64,000 bases of DNA from Candidatus Altimarinota bacterium (GTDB taxonomy: Bacteria; Patescibacteriota; Gracilibacteria; BD1-5; UBA6164). Under the pieces are notes generated by a model. That model ran no database searches and was not told the DNA's origin. It saw only the letters and a list, made by a program, of their open reading frames with translations. Shown here in pieces: positions 1 through 64,000 of this stretch (its first letter is position 1; every line of letters starts with the position of its first letter). Location of the stretch: assembly GCA_020629795.1 (NCBI GenBank), contig JAHDCR010000003.1, positions 45,925 to 109,924 of the forward strand, read 5' to 3'. The position numbers and the translations under genes were made by a program.

Positions 1-1
1 T

Positions 2-124
2 GGAGAGGAGAGTTTTGAATATTTCTCTGGGAGTAATCTAAAAGCGAGACAAATATGAGAAAGATTTCGACAAATTTTACAACAGCAAGGTTGAAATGAA
101 CTGTATATAAGTAGAAACTTATAA
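2..124 (+). CDS. C-terminal end of an unidentified protein, 5' truncated by window edge
   Basis: Open frame GEESFEYFSGSNLKARQIGERFRQILQQQGGNELYISRNL* with two internal TGA; TAA stop followed by a hairpin. Confidence 0.6.
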
Positions 125-151
125 AAAAATCCCTAACGGGATTTTTTTAAT
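122..151. terminator. Bidirectional intrinsic terminator
   Basis: aaaaaaatccctaacgggattttttta stem-loop between convergent genes. Confidence 0.75.
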
Positions 152-1970
152 CTTCATCAATTTCTACTCTGAGAGAGAGCTCTTCGAGCATATCTTCTTC
201 AACCGCAATTGGAGAGTTCATCATTGCATCCTGCGCTTTACCAGATTTTGGAAATGCGTAAATATCTCTGATATTATTTTCATTGAGGTATATCATCATA
301 AGTCTATCAAATCCTATTGCAAATCAACCATGTGGAGGAACTCAATATTGGAATGCTTCATATACGGCTCCAAATTTTTCTTTTACCTCTTCTGCGCTTC
401 GACCAACTGTTTCAAAAGCCTTTACTAATGAGTTAATATCATGATTTCTAATTGCTCCTGAAAGTATCTCATATCCATTACACGCGAGGTCGTATTGGTA
501 CCCGATAACATCGAGTAAGTCATCACCTGTTTTATCAAAGTCAGATGGTCCACCTTGAGGCATTGAGAATGGATTGTGTTCAAAATCTATTTTTCCTGTT
601 ACTTCATCTTTTTCAAAAATTGGGAAATCAGTTATCCAACAAAAAGAAATTTTTGTTGGGTCTTGAAGTTCTAGCATTTCAGCGAGATGTACTCTAAATC
701 TTCCCATATAGTTACAAACGAGATCTCGCTCCCCTGCTCCAAAAAATATTACGTCTCAAACCTGAAGCTCTGTTCTATCTACGATTTCTTGTAGATCTGA
801 TTCCTCAAAAAATTTATTGAGTGGTCCTTTCAGTCCATCTTCTTTCATTTGAAAATATCCAAGCCCTCCAGCTCCAAATTTACGAACATAGCTCTCAAAT
901 CATTTCATTTGAGTTTTTGAAAATACAAGGTCTCCACCTGTAACTTTCATAGCTTTGATTCTATTTGTATCAGTATCTGATGCTATAGATGAAAATATTT
1001 CATTTGATGATCTCGCAAATATATCGGCAACATCTACAAGCTGCATTCCATAGCGTAGATCAGGTTTATCGCTCCCATATTTTTCAATAGCATCGTGATG
1101 CGTGAGAGTAAAGAATTTTCATTTTTCTCTTACTATATCTTTTCCAGATGTTTGAGTAAGAACTTCTTGATCAGAGAGATCTTTTGTTATATCTAAAAGA
1201 AAATCTTCTACAAGAGTAAATACATCCTCCTGTTCCACGAAACTCATTTCACAATCAATTTGATAGAAATCACCTGCATGTCTATCTGCTCTTGGATCCT
1301 CGTCTCTAAAACAAGGAGCTATTTGGAAATATTTATCTATTCCTCCAACCATAAGGAGCTGTTTAAACTGTTGTGGAGCTTGCGGGAGCGCGTAAAACGT
1401 TCCTGGATTGAGTCTGCTTGGCACGAGGAAATCTCTTGCTCCTTCTGGAGATGAATTCGCTAAAATTGGAGTTTGCACATCGAGAAAATCTCTTGCAGTA
1501 AACCAGTTTCGAGTATAGGTCGTCATAGTTGACCTGAACTTTATAAAGTCCTGGATTTTTTTTGTTCTAATATCAAGATATCTATATTTGAGCCTAATTT
1601 CTTCATTAGCAGTATCACCATGACCATCAAGCTCAAATGGAGGAGTTTTTGCTTTTGAAATAAGTTCTACATTATGAACAATAACTTCTATTTCTCCAGT
1701 ATGCATTTTAGGATTCGCTTGCCCCTCTGGTCTTGATCTCACAGTTCCAGTTGCTTTCACAACATATTCAGATCTAAATCCGTCAGCAGTTTCCCATGCC
1801 TGTTTATTATCCTCAGGATCAAATACAATTTGCGTCAGACCATATCTATCTCTGAGGTCTATAAATATAATCCCTCCGTGATCACGTCTGTTACTCACCC
1901 AACCTGAAAGAGTAACTTCCTCTCCAATATTTTTTGCAGTGAGCTGACTACATGTATGACTTCTATGCAT
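147..1970 (-). CDS. aspS: Aspartyl-tRNA synthetase (class II, bacterial type), TGA=Gly
   Basis: N-term [50 protein letters not shown], motif [20 protein letters not shown]-terminal [19 protein letters not shown] (g=TGA); merges tracks 1119..1970 and 342..707. Confidence 0.97.
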
Positions 1971-1984
1971 AGTATTATGTTTAG

Positions 1985-2205
1985 TTTTTAAAAATTAAAA
2001 AAGCACATGAATATATAAAATATATCGCATGTGCTTTCGGTTTGTAGTATCTACAAAAGGTGCCACCTAAAGCTAATTCTTCATTTAATTTTGATATCAG
2101 AGATTTTAAACTCTGGAAGGTTCTACTAAGAATTATCCGTTCTTCCCTCTAGCATCGCAGGTGTTAGTTGCTCAAGTGCTCTTAAAAACTATTTTATATA
2201 TTTAT
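1985..2205 (-). promoter_or_regulatory. T-box riboswitch-like leader of aspS
   Basis: On minus strand: GCTTTAGG-TGGCACC-TTTTGTAGATACTACAAA-CCGAAAGC gives helix A1 (GCUUUAGG/CCGAAAGC), 7-nt bulge UGGCACC and helix A2 (UUUGUAG/CUACAAA). It is followed by the competing terminator AAAGCACATG...CATGTGCTTTTTT. Confidence 0.78.
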
Positions 2206-2235
2206 TGTAAATTGCAATACAATTAAATATTATTT

Positions 2236-3138
2236 TTAAATTACTGATATAGATTCATGTATCTCATATATATCTCCCTGTTCTGATATAAAATAAAAAT
2301 CCGTCTCTCAAATACACTGTATTAACAATCTAGCATTGAATTCTGAATTAGAATATATTTCGTCTTTAAAATCAGAGATAGATTCAGTACTGGTTTTAGC
2401 GATATTGCTTACCTCAGAGAGATCTATGACAAATAAGCTATCGCTTCTTCAGAAACAAACCCGTGTATGATTTTGAGTAGGTTTGAGCGTAGGATTACTA
2501 AAATCTGCACTATTGTACTGATAAGCTCTATGAATCTTTGATCCAGTTCAAGAAACTACAATGGCATCATTAAAATAAACATCTATTAAATCACTATCTG
2601 ATAATATATCATATTCACTGATACCTGTTGAAATTTCATTCACTGGTAGGTTATCTAAATTTCTAAGTATAATTCAAATTTTTTTTCCATAATTTATTGG
2701 ATATCTATCTTCATAATTGACTGCATATATAGTATTTTGAAAAGATACATTGTTCTCCTCCAAAAAAGCTAAAACTTGAAATTCTCTTCTATCTTTACTG
2801 AGAGAATAAAGATAATAACTATCATCTTTGGGGTCTTTTCATCCGTTCGTATAATCTATAGTTTCAAGGACATCAACTCAGAGCTCTCATTGGTAAGCAA
2901 TAACTGTTCAACTTGCAGTAATATCTATCTTATTATCTGGAAGAGGAAGCGTCTTGCTGGCTGAATATACTTGCAGTGAGTCACTTAATTTAGTAAGTTG
3001 TGAAATCCTGTTACTATCTCTTGCTCATGTTAAATATCAACTATATGATACGAATCATACGGTAGAAAGTATTCATACTATCGTAATGACAACGATGAGC
3101 TCAACGAGCGTGAATGCCTTAATTTTAATAGTTTGCAT
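2236..3138 (-). CDS. Type IV pilin/pseudopilin-like protein with prepilin N-terminus
   Basis: MQTIKIKAFTLVELIVVITIVgILSTVgFVSYSgYLTGARDSNRISQLTKL: FTLVE prepilin cleavage motif; TGA=Gly joins the frame. Confidence 0.85.
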
Positions 3139-3184
3139 AAAAAAACCTTATAAATATTACATATATTTATAAGGTTTTTTTTGT
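3139..3184. terminator. Intrinsic terminator hairpin
   Basis: aaaaaaaccttataaatattacatatatttataaggtttttttt. Confidence 0.7.
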
Positions 3185-3220
3185 TTTTATAAAAGTTTTT
3201 AAATATTGACGATAGAATAT

Positions 3221-4555
3221 TTATCTTCTTGCAAAATCATCAACATCCATAAAGAAATCTAAAATATCATCTCCTCCATTTTTAGGCCAACTATGCCTAT
3301 CATTTCCATAGGTATCATAATCATTACAAAATAGTACCGTATTTCATGGGGTACATGAAGTCTTTTGAACACAGCTTCGTATATCCCCTATTTGAGTGTT
3401 TATTTCATTATCACTACAATAGTTTTGAGCACTTTTAAGTCTATAAGCTCATTGACCACCTGCATATGATGCAAGTGGATCTCACTCTAGATGCGTAATA
3501 AGACTCGCAACAGGACCACTACAATCTCCATTAAATCCAGAACTTGCCACTCAAGCCATTGCTCTAATTACATTTCATCTTTGACATGAAACTTTATTAC
3601 TCATATATGAACCAAGTGAGTGACCTACCGTAAATATTGCATCTCTGTCAATACATAGTTTTTCAGTTAATTCTGATACTATTGCATCAAAAAACTCAAT
3701 ATTTGCATATTGAGACCAGCTATATGGTCCTGGTCACATACCTGCAGGGTATGCTACTACAAAGTCAGATTGTTGTGATCCATAACTTCCTCCTCATAAT
3801 TTCATATAATCACGTACCATCGTATTACTATTTGTTCTTCCGTGAAATGCAATCACTAAAGGTGTTTGTTTTCACGCTTGCATGCCAGGTGGTACATAGA
3901 GTAAATAATTTCTATCCAATCCAGAAACAATTCTATTATAAGAGCCAGAAGTAATATCTGGAGAAATACTACATCAGACACTCGCGTAATCAACTGATTC
4001 TCATTTTGATACTTGCATCATCCTATTGATTAAATCTGCAGCTTGACCACGATTAATAAATCTATCTTTTGAGTAGCTATGAATTGGCATAAGATTATTA
4101 ATATGAGCATAAGCTTGATATTTTTCATACCACTCATCTCATTCACCTAATGCTTCTACATCTACATCAAAGGCTCTTGTAGCAAATGCTATAGCCTCAA
4201 GCGCAGTGACGCTTCATCCTGGCTTAAATCGACCATCCTCATATCATTTTGTAATTCATAACTCGGCTGCGCTACAAGCATATTTTGCTTGCCAATCATT
4301 GAGATTAATATCTGAAAAACAAGATATTTCAGGTTCTCAGGTATCAATATTTGCGGTATTCATTATTATTTTTAGTATTTCAGCTCTTGAAATACTATCT
4401 CTGGGCATATAGTTACCATCACCAACTCATGAAATTATTCATAGATTTTTTAGTTCTAGAATTGATTCTTTATAAAAATTATCTCATACATCATTAAATG
4501 CTCATACTTGTCAGGTCATTAATATTGCCATAGCAACTAAGAAAAACTTTTTCAT
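3221..4555 (-). CDS. Secreted protein: N-terminal SLH-like region fused to PHB-depolymerase/LpqC-type alpha/beta hydrolase
   Basis: Signal peptide MKKFFLVAMAILMTGQVGAF; repeats like 'DGRFKPGGSVTALEAIAFATRAF' (SLH); 'NYLLYVPPGMQAGKQTPLVIAFHGRTNSNTMVRDY' and 'FTVGHSLGSYMSNKVSCQ' (GHSxG nucleophile elbow). Confidence 0.8.
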
Positions 4556-4606
4556 ATTATATTGGATTATCTGTAGAATATAAAAACATATATTCTTACA
4601 TAAATA

Positions 4607-4642
4607 AAAAGTTCCTTATATATTATAAGAAACTTTTTTATA
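4607..4642. terminator. Intrinsic terminator hairpin
   Basis: aaaaagttccttatatattataagaaactttttta. Confidence 0.65.
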
Positions 4643-4662
4643 GGGAGAAAAGTTTAAGGTGA

Positions 4663-5292
4663 TTAAAAGGTGAAGACATCTACTACTTTCCCACTAGCTC
4701 GTACGTTATCATGCTCTGAGAGTATAATGGGAGTATGATGCTCGTCTGAAGAGTTTGGTATGAGATATACTTGATTTGCATTTTTCTTATATTTTTTAAG
4801 TGTTGCTCAACCATCTACTTCAAAGAGAAATGCATCTGATTCATTCAAACTAATATTACTTTTTTCTATCAAAACATAACTTCCATTATCAATTGTTTTA
4901 CCATTTACTACCTGCTGATCCATACTCGTACCTGATACTCTGAGTACAAAATGATTTTTTCCATCTCATGAAATAATACTCTTAGAAATAGGAAGTGTTC
5001 CATAATCATTTGCCTCTGCTACTGCCAGAGGAGTTCAAGCATTTGCGTATCCTAAAATTGGTATATTCATAGTTGTTTGCATACCAATAGAATTTCAGAG
5101 TCTGATACTTCTATATCATTCACCTCTCGAAAGAAATCATTTCTTTTCAAGTACTTCAAGATACTGTGTCACTCATCTCTTAGATTTTTGATGAAGAAGA
5201 TTTTTTAGTTCTTCGATAGTAGGAGATTTCCCATATCTACTCGTAAAATCAGTAATGACATCAAGAGCATGTTGTTGTTTTTCCGTAAGCAT
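4663..5292 (-). CDS. lexA: LexA repressor (HTH + S24 peptidase)
   Basis: MLTEKQQHALDVITDFTSRYGKSPTIEELKNLLHQKSKRGVTQYLEVLEKKGFLSR; cleavage site YANAgTPLAVAEAN; GTSMDQQ serine. Confidence 0.92.
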
Positions 5293-5310
5293 AATTTAAT
5301 ATTTATTTAA

Positions 5311-5338
5311 TATATACTGTATATAAACAGAGTATATA
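5311..5338. promoter_or_regulatory. Candidate LexA operator palindrome
   Basis: TATATACTGTATATAAACAGAGTATATA upstream of lexA; contains 13-bp palindrome ATATACTGTATAT, also found at 9674-9686. Confidence 0.5.
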
Positions 5339-5417
5339 TTTTTTAGAGGGAGTCAATAAAAAATTGCAGAAAAATATCTTGCGTGTATTCTAGAGGAAAT
5401 ATTTTTTAAAATCATAT

Positions 5418-5669
5418 ATGGCTAAAAAGGTAAAAGATATCTCATGGCTACTTGAGGATGATAATACATCAACATCTCAGAGCGTAGATGCTCATGGAGT
5501 AGAATTGGAATCTTGAGATAGCGTTATAGCAATCAAGGACCTAAAAGTAAAATGATACAGTAACATCAAAAGAGGAGATGTATTTAAAAATATTCGTCTC
5601 ACTGACGATAGTGAACTTATAGAGTCATGAAAAATGGTTTTAAGAACTGAGTTTTTTAAAAAGAAATAA
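5418..5669 (+). CDS. phnA: PhnA/YjdM-family protein
   Basis: MAKKVKDISWLLEDDNTSTSQSVDAHGVELESgDSVIAIKDLKVKgYSNIKRGDVFKNIRLTDDSELIESgKMVLRTEFFKKK*. Confidence 0.85.
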
Positions 5670-7162
5670 TGAATACAAAAATTGATTACCGGCCAGAAAT
5701 ACTTTCTTTTGCTTCATGAGCGTGAGTAATGATATTTGAACTATTAGGCTCACGAATACTTGGACCCTATGTTTGAACCTCTCTATTTATTTGGACTGGA
5801 CTTATTGCAATAGTGCTTTGAGCTCTCGCTCTGTGATATTATATCTGATGAAAATATGCAGATTCTTGAGCAGATATGAAGAGTCTCTCTCGCATTCTTA
5901 TAGTGATTTCACTCTCAATAATTATTCTTATATGAGTAAAAACTCCTGTATTAATTTTTGTTGTTTCTCTAGGATTATCGCTTAAAATAAGCTCTCTAAT
6001 CCTAGTTACGTTACTTTTTAGTCCAACAAGTTACCTCCTGGGTATGATTGCTCCCATAGTAACAAAAATACGTATAACAGAACTTGAAAGTAGTTGAGCT
6101 GCTGTTTGAAAAATATCTAGTTTATGAACTATTGGTAGTATCGTATGAACACTTTGAGCTGGTTTTTTTCTGATTCCATTTTTTGGAATAAATATGCTTT
6201 TATTGCTACTCGCATTTACATGTTTGGTATTATCATATATGTGTGAATCAAAAAAGTACTTCTTATGGCAATTTATAATACTAGTGAGTTTGATTATAGT
6301 ATTTTCCGGAGCACGAATCACGCAAGTTACTCTTGCTGCAAATAATACATTTATTTATGAGACACCGTATTCTCACATAGAGATATCTGAACGTTTTGAA
6401 GACTCAGTTATACCGGCTAAGATAAGAGATCTCAAAATAGATAATGTGACACATGCTGGAATGTATCTAGAAAGTAATAATTTAGTGTACCCATATACGA
6501 GGTACTATCATCTTTTTGACACGCTCTTACCACAGGCAAAAAATATGCTCATGCTGTGAGGATCTGCATACTCATTTCCAAAAAGCTTTTTGGATACCTA
6601 TCCAGAAAAATATCTCGATGTAGTAGAGATTGATGAGATGGCAACTCAGATTGCAAGAAAACATTTTCGTCTGGTAGATGATGAAAGACTTACTATATAT
6701 CATCAAGATGCTAGAGTATATCTCAACAACTCCAGAAAAAAATATGATGCAATACTTTGAGATGCTTTTGGGTCATACCTTTCAATCCCCTATCAGCTTA
6801 CAACACTAGAAACCGTACAGAGAAAATACGATATGCTAGAAGATAACTGAGTGGTAATACTCAATATAATAGCAAGCCTAGAGTGAAATAAAGCAAAATT
6901 TTTAGAATCAGAATATAAGACTTATAAGCAAGTATTTCCAGAGGTTTTCATACTCCCCGTGAGAGATCAATTTGACAGTTTGAGAACACAAAACATAATA
7001 CTTATAGCAGCAAAAAATCCAGATGCTCTCAATTATATAACATCAAATGATGAGCATATTAACTACTTGTCTCGAAAACGTTTTGTTAATCTACCTGAAG
7101 ATACTCAAATATTAACCGATGATTTTGCTCCTGTAGATTATTATATATCGCAATTACAATAA
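5669..7162 (+). CDS. Membrane-embedded spermidine-synthase-like protein (N-terminal TM domain + aminopropyltransferase/SAM fold)
   Basis: MNTKIDYRPEILSFASgAgVMIFELLGSRILGPYVgTSLFIWTGLIAIVLgALALgYYIgG...; SpeE-like core LMLgGSAYSFPKSFLDTYPEKYLDVVEIDEMATQIARKHF...YHQDARVYL; joins tracks 5773, 6194 and 6959. ATG overlaps PhnA stop (TAATG). Confidence 0.85.
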
Positions 7163-7186
7163 TATATTTCCTTAAAAATAAAAAAA

Positions 7187-7771
7187 ATGGAAAACGAAAA
7201 CAACACTCAGAGTACCGTATATGAGCAAGACATGTGAAAACTTCAAGCCGAAAAGACTTGAATATTTACAGCATCATCTCTCAGTAAAATACTACCTGCT
7301 GTACTATGTATCCTTGTAGCTTGATGGTATCTCAATTGATATCTCGCATGAGAAAAAGCAGATGCATTTATAGAGATTTATAATCCAAATATAAATTCTA
7401 TTGCTGAAGATATGACTCTCATTTGAGAAAACTTTCAGAATGTATCACAATACTATATTCAGGCTGCAAATGATTCTGACTTAAGTGAAAATACCATAGC
7501 TAGTATGGATTTAGAGGCAGAAAAAATGCTTGCAGCAAATGATAAAATATATGAAAGAGTAACTACAGCTGTAACAAACATAGAAACTCAGGCATGTCCA
7601 ATGCTAGAACATGCAATGACAGAGTGTTTAGATTTTATACTGCTCTATAGAGATATGATTGCAGCTTTTTCAAGTGATAACTATGAGCAGGCAAATAGTA
7701 TTTGAAGTGATATGGTTGAAAAATCTAATGCGTTTGTTCAAGCAGTCAAAAAAGATAATATAGTGTTTTAA
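7187..7771 (+). CDS. Hypothetical protein with one TM segment
   Basis: MENENNTQSTVYEQDMgKLQAEKTgIFTASSLSKILPAVLCILVAgWYLN...; continuous with TGA=Gly. Confidence 0.7.
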
Positions 7772-7774
7772 ACA

Positions 7775-7808
7775 ATAAAGCTCTTAGCATATGCTAAGAG
7801 CTTTATTT
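7775..7808. terminator. Intrinsic terminator hairpin
   Basis: aaagctcttagcatatgctaagagcttta. Confidence 0.75.
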
Positions 7809-8452
7809 TATAGGACTTTTGTAATTTTTCCTTCAGGATTTTTTCATCATCTTTTAATTATCTGAACTTCTACTCTATCTCAATCTTGAGCATATCACTT
7901 ACGAGATCCAGCTATAAATATATCTCCTGAAGTATCATCCGGTTTTACAAAACCAAATCTATCATTATCTGAATATATTCACTCCAAGAGCTCCATATCA
8001 TTTCCAAGTACTTCGATCACGATTGCTTCATCTTTTCCTTTGAATTCATATACTTCAGCTCGCACTCTATCACCATCTCTGGCTCCATTTTTTTTGAGTC
8101 CGTATACAAAGTATCCGTTTTCTTTGCCCTCTACGTCTACAAATCAAAAATTCCCATCTCATCAGCTATACACTCACTCGACGATTTCTTTTATTTCTCG
8201 CTTTGGTTTTCCATAGTCTTCCTCTTTATTTTTTCCAGAAAATACTTCTAAAATTTTTGCTTCTGGTTTTTTCCCACTGACTCTATCCATAACCTCTGCT
8301 GCAACTCTCTTTCCATCTGTAGCACCGGAAAAATTATTTTTATGTACAAAAAAATCACCTCCCCAATACTCTCTATCATCAGGGATTACAAATCAAAAGT
8401 CTCATTTTTTACACTGAAATTTTCATAGGATTCTTTCTGGTTTTCTTGGCAT
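7808..8452 (-). CDS. Stand-alone triplicated cold-shock/OB-fold protein resembling the RNase R/RNase II N-terminus, no catalytic domain
   Basis: Three OB-like repeats: 'FGFVIPDDREYGGDFFVHKNNFSGATDGKRVAAEV', 'DGNFGFVDVEGKENGYFVYGLKKNGARDGDRVRAEV', 'NDRFGFVKPDDTSGDIFIAGSRKGYAQDGDRVEVQI'; ends before any RNB domain. Confidence 0.75.
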
Positions 8453-8611
8453 ATATATTTCTAAAAATTATTACTCGCAGTATAGAGAATAAATATTAAA
8501 TTTCAATGAATAATCTATGAAATAATGTATAATATATTTTTCTTACACAATTCTTAATATAAATCATTAACATTTAAAAGCTGACAAATATTTTATTTAC
8601 TAGATTAAATT

Positions 8612-8893
8612 ATGTGAGCAAATCCAACGTACATACGGCTCAGAAATAAACTTGATGCAGACATCTCTCTCGCAAAGCGAGTAAAGCCATGAGATATTTG
8701 AGCGAAACTACTCGAAATTCCTGATTCTATTGCTGGTAAAACAGTAAAAGTTGAATCAGTACTCTGAAAGTACAAAAGAAAACGTTTTATAATTTCATAC
8801 AAGGATCCAATTAGTGGAAATAAAAGTTTTAAAACTATTCATCCATCAAGTATCAAATCATCATATTTTTACAAAAAAGAATCTTCTACTTAG
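8612..8893 (+). CDS. Small hypothetical protein, paralog of 9710..10003
   Basis: MgANPTYIRLRNKLDADISLAKRVKPgDIgAKLLEIPDSIAGKTVKVESVLgKYKRKRFIISYKDPISGNKSFKTIHPSSIKSSYFYKKESST*. Confidence 0.7.
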
Positions 8894-9642
8894 AAGATTC
8901 TTTCTGTCTCGTCCAAATCAATATATTGACGTAATCATGCAATAAGTGATGCTTTACGCTTTGCTGGAGGATTATTCATCTCAGATTCATAGAGCCAATA
9001 TAAATATCCCCTATCTATATTTGCTACATCGACGAGTGACCTTCATTTATATTTTCCAAATTTTAAAAGTTTCATAGGCTTTACATCATGTGTGATACTA
9101 TACATAACTTTGTGAGGATCTTCACCAGGATACCTGTCTTCTATTTTTTTATATAAATATCTATACAGCCAATAAAGCACTATAGTGTCATAGAGAGCAG
9201 AGTGAGCGTATCCAGTAAGCGTATCATCGCTATTAAGAGCTTCTAAATCTAGGTATTCTTTCAAAAATTGCAGTCCAAACTTTGGGACTCAATCTGGCCT
9301 GAGTATTTTTCTCGCTACTTTGCAGGTACAAATATATTTTTCTATATGAACTCACTCATTCGCTAATATAGCTGTATCAAATGGAGCATGATGGGCAATA
9401 AGTATTTCATCATTATCAAGTCTTTTTTGAAGCTCTTTATATGCATCAGAACTTTTAAAGTTAGGTTTATCAGCTACCATATCAGGAGTTATCCTGTGTA
9501 CTGCAATACATCCTGGCTGTATATATGACTCAGGATTTATAAGCCACTCTTGCCTGTAAGCTTCGTCAACAATAGCAACTTGAACTATTTTGCCATCGCG
9601 ACTTCCAGCAGAAGTTTCTGTATCTAAACAAAAAGTTTTCAT
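8890..9642 (-). CDS. DnaQ-like 3'-5' exonuclease
   Basis: MKTFCLDTETSAGSRDGKIVQVAIVDEAYRQEWLINPESYIQPGCIAVHRITPDMVADKPNF...LIAHHAPFDTAIL...HSALYDTIVLYWLY: ExoI (DxE), ExoII and ExoIII (HxAxxD) motifs. Confidence 0.9.
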
Positions 9643-9709
9643 TTAAAATATTTTTTAATATAATCACTTGTATATATACTGTATATGTAATAAATAGCAA
9701 ATAAATATT

Positions 9710-10003
9710 ATGTGAAGAAAACCAAAATTAATTAAACTACGAAATAAATCTGATGCAGATGAGTTTCTCTCTTATGAGATTGAGCAGTGAGATGAATTTG
9801 CAAAAAAATATCCTCTACCAGCAGAACTTTCTGAAAAAACTGTAAAAGTTGAGTTTGTACTCTGAAAGCGTAAACGAAAGATCTTTATAGTATCAGAGAC
9901 TAGTAATGATCAAAAACAAACTACTTTTTATAGAATACATCCCTCAAGTATAGGATTTAAATATTTTGAGGATTATGATGGTGATTTGGCTTTTAAAAAA
10001 TAA
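9710..10003 (+). CDS. Small hypothetical protein, paralog of 8612..8893
   Basis: MgRKPKLIKLRNKSDADEFLSYEIEQgDEFAKKYPLPAELSEKTVKVEFVLgKRKRKIFIVSETSNDQKQTTFYRIHPSSIGFKYFEDYDGDLAFKK*. Confidence 0.7.
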
Positions 10004-10031
10004 TCCTTCGTTTGAAGGATTATTTTTTTAT
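9995..10031. terminator. Intrinsic terminator hairpin
   Basis: aaaaaataatccttcgtttgaaggattattttttta. Confidence 0.75.
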
Positions 10032-10140
10032 TCTCAGATGGTTCTTGATGTCGTTTTATGTGAACTATTTGAGAAGATTAAAAATATGAGAATCGCAATT
10101 TAATTTTCCCTTTTTAAAATGATATTTAGTTTTTTCATAA

Positions 10141-10662
10141 CTATCAATCTGAACAAACTCGACTAATAGTTCACTCAAACATAGAAAGTGTTTTATCGTA
10201 ACAATAAGGTACATCACTTTGAACGCTACCATAACAAACGTTCCACTCTGGTAAATCATAACTTGGGTATGCATAGTATCACTTTGAATATTTTTTCAGG
10301 TATCTTTTTGAATGTATTTTTGTACCAAATATATAACCTAGTTCATTTCATTTATATTCATCATCTTCAAAATATTTTGTGGCAACAAGATAGTAACAGA
10401 ATTTCTTAGGAGTTATTTCTTGATCTAGCTTTTCATTAAAATCGTTTAAATTACGAAATGTATATTCTTCTCTAGGGACTTCAGCAAGTATAGATTTTAT
10501 CTCTTCTAGTTGTCTAAAATTGTACTCATCAAGTAATATGTTTTCCCTCTCAACTCACTGAAGTACTCAATAATAAAAAAATCCTAATACGATAGCAAGT
10601 ATTATAGAGAGAACACTTCCTCAAATTAAATATTTTTTATATTTCTGTATATAATCTTTCAT
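10141..10662 (-). CDS. Membrane-anchored hypothetical protein of a local paralog family (type B)
   Basis: MKDYIQKYKKYLIgGSVLSIILAIVLGFFYY...EYNFRQLEEIKSILAEVPREEYTFRNLNDFNEKLDQEITPKKFCYYLVATKYFEDDEYKgNELGYIFGTKIHSKRY...FEgTISRVCSDg*; aligns with 12782..13306. Confidence 0.7.
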
Positions 10663-10669
10663 TTTTTAT

Positions 10670-10790
10670 TGTCTAATTATAGTAAATATCCCTGTTTGTC
10701 AGAGAATTTCAAACTTTATCACACTGGTTTTCCCCTGGTTCAGGAATCTTAGCTCTAATATTTGTTCCTCCCAATATCTCAGTTTATAAG
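10670..10790 (-). pseudogene. Fragment of the 'IPEPGE..VI.FEILG' beta-domain module
   Basis: GGTNIRAKIPEPGEN then, one frame over, VIKFEILgQTGIFTI*; compare GTNIKAEIPEPGETRVIEFEILgETgTF at 11880-12115. Confidence 0.5.
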
Positions 10791-10872
10791 TAGTTTATCA
10801 TTTTTTTTATACCAGGACTATTTTTACAAGAATTAGTGATTAAATATTTATCTCTTCTTTTATTTCTTCTTC

Positions 10873-10991
10873 CCTCCTTTTACTTTAAAATTTCAAAAAT
10901 CTTGATTTGTAAGTACTTGTCAGTTTGAAAGATCTATATTATAGTATCCATTATGTGGATTTGTAACAATCCAATTTTGGTGTGGAATTTC
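10873..10991. repeat. 119-bp perfect direct repeat, copy A
   Basis: cctccttttactttaaaatttcaaaaatcttgatttg...ggtgtggaatttc, identical to 13353..13471; encodes (minus) EIPHQNWIVTNPHNGYYNIDLSNgQVLTNQDFgNFKVKGG. Confidence 0.9.
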
Positions 10992-11165
10992 TATGACTCT
11001 AGATAGTTCTTTTCATATCAAAAAAAATCCCTTATTTTAAGGGATTTTAAGCATTTAAATGTCATTGGAGTTTCTTGATGTCCCTATAAGTGAACTTTTT
11101 GATAAGATAAAAATTCTCAAGTTCCTGTAAATAGACAAAAGCGATTGGATAATTTCGTAGAATAA

Positions 11166-11586
11166 TTATTCTATTCAAAACCCTTTCCTTGAAAACTTTG
11201 ACTCCTTTGACTCACATGCATAAGAAATAATACTCTCGTAGTATTCCCTTAATATATCATAGCATCTTCAAGTACAAAATATTTCTTCTGGAATATCATA
11301 CTTTGGATACGAGTAGTACTCTATATTTTCATAATTTCTATCTCAATAAAACCATATATAGATAAATGATTCTAATTTAAAACTAAATAAATAAGGCTTA
11401 TTATCATTGTTACTACTTAAAAAATAACATTTTTTTATTGGAGTTATATTTTGATTATATAACTCATTAAATTCTTCAATACCTTTTAATTCCTTTATAA
11501 TATTTTCATTATTTAAAACTTGTTGTACTATTTCTAATTGATTAAAATTATATGTATCTATATATCAGAAATTGAATTAAATTACT
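11166..11586 (-). pseudogene. 5'-truncated paralog of the 13670..14371 membrane protein (type A)
   Basis: FgYIDTYNFNQLEIVQQVLNN...EFNELYNQNITPIKKCYFLSSNNDNKPYLFSFKLESFIYIgFYgDRNYENIEYYSYPKYDIPEEIFCTgRCYDIL; no start codon, TAA just upstream. Confidence 0.6.
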
Positions 11587-11629
11587 GTCTCACGATAGTG
11601 AATATCCCACTTGAAACTCACAAATACTC

Positions 11630-11797
11630 TTATTTAGGTAATTCTTCAATGGAATACCTACCACTACTAGCAGGAGCAACTCATTTACTAAATATATTTT
11701 TATTGTAAAAGTAATTTGCATATATGAGTATTAATATAAATCCTAATAAAATAACTAAAGATAGGTATCATACAAATTTAGTAATATTTTTTTTCAT
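11630..11797 (-). CDS. Short TM-anchored ORF (module of the array)
   Basis: MKKNITKFVgYLSLVILLGFILILIYANYFYNKNIFSKgVAPASSGRYSIEELPK*; similar to 12312..12470. Confidence 0.45.
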
Positions 11798-11879
11798 TTT
11801 ATTTTGTTATAATTGTAAAAGTTCAGGTTTATCAGAAAATGTAATAATCAAAGAAGAAACATTTTTATCTATTTATTTT

Positions 11880-12115
11880 TTCTTCCCTCATTTCTCTTTG
11901 TAGTTTCAAAAGTTCAGGTTTCTCAGAGTATCTCAAACTCTATAACTCTCGTCTCACCTGGTTCAGGAATCTCAGCTTTTATGTTTGTCCCCCACCTCAC
12001 AAGTCAGGTATCTGACCTATGTCCAGTGACTGTTTGGGCTGTTGGATTTCTTTTTCAAGAAAGAGTAAACTCTGTATCTTCAGAGAAAAATGAAAAGTTG
12101 ACCTAGTTTTAAAGT
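11880..12115 (-). pseudogene. Beta-domain module fragment
   Basis: NFSFFSEDTEFTLS..NPTAQTVTGHRSDTgLVRwGTNIKAEIPEPGETRVIEFEILgETgTFETTK; no start codon found. Confidence 0.5.
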
Positions 12116-12311
12116 ATATATTCATAAATAAACTCTCAACTACTTGCAGAAGCTCAAGTACTAAATTGTATCTTTTTATATATAAAAACTATATACAAAA
12201 TTTTCAGTATACATCAGGTGAAAAACAATAGAAATATAAATAGAACTGTGTTCTTTTGAATATTAATTGTTATTTTACTTATATTTTAAATTCATCTTTT
12301 TTGTCTTATGA

Positions 12312-12470
12312 TTATTCTGATGTATTAATTCAATCAGTATTATCTCTAGTAACTCAAGTACTAAACCTTGTATCATCATATATAAATACTGCATATATCA
12401 TGTATCCTATACATAAAATTACTATTAGTAATAGAATATACAATATCACATTGTTAGTCTTATGTTTCAT
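12312..12470 (-). CDS. Short TM-anchored ORF (module of the array)
   Basis: MKHKTNNVILYILLLIVILCIGYMIYAVFIYDDTRFSTgVTRDNTDgINTSE*. Confidence 0.45.
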
Positions 12471-12499
12471 AATTTGATAATTAATAAATAATAATTTTG

Positions 12500-12740
12500 T
12501 TTATTTAGTTCTGATAACTCTGAATACTCATTGCCTACCAGAGACTTCAAACTCGACTATATATTCTTGTTCAGATTCTTCTGGTATATCTACTTGAATA
12601 TTCGTTCCATAATGTACTGTACCAGTACCACATCTTGTACCATCAGATATCTTTACTGTAGAATTTTAATTACCTGTGACAATAAACTCCGTATCATCTG
12701 AGAGAAATGGAAAGCTTATCCAGTTTGAGGTTACTGTTCA
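12500..12740 (-). pseudogene. Beta-domain module with internal TAA
   Basis: SFPFLSDDTEFIVTGN*NSTVKISDGTRCGTGTVHYGTNIQVDIPEESEQEYIVEFEVSGRQgVFRVIRTK*; aligns with 11880-12115. Confidence 0.55.
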
Positions 12741-12781
12741 TTTAAGTAAACTTTTAAGAAAATTAAATAGATATTTTTTTA

Positions 12782-13306
12782 TTAGCTAGTGCAAACTCAT
12801 ACGATAGTTCACTCCAATTTAGCAAAGTTTCAATCATAACAAAAAGGCTCTCATGTATTCAAGTTTCTATAACATCTATTATGAATAGGTAAATTGTATT
12901 CAGGATAAACAAAAAATCATTCTGGGTATTTATCTGAATAATACTTAGAGTGTATTTTTGTAGCAAATATGTACCCTAATTCATTTCAATTATATTCTTC
13001 ATCTTCAAAATAATGTGTAGACATTATATAATAACAATATTTTTTTGGTATTACTTCTACATCAAATTGTCTATTAAAGTCTGCAAGTCTCGCAAATTTA
13101 TATTCTTCTCTAGGAACTTCTGAAAGTATAGATTTTATCTTTTCTAGTTGCTTAAAATTATATCTATCGAGCATGATATTATCTATCTCTGTTTTTACTG
13201 GTGAAAACAATGGGCCATAGAAATACATATAAGATATAAGTCACAGCATCAATACTATAATGCTTATATATATATCTCGTCTTGATATGATTTTTAGTTT
13301 TTTCAT
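12782..13306 (-). CDS. Membrane-anchored hypothetical protein of a local paralog family (type B)
   Basis: ...DRYNFKQLEKIKSILSEVPREEYKFARLADFNRQFDVEVIPKKYCYYIMSTHYFEDEEYNgNELGYIFATKIHSKYY...LEgTIVgVCTS*. Confidence 0.7.
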
Positions 13307-13339
13307 TTTTTGTTTTTTAGACTTAAAGTGAATAAAAAT

Positions 13340-13640
13340 TTACTTTTTCTTTCCTCCTTTTACTTTAAAATTTCAAAAATCTTGATTTGTAAGTACTTGT
13401 CAGTTTGAAAGATCTATATTATAGTATCCATTATGTGGATTTGTAACAATCCAATTTTGGTGTGGAATTTCGAGAATCTTATATTTTCCTGTTTGTAGTG
13501 ACTGAAATTCATAATATCCGTCATTATTTGTAACGGTAAATGACTCAGAGTTCTCTTCGCAATCATCATTATTATTAGTATCTATACATATCTTCCATCA
13601 AGCCATATACTTTTCTCTCTCGTCTCTCTGTCTTCATTCA
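13340..13640 (-). pseudogene. SdrD-B/Cna-B-like beta-sandwich fragment, 5' truncated
   Basis: KYMAgWKICIDTNNNDDCEENSESFTVTNNDGYYEFQSLQTGKYKILEIPHQNWIVTNPHNGYYNIDLSNgQVLTNQDFgNFKVKGGKKK*. Confidence 0.6.
13353..13471. repeat. 119-bp perfect direct repeat, copy B
   Basis: Identical to 10873..10991. Confidence 0.9.
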
Positions 13641-13669
13641 CTAAAATAAAAGACAGCAAAGCTGTCTTG

Positions 13670-14371
13670 TTACTCCTCGCATCTATGCGAAACAAGTTCT
13701 TTAAAACTTCTTAAATTTTCATTATAGCAATATCATGCACAAATACTTATATACGGTATATCATATTTTGGGTATACAAAGTACTTTGTTCCATATAAAG
13801 ATGTATATATCAACGATTCTATTCGAAATGAAAAATCATAAAGTTCAGAACCATTATAGGTAGATATATCGTAACACTTATTTATTGGTGTAATATTAGT
13901 GTTGTATTTTTCATTAAATTCTTTTATATCAAAGAACTCAGGAGTATCTTTTGAAATAGATTCGAGTATAGGAAGCGCCTTTTTAAATTGTCAGAAGTTA
14001 TAAAAATCTATGAAGCTATAGAATATTTGCACTGAAATAAAAATCATCATAGCAGGAAGGAAGATTTTCTTAAGATAAAATCATCGATTATTTCTTGCAT
14101 ATTTACGATAAAAGAAATATATAATTCCCGAAGAGACGAGAAGGAAGAGAAAAAAATATATATGGAACCCATAGGTATAAAATAATCCTCCATAGACTCC
14201 TCCACAACTTTCTGCTGCATTCTCTACTCCACTGACTCCATAGAGACAATCTTTAAAACGAATTCTTAAATCGTCTCGGACTAACCCAAAAGTTAAAATA
14301 GCAATTGGAAGTATTGCAAGAAGTGATTTCAATCACTGAATGATGAAATATTTATTTTTTACTTTTTCCAT
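13670..14371 (-). CDS. Multi-pass membrane protein of a local paralog family (type A)
   Basis: MEKVKNKYFIIQgLKSLLAILPIAILTFGLVRDDLRIRFKDCLYGVSGVENAAESCGGVYGGLFYTYGFHIYFFLFLLVSSGIIYFFYRKYARNNRg...EKYNTNITPINKCYDISTYNGSELYDFSFRIESLIYTSLYGTKYFVYPKYDIPYISICAgYCYNE...; start overlaps the upstream stop. Confidence 0.7.
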
Positions 14372-15511
14372 TTGTTTTTTCTGCGCTAAAATTTAAGTTT
14401 TGAAAGTTTTGTCCTTTATTTACAAATACATCATAGCTTTTTTGTGTGAAATTCCAATTTGTATGCGGAATAATACTGAGAGTATAATTTCCTGTTTTTA
14501 GATCTGTAAATGCGTAGTATCACTCTTTGTCTGTTACGACAAAAGGTTCTTCATTTTCTTCTAATGTTCCATTATTATTTATGTCTAAATACATTTTCCA
14601 GCCTGCCATTTTTGCATTGGTATTTCATGTAAGATATCATGAAATATTTCATACGTCACTCTCAGAATCTAAAGAACTGTGCATATCAAATACTCCATCA
14701 TCATTTGTGTCTAATGCATATGAGACACTATTTCCTTCTTCTATCCAATCAATACTATATTTTTGTATGTATCAAGTAGATTGCATATTATTCAATACTA
14801 CCGTCTCTACCTCTGGTTTTCTAAAATCATCCATGATGATGGTGTATTCTCAACTCTTATGGTCATCAAAATCTAGAATCATTTCTCCATTTTGAGAGTG
14901 AAAAATATCTTTTTCCCCCTCATGAATCTCTACAGAGGCTATCTCATTATAGTAATTTCCTCCTGCAATCATAAGAGTATAGGATTCATCTAGGTTTCCA
15001 TCAACTTCTAGAGTGAGGTCATCTCTCCCTTCAGGGAAATATATTTGCTTCCAATTATTTTCTCTCTGCTCATCATTTCAGGAAGCATTGAGTGATATCA
15101 GTACTTGAGATCCTGGTATTTCTTCAAATATATCTCCATTTTGAAATCCTGTTTTATTTCACTGACTATCTCTCACGATAAAATCTGAGATTCATGAAAA
15201 AGTATAGAGAAGTTCACTATCACTAAATCCAGCTGGAAGTCATAGATTTTGATGCGTGAGCAATTCGTCAATACTGACTAGAGCTATATCTTGAAATGAG
15301 TTCCAATTATAAAAACCAGCTTGAAATTCATTATTTTCAATATCAACTTCTATATATTGATCATATGCGAAAAACTTATTTTTTTTATATTCTACAAAAG
15401 GATGTGAAATATTATTATCCCAAGTATATATTTTATTCCCCTCTACTTTATATGGAACAACTGCATGGGCAGCACTAACACAATTAAAAAATCATAGAAA
15501 ACAACTATATT
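14352..15511 (-). CDS. Secreted protein with C-terminal SdrD-B-like domain; 5' end apparently damaged
   Basis: FLgFFNCVSAAHAVVPYKVEGNKIYTWDNNISHPF... ending gNISgYLTgNTNAKMAGWKMYLDINNNGTLEENEEPFVVTDKEgYYAFTDLKTGNYTLSIIPHTNWNFTQKSYDVFVNKGQNFQNLNFSAEKTNGKSKK*; no in-frame ATG/GTG/TTG before the signal-like segment. Confidence 0.65.
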
Positions 15512-15860
15512 TTCATTTGAAGACTAATATGTATGATTTTTCTGGATTATCTTTAAATTGAGAACTCGATAAAGAAAGTTATTTGGAAAGGAAAAATGAT
15601 TTTGTGAGACAAATATCTGTGTTAGAAGAACAAAAGAACGAACTTGGAAAAGACGATTTAGAAGAAAAGATAAAGACAATGTTCGAACTCTCAAAAAACC
15701 TGTATCAGAGCTATAAACAAGCAGATGAGCAAGGAAAATCCGTTTTGCTCCAAAACATAATGTTCGAACTTTTAGTGAAAAACAAAAAAGAGCTCTCCTA
15801 TGCGGAGAACTCTGTGTATTCTTGTCTCAAAATGATGCAAAAACACGATTTTTCTAATTT
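15505..15860 (+). pseudogene. C-terminal remnant of a large serine recombinase
   Basis: YFHLKTNMYDFSGLSLNgELDKESYLERKNDFVRQISVLEEQKNELGKDDLEEKIKTMFELSKNLYQSYKQADEQGKSVLLQNIMFELLVKNKKELSYAENSVYSCLK; no catalytic domain. Confidence 0.7.
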
Positions 15861-15933
15861 GGAGGTACCACCCGGAGTCGAACCGGGCTACAAAGCTTTG
15901 CAGGCTTCTGCATAACCGCTCTGCCATGGCACC
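15860..15933 (-). tRNA. tRNA-Cys (anticodon GCA)
   Basis: GGTGCCATGGCAGAGCGGTTATGCAGAAGCCTGCAAAGCTTTGTAGCCCGGTTCGACTCCGGGTGGTACCTCCA; loop CTGCAAA, CCA encoded. Confidence 0.95.
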
Positions 15934-16010
15934 GTATATAAGCGAGAGAGATTATATAATTTAGAACTGATAATTCAAGATTTTTTTTGTTTTCTCGCTT
16001 TTAGCACCTT

Positions 16011-16553
16011 TTATTTACAATTAAAGTTCTGAAGAATATACTCATACCTATCGTAACTTTCTAGCTTTTCGGTGAGAGAAATAGTCATATAGTAGCCAAC
16101 ATCATCACAGACCCTTGCTGTTTGTATGTAAATTGTCTCTGGGGTATCGCTGCTATATTTTCAACTATAAGTTATGATATTTCCTTTTTGATTATCAGTG
16201 AATGTCACTTCGTTATTTGAAATAAGTTTATATCATTTAATTCATTTTTCTAGTGATTGAATACCACTCTCAATTATTGCTTGTGGTGATATAGCAGTAT
16301 TATCTTTTTTTAAAATAACAATATTATTAATATATCATTGCTTTGGGGACTCAGATCTAAAAGCAAGAGCTATCTCTCCAGATTTCGGAATTACTAAATC
16401 CTCATTTGGTATTGTTTTCCAGGTACTTGGGGTTGGGATTGAAAAACCTTCATTTTCCTGAATTATGAGCCCCGTTGCAGCAGGAGAATCATCTGCTCAT
16501 CAGCAAGACACCAAAAACACAAAACAAAGTATTAGAGAAATATATGTTTTCAT
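16011..16553 (-). CDS. Putative lipoprotein
   Basis: MKTYISLILCFVFLVSCggADDSPAATGLIIQENEGFSIPTPSTWKTIPNEDLVIPKSGEIALAFRSESP...: lipobox LVSC. Confidence 0.75.
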
Positions 16554-16554
16554 A

Positions 16555-16878
16555 CTAAAAGATTGGGATTAAAAAGCTCATTCACATTACCGCGCAGAGC
16601 AGGCACAGTACATACAATACTAAGTTTGGTAATTTGGACTCTCAAAAATGCAATATTCCCATACACAGAAACAATACAAACGATACTACCGTTCCAATAT
16701 AAATAGGTAAAAAAAGAGGTATAGATATGCCAGTATAAAAATTGGCAGCTATACTAAAATATGAGAGAAAAAATAAAAATACCATACAAATAAATACTCT
16801 TTTAGATGAAGTATACAAGAGAGTTTTTTTCTTTCCTGAATCAGAAAGATATTTTTTAAAATTTTTCTTAAGTGTCAT
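16555..16878 (-). CDS. Small integral membrane protein
   Basis: MTLKKNFKKYLSDSGKKKTLLYTSSKRVFICMVFLFFLSYFSIAANFYTGISIPLFLPIYIGTVVSFVLFLCMGILHFgESKLPNLVLYVLCLLCAVMgMSFLIPIF*. Confidence 0.65.
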
Positions 16879-16945
16879 ACTTGATTTTACAAATTTTGCT
16901 TATATTATGAGTCCATAACAATACTTGTATAAAATATATGAATAA

Positions 16946-17236
16946 ATGAGCATATCGCAAGATGAACTAAAAAAGATTGCTGAAAAGCTATCAAAAATAC
17001 CAGCAGATAATCCAGCACTTCTAGGAAATATAACTGACATACTGTGATATATGGATTTGTTATCTCAAGTTGATACGAGTGAAGTCACTCCAACTGTCTC
17101 AGTAGTAGAAAATAAAGCTGAGCTTCGTGATGATTCAGTTCAAAATCCTACTCACGCAACTGGAGCAGATCTACTCAAAACTACAAAACAAAAAGTTGCC
17201 TGAGATCAAATAGTGCTACCAAATATTATGAATTAG
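16946..17236 (+). CDS. gatC: Asp/Glu-tRNA amidotransferase subunit C
   Basis: MSISQDELKKIAEKLSKIP...TDILgYMDLLSQVDTSEVTPTVSVVENKAELRDDSVQNPTHATGADLLKTTKQKVAgDQIVLPNIMN*. Confidence 0.8.
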
Positions 17237-17241
17237 TCTTC

Positions 17242-18282
17242 ATGGCAATTAAAACCCTGCATCTTAAGAATTTCAGAAATTTCTCACATAGAGAAATTTC
17301 TTTTTCATCAGGGAAAAATATTATTATTTGAAATAACGGACAATGAAAAAGTAACTTACTTGAAGCTCTCTCATTACCTGTATGATGAATGGTAGAAACT
17401 CAGTGACAATATCTTATCCAAAGATGAGCTGACGTTATGTATCTCAAATATGAACTTTCACTTGAAACTCTAGCCTATGCTTACGATGCTAAAACAGGTA
17501 AAAAGAAGTTTTTTCTTTGAGATAAATCAACTAGCCCTGCAAAGCTAAGAAATAGTTATCCCCATGTTATTTCGTTTCATCCATTGATAATGAACCTTAT
17601 GTATCTAGGGCCAAGTCATAGAAGAGACTTTCTAGATAGCATACTTATTTCAAGCTATCCAGAATATCAAAAAATACTCTCAAAATACAAAAAAGTTCTC
17701 TCAAGTAGAAATAAACTGCTTAAAAATATATCGTTACAAAAATCTGAAATATCAGAACTCGATTTTTGGAATGAAACCTTTATACATCTTGCCTGTGAAA
17801 TATATAAATATAGACTTGAGCTTATTGATTTTATTAAAGATTCAGAAAAAAATCTCAGTCAATATTTCTTTGGAAAAGTTACTACAACAAAGTTTTCCTA
17901 TATTACTAAAACTGATATGCAAAATGTAGAAAATAATCTCCGAGAATATTTAAAGCTCAATCTACAAAAAGAAATTCTTCTAAGAAAAACACTTAGAGGC
18001 CCACATCTCGATGACTTTGATGTTATTGTAGATGGAACTCCTCTGATACATTTTGCATCAAGGTGAGAGGTAAAAAGCGTCTTACTATGACTCAAATTTC
18101 TAGAAACTCAGTTCATACAAAAACACAGTAATAAAAAAGAAATCTTATACGTTATAGATGATCTACTCAGTGAATTAGATACTATACATAGAGAGCTTCT
18201 ATGGAATCATGTATGAAATAAACAATGCATTATGAGTAGTATAGAAGATATCGATATTGATTGAAATAAAATATATATCTAA
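17242..18282 (+). CDS. recF: RecF DNA repair ATPase
   Basis: MAIKTLHLKNFRNFSHREISFSSGKNIIIgNNGQgKSNLLEALSLPVggMVETQ...FHPLIMNLMYLGPSHRRDFLDSIL...RGPHLDDFDVIVDGTPLIHFASRgEVKSVLL...DDLLSELD. Confidence 0.92.
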
Positions 18283-18406
18283 ATATATAAAAATATTGTA
18301 AAGTGAGTTTTCATTTTTATGTTGAGAATAGACTCTCTTGCAGGTAGTATAGCAAAGATAAATAGGTTTTTAACAAACTAAATACTTTTTAACATACCAC
18401 TGTATT

Positions 18407-19819
18407 ATGAATTGATACATCAAATCACTTGTTCTATTGCTTGTCACTTTTATGCTTTCTCCTTCTATGGCAAGTGCTGCGGTAGATCAGTTTGAAGTTA
18501 TTTTATGAAAGGCCGAAGCTCAAGTATGAGAATCATTAGATATTACTATATCAGCTGTTGATAAAAATGGTGAAATTGTTACTGACTATACATGAGATAT
18601 ATTAGTATTTTCAGAAAGTGACTCACAAGCTGAATTTCCTACTGTATTATCTGAAAATAGTTATAGTTTTACTACAGCAAATGAATGAAGTGTAAAGTTT
18701 GAAAATGCTGTGAAGTTTAAAAACTCATGACTTCAAGACCTCTATGTATATGATCTCAATGATGAAAACATACTATGAGTAGCTGAAGTAACGATCACAG
18801 AAAAAGAAGTACTCAAAGATGTTGAAATATCAATACTCTCTCCAGAAAATGGAGTAACACTATGAAAAAGTAATGTAACAGTTTCAGGAACAACTCAAAA
18901 AAACTATCAAGTAAGAATCCTACTAAATAATGAACAAGATTATTTTACAACCAGTAATGGTGACGGTGTATTTGAAAAAGAATTAGAAGGACTACAAGAA
19001 TGAGCAAACTCAATTCAAGCATTTATACTAGACGCTGATAATCAGCAAATTGGTGAATCAGATAAAATTGATGTAAAAATAAACTCTAAATCCCCTGATT
19101 TCAAAAAACTTACTATCAATCCAACTGGTGAAGTAGAAACATGAAGTGAGATAACAATAGAATTAGTATCTAATACTGGACTCAGTGATGTACAAATCAT
19201 ACTCGATGATATCATCACAAAACTAGAAGAAGGAAAAGACTGAATTTACAACGGAACTACAAAAGCACCTGGAACTGCTGGAGAATACCCAATTGATATT
19301 CTTCTCAAAGATGAGTTTGCTAATGAAACTCAGGAAAGATGAGTTGAAACTCTTGTAGTAGTACCAGCTCCAGAATTAGAAGCAGGACCAGAAGAAGAAC
19401 CGAAACAAGATCTAGAAGCTGCAGAAGAAATTATAGAAGAAGTTATAATCCCCGATGAGCTAGACCTAAAAGTAAGAGATATTAAAGTAACAGAACTCAA
19501 GACAAAATCTATACTCACCTGGAAGGAACTCAGTGATGCAGAAAGTTATAATATTTATAAAAAAACTGGAGACAATACAGTAACACTTATTGAAAGCGTA
19601 CAAGAAGCAAGATATGAAATAACTATAACAGGTGAAGAAATAAAATACGAAGACTTTGCAATAAAAGCAGTTGGGAAGACATCTTCATGAGAAACTATTC
19701 AGTGAAATCTTTCTGAAATGACAAAGGTTAAAACTGGTCCAGAAATGTACATCCTTATGATATTAGCAGCGATGATGCTCAGTGGTTGATTCTTCTTTGT
19801 AAAATGAAAAGCAGCATAA
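18407..19819 (+). CDS. Secreted, C-terminally anchored surface protein with Ig/fibronectin-like domains
   Basis: MNgYIKSLVLLLVTFMLSPSMASAAVDQFEVILgKAEAQVgESLDITISAVDKNGEIVTDYT...; Pro/Glu-rich linker, fn3-like KSILTWKELSDAESYNIYKKTGDNTVTLIESV; C-terminal TM YILMILAAMMLSGgFFFVKgKAA*. Confidence 0.8.
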
Positions 19820-19836
19820 TCATATATAGTGAATAT

Positions 19837-19872
19837 AAAAAAAAGAGAAAGATAAACTTTCTCTTTTTTTAT
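19837..19872. terminator. Intrinsic terminator hairpin
   Basis: aaaaaagagaaagataaactttctcttttttt. Confidence 0.75.
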
Positions 19873-20660
19873 ATTCAACGTAATCACTCTCACACAAAAC
19901 ATCAACCATTTTTTTTGATAACATCTAGGAATACATCGTACAAGTCTCTATCAATAGTTTTTGCTATTTCTTTAAGCCTATTAAAAGACATATTATATTT
20001 ATATTTTCCTACTTCTTGAAATATATCGTAATCCATTACTTTTCAGTATTTTTTAATTGCTTTTATAAGGAGCGAAATATCAATCCCCTGCTCACTGTCA
20101 CTCACTAAAGCTGTCTCCAAGAGAGATAGCTCAAGACCTGATATCTTTAGATCTATGCCATCTATATTTACTTTTCGACTATATACGCAAAATAAATTAT
20201 AAAGATTGTATTTTTTATCATACTGTTTACCCGAAAGTGTTTTAAAATAGATTTCATAATTTCATACTATAATTTTCTTATTTATGCTTTTATTAATGAT
20301 ATAAATCTTATCTGCTAATGAATTATTTTTCAGATGAAATTCTAAGGACTTTGCTCAAGAAATATAATAATGACTCCCTACTAAATTCGTGATATATTTT
20401 TTTAGTAACTTTAAATAGTATTTTTCTACCAAATCAATCTCATTGAGTTTTAAATCTTCTTTTTCTGGGACTATATAGACTCAAGACTTCAAAGGTATTA
20501 TATGACCTTGAGCCCTAAGCTTATATATTGTTTTATTCACAACTCATGCATATTCTGATTTACACTCAGGATCTATAAGCTCAAAAATATCTTTTTTAAA
20601 TACTACATTTCATCATTTCTTTAACATCTTGTTAACAATTTTGTTAAAATCTTTGATCAT
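19869..20660 (-). CDS. AbiEi-antitoxin/DUF6088-like winged-helix protein
   Basis: MIKDFNKIVNKMLKKggNVVFKKDIFELIDPECKSEYAgVVNKTIYKLRAQGHIIPLKSgVYIVPEKEDLKLNEIDLVEKYY...; resembles AbiEi HTH 'LxxxGxIxxLxxGvYxvp'. Confidence 0.45.
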
Positions 20661-20746
20661 ACTTTTTTACTTTAAAATAAACAAAAAAACTCTATAAAAA
20701 ATATAGAGTTTTTACTATAAAAATCAAATACTTTTTACTATAAAAA

Positions 20747-21670
20747 TTATTTATTATTATCTAACTGTCATGAAAGGGTCATTTGAGGATATGGAATATG
20801 AATATTAGTTTGTTTAAAAGCGAGATTCACGGTTTCAGTAACATTAGATTTGAGAGTTATATAATTTTCTTTAGAACTCACCCAAAATCTGAGTGTAAGC
20901 TCTACTCAGTTATCTCAGAGTTTTCAAATAATTACATCACTCGCAGGAGCACTCAATACCATAGGAAAATTTGAAACAACCTTTCCTAGTACTTTTTTTG
21001 CCTGAAGAATATCAGTCTCATATCACACAACAACTTCTACATCTATTCTTCTTTTATCATTTGTATGGAAATTTCTTACGTTCTCCTCAAAAAATCTAAC
21101 ATTCGGTATATTGAATATTGTTCCATCAAGCTCCTCAATCTCTGTAAACAATGCTTGAATTTTTGTTATTCTTCATCTTTGACTTCATATTTCTATGAGA
21201 TCACCAATATGATAACTCCCCTGCGATACTATGATTATTCCAGATATGAAATTCGTAAGAAATGTTCTAAGTGTGAATCAGATACCAAATCAGATTCATC
21301 CCATAAATATCCCCAAGTCTACTCAAAGAATTCATAGTGAGATAGAAAATCATGTAATAAGAACAAATATATTCATAGTCCTACTTATCACTCCTATAAT
21401 TTCTTCTTTACTTGCCTCATCACCAATATTTGCAGCTTCTAAATAATGAAATAATTTAGATTGAATGAACTTAGAGACAATAAAAGTTAGTGCAATAACA
21501 ATCACAACTAAAACAATATTAATTGCCATATTGACTAAAAATTCAGCTGAGAGAAATCATAGAATAATCTCTCAAGAGTTTTTTGCAGCATCTTGTTCTC
21601 CTGCAGGCAGAGCAGCCCAAAGCGATTGAGGTAACAGTAAGAAAAATGATAGTAATATAACTCGGAGCAT
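20747..21670 (-). CDS. mscS: Small-conductance mechanosensitive channel
   Basis: ...MNIFVLITgFSISLgILgVDLgIFMggIgFGIgFTLRTFLTNFISGIIIVSQGSYHIGDLIEIgSQRgRITKIQALFTEIEELDgTIFNIPNVRFFEENVRNFHTNDKRRIDVEVVV. Confidence 0.9.
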
Positions 21671-21744
21671 ATAGAATATGTTTTATCATGTATTATAGAT
21701 AAATACTACCTTATATACTCTTTAGCTGCAATTATGAAGACAAA

Positions 21745-21780
21745 AAAAAACTTCTTCCTTATGGACAGAAGTTTTTTTTA
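21745..21780. terminator. Intrinsic terminator hairpin
   Basis: aaaaaaacttcttccttatggacagaagttttttt. Confidence 0.6.
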
Positions 21781-21790
21781 TATTATAAAA

Positions 21791-23788
21791 CTATCTTAAT
21801 CTAAAGTTATAATTATCTGGTATGTAGGCTCACTTCACATGACTCATACACTTAATTATATTATTATGCCAGTTAAATTCACTCGAAGCATATATAAGCC
21901 CAGTTTTATTACCGTAACGACTAAGTTGTTGTATTTCGGTATATCAACCAAGAAATCTATTATTAAATGCTCGTGCCATAGCAGCTATTCATGATCTAGG
22001 AGTCGGGAAAGTAATAGTAGCACCAGAATCAGTATTTCATACATTTCATATATTGTTAGGAGTTTTGAGATATTTTCCTAAAGTTGTTTCAGCCAATCAA
22101 ATACACATCACAAATGTTGGATCAATTCACTGAGCAACTGACTCATCTACCCATATATCCCAGTCCCTAAATGCACCAACTGCATAGGTATTTAAAAGAA
22201 ATTTTTGTCTTTCAACTTCTGTTTCTCACTCTATTCTAAATACTCATTTTCCTGTATTTTCTGTACTTTTATAATCATATCATCTTCTCACTTTAAAATC
22301 CGTTAAGTATTTATAATTATACTTTTCTGGGAGTGTAGCATACTGCAAGTAAGAAATATCTAGATACTCGAGTGGATCAGCGTACTCTTCATCTGAATAC
22401 ACAACGAAGTGAAGATGGGGTCCAGTAGTTAGGATACCTGCTCACAGAGTTCCATATTCTCATCAAGAGAGAGCAAATACTTCTCATCTTTTTACAAAAT
22501 CATATTTTCAAACTTTTGATTCAGATATATGACCGTATAAACTTACTAATCCATCTGAATGCTTTAAAGCCACATACGCATATCCTGTATTTACTGGAGG
22601 CTGAAGATAAATAACATATCCATCCATTGGAGCTTTTATTTCTGTTCCTTGTGGTATAACTATATCTATCGCGTCATGATCAGTCCCAAAACTTTCTTGA
22701 TATTCTGCATCTCTATAAAATGCACTTACTCACAGAGCTGGGCTTACAGGCCAATCAAAGGGATTATTTCAAACTACCGTACCAGTGAGTCTAGACTCTG
22801 CATATATTATTTTATTTATATCCTGACATTGTTGATCAAGCCCTAAGAGCTCTTCTGGATTTTTATCTTGTTCTGTAATTGCTACAAAACTACAATTATA
22901 TTTCTCTAGTAGCTTCTTTTTTGTATTATTGAGTTTAATTTGCTCTTGCAACTCTTTAATCTTTACATCTTTCTCTACTGCAAGCTTATCATTAATATAC
23001 TTTTGATATAGCTCCTCCTGTCATTTCGTCACATCTAACAATCTCTGTTTTGCTTGCCTCTTATCATCTAACATACTTTTTTCAAGTATTCATTTTTTTC
23101 TCAAAGCTCTGAGTGTGTCCTCCTGTTTTTGAAGTTCAATTTTTTTTACATACAGTGTAGATATAAACTTTCGATGTTTTTCAATGAGTTGTTGACCTGA
23201 AACTTGAATGAGTCACTTAAAATACAAGTCATTTATAAGTTCATCTATTTTTTCCTCTGAAAGTAATATTGATTTTAAATTATCTATATCATCATCTGAT
23301 GATACATATTCTCATTTTTTATAAAGATAGACCATATATTCAAGCAAAATATCGGTACTCTCTGATACTTTTTGTTTTAATAAGTCTATAGATTTAATAT
23401 TTAATTCTACTTGTGTCTTCGTTTCAATTATTTGGGCATTTACTTTATTTACTTCAGATACTAAATCTTCTATTTCTTCATCTAATTGTGCCACTGACTC
23501 TTTGAGAGAGTTTACTCTCCCTGTAATTTTTTCATTTTGACTCTCTAGATATTCTCTCTTTGATTGAACTTTTGATCATATATTTTCATATATTCCTATT
23601 TTATTATAGGTAGAAATTATATTTTTATCTTCTTCATCTAAAAGAACTCTATCACTTTCAAAAATCATTTCCTTTTCTTGCGCTTTAAAATTCCTTAGTA
23701 TGAGTCAAGAATCTGAAATAGCTGATGCAATTGAAAATGAAATACTGCATAGAAGCAAAAATGAAATAATTTTATATACTCTTTTCAT
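21791..23788 (-). CDS. Coiled-coil M23 peptidase (EnvC-like) with additional C-terminal glucosaminidase-like region
   Basis: MKRVYKIISFLLLCSISFSIASAISDSgL...coiled coil...GEYGTLgAGILTTGPHLHFVVYSDEEYADPLEYLD (M23 HxH) then DPTFVMCIgLAETTLGKYLKTPNNIgNVgNTDSGATITFPTPRSgIAAMARAFNN. Confidence 0.85.
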
Positions 23789-24157
23789 TTATATATTCTG
23801 TATAAATAGTTCAAAAAATATCACGAGGGCTGCAATTAATATTATAGGTAATAGTGCAGGAATTCACAATCATATGACATAGACAATTCATCAAATCATA
23901 ATACAAAGTAAAAATGCTTGTCGCATACTTGAGAGTACATGATACATACCTACATCTCAACGAAAGTATATTTTTTTAATAAAATATAACACTAGCGTAG
24001 CTACTCATCCAAAACATCAGATAAATGAAATAACTAATAAAACTACTGCTAAAACTTTATATATATACGGATCAAAATACCATAATAAAGAAACTAAACT
24101 CATTCCAGATAGAACAGCTATAGCTAATATCATAAGTAATATTACTCTTCTTTTCAT
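23789..24157 (-). CDS. Small integral membrane protein
   Basis: MKRRVILLMILAIAVLSGMSLVSLLWYFDPYIYKVLAVVLLVISFIwCFgWVATLVLYFIKKIYFRgDVGMYHVLSSMRQAFLLCIMI...NI*. Confidence 0.7.
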
Positions 24158-24160
24158 GAT

Positions 24161-24976
24161 TTATAGTTTTCAGGTAAATGATATATTTTCAATATTAGTA
24201 CATTTTCATGTAGTGTCATCCATATCCACCAAGAGAGCATTAATTATGTATTTTCCCTTTAATTGTTGCATGATTTTTCACTTGGATATTCATGATAAAA
24301 ACCTCTTTTCAACTGACTCAAATGTTGCTCATATTACAGATTCAAAAGGTCCATTCATTCATATATCTGTAATGATTCCTGTTCATCAAGCTAAAACATG
24401 AGCATCGTTTGTTTGTATATGAGTATGAGTCCCATACACAAGTCATACCCTCCCATCTAGATAATTAGCCATCCCATAGAGCTCTGCTGTAGTTTCTCTA
24501 TGAAACTCAACAATACATGAGTCATACTCTGACTGAGAAATTGAGTCTAATATTTCCGTTATTTTATGAAATGGGTTTTCTACTTTATGGTTCATAAATA
24601 CTTCTCATAGTATTTGTATCACCAATAATCTTTTTCAACTAGGACTTGTAATAATTCTATATCAATCTCAAGGAAGTGGAAATTTGTCTGAAACTATAAA
24701 ATTAGCTGGCCTAATAAGCTTACAATTTTCTTTTCAAAAATATGTAGCTATATCTGGCATATTATCAAAAATATGATCTCATCAGGTCATTAGATCTACT
24801 CAAAGATTATCTATCATTTGAGCATGTACCGTGGCTGGCCCTCTACCAGATGTGATATTTTCAATATTAACGACACATAGATCAGCTTGATGTTTTTCTT
24901 TTAGATCTTGGTACTCTTTAATAAATGCCTTTCTTCAAAGCCTCCCATAAATATCTCAAAATATTAATACTCTCAC
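24161..24976 (-). CDS. ymdB: YmdB/TIGR00282-type metallophosphoesterase (GTG start)
   Basis: VRVLIFgDIYGRLgRKAFIKEYQDLKEKHQADLCVVNIENITSGRGPATVHAQMIDNLgVDLMTggDHIFDN...VLVEFHRETTAE...DGRVgLVYGTHTHIQTNDAHVL...TDIgMNGP. Confidence 0.92.
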
Positions 24977-24999
24977 ACGTAATGACTAACACATATAAA

Positions 25000-26085
25000 T
25001 TACTTTTTTACTAGAACTCTTTTATAAAACGATGTTACCATCAGAACAAATATACCTGAAACTAGTAAGTAACTAGCAAAATACAACATAAATCTCAATG
25101 CTGCAAGAGAGCTTAATTTTGAGCTTAATTCTTCATTTGTTAGATCACTATATTCTTTGCTTATGTATTCATAATATTGTACTTGTTCTGGCTCTAAATT
25201 TTGCAATAAACCACTATTATACACCATTGCATCTCTCATAAGCCCTCATTGTTGCTCTAGATAATTATCAAGCAAAGTGCTTGGAGCCACGAATAGTACA
25301 AATAAAATATATAAAACTATAAATTTCAGAAAGCTCTTTCACTTTGTTATGTCTATAGATTTCTTCACGTAGTGTATTGAATTTTTTAGATGTTTTTTCT
25401 TTGTATCATCTGCAAGTAGTACATATCCAAACATTATTCTGTACAAGAGATACAGTTCAGCACAAATAAGTATAAATGTATAGACTCAAATCCAGATTGA
25501 TAATCCATCAAATCCTAAGAATCAAATATTATAGAATAAATACATAAAAAATACGAGTCCCACCCATATCACTACAGGAGCTAACATATAAGTAAAACTC
25601 CAACAAATAATCCCAATAAATCTCAGTATGTAAGATCTATTGAAATAATGATTTTTTGAGTATTTAAGTTTTTTAGACTTTGTATATCACAGTGATAGCT
25701 CTGCTTTTAAAAATAGAGCATAACACGATCACAGTAAAAAGAGACAAATTCATACAACAATTATAAAAAGCATGAGTACAAGATTGTACGGATACATAGC
25801 AACTCATCATATGAGTTGATAAGATACATCTGTACTTCAGGATAACATATATACGATTATCTCTGACCATGCTATAGGATCCAAGAGTCCAACAACTATA
25901 GCTACAATAAATGCAGGAAGTGAAAGAATAACTCATAATATAAAACACCAGAGTGATATTAATATCTTAGAAATATTCCAATGGATAAAGTTCTTGTATG
26001 CAAATACTATATCCAAAATAACTCAGCTAATACTTGATACAAGATTTCAAGTAATGTTCTTAGTTTTACTTTTTTTATGCGACAT
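25000..26085 (-). CDS. Polytopic membrane protein
   Basis: MSHKKSKTKNIT... repeated hydrophobic segments ending ALRFMLYFASYLLVSGIFVLMVTSFYKRVLVKK*; frame continuous with TGA=Gly. Confidence 0.7.
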
Positions 26086-26165
26086 AATTCGTTTTTTGTC
26101 TTGAGAAGTATAATTACTTTGGTATACTACGAAAAATATAAATCTTTGCAATACTTTAAACGAGC

Positions 26166-27632
26166 ATGAAACAGCACGAACTCACGTTTTCAATCATAAA
26201 GATCCCCTTTGACTTTTTTGTAATATATTTTTCATTCTTTATTGCCAAAGAGATTCGTATAAGTTCAGATTTGATTCCTCTTCCTCTTCAAACCATTGAT
26301 AATACATATTTACAGGGCTTTGCATTTATGTGAGCACTCTTATATATTTCTTTGTTTGCAAGTCACAAATTATATAATCTTAAAATTACACATTCAAAAA
26401 TTCAAGAAGTTCTCGATATACTTCGATATTGAATTTATTGGTTTTTATTCTTTTCAGTTGGAGTATACCTCTGAAATTGAATATTTTACTCTTGAACCGA
26501 AATCCCGAGGCTTATCATACTATTTACTACTTTTTTAGGAATATCAGGGAGTATAATTATCAGATTACTCTTAAATATATTACATAGGTATTTGTTGCAA
26601 AAATGAAAGATTCCCAAAAGAAACCTCCTTTTAATCAGCAATAAATCATTAACATCTATAACAGAGTTACTCCAAGACATCGAAAGCTCCAAAATATATA
26701 ATATAATTTGATATTCTAATAGTAAAAAAAATCACGATTATAGCTTAAAATATATCTGAGGAATTGATAAGACACTTAATTATATCTCAAAATATAAGTG
26801 TAATGAGATTTTGTATATAGATAGTGATTTCTCGAAAAAAGATTTATATAAAATTTGGGAACATTCAAGGATATTTGGGACACGTTATAGATATGTAACT
26901 AATAACTTTGATGTCACAAAGACGAATACTTCCCTATCTCTTATAAATCGTACACCTGTTATCGAAATTGAGAATACCCCCTTAGATAACTGGTGAAGAG
27001 TCTGAAAAAGGATATTTGATATTGTAATCTCCAGTAGCATATTGGTCATATTTTCTCCTATCTGGTTACTCATCGCGCTATTAATAAAAATCGATGAGCC
27101 AAGTGCACCTGTGGTTTATAAAAATAGAAGAATATGACAAAATTGAAATATCTTTAATTGTTATAAGTTTAGATATCTCAAATGGGAATACTGTATTAAA
27201 GAAAGTTACGGCACAAATAACATAGATGACCCTGCCATAGAATACGAAAAAAAACTTATAAAAAAATGAAGCATTAGACAAGGTCCATTATATAAAATAG
27301 CTCAGGATCCTAGAAAAACAAAAATTTGAACTTATTTAGAAAAACGGTCTCTGGATGAAATACCTCAATTATTTAATATTTTAAGATGAGAAATGAGTCT
27401 GGTTTGACCTAGACCACATCAACCAAGAGAGGTGGAAAAATACGAACAATACCAGCAAAGACTTCTCACCGTAAAACCATGACTTACAGGTATGGCTCAA
27501 GTAAATGGAAGAGAAAAGAATAACTTTGCACTTGAAGCAAAACTTGATATATTTTATATTGAAAATTGGAGTTTCTTATTGGACTTTAAGATCCTACTTA
27601 AGACCTTCGTTATTATACTAACACGAAAATAA
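26166..27632 (+). CDS. Polyprenyl-phosphate sugar-1-phosphate transferase (WcaJ/WbaP type)
   Basis: C-terminal KRIFDIVISSSILVIFSPIWLLIALLIKIDEPSAPVVYKNRRIgQNgNIFNCYKFRYLK...SLDEIPQLFNILRgEMSLVgPRPHQPREVEKYEQYQQRLLTVKPgLTGMAQVNGREK. Confidence 0.93.
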
Positions 27633-27633
27633 T

Positions 27634-29187
27634 ATGTCGTTATTACAAAAAATTTTTACCCTCGTAATTGTAACACTCTTTGGGTTTCAAGCTTCTTGGG
27701 CAGCTCAAGTTGAGCAATTAGAAGAAACAATTTCAGAATATAAAGTTAATATACCTGAAAAAATATATGTAGAAGATACTCTTGAAGTAGATATTTCAAA
27801 TCTTACTGATACATTGTCACAAAGTTTCTGAGATTTTGAATTAGAATATGAATGGGAGATTTTTTCACTCCCACCTCAAAAATGACCGAAATTAGAAGTT
27901 TCGTTTAATTCATTCTGAGTGAAAGCTATACAGTTACAAATATTTACTACTATAGCATCAAGTGTTTGAGAAGATGGTGAAGAGATTCCTGAAGAGAGAA
28001 GATTAGTTTATAGATCAAGCCAAAATATCTTTGTATATGAAAAAAGTATTCCTGTTATCATAGATACGAGTGTAGATGAAAACGAAAAAGATAACTTTAT
28101 ATCCTCAGCGCAAGATCAATGAGTTTTAGTATATTCTCTGTGAGATTATAGTGAAAATACACTTTCTGGTGATGAAATATTGAAAAATCTTACAACCTAT
28201 AGACTCTCATTTTCTGAAAAATCTGACTATATAGCTCTTTGGTGAGAAAAAGAATTTATTTTTTCTGTTCTCTCACGATTAAATACTCGATCACTTGAAC
28301 CAGAATCTTTGAATTTAGTTTTGTTAACTTCATATAACACTTCGGTATTAAAAAATTATATTACAAATAGTATCTCTGGAAAAGCTTTCATTAATACTGG
28401 TTTTATAGTAGATGAGTCTACCAGAACTCAAGTTTTAAAATATCCCCAAAATATTGATTCTCTCCTTGAACAAATAGGTAAAAACAGTTACGAATATACA
28501 CTTCTTACCGATGTAAATCCTATTGAATCGTATTTTTTTGTATCTCGGTTTATAAGTAAGTTATCAAACAATTGAGTGAACCTCTCTGATATTTATATCA
28601 TTCTTTTGCTTCCTATTTTTCTAACCATTGTTTGAGTGGCAAAGCATTTTATATGACTTTCAACTTTATGATCAATCATTCCAGTATTTATATGACTCCT
28701 TTATATTAAACTATGAGTTGTATTCACACTTGGTTTAATTGTATTTCTGCTAATTGTTAATATTAGTATATCAAAAATTATTAGTAAATACACACTCCTC
28801 TACACTCCCAAGGTGACATTTATAACTATAATAAATTTCCTGGTATTCATGTGAGTTTTTCTCATATTTGATGATATGGAATATATTAATATATATCTAG
28901 ATGATATAATATATATTATTTTATTCTTTGTGGTTGCTGAAAAGTTTATTACCATTATAGCTTCGAAAGAATTTCGAGAGTACAAAAAGAGTTTTTCTGG
29001 TACAATAATAGTCTCATTCTTATGTTTTGGATTATTTAACTTTACTACTTTTTTAATATTTCTGACTGCCTACCCTGAACTGTTACTGATTCTCATACCA
29101 TTTAATTTTATGTTGTGAAGGTTTACATGACTCAGAATCACAGAGTATTTTAGATTTAGAGAAATTGTTAGGAGTATGGAAGAATAA
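27634..29187 (+). CDS. Secreted-N-terminus 7TM-type membrane protein
   Basis: MSLLQKIFTLVIVTLFGFQASWAAQVEQLEETISEYKVNIPEKIYVEDTLEVDISNL...; multiple TM segments in C-terminal half; ends REIVRSMEE*. Confidence 0.75.
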
Positions 29188-29214
29188 AAAAGAGGCTTAC
29201 AAGCCTCTTTTTTT
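29184..29214. terminator. Bidirectional terminator
   Basis: aaaaaagaggcttacaagcctctttttttg. Confidence 0.8.
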
Positions 29215-29604
29215 GTAAATTATTTCTATATCTCTTTCATTCTGATTTTTATTCTTATGAATGTGAATCTCAATATCTGCACTATAATATTCTTCTATTC
29301 TCTCTGGCCATTCAACAAGTATAACTCACGAATTATTGTCGAGAATTTCCTCTCATCCAATTGAAATAAATTGATCATAGTTTTCTAATCTATATAAATC
29401 AAAATGATACACATCAGCATATTTATTATAATATACGTATGTTGGAGATGTAACTTCTTGATTTTTACCAAGAAGCTTTTGAATAATTATCTGACTTAGA
29501 GTAGTCTTTCCTGCTCATAAATCTCAATATAAAAATATAATACATGGTTTTTTTATATCAAGATTCAGCTCAGATATAGAACTCTTTGAATATGTTTTTT
29601 TCAT
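29197..29604 (-). CDS. tsaE: tRNA t6A biosynthesis ATPase TsaE
   Basis: MKKTYSKSSISELNLDIKKPCIIFLYgDLgAGKTTLSQIIIQKLLGKNQEVTSPTYVYYNKYADVYHFDLYRLENYDQF...LVEgPERIEEYY. Confidence 0.93.
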
Positions 29605-29695
29605 ATTATCAATATTTATGTGTTAAAATTTGCACTAAAAATTGTTTTGAGCTATAATACTTGTATCTACGTATTTACCAATAATTTTTATCCAG

Positions 29696-30046
29696 ATGGA
29701 AACGCTTATCGAAATAAACAAAAGACAAGAAGGATCAGTAACAATATTTGATTTTACTGGTGAACTTGATGAAACAAATGCAGACAAAACTTTTACAAAT
29801 GTTTATGAACAAATTGGAGATTTCTCTGATAAAAACATACTTTTTAACCTTGCTGGTCTAAAATATCTCAACTCTAAATCTATTTGATATATAGCTGATG
29901 TATTCTCTAATCTCGAAGAAAACGATGGTGAAATGTATATTTCTAACTGTGATGAAGGAGTAAAAGATGTACTTGAACTCGTAGGGATTACTACTATCAT
30001 CCCAACAGTTGATACAGAAAAAGAAGCACTAGAAGCAATGGCATAA
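29696..30046 (+). CDS. STAS-domain anti-sigma-factor-antagonist-like protein
   Basis: METLIEINKRQEGSVTIFDFTGELDETNADKTFTNVYEQIGDFSDKNILFNLAGLKYLNSKSIgYIADVFSNLEENDGEMYISNCDEGVKDVLELVGITTIIPTVDTEKEALEAMA*. Confidence 0.9.
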
Positions 30047-30059
30047 TACAACTCATAAA

Positions 30060-30095
30060 ATAAAAATCACTTTTCAATAGAAAAGTGATTTTTTT
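30060..30095. terminator. Intrinsic terminator hairpin
   Basis: aaaatcacttttcaatagaaaagtgatttttt. Confidence 0.75.
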
Positions 30096-31197
30096 ATACA
30101 TATTTGTAAAGCTTATCTTGAAATGCTTCAAGTCAAAATTCTTGAGATCTAGATATACAATTATCTTTCATTGAGGCACACACTTCTGGTGATAAATATT
30201 TTACTCAAGATATAATGTCCTCTACATCAGCTCACTGCTCTATAAGTACTCAGGTTTTTTCATGAATTATCGTTTCTTTCAATCATCATTCATTCACTCA
30301 TAACACTGGCTTTCAAGCTGACATTGATTCTACTGGACTCATTCAAAAATCCTCGTCTATTGGTATATATATAGTGGCCCGAGCATTTCATATATAATCG
30401 TAGAGTAAGTCATTGTTTTCCAAAGTAATGAGCTCTATATTTGAGTAGGAATCTGCTAGAGAGAATATTTTTTCTCTTTGAGGATCATTTTTTCCATAAA
30501 TAACTATTAGTTTTTCATCTGGGAGCCTGGTAAAAGCCTCTACAATCTTATCAACCCTTTTGGCATCAGCTAAACGAGCGAAACTGAGAAAATACCCTTG
30601 GTTTCATTTGTGAATAAACCTATTTGTATCAACTGGTGGATACAAGACCTGAGAATCATATCAAAGATATTTTTTTATTCGTTTTTGAGTATTTATTGAG
30701 TTTGTAAGTATAAGGTCCATTTTTGAAATATCCCTTTCGTACAAAAATTTAAACACAAAACATGCTCATTTGAATAATGGCCTTAGATAAAATGGTACTT
30801 TTTGTAAATATAGTGAATGTAAATCATATATATAACGCGGAGGGGTATGACAGTAATAAATCTTTTTCGTTTTTTTACTACAATTTCTTACTGCAGAAAT
30901 ACTATCTCAACTAAATATTACACTATCATATTGGCTTATGAATTTTGTAGAAAATAGAAAACTCATTTTGAGTTTAATATGCCTGAGTCATTTAGTGAAT
31001 ACTTCAGAAGATACTGGAATCATTTTTCATTGAAATCATTCTTTTCTCAAATCAAAGCTTCACTGACTAAAAAATCCAGATGCTATATCAGATTTTAATG
31101 CTTTTCACATCATGAGAATAAGTCTCTCTCCTCATCCTTTATAAAGAAAGGTATCATGCAGTATGAGTATTTTTTTATCTGACATTGGTGAATACAT
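30094..31197 (-). CDS. Glycosyltransferase family 4-like
   Basis: MYSPMSDKKILILHDTFLYKGgGERLILMMgKALKSDIASGFFS...YYCHTPPRYIYDLH...LSFARLADAKRVDKIVEAFTRLPDEKLIVIYGKNDPQ...PIDEDFgMSPVESMSAgKPVLgVNEggLKETI. Confidence 0.92.
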
Positions 31198-31249
31198 ATT
31201 AATTATTCACTTGATTATATATAATTTTACACATTAGCAACTATGATGA

Positions 31250-32395
31250 TTAGTTTATAGCCACTACCATATCAGGAGAACAGATTGAAACTATTTCTCC
31301 ATCACGCTCTCATGTTGAAGTTCCAACAACTTTCATTGAAACACAACCGGTTTCTGGATCTGCGTATGATGTTTGTTTTAGGATATCACCACTTTCTAAA
31401 GTAAATCTTTCCAAAATAACATCAAAGAAACTAGGAGAAGGAACTGTAATCTTATAATATGACCCAATTTCTGTAGATATTGCAGGTACTGATTTCACTA
31501 ATTCTTTCTCAGAATCCTCAGCATCTATATTTTCTGTAGTAGGAACTTGCATTGTAGCACCTGATTCTTGGGCTAGTATTTCTTTATCAGTATCAGCAAG
31601 GTATTTTTTACAAACATATCATTGTGCTCCTGTTGATTGAACTTGAACTTCAAAACATCCGTATGAATTTTCTTGTGAAAGTTGAGTAACAACATCTCAT
31701 CTATTCATGTATGCTAAAGTTTTTGTGAATGTCTTATTATTCAGTTTTAACATTTCAACTCAAATTTCATAGTTTTTACCTACGCTCGTTACTATATTTT
31801 CTCCTGGATAGACAATTTCTGATTCTACTTTTTGAGCAGAAATAGTATTTGAAGAAGTTTTTACTATGTTAGAGTCAGATGAAAAATCTTCATTTCATGA
31901 TACAGGAATTTTAGTGCTTTCTGGGCTAGATTTTACATCAGTAGTTGGACTTACTACAACCTCAGCTTCAATATTTTCAGATCAAGACATAGTTTCTTGA
32001 GAATCTTGATCTACTTGCTCATCATCTTTTCAAAATAACCTTGCAAAGAACCCTCTTTTTTCTTCTTGTTGAACTGTATCTTGCTCATCACTTACAACAA
32101 TATCTCAACTAGCTGTTTGTGTATCTATTTCTTTTGGGTCAGTCTCAACTTCTGAAACTATAACTTCTTCGTTTTGTTTTACTTCTGTAGCTTCATCTAT
32201 TTCTTCATCATCTATTAATTTCATGAGTTCATCTAGATTCTTATCAGCACTTCATGAAAGAGTTTCTCATGAGCTCACCATACCCGTAGATGTTAATCCA
32301 GCTTTTTTTGGATCATTTGAAGAAATGATAAAAAGCATGAAAATAAAGAATATTAATAGAAGAATCCAACCAAGGTTTTTTGTTACAAAGTTCAT
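31250..32395 (-). CDS. Membrane-anchored protein with long low-complexity acidic linker
   Basis: MNFVTKNLGWILLLIFFIFMLFIISSNDPKKAGLTSTGMVSSgETLSgSADKNLDELMKLIDDEEIDEATEVKQNEE...; N-terminal TM, C-terminal globular region. Confidence 0.75.
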
Positions 32396-32479
32396 AGCAT
32401 GAAAAGTAAATATGTAAATATTGACAAAATATTACATATCTCTCTTGATGGTACAAGTTTTTTAAAGTTTTTAGGTTGA

Positions 32480-33979
32480 TTATTTCATTTTTTTAACCTG
32501 CTCTTGAAATTTTTGAAGTTCTGTGAGAGCCTGGATTGGAGTGATGTTGTTTATATTTATATCTTTTAAGTGTTTCATTAGTTCTTCATATTGAGAGATT
32601 TCATCATCTTTGTCTGATTGAGTGTTTGTGATAGCTTCTGACGCTACTCAAAATGATAACTGTTTAAACGAGTCTTTATTATGCAGATTTAGGAGTGTCG
32701 TCTTAGCTTCTTGTAATACTGGTTTAGGAATTCACGCAAGTCACGCAACTTCAATACCATAACTTTTTTTTATTCATCAAGGAATTATCTTACGTAAAAA
32801 CACTATACTGTCCGAATTCTCTCACACTGCTACACTATAGTTTTTTACTCAAGATAGAGATGAAGAAAAATCAATAATTTCATGATAATGAGTAGCAAAT
32901 AAAGTCTTTGCATTTATTTCTTCATGATTATGTTTGAGTATTGACCAAGCAAGACTCATTCAATCGTATGTACTCGTCCCTCTTCATATCTCATCAATGA
33001 TCACAAAACTTTTATTTGTTGAGTTACGTAAAATATAAGCTATTTCTTGCATTTCTACCATAAAAGTTGATTGTCATAAAAACAAGTTATCTCATGAACC
33101 AACTCGAGAAAATATTCTATCTGTTATAGGGATAATTGCTGATTTAGCAGGTATATCAAATCAAATATGAGCTTGTAATATCAAGAGTGCATTTTGACGT
33201 AAAAATGTAGATTTTCATCACATATTTGGTCATGTAATAACGTTTACAAACTCTTTCTTGCTTAGATTGAGATTATTACTAATGAAATCATCTACTACAC
33301 TCATCATAACTGGGTGCTTTCCTGATTGAATATCAATTGAATATTTAGTAGATATTTGCGGTGTTATATAATTATTTTTTAGAGATATACTTGCTGCATT
33401 TGTGTAGAAATCTAATTCTTCAATATTTCTACTAAGATTATATAAATAATTAAAATGACTCATTACATTATTACGAATTTCTAAAAAATAACCGTATTCT
33501 AACTCGCTTAGATTCGTATTTGCACTATCAGATTTTGATTGAAATTCTTGAAGTTTAGGAGTTGTATATCTATGTGCTGATACCAGCGTTTGTTTATGAA
33601 TAAAATCATCAGGAATATTATTTATTTGATTTTTTGGTAACTCAATAAAATATCAACTATTATTTGTATATTTTATTCTCAGTGTTTTTATCTGGGTCAA
33701 TTCAATGAGCTCCTGCTTATAATTTCATATCCATTCATGTCATTTTTGAAGAATTTCACGATACTCATCCACATCCTGTTTGTATCAAGAAGCAATTATA
33801 TTTCCATTTGTCAGTATATTATCCGCGTTCTCATCAATTGATTGGTCTATAAGCTCTATGAGTCTATTTAAAACATTCATTCTAATGCAAGAAAGTAGTA
33901 TTGTAATTTGATTTTCAGTGTATAGTGAATATCTTTTTTGTAAAGCTAATAAGAGTTTTGCGTTATTTTTCAAAAACAT
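32480..33979 (-). CDS. MutS-family ATPase lacking the N-terminal mismatch-recognition region
   Basis: [102 protein letters not shown]...LFATHYHE; first Met [17 protein letters not shown]. Frame open to 34090 but that overlaps the divergent gene. Confidence 0.88.
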
Positions 33980-35611
33980 ATGATACACATCAAAATAGAT
34001 GACACGATCGTAGATATAGTTGATAAAATGGAGCTGGAAAAGTCTCAAGAAATCATACTTGATTTCCCACTTGGTCATCCCATATTGCATAACTATATCT
34101 CACTTAAAATCATAAAGTCCAAAGCCAAAGACAAAAAACTCATTATTGCCACAACAGATAAAATTTGAAAAAAGATCTGAAAACAAATCTGAATTGAATA
34201 TTCAGTTATAAAAAGTAAGGGATTCATTGAAAAGGCCTCTACAGAATCTCTACTTGGGCATAACTATACTTTTTGGGAATATCTAAAATTTCAGATTTCC
34301 TGATACAAGTCTGAGATCTTTAACACCATCCAAAGCCATAAAAAATTTCACACTCTTTGAAAGTACTCAAGATCTTCATATGAAAAAATTTGAGTTACTA
34401 TCTTTATGCTCTGACTCGTTACAAGTTTAATTATTTTTTTATTTATATATTATTTTGCTATTAGTAAAAGCTATATTGAAATTAAACCTGAAATTATAAT
34501 AAAAAAAGAAGCCTATAACTTTATTTTCACACCAAATATACCCGAAACAATACTATGAAATAATAGATATGTGAAAATTGATCCCATCTCTAAAACACTC
34601 TATAGTTCTGATACATATGCAGCTACGCAAATATTAGAAAACAACAATATAGCTAGATGAGAAATTGAGATCTTTAATCTTTTGCCAGAAGAACAAACTC
34701 TAGTTCCAAATACACGTTTTATGACAGATGATTGACTCATATTTAGAACTGAAACGTGGATAAATATACCTGCATCTACAAAAGATAATTTTTGAAATAC
34801 AAGTCCTTGAATAGCCTCGGTCAATGTAAGAAGTGAAATCAAGGACGAATCATGAGCATATATATGAGAAAAATGAAATATACCAAAAGACACACATCTC
34901 ATTATACCATGATTAGATATATCTCTCCAAGAAGAAATATATTGAAAAACGAAGATTCAGTTTACTGGCTGAACAAATGATTTTCAAAAAGTCATCTCTC
35001 AAGAAGATATAGACAGAGCAAAAGAATTATTCACAAAAAAACTCGAAAGTGAAGTTATTGCATCAATAAAAAATAACATACTATCAGGAAACAAACAAAA
35101 TAACACATCTTTAGATATACTTCCTGGAGTTAATAGTATTAGTTATGACAACATAGAAATCAATCTTGAGCCAGGAATTGAAGCTGGAGTTCTTCAAGAT
35201 AACTTCAAATTAGAATGAAGTATATCTGCAAATGTATACACGTATAATAAAGAAACGGTCATACAAAAATTAAAAACGCTCTTAAATGAAAAGAAACTAG
35301 AATGAGTCGAAAAAATCAATTATGTTGATGAAAACTCACTTCGTATGTCTGAACTTATATATGTAAATGATTCTCCTTTTTCAATGAAGTCCACCTTTGA
35401 GATGGAAGCTGTATATGTGCATGATTTTTTACACAAAAACAATAGTTTTACAGATTCCTTAAAACAGCAAATACGTTGAATGCCAAAAGAAGAAGCAGAA
35501 AGTTATTTACTTAATAATCCAAAGATCAGCAACGTCACAATAACCCTCAGACCATTTTTTGCTAAGAACATATCAAATATCTATAACAATATAATTTTCA
35601 ATATTGAATAG
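33980..35611 (+). CDS. Large single-TM protein with extracellular beta-rich domain (baseplate J-like?)
   Basis: MIHIKIDDTIVDIVDKMELEKSQEIILDFPLGHPILHNYISLKIIKSKAKDKKLIIATTDKIgKKIgKQIgIEYSVIKSKGFIEK...TM ATI..LVTSLIIFLFIYYFAISKSYIEIKPEIIIKKEAY.... Confidence 0.7.
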
Positions 35612-35621
35612 TATACTAAAT

Positions 35622-35676
35622 TAGTAAAACACACTAAAATATGCTATTATTAAAATAATATATTTTAGTGTGTTTT
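35622..35676. terminator. Long perfect inverted repeat (likely terminator) directly before the SulP gene
   Basis: aaacacactaaaatat...atattttagtgtgtttt. Confidence 0.7.
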
Positions 35677-37479
35677 ATGATCCAAAAAATATTTCCATTC
35701 TTAGTATGGATATCAGAGCTTAGAGATAAAAATGTCTTGAAAAAAGACATTATAGCTGGACTGAGTGTATCATTCATTCTTATTCCACAATCAATGGCTT
35801 ATTCTCAACTAGCATGACTCCCTATTGAAGTAGGTTTATATACGGCATTCATCCCTGTTATAGTCGCTGCCCTATTTTGATCCTCACCACAAATGTCAAC
35901 AGGACCAATTACCATAGTGTCACTTATGACAGCTACTGCACTGGCTCCGATTGCAGCTAGTGGAACAGAATGATATATTGCATATGCATCATTGCTTGCA
36001 TTATTTATAGGGCTGATATATCTACTTATATGATGCCTGAGAATGTGAGTTATAGTAGATTTTCTTTCTCATCCAGTAATAATTGGTTTTACAAATGCAG
36101 CTGCGATACTCACTATCACCTCACAACTTGCTAAAATATTTTGAGTAAGTCCAGAAAAATGAGATAGTTTTATTAGTAATTTTTATTTTTTAATCCAAAG
36201 CATCATATCAGAGACACATATAGCAACTGTATTTTGCTGAGTGCTTTCTATTATATTCTTAATATTATTCTGAAAAGTATTTAAAAAACTACCTAGAGTA
36301 TTGTTTTTGTTAGTTTTTAGTATATTATTTTCATACATATTTTGATATGGACCAGAATACAACTGAGCCATAGTAGGTAATATCCCCAGCAAGCTCCCAC
36401 TTATTTCACTAGATTTTCTTTATATTAGCATTTCATGAGCCGGCTTCCAAGATATTTTAAGACTGTTTATATTTGCCGTAGTTATATCCCTAATTGGTTT
36501 TACCCAATCAATATCAGTAGCTAAATATGTGTCATACGCAACTAAGAAGCCTCTAAATCCAAATAAAGAACTCATATGACAATGACTTGCAAATATAAGC
36601 TCGAGTTTATTTTGAGGATATTGAGTAGCTTGAAGTCTCAGTAAAACTGCAGTGAATCTCAAGGCATGAGCAAAAACATGACTCACATCAGTCGTTACAG
36701 GTATTATGGTATGAATCACGCTTTTATTTTTAACACCTGTATTATCCTATCTCCCTGTTGCAACGCTAGCTGCAATAATAATTCTTGCAGTAATTAATAT
36801 GATTCGCTTTGCCCCTCTACACAAAGCATGGAAGATAGAAAAACATGATGCCATTATCGGATACATAACTTTTATTACTACACTCGTATTTGCTCCAAAT
36901 ATTGAAATTTGAGTTGTTATTTGAGTTTTACTTTCACTAGTGTTTTTTATTTATAGATCTATGAGGCCAAAAGTAACAGAACTTTCTCTTTACAAAGATG
37001 GCACCTACAGAGACGTAGATTTATTCTGACTAAAAACAAGCAAGGATATTTGAGTCTATAGATTTGATTGAAGCTTGTATTTTGCAAATGCCTGATTTTT
37101 TGAATCAAGTATATTAAATTATATAGCAAATAAGAAAAAAATATCGTATATTATACTAGATTTCGAGTGGGTAAATAACATAGATTCTTCAGCGGAACAG
37201 ATGCTGTGAAATTTAATACGACAACTCAAAGAAAATAACGTCAAAGTATATATAACTTGAGTAAGAACAAAAGTACTAGAGAAGTTAATGGTATCAAAAT
37301 TTATTAAAAATTTTTGAGAAAAAAGAATTTTACTCAATATATCTGAAGCACTTGATTCGATTAAATTAGAGTCCAAAAAATTGGATTTTAGTCCATTAAA
37401 AAATTACAAAAAAGACAAAAAGAAGAACCCAGAACTCAAAAAGAAAGTCCTAAAGCAAATTGAAAAAATTTCAGATTAA
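35677..37479 (+). CDS. SulP-family anion transporter with STAS domain
   Basis: MIQKIFPFLVWISELRDKNVLKKDIIAGLSVSFILIPQSMAYSQLAgLPIEVGLYTAFIPVIVAALFgSSPQMSTGPITIVSLMTATALAPIA...; C-terminal STAS YIILDFEWVNNIDSSAEQML. Confidence 0.95.
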
Positions 37480-38174
37480 AACTGAGGAGAATCAAGTAAC
37501 ATATACCCCTCTCCCCTTACTGTTTTAACCCAATCACTCAAGTTGTATAACTTGAGTGATTTTTTAAGTCGCAGTATTTTTATACGGATGTTTTTTTCCT
37601 CATCATGTTCACCCCAAATTTTTTCACTGAGATATTGATTTGACACTAATTCCTCTTTGTTAATTAAAAGTAGTAGTAAGACATGTTTACTTCATTTACT
37701 TAAATTGAGTTTTGTATTTTGAAAGTAAAATTCACAGTTTCATAGCCTATACTCTAAATCTCTATAATATAATATCTTTTTAATAGAATAGTATTCATTA
37801 AAAAGATAATTATTAAACCATCTTTTGATACGAATCTGTAATTCCCTGTTTCTAAAAGGTTTAATAATATAGTCATGAGCTCAATGATGAAATGTATCTT
37901 CTAGGATTTTATAGCAGTTAAATGCACTCATCATTATAATTGGAACGGTTGTATTTGATTTTCTAATAATCTTTAAAATATCAATTCCATGAAAATTATC
38001 TTGTCACAAACAAATATCCAAGAGAATAATATCATAACACGATATGTTTGAATTATTCAAAAAATCATTATACGAAGAAATAATGTTTATAATATTTGCA
38101 AAACTATTTTTCTTAAAACTATTCTCTAGGCTCTTGGAAAGTAAATTATCATCTTCTATAATTAATATATTCAT
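37476..38174 (-). CDS. OmpR-family response regulator
   Basis: MNILIIEDDNLLSKSLENSFKKNSF...YDIILLDICLgQDNFHGIDILKIIRKSNTTVPIIMMSAF...HDYIIKPFRNRELQIRIKR...VKTVRGEGYMLLDSPQF*. Confidence 0.92.
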
Positions 38175-38176
38175 TT

Positions 38177-40186
38177 TTATAAAACAATAGTGAATTTTGC
38201 TCATCAAAGTAATTTTGATCTTCAAACCTTAATTTCTCAGTCATGGAGATTAATAATCTTTTTACATAGGTATAACCCCATCCCTAATCAGGTAGCTTCT
38301 CAAGTTCCAGTTGTATATTTACTAAATACGGTATCTAAATCTGTGTCAGAAAATCAGATTCAATTATCTTCAAAAACTAAATTAATATTTCCTTTGATTT
38401 TTGATAGACTAACAAATATTTTTGGTGAATCAGATGCAATAAACTTAATAGAGTTATTGACTAAATTATGTATAACTTGCCTAAACTGAATTTCATCTAT
38501 TTCATGTATTAATCATTCATCTAATTTAGATTCTACTGAAAGGTTTTCAAAATTATAATTAAAGATATCTAACTCTGAAGCAATAAATTTACCCAATTTT
38601 ACCTGTGTTTTATATAATTTAACTTTATCAAGATCAAATTTTTCAGCAGAAAAAATATATTTTACTAATTTAGAAACTTTTACTAATTCATCATATAATA
38701 TTCAAATATCTTCTTGAACTTCTGTATCAATCTTTCATTTTAAATCATCCTTGATAGAATCTGTTAAAAAAAGAGTATTCGTAATAGGATTTTTAATCTC
38801 ATGTCATACATATGCAATAAATTCTTTTTGTTTATTCAGGAGATTATTGAATTCAATAGTTTTTTCATCAACTTTTTTATCCAAATTAATACTCAAATCT
38901 TGTATCTCTTTATACAAAGAAATGTATTGCAAATGTCACTGAAGAAATACAACAAATGATTTTAGTGCGATAATTTCTTCACGAGAAAAAACATTGGAAA
39001 GTGGTTTTCGTCATACTTCAAACAATATTTTCAATGATCAATTTGTATCATAACCAGGTAATATTAAATATATGTCTTTATGAATATCTAATATTTTCTT
39101 ATAGTTCTCAAATTTATTCTTATGATTTTCAATAAAAAATGTATCGTTTATGAAAACATCTCTCGAAATACCACTATCAAAATATTTACTTATTTCTGTA
39201 TGACATTCATCTCTATTATCTATCACTCTAATATGTCATATATGAAAATTTTGTTGAAAGTATTGAGATAAGAAAGTGTCTAAACTTTGTTTTGATGTTA
39301 ATCTGGGAATTTTTTCTTTTAGTGAAGATAGTCAATTTACTATGACATCGTCCTTTGAATGAGGTAAAATATATAAGAGTAAAAATTTTGATATACAGAT
39401 ATATATTAATAATCAAACGAAGAACTCGAAAATATATGTATTTCAAGATATGTTCCAAAATCTATGGTAAATATCTGGAAGTCTTTGGATATGGAAGTTT
39501 AAATAGTATACGATTACATATGAAAAAAGTACTGAAAAAGTAAATATAAAAATTTTTCATAGAGAGATTCGTATATCAGAAAATGCGTATCTATTATGAC
39601 CATACCAAAAACAAAATAACAATGGTATTAAAAATATAACTACCTCTCTTTCTAGCACAAATATTCCCTGCATAGGCAATATAATCTGAAATAATACTCA
39701 CAGCATAACAAAAATAGCAAATCACAAAGATATCAACATGATTCTACTTCTTTCTATTTTTCTTATTTTTGAAAATTTATAATATAACAAAAACATAAAT
39801 AATGGAAAAAATAGAAGATACAACAAAACATATAATGAATGTAAAAAACCATATGATTCATAATATGTTTCTGTAACTGGAGAGAATACCATTTCTGAGA
39901 TTACATATGGAGTTAATATTCCAAATCAAGCAAATATGAGTCAGGCTATGAATATAAATATAATTGTTCTGGTAAATTTTAAGCTTGTTTCTTTTTTATC
40001 AACGTTCCATAAAAATAAAAAAAATAAATATAAGCCTAATATTGATATACTAAACATTCACCTTGATAAATATATTAGTATTTCTGGATTATATGTAGTA
40101 GTAAATGATAACAAATACAAGGTTAACCAAATTCAAAAAAACAGTAGACACAGAAAAAAGAAATACGCACTAGAGTTTTTATACAC
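38177..40186 (-). CDS. Membrane sensor histidine kinase (GTG start likely)
   Basis: Multi-TM N-terminus; FIAYVgHEIKNPITNTLFLTDSIKDDLK (H-box), QVIHNLVNNSIKFIASDSPKIFVSL (N-box), FEDNgIgFSD (G1), ATgLGMGLYLCKKIINLHDgEIKVgRS (G2). Confidence 0.92.
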
Positions 40187-40331
40187 CCTAAAATAAGTGT
40201 ATCACGAGTAGATTAACATTGTAGTTATTGATATATAGAGGAATATATAAATTGGCATATTAATCTTTTTTAGCAAAGTAGGATTCACTAAAATATACAT
40301 ATTTTTGTAAATCCTACAAACTAAATCTGTA

Positions 40332-41270
40332 CTAGCGAAAACAAAACCTCCAGAAATCTCTTGGTGCAAGCGTGAGATTATCTTGATATGATGATACTAT
40401 GTTTTCCTGTAAATAAATATCATTTTGAACGTTTGTTCATTTTCAATGAAGCAGTTTAGGATCTATACAGCTAGATATTTCTAGAGCTTGGGCTCACATT
40501 TTTAGATATATTTTAGAAATATTTGTCCCGACTCTTGCTTCAGAAATACAGAGAGTATTTTCATCTAAGCTCATTGAGCAAAAAAATAATTTTAAGAGAT
40601 CATAAATATATTTTAAGCTTTTATACTCTTCACTGAGAGCTATACTTGTCCAAAAAAAAATCTTATCAGGAAAAGATTTTCATAATTTACTTTCTATTAC
40701 TCATCTCAAATCAGATTCATCTAAGCAATTACTATAGTATTGAGAAAACTCTCTTGTATATATAGTAGAAAAATCATCCACATATCAATCAATAAAACCT
40801 TGAATAGTACCATTCATATCTCGAAGAACAGATAAATATCAGTGACTAGTTGTGTATCGCTCATTTATTTCTCACATGTATGAAATACCGTATATTGGCA
40901 GCATAGTCGAAGTACAGTGATTACAGATAAAGTCCGGCTTTCATAAAATTTTTTCAATTTCAGAGACAGTCCTTTTTCTGACTTTGTTTGGTAGTGCTCC
41001 ATACATAGCCTCTTTTCAGACTATGGTTTTACAATTATCACACTTCAAGTATTCCTCTATACCATGAGCCCAAGCATCTTGCTCTATTTGATAAATTCTA
41101 TATAGGTCTGATTCTCAGATAAATTGTGGTTTTAAAGTACTTCATTGCAAATCACTTGAAGATCATTGTCATAACAAATTGACTACTTTTTGAGAGTATT
41201 TTTCAGTATTATTAAAAGTATTATTGTCTCAAGAAATTGCTATATCTGTTCGCGTAAAAGGAATCAACAT
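40332..41270 (-). CDS. Zn-ribbon + GNAT-like protein, paralog of the next gene
   Basis: MLIPFTRTDIAISgDNNTFNNTEKYSQKVVNLLgQgSSSDLQ...CDNCKTIVgKEAMYGALPNKVRKRTVSEIEKILgKPDFICNHCTSTMLPIYG...NGTIQGFIDgYVDDFS...ISKIYLKMgAQALE. Confidence 0.6.
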
Positions 41271-41272
41271 AT

Positions 41273-42118
41273 TTACTCTTTATAATAAGCTATCTGTGAA
41301 ACATCAGATTGTTGCATTATTTTTCTTGCTAGTTTTTTAAAATGTAACAATGGTCATTGAAAAGCTGAAAATCAGTCATTTTCCCATAAAAATCGTAACA
41401 CATCAGAATATTTATCAATAGACTGTATAACATATCAGTATTTATCTGAAACTACATCCTCAAATCACATACTTCTAGATACAGGATAAAATTTTCAATC
41501 ATATCTTGTTTCTCACACAACAGGTAGGTCAGAATAAACATCTCACATTTGAAAAAATAATTCCTGCATAAGTTTGTAACTTATTGCAGCATCTCTCACT
41601 TCTCTACTGACATATATTTGATGAAAACAAACCAACTCGTTTTCACTTGCGTCTTCTACTCAGAAAATTTTCTGTGAGAGTTCAGATACAATATCGTTTG
41701 GGGATAAGCCTCAAGGTCTAGTTTGAAATTCAAAGTTAGATATCGATTCAACCGTTCATTGAGACATGACACCAAATCATTCTACAGTGTCTCAAGATCA
41801 GAGCATTAAGACCATTGAAACATTTCATTTTATGTAATCCTTTACAAGTTGGTAAAACTCTTCACTCTTGTACATAAAACTTGTTGAACTCTCGCATTCT
41901 ATACAGCAAAAGTCATCTCAAGACCTAAGTTCATTATTAGTTTTTTTTGGATGTATATCTTCGATAGAATAGACTCTTCTACATCCAGTGTTATCACAAA
42001 TTTTATATTCTCAATAAGGTTTTTCTCACCAAACAACACTTTGTAAATCAAACAATTGTCTTAGATATTTTTCTGGAATATTTTCTGCATCTTCATAATT
42101 TTGATATTTTATCTGCAT
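41273..42118 (-). CDS. Zn-ribbon + GNAT-like protein
   Basis: MQIKYQNYEDAENIPEKYLRQLFDLQSVVggEKPYgEYKICDNTgCRRVYSIEDIHPKKTNNELRSgDDFCCIECESSTSF...VSREVRDAAISYKLMQELFFQMgDVYS...FYPVSRSMgFEDVV. Confidence 0.6.
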
Positions 42119-42288
42119 ATATTTTTTATTATAAATATTTAAGATACAGATAATACATAAACTTTGTTACGAAAGAGTTACATTAAATATTAAAATTACA
42201 TTAAATTTTACATAAGAAAATATTAAAAAAATATGAAAAAACTAGAATGCTATTAGTATGGTAGTAAATTAGCATTAAAATTGACTAC

Positions 42289-42960
42289 ATGCATATAATG
42301 GTAATAGATGATGAGAAAATCTTGTCAAAACAACTTAAAACTAAATTAGAGCGAAATTGATATGAAGTTTCGCTTATCAACAGTTATAAACAATTTTTAA
42401 AAACAGATACTTTAGACCACATAGATTTATTTTTAGTTGATATATCACTTTGAGATGGAAATTGAATCGATATTGTAAAAATGTTAAAAAAATCGACACA
42501 TACTCAAGATACATCAATTATATTTATTTCTTGACATACAGAGCTATCTTTAAAAATACAATGACTTGATGCATGAGGAGATGATTATATCATGAAACCA
42601 TTTGAGTTTGATGAACTTCTTGCTAGAATTCGTAGCAATCTCAGAAAAAAATACCCAACAGTAATATCGAGTACTTTAAAGTATAAAAATATCACTTTTG
42701 AAACATCTAGTAGAAGTGTTTTTTTGAATAAAGAAGAAATAACCCTATCAAAAAAAGAAAAACAAATACTTGAACACATGATGTTATATCAAGGAACATG
42801 TATTTCTAAACATCAATTGCAAAAAATGTTCTGGAAAACAAATATGAGTGCAACTCTTCCAGAAAACACCATCAACGTTACAATATGTAATCTCAGAAAA
42901 AAAATTTGAAAACAAGCTGAAATAAAAACTATAAGATGAGAATGATACACACTTTTATAA
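42289..42960 (+). CDS. OmpR-family response regulator
   Basis: MHIMVIDDEKILSKQLKTKLERNgYEVSLINSYKQFLKTDTLDHIDLFLVDISLgDGNgIDIVKMLKKSTHTQDTSIIFISgHTELSLKIQgLDAggDDYIMKPFEFDELLARIRSNLRKK...NVTICNLRKKIgKQAEIKTIRgEgYTLL*. Confidence 0.95.
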
Positions 42961-43065
42961 GCTTTATTAAATTAGCATTAAATTTTAATGAGAAAATAAC
43001 AGTGATATTTGAATAATAATTCAAGCTGCTGTATAATATTATTTTAATAGATATAAGATAGTATC

Positions 43066-43524
43066 ATGTACGTAGAAATCATTGATGATAATATTGAGTT
43101 AACTCGTCATTTAAAGAAATCATTCATAAAAAAATGATTTTGAGTTACCGTGTATAATAGTAGAAATGATTTTTTAAAAACATCGAATTTCAGTGCAGAT
43201 TTTTTTCTAATGGATATTAATTTATGAGACTGAAATTGACTTGATCTCATTGAACACCTTCGAATTGTTAAAAAAATTGATTCCCCTGTTATCGTTATGT
43301 CAGGACAAACTGTCACTGGAACCAAAAAAGATAGCTTTATTATATGAGCTGATGATTTCCTGGAAAAACCATTTACATTTGGTGAATTGGAAGAAAGAAT
43401 GAACGATATACTCTCACATGTAACTTCAAGAACCAAGATTGAATGTGGTTGTGAGGATAAACCCTTATTTTCATGTCTTTCCGAGAATGAAAAAATAAAA
43501 ATTTTCAATAAAAGCTCTACATAA
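43066..43524 (+). CDS. Receiver-only response regulator with short Cys-containing tail
   Basis: MYVEIIDDNIELTRHLKKSFIKKgFgVTVYNSRNDFLKTSNFSADFFLMDINLgDgNgLDLIEHLRIVKKIDSPVIVMSGQTVTGTKKDSFIIgADDFLEKPFTFGELEERM...IECGCEDKPLFSCLSENEK. Confidence 0.9.
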
Positions 43525-43536
43525 CTAAATATACTT

Positions 43537-44970
43537 TTACTCTCATCAAATCCCTCTCCCCCTTGGCTGATCTCAATCATGCAACACAGCTTGAGAATGT
43601 AATAATTTAACAGCTAATGCTGAATCATGAACCTTTGGAGTAGTGCGGTCTAACATTTTTTTTTCAAAATCTGTGAGTAGTATTTTCCTGAGTCACAGTT
43701 GTCTCCATTTTGTTTTAGAACCACACTTTGTAGCTATAGCTCTTGCTAAATCTAGAGCATCTAAAATAGCTTGATTTGCTCCCTGTCCTTTAAACGGACT
43801 CATCGGATGCATCGCATCTCAAATAAGGGTTATATTTCATAAATTCTGTAAAAATTCAGGTCCTAGTATCTCTCTATCATATACAGGATAGCCAGAAATT
43901 AAAGAAGTTTTCGTTGCCTCAAGTATTTCTGGAATAGGACTATGCCAATCTGACAGTCTTCTTATTCACTCTTGTTTCAAGGTATTGGATCATTTTTTGC
44001 TTAATTTTATAGCTTCTGTTTCATTCATAGGAAAACTGAGCTGCCACATAATAGAATCTTTATCATATGGCATAACATAAATTCTTTCATGAGCATTTAC
44101 TGTTTGGAATACTGTTTCACCATCTAAAAGATCAAGTTCAATATTTCACAGAGATTCTATGGGACAAATTCAAAGTATGACAATACAACCTAAATATCTC
44201 AGAGGTGTAGTATTATTTTCAAGCTGCAAACTACGTACTTGGCTTCTAATACCATCTGCTCCAACCACTAAATCAGCTTTGGCAATTTTTGTAGTATTTC
44301 CTACTTGAAACTCTAAATCAAATTGAGATTCATGATTAGGTGATATGCTTATTAATTGATGTCCCCACTTTATTTCTCTCTCATCAACTAAACCATTCAA
44401 TAATTCCTTACGTAAACTTTGCCTGGAAATATGTATATTTCTTGGTTTTGTATTTTTATTACGCTCTTCTTCTGTTAATTTTCTTCTTCACCATTCTCAT
44501 ATTAGCTTTCAAGATGAATCATGAACTTTGTGTAAAATAGAGATAATACCATCTTTCAAATCAAAAATTCATAATCAAGCTACTGCTTTACTCGCTTGTT
44601 GAAGCGTTAAGCCGTATCATTGGCTTCGAGAATTAAAACTCTCATCTCGCTCGTAGAGTGTATATGGAATTCACCTATGAAGGCACGCAAGAGCTAAGGC
44701 AACTCAACCTATACCTCAACCTATAATCGCAACATTAGGAAATTCTTTATTTATTTCAGGAAAAGCTTGTGATTTCAGTATGCCATATCAATGACAATTT
44801 TTACATATATCAATATGCGGTACAAGTGCTTTAGGTCTAGTTATTCAGGCTATTCCCTGCTCAAACTTTTGTAATCTCCTTGCATAACGACGTTTAGCTC
44901 ACTTTCAAATTGTGAGCTGGATTTTTCCATATCAATTACACACAGAACAAGGAATATAATAATTTTTCAT
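43537..44970 (-). CDS. FAD-dependent monooxygenase (UbiH/PHBH-like) with N-terminal double-CxxC extension
   Basis: MKNYYIPCSVCNgYgKIQLTIgKgAKRRYARRLQKFEQgIAgITRPKALVPHIDICKNCHgYGILKSQAFPEINKEFPNVAIIGgGIGgVALALACLHRgIPYTLYERDE...ADLVVGADGIRSQVRS...GNITLIgDAMHPMSPFKGQGANQAILDALDLARAI. Confidence 0.92.
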
Positions 44971-44993
44971 ACAGCTAATATATTCATAATACT

Positions 44994-45028
44994 AAAAAAA
45001 TCACTTCTATTTCTAGAAGTGATTTTTT
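44994..45028. terminator. Hairpin terminator, near-identical to 47734-47767
   Basis: aaaaaatcacttctatttctagaagtgattttt. Confidence 0.8.
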
Positions 45029-45142
45029 ACTTATTTATGGCAACACAAGAAGGAGCTACATAGAACTTTTTTCATCACTTACTAAAGAAAATATAGAATA
45101 TCTCTCTGAATTATGGAATGATACTATAAATACTATCTAGTC

Positions 45143-45652
45143 CTAGCCTTGTTTTTTACCTAATATATCTCTAGTTTTCTGAGCTCCATCACTTACCTGT
45201 TCTTGAGCTTCATCAGAGAAGTATAACTCAGGATTAACTATTACTCACTTATACACTCCTCTTTCTGGAAGGGTTTCATCAGTTAATTCATAAGTATTTG
45301 AAACTACAAGATATTCAAAGTCGCTATATTCAAACCCACCTAATATTTCTCAAACTTGATATTTTCCATCTATTTTATGAGGACTCATTCTAGTGGTTCA
45401 TTCTAAACTATCTTTATATGCTGCATCATTATTTGCTCTAAAATTGATAGATTGTGATTTTAGAACTTTTACAAGCAGAAAATCACTACTCAGTTCATTT
45501 ATATCAGTAGAGTCTAAATCTAATTGTTCCAAAGTTCTTGAAAATTCTGAAATAGGGAGCAATACATCTTGATAGCTAGTAAAATCTATATCTTCTCACC
45601 TATAAGATATGGTTCAATTAACTATAGGTAATGTTTCATTTATTTTATTCAT
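45143..45652 (-). CDS. Hypothetical protein, third gene of kinase-like operon
   Basis: MNKINETLPIVNgTISYRgEDIDFTSYQDVLLPISEFSRTLEQLDLDSTDINELSSDFLLVKVLKSQSINFRANNDAAYKDSLEgTTRMSPHKIDGKYQVgEILGGFEYSDFEYLVVSNTYELTDETLPERGVYKgVIVNPELYFSDEAQEQVSDGAQKTRDILGKKQG*. Confidence 0.7.
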
Positions 45653-45669
45653 TCTAAATATATTAAATA

Positions 45670-47343
45670 TTATTCTGTTGGTATTCTACTTCTTCAAAAA
45701 TCTATTATATAAATTTTTCAGTCCTTTCATAACATAAAGTTTCACCAATGTCAGTCTCAATGTACATATCAGTTACTATTAAAATGATTTAGGATTTTTC
45801 TAAACTCAGCATAATGTAATCTACTTGCTTGAGATTCCATATCTACAATGAATTCCCAAGTAGGTTGGTCTCATTGCATTTCATTATACTCACTTGAATC
45901 CCTAGGATATACATATCATCATTCTGCTCTTATAGCTTCTTCAATTTGATAATCAAACATTCCATCAGTTCATTCAGGAAATAGCCTCTGTGCTAATTCT
46001 GGTTGTAATTCTAAGGTTTTTAAAACCCTAAAGTTATTTCCATCTACTCTATCCATTTCATATACACCAGTTCTTCTGTCAAATTTCACTACTTTTGGAA
46101 TTTCAATTTTATCTAGAAACTCCTTCATTTCTCAAGATGCATTTTCTCTTTGTTCTAAAAGAAAATCTCTAAAAGCAGTATGGTTTCTGAGTTCAATATC
46201 TAATTTATCAGTATCTCAAGGTTTAGCAATTTTAAGTAATTTATCACTTTTATTTGGGTGCCTTAGAGTAATAGCATTCATACCCTCTCATACTATATCA
46301 GCTTCTGTAATATCTCACAGTATATCTCTATACTCAGCTAAATAATCAAATCTTGGGTCTTCATAGATATTTGGAAATTCTGGAAACTCTTTTCCACAGA
46401 TATTGTTATCAAAAAGGGTTCTTATCTCTCAACTGGTGAGTCCTGCATCTCTAAGGATTTTAGTTTTTTCCCTAAGGTCTCAAAGTGAGTAGCTACCATC
46501 CTCAAGTCTCTCTCAGAAATTATGAGCATCCAATATAGCTTGTCTTTGGTTTTCTGAAATATCTCTTCCCAGAAATATTCCTGCAGCTTCTAATCTCTCA
46601 GCATCTGGAAGTTTAGATATATCATCTATAAGAGCTCTATCTAGATTATTTGGTGATGGAGTATCTAAAGTATTTATTGCTGACCTTACTGCTTTTCTTC
46701 CAACAGTAGCTGCAACTCATACTCAGGTAGCAACTAATCCTAGATCTGCTACTGCTTTTCATTTCTCATAAGCATCTCCTGAGAACAAGTCCCAGATACT
46801 CTCTCATAAGGCTTGTAGAATTCATTTAATTCCACTCCAAGTTGCAAGTTGCCTCAGAGCATCAAGTATCACTCCTCATTTTGTTTCTATAATTTGCAGA
46901 GCTAAATCTCCATTCTCAAATATGAGAGTATCTACTATTCCTTTTGCAAAGTTTGTTAAAGCTCCATTATTTGCATGATTTTCATCAATATCTAGAGATT
47001 CATAGAGATAATTTTGAGCCTGCTCTATGAGCTCATGCATTTCTTCTTCTGGGACTTCATCATCACCTTCAGCTTCTAGATTATTATTAGCTGCTGCTCT
47101 TTGAAGTTCTGCTGCAAGTGCTGCACTATTAGCCTCTTGAAATTCTATGAGATATGCTCTGAGTTCTGGGTTATCTTCTATAAGCATTTCTACTACTGCT
47201 CTCACATCTTCTACTGTTCCTGTTTCAGCTAGACTAGCAATAGCTTCATCATCCAGTCTAGATAAAATCTCATCAGTTGTTTCCTGATGAGTATCTAAAC
47301 CAGTATTTTGGTCTAGGGATGAATGTAATGCTTCTCCTGCCAT
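45670..47343 (-). CDS. Membrane protein with C-terminal protein-kinase-like/APH-fold domain
   Basis: N-terminal acidic helical region; hydrophobic 'AVADLGLVATgVgVAATVGRKAV'; C-terminal VgEGMNAITLRHPNKSDKLLKIAKPgDTDKLDIELRNHTAFRDF...VYEMDRVDGNNF...FNSNgYVHgDgHWgNFMLgKDgKIYIIDFgRSRIPTE*. Confidence 0.72.
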
Positions 47344-47349
47344 TTTATT

Positions 47350-47679
47350 TTAAGTATTTTCTAGTTCTAGTAATAAATTTTCTAATTCTTCTTGTTTATA
47401 TATTTCTTCTATATGTTCTTTGTTTTTTCTTATGTTTGCATGGTTTTTTTTGTAGTATTCTTGTATTTGGGATAGTTTTATCTCAGGATTACTCTTCAGT
47501 TGTTTTAGAAATTGTAACATCAAAGATTTCTCTGCCTTGATTCCCTGCTCTAAAACTTGTTTTTGCTTCTCAGAAAGTTTTTCAAAATACTCTAAAATCT
47601 GCTGTATCATGGTGTTACCCAGAAACAAACTCTGTTTTACTGCATTTTTCAAGTTTTCTTCATTCAAAATTGCATACAA
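47350..47679 (-). CDS. Hypothetical coiled-coil protein, first gene of kinase-like operon
   Basis: MYAILNEENLKNAVKQSLFLGNTMIQQILEYFEKLSEKQKQVLEQGIKAEKSLMLQFLKQLKSNPEIKLSQIQEYYKKNHANIRKNKEHIEEIYKQEELENLLLELENT*. Confidence 0.7.
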   Translation of the reverse strand: MYAILNEENLKNAVKQSLFLGNTMIQQILEYFEKLSEKQKQVLEQGIKAEKSLMLQFLKQLKSNPEIKLSQIQEYYKKNHANIRKNKEHIEEIYKQEELENLLLELENT

Positions 47680-47733
47680 AAAGCTACAATATAGTAGCTT
47701 TATTGTAGCATAGTTTTGAATTTATGGCAAAAT

Positions 47734-47767
47734 CAAAAAATCACTTCTATTTCTAGAGGTGATTTTT
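47734..47767. terminator. Hairpin, second copy (one mismatch to 44994-45027)
   Basis: aaaaaatcacttctatttctagaggtgattttt. Confidence 0.75.
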
Positions 47768-47777
47768 AAAACTTAAA

Positions 47778-47852
47778 TGGCAGGCCCACTAGGAATCGAA
47801 CCTAGAGCACGGGATTTGGAATCCCGGATTTTAACCGTTAAACTATAGGCCT
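47778..47852 (-). tRNA. tRNA-Trp (anticodon CCA)
   Basis: AGGCCTATAGTTTAACGGTTAAAATCCGGGATTCCAAATCCCGTGCTCTAGGTTCGATTCCTAGTGGGCCTGCCA; loop TTCCAAA. Confidence 0.95.
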
Positions 47853-47930
47853 AGAAAATTAAATTTCTGAATATGATACTTTTTACAAGGCTTAATTTGT
47901 ATATTATCTCAGAAATTTAATTATTCGTAA

Positions 47931-48716
47931 CTATATACTATATCTTTTGAAACTAGTAAGTGTAGTATCACCAAGAAAAGCAGAAACTTTCATGCTAGGA
48001 TCTATAACAAAAGATTGCTCTAAAAGTGAAATTTCACCTTTGAATTTCCCCATTTTTCCTTCAATAATTTTTAGAAGTACTTCATCTGGTTTCGTACCCA
48101 TATTAGGATCATTTTTCATGATATCTAATTGAATAGCTTTTTCTTTTTCTACAACTTCCTGTGATATATCATCAGAAGAGAGATATTCTGGGTTTGCAGC
48201 AGTAACATGCATAGCTACTTGTTTTAGTTTCGTTTCGTCAGCACCTGCTTCAGCAACTACTACAGCAGCAAGTTTACCATTTGAATGAACATAGTCAGCA
48301 GTAGCACCTCCTTGAATAACTTCATAGTCTTTAATTTGAAGATTTTCACCCATTTCCAGAGCATAATCAGATTCAATAAGCTTTTGAGCAGCTTCCTTAG
48401 ATTCTACACCATTATCTTTTAGATAGTGAGCAATTGTATCAAGTAGAGCCTTGAATTTATCTGAATTAGCAAGGAAATCAGTTTCACAAGAAATAGAAAT
48501 TACATATGATTTACCACCTTCTGATATTACTTTGATTCCTCCCTCGAGAGCTTCTCTATCAGCTTTTTTAGCAGCTTTAGCAAGTCCTTTTTTTCTTAAC
48601 TCTTCAATAGCAGCCTCTATATCTCCATCAGTCTGAGTAAGCGCTTTTTTACACTCCATCATACCAATACCCGTTCGAGCTCTAAGCTCTTTAATTAATT
48701 CCATTGTTACAGCCAT
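47931..48716 (-). CDS. tsf: Elongation factor Ts
   Basis: MAVTMELIKELRARTGIGMMECKKALTQTDGDIEAAIEELRKKGLAKAAKKADREALEGGI...ISCETDFLANSDKF; zero in-frame TGA. Confidence 0.97.
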   Translation of the reverse strand: MAVTMELIKELRARTGIGMMECKKALTQTDGDIEAAIEELRKKGLAKAAKKADREALEGGIKVISEGGKSYVISISCETDFLANSDKFKALLDTIAHYLKDNGVESKEAAQKLIESDYALEMGENLQIKDYEVIQGGATADYVHSNGKLAAVVVAEAGADETKLKQVAMHVTAANPEYLSSDDISQEVVEKEKAIQLDIMKNDPNMGTKPDEVLLKIIEGKMGKFKGEISLLEQSFVIDPSMKVSAFLGDTTLTSFKRYSI

Positions 48717-48781
48717 TTTTTCATTTTTAGTTATATAAAACCTAACTTCTCTTTTTAAGAGAAGTAGGAAATTTTTGAGTT

Positions 48782-49153
48782 TTATTTCTTAACTGAATTA
48801 GATATTTTTTCTTCTACACTATCCAATATTTCTATTTTTACTTCTTCACCATTATAAGCTTTCCAAGCTAGGAAACCAGAACCAATCATATACGCAGGGA
48901 AAATCATCCATCAAAGAATTGAACCTGTCAAAAATATATGTCCGATTATAGCTGCAACAGCAATAATTCAAGAATACATTATATGATGTTGAGCAGCTTG
49001 TTTATTAGTTCTTCAGAGAAAATGCATAGAAACAGCCCCAATAAGATATGGAAAATATGCTAACGCATGAACAACATTTTGTTGCATTAGTAAAGAAACT
49101 TCATTAGTTTCAACTTCAACTTTTGCAGATACCTTCTTTGTAGCTTTTGGCAT
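48782..49153 (-). CDS. Small integral membrane protein (DUF4870-like?)
   Basis: MPKATKKVSAKVEVETNEVSLLMQQNVVHALAYFPYLIGAVSMHFLgRTNKQAAQHHIMYSgIIAVAAIIGHIFLTGSILggMIFPAYMIGSGFLAWKAYNGEEVKIEILDSVEEKISNSVKK*. Confidence 0.65.
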
Positions 49154-49216
49154 AGTATTTATATAAAAAGAATAAGTTACTTACAGAGTATATACTTACT
49201 CCGGAAAAAATCTATA

Positions 49217-50008
49217 TTATTTTTCTTCAGTTTTTACAGTTTCTTCTTTTTTTACTGGTGCTTTTTTAGCAGGTGCTTTTTTAGCAGGTGCTTTCTTTTC
49301 TATTGCTTTTTTAGGAGCAGCAGTTTTAGTAACTTTTGCAGTTTTAATACCATTTAATAATGCAGCAGCAAGATAGTCTAATGATTTTACAGAATTTGTA
49401 TTTGCAGGTATAGCATCTGTAAGTTCATACGGGTTACCGTTTGTATTTGAGATTGCGTATACAGGAAGACCAAGTGAATTAGCTTCTTTAACTGCTTGTG
49501 ATTCGTATTCTCCATCTACAACAAATATCACATCTGGAGTTTTTTTCATTTCTTTTACTCATTTAAATGCTTTATCAAGTTTTTCTAGTTCTAGCATTTT
49601 ACCAGCTCTTTCTTTTTTAGTAAGCATATCCATACCAGTACCTTCACTATCTTTAATAAGTTGGAGGTATGTAGCGATTCTTCTCTTGATAGTTTTGAAA
49701 TTAGTAAGAAGACCAGGAACCCATTTTTCACTTACGTAATAGTTACCAGTTTCTTCAGCGAGTTTCACGAATGCTTCTCTTGCTTGAAGTTTAGTTGAAA
49801 CAAAAAGAATTTTTTTCCCATCAGCTTTATATTGAGCTAGAGCAGTAACTACGTTATCAAGCTGAGTTACTGTTTGAGTTAGGTCGATAATGTGAACCCC
49901 ATTGTTTGAACCGTAAATATACGATTTCATTTGTGGATTCCAATAGTTTGTTTTGTTTCCGATATGGAGAAGGTTTGAAAACATCTCCGTTAATATTTTT
50001 GTATCCAT
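49217..50008 (-). CDS. rpsB: 30S ribosomal protein S2 with Lys/Ala-rich C-terminal tail
   Basis: MDTKILTEMFSNLLHIGNKTNYWNPQMKSYIYGSNNGVHIIDLTQTVTQL...; one TGA at 49559; tail APKKAIEKKAPAKKAPAKKAPVKKEETVKTEEK. Confidence 0.96.
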
Positions 50009-50102
50009 GATATAGTTTTAATTGTTATACAAATCTCGTAAATCGAGACTTTAAATGGATTATAGCTGCCTAGAAAACTAGTTCACAGCTATAATCACTG
50101 GA

Positions 50103-51338
50103 TTATTTAGATTCTTCTTCTTTTTTAGCAGCTGTTTTTTTAGCTGGAGCTTTTTTTGCAACTGGTTTCTTAGCAACTTCAGCGTCGATTTTATCTTCTT
50201 CTGAAGGACCTTCTTTAGCAGCTGGTTTTGCATCTTCTTTCACTCCTTCTGGAGCTGGAGTAAGAGCTTTAAGTGAGAGACCAATTCTCTTTTTATTTGG
50301 TTCAAAGTTAATAATTTTAGCTTCAACTTCTTCTCCTACTTTCACATGTTCTCTGATATCTTTTACGACACCGTGAGAGATTTCTGAAAGATGGATAAGA
50401 CCTTGAATACCTCCATCAAGATCCATGAATGCACCAAATTGTGAGATTCTTGAAATTGGAGCTTTAATTGTATCCCCTGTTTTAACCTTTTTAGAAAGAA
50501 CATCCCAAGGATTATCTTTGAGTTGTTTAATAGAAAGAGAGATTTTTTCACTATCAAGACCGATAACTTTAACCTTAACTTTCATACCAACCTTAGCAAA
50601 TTTACCTGGATTGTTAACATGTCCCCAATCAATTTCAGAAACGTGAACCAGACCTTCAAGACCATCAAATGTAACAAAGAGACCGTATGAGAGTATACCA
50701 GATACCACTCATTCAACGATATCACCTTCTTTGAGAGTTTCAAGTGCTTTTGTTCTTTGTTCTTCCATTGCAGCTTTTTCAGAGAAGATGATTTTTTTAC
50801 CACCATCATCTACATTGATAACTCTAACTTGGAAATCAACTGTAAGAAGTGAGTTGAGATGTTCAAGAATTTTTTCTGGATCTGCTCCTTCAACACGTGG
50901 GTAGTGTAGTGGAGTAAGTTGTGAAACAGGTATAAACCCTTTCAGTCCGTCAATATCAACAAGAAGACCACCTTTATTTGCTTCAGTAGCTCTCACAGTC
51001 ATAACTTCTCCAGATTCAAAGTTAGAGTTAAGAGTATTCAGAGATTTAATTTGATTCGCTCTTTTCAGAGAGAGAATAAGAAGACCTCTTTCAACAGAGT
51101 CACCGAGAACCATTACGTCAATTGGTTGACCAGCAGCAAGTGCATCAAAATCAACACTATTTCCAAGTTCCTTAGAGATAACAAGACCAGTAAACTGGTT
51201 ATTAACATTTACGAGAATGTTTTTCTTTTCGATTTTTTCAATCGTTCCAGTAATTACATCACCCTCTTTTGGGTATTGTATTTCAGGAGAGTTTTCAAAT
51301 AACTCTTTAAAAAGAGTCATATCAGCTTTTGTAGCCAT
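50103..51338 (-). CDS. rpsA: 30S ribosomal protein S1 (multiple S1 domains) with Lys/Ala-rich tail
   Basis: Repeats such as GDIVEgVVSGILSYGLFVTFDGLEGLVHVSEIDWGHV and GDTIKAPISRISQFGAFMDLDGGIQGLIHLSEISHG; one TGA at 50709. Confidence 0.95.
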
Positions 51339-51530
51339 ATACTTTGAAAGTTAAAAAATAAAGTAGTGAAATCCTTACTCGATGAGCGCAATCATCTTGA
51401 CTGATTAAAGTCACAGATATATTAAAATCAAAGGCTTAATTCTTTCTTAATATAATCCCGAGAATTTCTCTTAAAAATTAGGTAGTAAAAATTTGAAATA
51501 AATTTCCACTAGTAAATCTTGAAAAGAAAA

Positions 51531-51608
51531 TGGGGTGCCCGAAGGGTCTCGAACCCTCGACCTCCAGAGTCACAACCTGGCGTTCTAACCAACTGAACTA
51601 CGGGCACC
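51531..51608 (-). tRNA. tRNA-His (anticodon GTG)
   Basis: GGTGCCCGTAGTTCAGTTGGTTAGAACGCCAGGTTGTGACTCTGGAGGTCGAGGGTTCGAGACCCTTCGGGCACCCCA; G-1:C73 pair encoded; loop TTGTGAC. Confidence 0.95.
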
Positions 51609-51764
51609 GTATAATTATTTTGCTTTAGCAAAATACACAGAAAACTTACTTTTATCACTAAAAGCCAAGGAAGTATATAAATAACTCCCTGTGAGTCAAA
51701 AGATTTTTAGCTGTTTTTTAGCTATTTACACAGAGTTATGCTAGCATAGCATATATAATATATA

Positions 51765-52454
51765 ATGCACAAAAAAATGGAAGTATTACCAAATGGAGAA
51801 ATAATAATCAGACTACTTATTACTCTCGTAATTTGTATCGTGCTCTGACTCGAAAGAGAGCTCAAAAGTCAGCCAGCTGGAATCAGAACACACATCCTTA
51901 TCTGAGTGGGCTCGTGTCTGATTATGATACTTTCTATCCTTGTTCCGGAAATCTACAACTCAAATATAAATGATCCTGGAAGAATAGCAGCGCAAGTTAT
52001 TTCTTGAGTATGATTTTTATGAGCTTGAGCTATCATGAAAATCTGATTTGATACCAAGTGACTTACAACAGCAGCAAACATATGGGTAACAGCAGCAATT
52101 TGACTCTGTATTTGAGCTGGACTCTATATTCCGGGAATATTTACGGCTGGTATCATACTCTTAAACCTTGTCATTATAACGAAAGTAAAACAAAAATATC
52201 TACATACTCATAAATACTGTAGTATATTTATTACCTTTGATACAAAGCAAAAAACACTTGAAAGTATTTACAACAAAATCTCACTCGAACCAATAAAAAT
52301 TATATCGAAAAATATTAAAGAAACAGACTCAGGAGTGACGCTTGATATCATCTCAAAAATTCATCCAGATACGAATTTATTCCTTCTTAAGAAAAACATA
52401 GAAAAAATCACAAAAGCAAAGAAAATATCTATTTCTGAAAGTATGAATATATAA
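51765..52454 (+). CDS. MgtC/SapB-family membrane protein
   Basis: LLITLVICIVLgLERELKSQPAGIRTHILIgVgSCLIMILSILVP...DPGRIAAQVISgVgFLgAgAIMKIgFDTKgLTTAANIWVTAAIgLCIgAGLY. Confidence 0.93.
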
Positions 52455-52486
52455 AATAAAATCCCTAATTAGGGATTTTATTTTGT
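52453..52486. terminator. Bidirectional terminator
   Basis: aaaataaaatccctaattagggattttatttt. Confidence 0.75.
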
Positions 52487-52840
52487 AACATGTTTTACAA
52501 AGCTTTCAACTATTTTTCTATATTGCTTTCACTGCTTCATTATAAATCTCTCATCAAGGTCTCTAAGCTCATGAACCAGCGTATTTCTAAATTTATGAAG
52601 TTCCCAAACTTCTTGGATATTTTTAATTTCTTGAGGATTTGATTTCAGTATTTCTCAGAAAGTACCTTGGTATCCAAGTTTTTTAAGTGTATGGTGATAA
52701 ATTTTATCATATTCGATTACTTGTTGTTTCGGAGAAAGTTTTTCAGCCTTTCATACAAAACAAACGAGTTCTTTACATGCCTTTTTATCAATTGTTTTGT
52801 TTTGCCCCCATCCAAAGAGCCATTTTATAAATCGTATCAT
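52478..52840 (-). CDS. Hypothetical protein
   Basis: MIRFIKWLFGgGQNKTIDKKACKELVCFVgKAEKLSPKQQVIEYDKIYHHTLKKLGYQGTFgEILKSNPQEIKNIQEVWELHKFRNTLVHELRDLDERFIMKQgKQYRKIVESFVKHVTK*. Confidence 0.65.
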
Positions 52841-52845
52841 AATAC

Positions 52846-53793
52846 CTATATATCAAATCAAATAAGAAGCGTCGCATCATAGTCTCACATATTTTCAAAC
52901 TTGGATTCCAAATACTCATGTACTTGCAAACCAGGTGAACTTGATGAAACTTTTTTTCTCTGAATTTCATGAAATTCAACCACAGGAAAAACTACCTTTT
53001 CACCAGATTGCATCACAATAGCTTCGTCTGGATCCCTGAAAGTACTGTCATGTGTCGCAGCAAAGAGAACCTGTCGTCGCAAACACTCATGTACTCCATG
53101 ATTTCTCTCTTCTTCATTTTCAAAAATATATCGTCTATCAGAGTCGTCTAACTCTATTACCTCTTTAATTCCCTGAATATTTAAAAGTATTTGTTTTTCT
53201 TTCTGCGTAGCCTGCTGGAGTGTTTCTGGTGTTTCATCTTTTAAATTTACACTTGAATCCTCAACTTTGGAAAATGACTGAGGTTGCATCAGATCTTCTA
53301 GTTTCGTAATGTGTTTTCTTTCTGCATCAGTGAAGTTATGAAGCGCATTAATTATCTTATAGACTTTTTCAATATTTGGTATAGCTCGCGCTTCTAAGTC
53401 CCCTACAGCACCAGCACTACTTCTCGCAAAAAATGTCCCATAGCCAAGAGCATAATGCAGGATATTATTTTTAGAAAAAGCAGTGTCTCTGATGTTTTTA
53501 TAATGAATCGACATATGAAACTTTGAAAAAAGTCCATTTCTTACTTTTACTATTATTTTTTCATTTGAAACTATGAAATATGATTTCACCCAAAAGAAAT
53601 AATACCAAGCAAAAATAATCAGAGCTCCTATTCACAGTAAAAATCCAGTCAAAAATAAGCTCCACTGCAGAATAAAATTTCCCACTATAATTATCAAGAG
53701 AATGTATGGTATATACACCGAAAGGAAACTACATACCAAAACTATGATATGTTGATGCGTTTTATAGAGGATTGTATCTGTATAGTGTTGCAT
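52846..53793 (-). CDS. PH-like (bPH2) domain membrane protein
   Basis: MQHYTDTILYKTHQHIIVLVCSFLSVYIPYILLIIIVGNFI...SYFIVSNEKIIVKVRNGLFSKFHMSIHYKNIRDTAFSKNNILHYALGYGTFFARSSAGAVGDLEARAIPNIEKVYKII. Confidence 0.75.
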
Positions 53794-53798
53794 AAGAT

Positions 53799-54311
53799 TT
53801 AAAGTAAAATAATCTTTTGTGCTAATTCGTCGAGTTTACTTAAAAGCTTATCATTTACAATCTTCCCCTCCTTAAAATCACTCGCGTGGGAGTACGGGGT
53901 AGGCATAAGATTTGTCGTTGCATACTCAAACTGCAAGGCATTAAATAAATCTCTACTAGCTAAATACGCGTTTGCTCAGCCCGAGTTTACTATCGCTCAT
54001 ACAGTTTTTCACTTGAGCATGTCCCCTGCAATATCTATAAAGTTTTTCAGGACTCAGCTCATAGAAAATTGATATACTGGCATCCCAAAAATAACAGCGT
54101 CAGAGCTTCAAATCAGTTTTGCGACATCAATAACCTGGCTTGAATAATCCTCAAGTGGCCTCCCATCACAAAAATCCATCTTTACATTTTTTAAATCAAC
54201 ATAGTGCACATGTATTCCCAGAGCATCGCACTTCTCAGCAAAAGCTCGACAAACTATCGCAGTGCGACTCCCCACTCTAAGTGAACTCTGTATTACTGTT
54301 ATTTTTTTCAT
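53799..54311 (-). CDS. NAD(P)H-dependent FMN reductase
   Basis: MKKITVIQSSLRVGSRTAIVCRAFAEKCDALGIHVHYVDLKNVKMDFCDGRPLEDYSSQVIDVAKLIgSSDAVIFGMPVYQFSMSgVLKNFIDIAGDMLKgKTVgAIVNSGgANAYLASRDL. Confidence 0.88.
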
Positions 54312-54344
54312 ATTTTACTTCTTTACCATATAAGGATTTTGAGT

Positions 54345-56228
54345 TTATTTTTTGAGCAAATTAACAAACGCTTCAGATGGAAGGCTCACTTTCCCAAATT
54401 GTTTCATTTTCTTCTTCCCTTTCTTTTGTTTATCAAGAAGTTTATTTTTACGTGAAACATCTCATCCATAGAGTCCAGCAGTAACATCCTTACGGAAAGC
54501 TGAGAGAGTTTCGCGGGCAACAACAGAGGCTCCAATGGCAGCTTGAATAGGGATTGCAAACTGCGCTCGTGGGACTACCTCTTTGAGGTTTTTCACTATT
54601 TTCCCACCGATATATCTCGCTTGCTCTCTGTGACACATGAGTGAGAGCGCTGCAACTCTCTCCCCTGCTATAAGAATATCAAGTTTTACGAGGTCATCCT
54701 CGCTGTATTTTATAAATTCATAATTGAGAGAACCGTAGCCACTTGAGAGAGATTTCATTTCATCATAAAAATCTCCGATAAGCTCAGACATAGGAAGCTC
54801 GTATGTGAGCATAGTTCGAGTCGTATCAATAAATTGCTGATTTTTAAATACTCCTCTTCGTTCCTGACAGAGCGTCATAAGCGCACCAACATAGTCTTTT
54901 GGAGTAATTATTTCTATCTTTGCTATTGGCTCAGATATAGCTTCACAGGTTTCTCGAGGTGGAAGATCCTCTGGGTTTGAGACTTTGAGGATCGTTTTCG
55001 TCTTTCCTTCGTGCTCAATCAGTTCTGGGAGGAGTCTTGAGTATTCTGACGCTTTATCTCCATACATTCGCACATGGTAAGTAACTTGTGGAGAGGTCAT
55101 GATAACATCCATATTGAACTCTCTAAAAAGTCGCTCTTTTACAATATCTAGATGGAGAAGTCCAAGGAAACCACATCTAAATCATTGTCCTAATGCTGTT
55201 GAAGACTCTGATTCTGTTTGCAGCGCAGAGTCATTGAGAACGAGTTTTTCCATAGCATCAGCCAGCTGCGGATATTCATCAGTAGCCATTGGAAATATAC
55301 CCGCATAAATGAAGGGTGTTACTTTTTTAAACCCCTCAATTGCTTTCGCATTTTCTGGCTTTTCTTTTGGTCCTGAAACATTTTCTGGTTTCCAAAGTGT
55401 ATCTCCGACTTTTGCATCACGAATAGATTTAAGTCCAGTTACAACATATCCAACAGATCCATTGTCTATTACTTGGCTACTCGTATATGTTGGAGCAAAA
55501 TACCCAACATCAAGTGCTTCGATTTTTTTCCCTGTATTAAGGAAATGAAGTGTATCTCATTTTTTAATCTGACCTGAAAATACTTTAACATAGGACACAA
55601 CTCCCCTATATGAATCATACTGACTATCGAAAACTAGGGCTTTAAGCTCTTGTTTTTCTACATCAAGTTCTCCTTTATAAACTTCTGGTTTCGGAATTCG
55701 CTCCATCACTGCATCCAAAATAGTTTCAACATTTTGACCTGTCTTTGCTGATACTGGGATGATATCCTCTTTATCGCAGCCTAACAGGTTCATTATTTCC
55801 TCAGAGACTCTTTCAGGATCTGCAGCTGGGAGATCGATTTTATTGAGTACTGGAATTATTTCTAAATCATTTTCAATAGCGAGATATACGTTGGAGAGTG
55901 TTTGCGCTTCGATCCCCTGAGACGCGTCAACTACGAGTAAACATCACTCTACCGAAGCAAGACTTCGTGAAACTTCATACTGAAAATCCACGTGTCCTGG
56001 AGTATCAATAATATTATATTGATAACCTTTCCAGTTCATTCGCACTGGTTGCAGTTTAATCGTAATACCTCTTTCTTGCTCTAGTTCCATTGTATCGAGC
56101 ATCTGACCGTGTTTCATATCTCGTTTTTCAAGTGTCCCGGTAATCTCTAGGAGTCTGTCGGCTAATGTTGATTTCCCATGATCAATATGGGCTATAATAC
56201 AAAAATTTCTAATTTTATTTAAATCCAT
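54345..56228 (-). CDS. lepA: Elongation factor 4 (LepA)
   Basis: [64 protein letters not shown]...[41 protein letters not shown]...[21 protein letters not shown]. Confidence 0.97.
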
Positions 56229-56297
56229 GTTCCTCTCGCGCGTTAGCTGTTAAAATTTCGCTTAGTATAGTGAGAGAACGGTAAATGTAAATCAAAA

Positions 56298-58931
56298 CTA
56301 CGGAAGAATCAGTGTGATTTTATGTTTCACAGAGAATTGCTGCAAATATATAGAAAATATTTCTCTAGAAACTCATCTGTAGCTCGTTGATAACATATGT
56401 AGGAGCATACAGATTCAAAGAAATATGAGAGCTGAAACAAAAAGAATCTTTTGCTTAATCGTGAGCTTATCTTCTGTTTCTGGAGCTGATGTGGAACTCT
56501 CTTTTAGTACTAGTTTTGGTGAAACTCTTACGTAATTTGATGAAGATGCATTTCTTGATGAAGCTTTTTTAACGACAAACCAAAAAGCTCTTTTCTCTGC
56601 AAGAATTGTAAAAGTTCAAGACCTTTCTACGAATATCTCATCTCCTGTATCTAACAAAATTTTAGTATCAAAAATATAGTCTCAGGCTAAAAAATCTTTT
56701 GAGACGATTCTATATTTTCCCTTTTTATCAACTTTTTGTGTATATAATTTTTCTCACTTTAGATATATCTCTACCATGCTTCCTATAGGTGCGCTACCTG
56801 ATATTCGCAGTCCATCATATTTGAGCGGGAGGAAGTTCTGAGTAAATTTTATTGTATTACTATTTGTGGCAGCCTTTCAATCTTGAGTCTTTTTATTTTC
56901 AGTAGAGGAAGAGCCTGCAGAAATTAGAACATAAAATATTTTCTGCTTATCCTCAACTGAAAACATTATCTCATGCATTCATTCTCACTCGACCCATATA
57001 CCTGCTGGATTGAGTTTTCGTGAAAATATTTCTCCATTTAATTTCCATGTATATTCTAAACCTTTAGTATTTCACTCAACGATTCACTGAAGATTAATAG
57101 AACACTTATCCACTCACTGGCAACTCAATGTGCTTCAAGAAAGAGTCTTATTTTTAGAAATTTTTCACTGAAGCTCTATTCATAACGAAATATCCTGAAG
57201 AGTATTTTCTTCTAGGGTCTCTTCTAATATCTCAAATTCTTTTACAGATTCTCATTCTCATTCTAGAGATAGGTTTTCACTTTTTGGATGAACTGTAAAA
57301 GGAAAAATAATAAAATTATCTTCGTAATTACTGTCATATACTTTAAGAGATAATTCATGAACTCAATCTGGTAGCTGAACGTAAGATGGATTACACTTAT
57401 GGAGGGTCATAGGGTGAGAATATGTTCCTCAAGCAAAGTTCCAAAAGCATTTTTCGTCATTATACTTAGGACTGTATTTGAGATTTATTTTACAACTATC
57501 TTTTACGCAGTAATAGTCAAAATTACTTCAAATAAGTCATGATTGTACTATGAAATTTGATGATCAAACAGATATTCTAGGCTTATCACTAGAGCTTAGG
57601 AAGGAGGAGTTGGTCAAAGAATATGTTGAAATAACGGGAACTATAGGATTATATATCTCTATTTTCTTTTGAGTTAATCTGTCAGGATAATCCTCGTGAT
57701 ATATACTAAAAGTAATTTCAAAGCTTCATTTTGGAAATTTTATCGTGCTTGGATTACATTTTCCTTCTTCTCAAAAGTCTACTCAATTTACACCAAAATC
57801 TATTACACAAACATAGTCTCTTTCTGGAAACTCATCGCTAAAGCTCTCTCGTAAGTCAAAATTTACCTTACATTCTTCCTGATCTGTATCACAATAGTAC
57901 ATATCTTCTTCATTTAATTCAGTAATATAGCTTGGTCGTTGCAAGCTATATTTTATTTCAGGAAGCTCTACTTCTTCCTGTGAAAATATATTTAAAGAGC
58001 TACTACTAGAACTTATGATTTTTTCTTCTTCTCCTTCTTCTTCTTTAGGTAATAATTCTGGATAATTATTTTCTATAATAATTTTCTTTTCTGAAAATAC
58101 AGTTACATCGTCTACATGAAATATTTTAAATACCACTTCATAGGTTCAACTTGGAAAAATTACTGTATTTGGATTACACTTTTCCTCTTCTCAAAATATT
58201 ACTCAGTCAACTCCAAAATCTATTTCACAACTATAATCTTTTTCTGGATTAGTATCAGTAAAGCTATCCCGAATATCAAAATTTACTTTACATTCTTCTT
58301 TTCGATTATCGCAGATATAGGTATTTCATGATCAAGAAAGTGAAATATAACTTGGTCTTTGGAACCACAATAATACCTCTGGGGCTAACAATTTTTCTTC
58401 TCAAAGTTTTTTTTTGGGAGTATTTATAACTGGAGTAAAAATATCCTCACGAGTAGTAGAAGTAATAATAACTTCGTCAGAAATAAGTACTTCTCAAGAT
58501 ATCAGTACTTCATCTGAAATAAGACTGTTATCTAATATCTTGAAACTATCTTTGATTTCAAACTGTATAGCTTCTCATTTTATAGTTTTTTCATAGCTTA
58601 TTTGATCTACGAGTTGTCAATTAGTATCTTTTAAAAATACGTCTTCATTACTATTATTGAGTATAAGTTTTGTCTCAGGTCTAGAAAAAATTTGTTGCTC
58701 TCAAGATTTTAAAATCTCATTAGACTCAATAAGATACTCTTTTGATGTATCAGAGAGTATGTAGCCAGAGAGTGATAATGCATTTTGTGAAGTATTTTGA
58801 ATCGTTATATACTCAAGATTTTTATCATCTATTGTATTAGGAAATACTTCTACAATTTGAAAATTTCCATAACTCTGAGTCCAAAGTCATAGAAAGAGAA
58901 TACAAAAAAATAGCTTCCATAAATTTTGCAT
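56298..58931 (-). CDS. Large surface protein: N-terminal lamin-tail-like domain, internal repeats, C-terminal TM
   Basis: SYGNFQIVEVFPNTIDDKNLEYITIQNTSQNALSLSGYILSDTSKEYLIESNEILKSgEQQIFSRPETKLILNNSNEDVFLKDTNgQLVDQISYE (LTD-like); repeat pair FQRPSYISLSg..EECKVNFDIRDSFTDTNPEKDYSCEIDFGVD / LQRPSYITELN..EECKVNFDLRESFSDEFPERDYVCVIDFGVN. Confidence 0.78.
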
Positions 58932-59021
58932 TTATCGAAACTAATTATTTTTTGTTTTATATCAAGATAAAAGCCTTAAAATAGCTAAAATATTTAATAT
59001 AAATTTAATAATTACTGAAAA

Positions 59022-60047
59022 CTATCGAAAGAATTTAGACCAAATAAAGCGAGTGAGTACATTCATCCCATTTGAAATTTTTTGTCCTTTTGCGAGCGAA
59101 TACTCTGTATATTTGATATGAACAGGTACCTCTTTATAACGAAGTTTCTTTTGCGCGATGATATCAATAATCTCAGATGCGTGTCACATACCATCTATCG
59201 TGATTACTATGTCTTGTAGTGCTGATTTTTTGATATATCTGTAGCCATTATGGGTATCTGAGAGTTTAATTTGACTCAGAAAAAATGTGAATATTATTCA
59301 TAACTTTAATACTATTTTCTTTTTGAGGCTGACATTCGTTTTACTTTCAGAGAGGAATCTAGAACCTAATAAAATATCAATTTCGTCACTCGCATTTTCT
59401 CGGAATTTCTGAATATCTGCAATATCATGTTGCCCATCACTATCATAGGTCACAACATACCCTATATCTCATCAAAATCTTCGTACGTATTCAAAACCAG
59501 TTTCTAGAGCTGCTCATTGCCCTCTATTTTTATAGTGATGGAGCACTATAATTTTATCTCAAAACGTATCTAAAATACTGCGAGAATTATCTCGAGAACC
59601 ATCGTTTACTACTACAATATTTGAAAATCCAGCTTCTAATACTCTTGAAATAGTTTTTTCTAAAACTTCTCACTCATTGTACGCTGGGATGATGAAAATT
59701 TCTGAAGCATTAAACTCAGATTTTCCTGCATTTTGTATGGCAATTTCACGAACAAGTTTTGTTATATCTTCTTTATTTTCTTCTAACTTACGTAATAACA
59801 ATAAAACGAAATAAATGAGAAAAATTATAGAAACATATACGAGTAAATCAGCTCCGCGCTGTAGACCGAAAATATTTCATAGAGCTGTGAGCACTCATGG
59901 GAAAAATGTAAACACCATCAGTCCAAGTCATATAGACAAGAATACTAGAAAATGTAGCGCATTAAATTTTTGTCTTCGGGCAATATCAAGTCACAGGAGA
60001 AATATAATAATTCAGGATATGACAAAAAATATATCTAAAAAATTCAT
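59022..60047 (-). CDS. GT2 glycosyltransferase (DPM1/dolichol-phosphate mannosyltransferase-like) with N-terminal TM domain
   Basis: EIFIIPAYNEgEVLEKTISRVLEAGFSNIVVVNDGSRDNSRSILDTFgDKIIVLHHYKNRGQgAALETGFEYVRRFggDIGYVVTYDSDGQHDIADIQKF...ISNGMNVLTRFIgSKFFR*. Confidence 0.92.
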
Positions 60048-60150
60048 GATGTTTTTATTCTATGTATTAGCGTCATTGTAGAGAAAGAGCTCTTGAAGTA
60101 AAGAATTATATTAGTATACTTAGTTTTTTACTTTTTCACTTACTAATTTT

Positions 60151-60585
60151 ATGACTGCATCATATGAGGGAATAAAGGAGTGTTATTATCGAGTTTCAGC
60201 AAAAGCTCTTATACGAAACAATGAATGAAAATTCGCTATGAGTAAAGAACATACTGGTAAGTGGGATATTCCATGAGGTGGAATTGATCACTGAGAAGAT
60301 CCTCATACTGCTCTCAAGAGAGAAATCATGGAAGAGATGGGACTCACTGTTATTAAAATATCATCTCAACCTGTCTATACATACCTTGCTGAAAGTTCTT
60401 GAATCGCAAGTCCAAAGAGACCAATATGCATGCTTATATTTGAAGCTGAAGTTGAAGATTTTGAGTTTATTCCAAGTGATGAATGCACGGAAATAGCATT
60501 TGTAACAGCAAAAGAAGCTCAAAATTTAGATCTATATCATCCAAATATTAGTGTAATGAAAGAAATAGAAAAACAGGAAGCTTAA
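60151..60585 (+). CDS. NUDIX hydrolase
   Basis: KWDIPgGGIDHgEDPHTALKREIMEEMGLTV: Nudix box GX5EX7REUXEEXGU with TGA glycines. Confidence 0.93.
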
Positions 60586-60600
60586 GCTTCCTGTTTTTTA
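60571..60600. terminator. Perfect-palindrome bidirectional terminator containing both stop codons
   Basis: aaacaggaagcttaagcttcctgttttttatt. Confidence 0.8.
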
Positions 60601-61004
60601 TTCCAATATGAGTCAAACAACTCACTATATTTTAGAAAAATCTCTCATCAAATATGCACTTCAGCGCTCATCTCTTGAGTATCAAAAACAATAACTCGAG
60701 TAGAATCTAAAAACACAATATCTCAATCAAGTTTTTCATCAGTTTGGATATGTTTAATTTCTTTCAAATATCCTGAATAATCTTTATGTTTTTCACTATC
60801 AAAATTTTTAAGAGTGAGTCTCAGAGATTTTAAAGAGATATTTTTATCTACTCGGGTTTGCATAAATTTTTCTGCAAAATCATCTCAAAAATAATACACG
60901 AGAGGTTTTCCAGTAAGTATACTTTTAAACTCTCCCGATGTATTTTCATCTAGAAAATTATACAGTAATTTTCTTATATTTTCGCTTCCGTTTATTCTTC
61001 TCAT
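60582..61004 (-). CDS. Hypothetical protein (TrmB/PLD-like regulatory domain?)
   Basis: MRRINGSENIRKLLYNFLDENTSGEFKSILTGKPLVYYFgDDFAEKFMQTRVDKNISLKSLRLTLKNFDSEKHKDYSGYLKEIKHIQTDEKLDgDIVFLDSTRVIVFDTQEMSAEVHIggEIFLKYSELFDSYWNKKQEA*. Confidence 0.65.
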
Positions 61005-63016
61005 TTTGCATCTTTAGTTTCAAACATTTCTTCAATATCCTCTCGAATCTGACTTACAAGCGTTAAATCAGATATATCTGCCATTTTGAGATCTGGAATC
61101 CCTGATTGTCTGACTCAGTACACCTCTCAAGGTCCTCTGATTTCTAAATCTATTTCCGAAAGTTCAAATCCATCATTGGTTCGCTCCATAGCCTTGAGCC
61201 TATCTGTTGGTTGCCCTGATGTCGGAAAGAGATAACAGTATGATTGGTGTGATCATCTCCCGACTCGACCTCTGATTTGATGCAGGGATGAGAGTCCAAA
61301 TCTCTCAGCTCACTCGATACACATAATAGTTGCATTTGGTACATCAACTCATACCTCTATTACTGTAGTACTGGAAAGTATTTGTATTTCGTTTGCTACA
61401 AACTGCTGCATAATAGCTTCTTTTTCTTTGGCTTTCATCTTTCCATGAATGAGTCCAACTTTAAATGGTGCATATATAGACTGAAGGGTCTCATAGGTAT
61501 TTACCGCATTGGCTAAATCTATTTTTTCTGATTCTTCGACCAGTGGAGAAACCCAGAATACTTGTCTTCCCTGCTCAATTTGGTTTCGCACAAAGAGCTC
61601 TATTTCCTGTCTTTGTGTGTCATTTTTTGCTACCTTAGTATGAATTTCTTTTCTTCCTTTTGGGTATTCTCTGATGATGGATAAATCCTGATCTCCGTAG
61701 AGCGTAAGAGCAAGGGTTCTAGGTATTGGAGTGGCTGTCATATTGAGATTATGTGGCACCACTCATGATAGGTTTCAAAGTCATCACTCTAAAACTCCCC
61801 TTTGATGCACTCCAAATCTATGCTGCTCATCAATAATTACAAAACCAAGATTCGCAAAAAATACATCCTCTTGCACAAGTGCGTGCGTTCCGATAATCAC
61901 GTCCACATTTCCAGCTTTGAGATCTGTTTTGATATTTTTTTTGTCTCCTGCTTTCGTACTTCAAACTAATAAGTGAGATGTAAGTCAAAATTCTATGAGC
62001 ATATTCTGAGTACTGGCAAAATGCTGACGAGCCAGTATTTCAGTAGGAGCCATAATCGCTACTTGGATTTTATTTCCTGATTTTTCACTCATCTTAATAG
62101 CGTGTATTGTCGCAATAAGAGATACTATAGTCTTTCCTGTTCCAACATCTCACTCGAGCAGTCGCTGCATAGAGTGATTTTTTTCCATATCTTTAAGCAC
62201 CTGAAACAGGGCTACTTTTTGTCCTCCCGTGAGATCAAAAGGAATATGTGAAAATATTTCTTTTACATAATCAGCATCAAGCCCGATAGGTATAGATTTT
62301 CACTCTGATTCATCAAAGCGCTTATGCTTCTGTGAGATTGCTGTATAATTGATATTATACAGCTCCTCATAGGCTAAGCGAACTTTAGCTACCTCAACGT
62401 CATGAGAATTTTTTGGAAAATGAATCCTATGAAAGGCATCTTTTCTGCTAATAAAATTGTATTTTTTCAGTAAATGGTCTGGAAGTGTTTCAGGAATATC
62501 TGAAATATAAGACTCAAGATTTCACATTTTAGATTCTATCCATCTCCCTGGTATATACTGCGCGTCACTATATATGGGTACTATTCCTCCAGCTATTTTT
62601 GAGAGATCTGTTTCTGGCTCTGGAGAGTTAAAACTTACTTTTCCATAGTTATACTTTACCTTTCCAGATAGAAGTATTTTTTTTCATGTAAATGATTTCA
62701 GCTGACTTGCTAAGTATTTTCTGTTAAACCAAACAGCTTCAGCAAGAAATCCATTTTTATCCTCGATAATTGCTTTTGTGAGAAGTTTATTTCATCCAGT
62801 TCGTGTTGTCTCAAGACTTACGAGCGTTACAAGAATAGTATTTTTTTCCTTAAGATTAATCATCGAAAAATTATCCAGTACCTGAGATCTGTCCTCATAC
62901 TCTCTTGGGAAAAATTTAAGCATATCAAAAACTGTAGAAATTCATCACTTTTCTAGCGCTTTGATATAATTATCCGTTGTTCTGAGAATCGATTTCGTAA
63001 GTGTTGTTTTTAGCAT
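60992..63016 (-). CDS. recG: ATP-dependent DNA helicase RecG
   Basis: MQRLLEgDVGTGKTIVSLIATIHAIKMSEKSGNKIQVAIMAPTEILARQH...VIIDEQHRFGVHQRGVL...MTATPIPRTLALTLYGDQDLSIIREYPKGRKEI...ERFGLSSLHQIRGRVGRgSHQSYC. Confidence 0.96.
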
Positions 63017-63107
63017 ATGTGTATTATATAAAAATAGAGACTTTTTCAAAGCTTGCATTTTAGGTATTTTTTTATACTATCTGCGAGTAAAAATTTAACG
63101 CGCGTAT

Positions 63108-63794
63108 ATGCAAAAACTCCTAGATAAATACTCAATTGAACTCTCACCTGAAGAGCTTGTGAAATTTGAAAAATTTCTTGAAATCTTTATGGAAACAAAC
63201 TCTCAAATCAATCTCTCAGCCATTAGAGATGCTGAAGGAATTATTGAAAAGCATTTCATAGACTCTATCATGCTAGCCGTGTTTATGGATATCGAGTGAA
63301 AAGTCGCTGATATGTGAACTGGTGGATGATTTCCAGGAATTCCACTTGCCATTACTCATCCTGATGCTGATTTTACCCTCATAGACTCAGTAGGAAAAAA
63401 ACTTAAATGTGTTGATGACTTTGCCACTCAGCTTGAACTCGATAATGTCGAAACTCTCAACGGGAGAGCTGAGGAAATTGGAAAAGATCTGGAGCACAGA
63501 GAACAATATGACTTAGTAGTATCCAGAGCAACTGCTTATTTCCCTACACTTCTTGAATATGTAGTTCCCCTACTCAAAGTTGGTTGAATATTTGCAGCGT
63601 ATAAGCTCGACGACAAAGAGGAACTCAAGTCAGCAAAAAAAGCACTTTCAAGACTCTGAGCAAAAATCCTAAAAGTAAAAAACTATAGACTCGCAGACCA
63701 AGAAAGAACGATAGTGTTTATAGAAAAAATTACTAAAACTCATTTAAAATACCCACGTAAAGTTTGAATACCACTTAAAGAACCGATCAAATAA
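63108..63794 (+). CDS. rsmG: 16S rRNA (guanine527-N7)-methyltransferase RsmG (GidB)
   Basis: MQKLLDKYSIELSPEELVKFEKFLEIFMETNSQINLSAIRDAEGIIEKHFIDSIMLAVFMDIEgKVADMgTGGgFPGIPLAITHPDADFTLIDSVGKKLKCVDDFATQLELDNVETLNGRAEE. Confidence 0.95.
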
Positions 63795-63811
63795 TTATTA
63801 TTCCTTGATGC

Positions 63812-63925
63812 GAATCCTTCCTTGAATTCCTACCTTTGAAAAAGGCAGGAGACAATAATTCTGAAAATACTATTTTTCTAAGGTTTCCTTTTCCAAAGGA
63901 AACTCTGCGAAGCAGTAAAGGATTC
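63812..63925. repeat. Structured intergenic element: 8-bp terminal inverted repeat enclosing three hairpins
   Basis: GAATCCTT(63812-63819)/AAGGATTC(63918-63925); hairpins CCTaCCTTTgaaaAAGGcAGG, GTTTCCTTTtccAAAGGAAAC, CTGCgaaGCAG. Confidence 0.55.
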
Positions 63926-63950
63926 AAACTAATATAACTAACCTAAAATT

Positions 63951-64000
63951 ATGATATATATACTCCCAACAGACACATGCTACGGAATAGCCTGCGCGTT
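63951..64000 (+). CDS. tsaC: Start of a Sua5/YrdC/TsaC family protein, truncated by window edge
   Basis: MIYILPTDTCYGIACA: N-terminal TDTxYGxxC motif of YrdC/Sua5. Confidence 0.7.
   Translation, partial: MIYILPTDTCYGIACA

Follow-up and report, generated by a model that had tools for sequence, protein, structure and literature searches.

The 64,000-nucleotide stretch of DNA analysed here in its entirety (hereafter the window) comes from a Candidatus Gracilibacteria genome and carries aspS, which is directly preceded by a leader running from 2180 to 1997 on the minus strand (Table 1). The product of the gene matches TIGR00459 (644 bits) and PRK00476 (757 bits), both above cut-off: the first-pass annotation had named the gene correctly, and its proper limits emerge only when TGA is read as glycine. 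The leader element measures about 150 nt plus a terminator and folds with a z-score of -3.95, with none of 200 shuffled versions being equally stable. Elsewhere in the window we noted two small families of paralogous unknown proteins (10141-10662, 12782-13306 and 13670-14371; 8612-8893 and 9710-10003), and an ORF at 15517-15933, ending in ...VPPGVEPGYKALQASA, which resembles a recombinase remnant and overlaps a tRNA-Cys gene on the opposite strand.

Table 1. Features of the aspS leader and of the second T-box of the same genome. Positions refer to the window unless another locus is named.
Feature	Position	Strand	Description	Basis
Promoter-like elements	2191..2217	minus	TTGCAA (2217-2212) and TATAAAAT (2198-2191)	sequence; about 10 nt before Stem I
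Ultrashort Stem I	2151..2180	minus	kink-turn AGCA-CUU-GA ... GA-UGCU and upper helix GCA/UGC	two-sided pair changes in relatives; R1 alignment
Specifier codon	2163..2165	minus	AAC (Asn), then A2162, in the 7-nt terminal loop CUAACAC	loop position in relatives
Stem II	2116..2149	minus	GAGGG/CCUUC with S-turn/5-purine motif (5' strand GAA, 3' strand AGUAGA)	covariation and letter conservation
Hairpin, probably Stem IIA	2098..2115	minus	CAGAG-UUUAAAAU-CUCUG	covariation
Antiterminator A1	2033..2073	minus	GCUUUAGG (2073-2066)/CCGAAAGC (2040-2033), one A-G mismatch	sequence, covariation
T-box bulge	2058..2065	minus	UGGCACCU, 8 nt unpaired; UGGCACC at 2065-2059	UGGC complementary to GCCA 3' end
Antiterminator A2	2041..2057	minus	UUUGUAG-AUA-CUACAAA	sequence
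Intrinsic terminator	1997..2038	minus	hairpin and U-run, GAAAGC common to A1	folding, -16.8 kcal/mol alone
aspS, regulated gene	147..1970	minus	bacterial-type aspartyl-tRNA synthetase (AspRS), 607 aa	TGA=Gly reading
Second T-box, before ilvA	L058 1501-1647 (G000:C17:20401-20547)		AUC specifier, UGGU bulge	

Stem I of this leader is only about 30 nt long and has no distal part; it combines a specifier in the apical loop with a kink-turn at the base. Stem II bears an S-turn whose letters are strongly conserved, with GAA and UAGA each present in 163 of 167 hits. The hairpin that follows had been described as Stem III-like; it is indeed present, but is more likely Stem IIA, because it lies directly after Stem II and is succeeded by CCGUYA in many relatives. 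The Stem IIA/B pseudoknot, essential in the ileS T-box of Nocardia farcinica (PMC10651847), was sought by loop-linker complementarity and could not be resolved in the family of the window: the IIB loop-linker value was only marginally above that of shuffled sequences (3.82 versus 3.67, reached by 3 of 200).

The bulge, antiterminator and overlapping terminator claimed by the first-pass annotation are all present in the minus-strand sequence, with the difference that the bulge, given there as UGGCACC, has 8 unpaired nucleotides, i.e. the canonical bulge plus one. The antiterminator alone is predicted at -9.1 kcal/mol. Since GAAAGC is part of both A1 and the terminator, the two structures are mutually exclusive, as is required of a T-box, and an overlapping terminator hairpin ending in a U-run is found in 114 of 135 hits as opposed to 64 of 405 shuffled sequences. 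A scan for consensus promoters and terminators scored neither on this strand; for the terminator this is because its hairpin has a bulge, which falls outside the rule of the tool. The earlier promoter proposal, although without support from that scan, holds at the level of the letters, and all 36 relatives tested have a loose TTG...TA...T pattern ahead of Stem I. We also observed that the stretch AGCAC at the RNA start (2180-2176) repeats the 5' arm of the terminator (2035-2031), as it does in many relatives, and that the 3' arm of the terminator could pair with either copy. A long-range helix CUUGA/UYAAG closing the leader was considered and rejected: its 5' strand is the bulge of the kink-turn, and where this bulge reads AUC the helix cannot form.

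We searched the AspRS loci of 60 relatives and retrieved 30 of them. By AspRS, the closest relatives are Candidatus Gracilibacteria, and the nearest AspRS outside this group comes from Campylobacterota. The same leader pattern recurs upstream of aspS in many relatives, where it is kept over AspRS identities down to about 55-60%; aligned by hand from 5' to 3', it consists of a kink-turn hairpin (AGCR-NNN-GA-helix-loop-helix-GA-YGCU), a second hairpin bearing AAGAA on its 5' side and ANUAGA on its 3' side, a further hairpin, the antiterminator and the terminator. A covariance model built from nine relatives with the window sequence excluded (R1) matched the window at 2033-2181 (E=8e-37) and nothing else below E=1. 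This demonstrates homology of the leader rather than function, because the window sequence was already known when the structure was drawn. In an alignment made by MAFFT only, both partners have changed in 15 of the 34 pairs (4 of 5 in Stem II), and the covariation score lies above those of all shuffled and slid versions (0.372; shuffled 0.195, slid no more than 0.145). In a larger alignment, which had been fitted to the model, the score was 0.608 versus 0.193 shuffled, with the caveat that such fitting favours the structure. Two-sided changes or covariation are likewise seen in Stem I, the Stem IIA hairpin and the antiterminator. Covariation in the aspS leaders of related Gracilibacteria had been proposed as a check on the T-box, and this check came out in its favour, with the UGGC bulge and the exclusive helices retained and covariation above the controls.

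Of 353 genomes of the class, 95 were found with a second covariance model, R2, to carry the element; distant homologues are present in 58 of the 380 genomes sampled from the phylum. As a control we used 80 AspRS loci from named genomes: R2 matched 12 of the first 25, which belong to Gracilibacteria/Patescibacteria along with a small number of uncultured or misbinned records. The other 55, more distant and for the most part from Campylobacterota, gave no match below E=0.5. Separately, a contig labelled Saprospiraceae (L093) encodes a Gracilibacteria-like aspS (69% identity) and is probably misbinned, and a genome of the same phylum has a c-di-GMP-II riboswitch above the gathering score (L293, 2431-2514, minus strand). 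That the leader is merely the ordinary terminator of the upstream gene with a fortuitous UGGCACC might be entertained for an AT-rich region in which a lone terminator is unremarkable; this explanation can be set aside for practical purposes, being already refuted by the conservation across such divergent AspRS, by the covariation and by the second copy before ilvA.

The position of the specifier follows from comparison with the latter type of copy. The same position of the Stem I loop reads AAC or GAC before aspS and AUC before ileS, ilvA and thrC. The first-pass annotation could not place the specifier, remarking that GAC is absent and AAC present; the AAC can now be assigned to the apical loop (Table 1), and a tRNA-Asp-type GAC as specifier is not borne out in the window, the codon being that for tRNA-Asn. 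It is followed by a purine (A), as expected of a T-box specifier, and matches the tRNA of the regulated gene. Two other triplets were ruled out: the GAU in the Stem II tip, since it is the apical Stem I loop that tracks the gene in relatives, and the AAC adjoining Stem II, where the triplets belong to the S-turn.

Specifier, bulge letter and gene change together. Where specifier and gene were both identified, RAC occurs with aspS (49:0) and AUC with ileS, ilvA or thrC (0:49). Of the RAC hits, 49 of 51 have C as the fourth bulge letter, and all 77 AUC hits in which this letter is readable have U there (49:2 versus 0:77). The UGGN bulge between A1 and A2 matches the NCCA end of the tRNA, as a T-box demands. 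tRNA-Ile generally has A73. The genome of the window itself holds both kinds, AAC/UGGC before aspS and AUC/UGGU before ilvA. One genome (G021; L016/L072) departs from the rule: it combines AAC with UGGU, yet the discriminator of its tRNA-Asn is G73, in which case a G-U pair would remain. Being drawn from related genomes, the loci counted here are not independent events, and Fisher P values consequently overstate the association; the pattern still spans many genera. The distant homologues in the phylum mostly precede ileS with AUC, and in some the loop reads GUC and the gene is valS. Such Val-type copies (L285, L286, L287, L288, L293, L296 and L297) have GUC in the Stem I loop, which in several is 13-14 nt long, e.g. 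GGAUUAAUGUCACC; L285 and L287 precede valS. In five loci (L018, L022, L025, L026, L030) another small gene intervenes between the T-box and aspS, these genes appearing, by eye only, to be Fic-like, acetyltransferase-like, HIT-like, HD-like or short and unknown. One gene family (MHIEIEKKY..., CYTH-like by eye) is found soon after Ile-type T-boxes in L183, L184, L190, L197, L199 and L215.

The tRNA ends agree with this reading of the bulge. The suggestion that UGGC answers to the G73 discriminator of tRNA-Asn or tRNA-Asp is upheld: the tRNA-Asp of the same genome ends in GCCA, as do 8 of 8 tRNA-Asn genes of relatives, three of them from the same genus. Because no tRNA-Asn gene was found in the assembly of the window (95% complete), G73 of its tRNA-Asn rests on the same-genus relatives. 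Asparaginyl-tRNA synthetase (AsnRS) gave no match over cut-off in 60 relatives, this genome included, and GatB was over cut-off in 57 of the 60, again including this genome. Of the near-full-length asnS matches in a few relatives, the one tested (L310, G005) proved to be an archaeal-type aspartate--tRNA(Asn) ligase and not an AsnRS. With no AsnRS detected and GatB nearly universal, we infer that AspRS acts on tRNA-Asn, which it should charge with GatCAB completing Asn-tRNA-Asn; Asn is hence a sensible specifier before aspS.

A T-box with two codons, for Asp and Asn, is known from Clostridium, where it governs an AspRS of tRNA-dependent asparagine formation. The present leader resembles it in its place before an AspRS inferred to be of this kind, but differs in having a single codon, AAC or GAC, in the apical loop. 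The two-codon case (Saad 2013, as cited in PMC7778990 and PMC4206432) lends some plausibility to the idea that the leader responds to tRNA-Asp, alone or together with tRNA-Asn, through another triplet such as a GAU at the tip of Stem II or the foot of Stem I. The regulated gene is, after all, aspS, GAU triplets are present, and the loop does read GAC in a close relative (G008; L003/L074) and in two further genomes (L261 and L264, the latter with an archaeal-type AspRS). Nonetheless, we regard this as improbable, given that 48 of 51 RAC-type hits have AAC at the very loop position where AUC stands before ileS, and that the GAU triplets are not conserved as such.

In its UGGN bulge, A1/A2 antiterminator, exclusive terminator and location before genes for aminoacyl-tRNA synthetases and amino acid metabolism, the element is like the canonical T-box of RF00230, and unlike it in lacking the long distal part of Stem I with its interdigitated T-loops. 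RF00230 gave no score on the window leader or elsewhere in its genome at E up to 10, an outcome that had been listed beforehand as refuting a T-box; it is likely that this reflects the poor description of the ultrashort Stem I class by that model. RF00230 does match L264 of the same class (E=1.7e-5) and several distant homologues at the R2 coordinates (L287, 1.3e-8; L292, 7e-8; L296, 1.5e-6; L294, 4e-6; L282, 0.004). None of these matches reaches the gathering cut-off (31-52 bits versus the curated 93), a value set for T-boxes with a long Stem I and not a structural criterion. The missing score and the unresolved pseudoknot leave some room for a protein-binding or other attenuator, T-box-like by descent, that has lost tRNA sensing; we consider this very unlikely, as the joint change of specifier, bulge letter and gene over many genera is explained by a reader of tRNA and not by such an attenuator.

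The nearest counterparts are the ultrashort Stem I ileS T-boxes of Actinobacteria, e.g. Nocardia farcinica (Sherwood 2015, to the extent cited in PMC7583486). Intermediate and ultrashort Stem I are features of most translational T-boxes, which are mostly actinobacterial (PMC7583486), and in TBDB the class II model was run on Actinobacteria and on class I hits that were truncated (PMC7778990). Our element shares with the actinobacterial class the apical-loop specifier, the short kink-turned Stem I without an elbow-binding distal part and, with N. farcinica ileS, the Stem II S-turn with a GAA/GUAGA 5-purine string (PMC7583486). When the ilvA copy is numbered from the A of AGC, its AUC (16-18), A19 and GAA (37-39) bear the N. 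farcinica numbers (PMC7583486). It differs in having transcription terminators in place of Shine-Dalgarno sequestration, so that the translational action described for the actinobacterial class is replaced by U-run hairpins, in its Asn, Asp and Val specifiers besides Ile, in its hosts from the candidate phyla radiation (CPR), and in its 8-nt bulge and the pseudoknot unresolved in the family of the window. We found no earlier report of a T-box in Gracilibacteria or the CPR in the literature searched, which does not exclude prior reports.

Thus, the aspS leader of this ultrasmall Gracilibacteria (CPR) bacterium is almost certainly a miniature T-box riboswitch, as first proposed: its parts, their conservation and compensatory changes, and the agreement of specifier and bulge with the gene and the tRNA end are observed, and RF00230 matches its distant homologues, though below the cut-off. 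With high confidence we further read it as a transcription-controlling T-box with an ultrashort Stem I that senses tRNA-Asn and turns the gene on when this is uncharged; binding and antitermination themselves are inferred, there being no experimental data. The AAC in the Stem I loop would pair with the GUU anticodon of tRNA-Asn, and the Stem II S-turn may dock against this codon-anticodon pairing. When uncharged, this tRNA would pair through its GCCA end with the UGGC of the bulge and stabilize the antiterminator, which would hide GAAAGC from the terminator and let RNA polymerase read into aspS; with charged tRNA-Asn the terminator is predicted to form. Given the apparent lack of AsnRS and the route via AspRS and GatCAB, uncharged tRNA-Asn would be a suitable signal to raise AspRS.

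More broadly, we lean towards the view that the CPR has its own widespread lineage of transcription-acting ultrashort T-boxes (on ileS, ilvA, valS, thrC and aspS), in which tRNA specificity was switched in place, from Ile to Asn to Asp, through changes to the specifier and a single base of the bulge. Such a lineage might have a common origin with the ultrashort T-boxes of Actinobacteria. The finding brings a class of regulatory RNA to bacteria about whose gene regulation next to nothing is known, and points to transcriptional T-boxes that lack the elbow-binding half of Stem I, considered essential for this class in a review (PMC7583486). The natural pairs in which specifier and bulge base have changed together offer a ready test of T-box specificity, and the element is a compact candidate switch for genetic tools in Gracilibacteria-type organisms.
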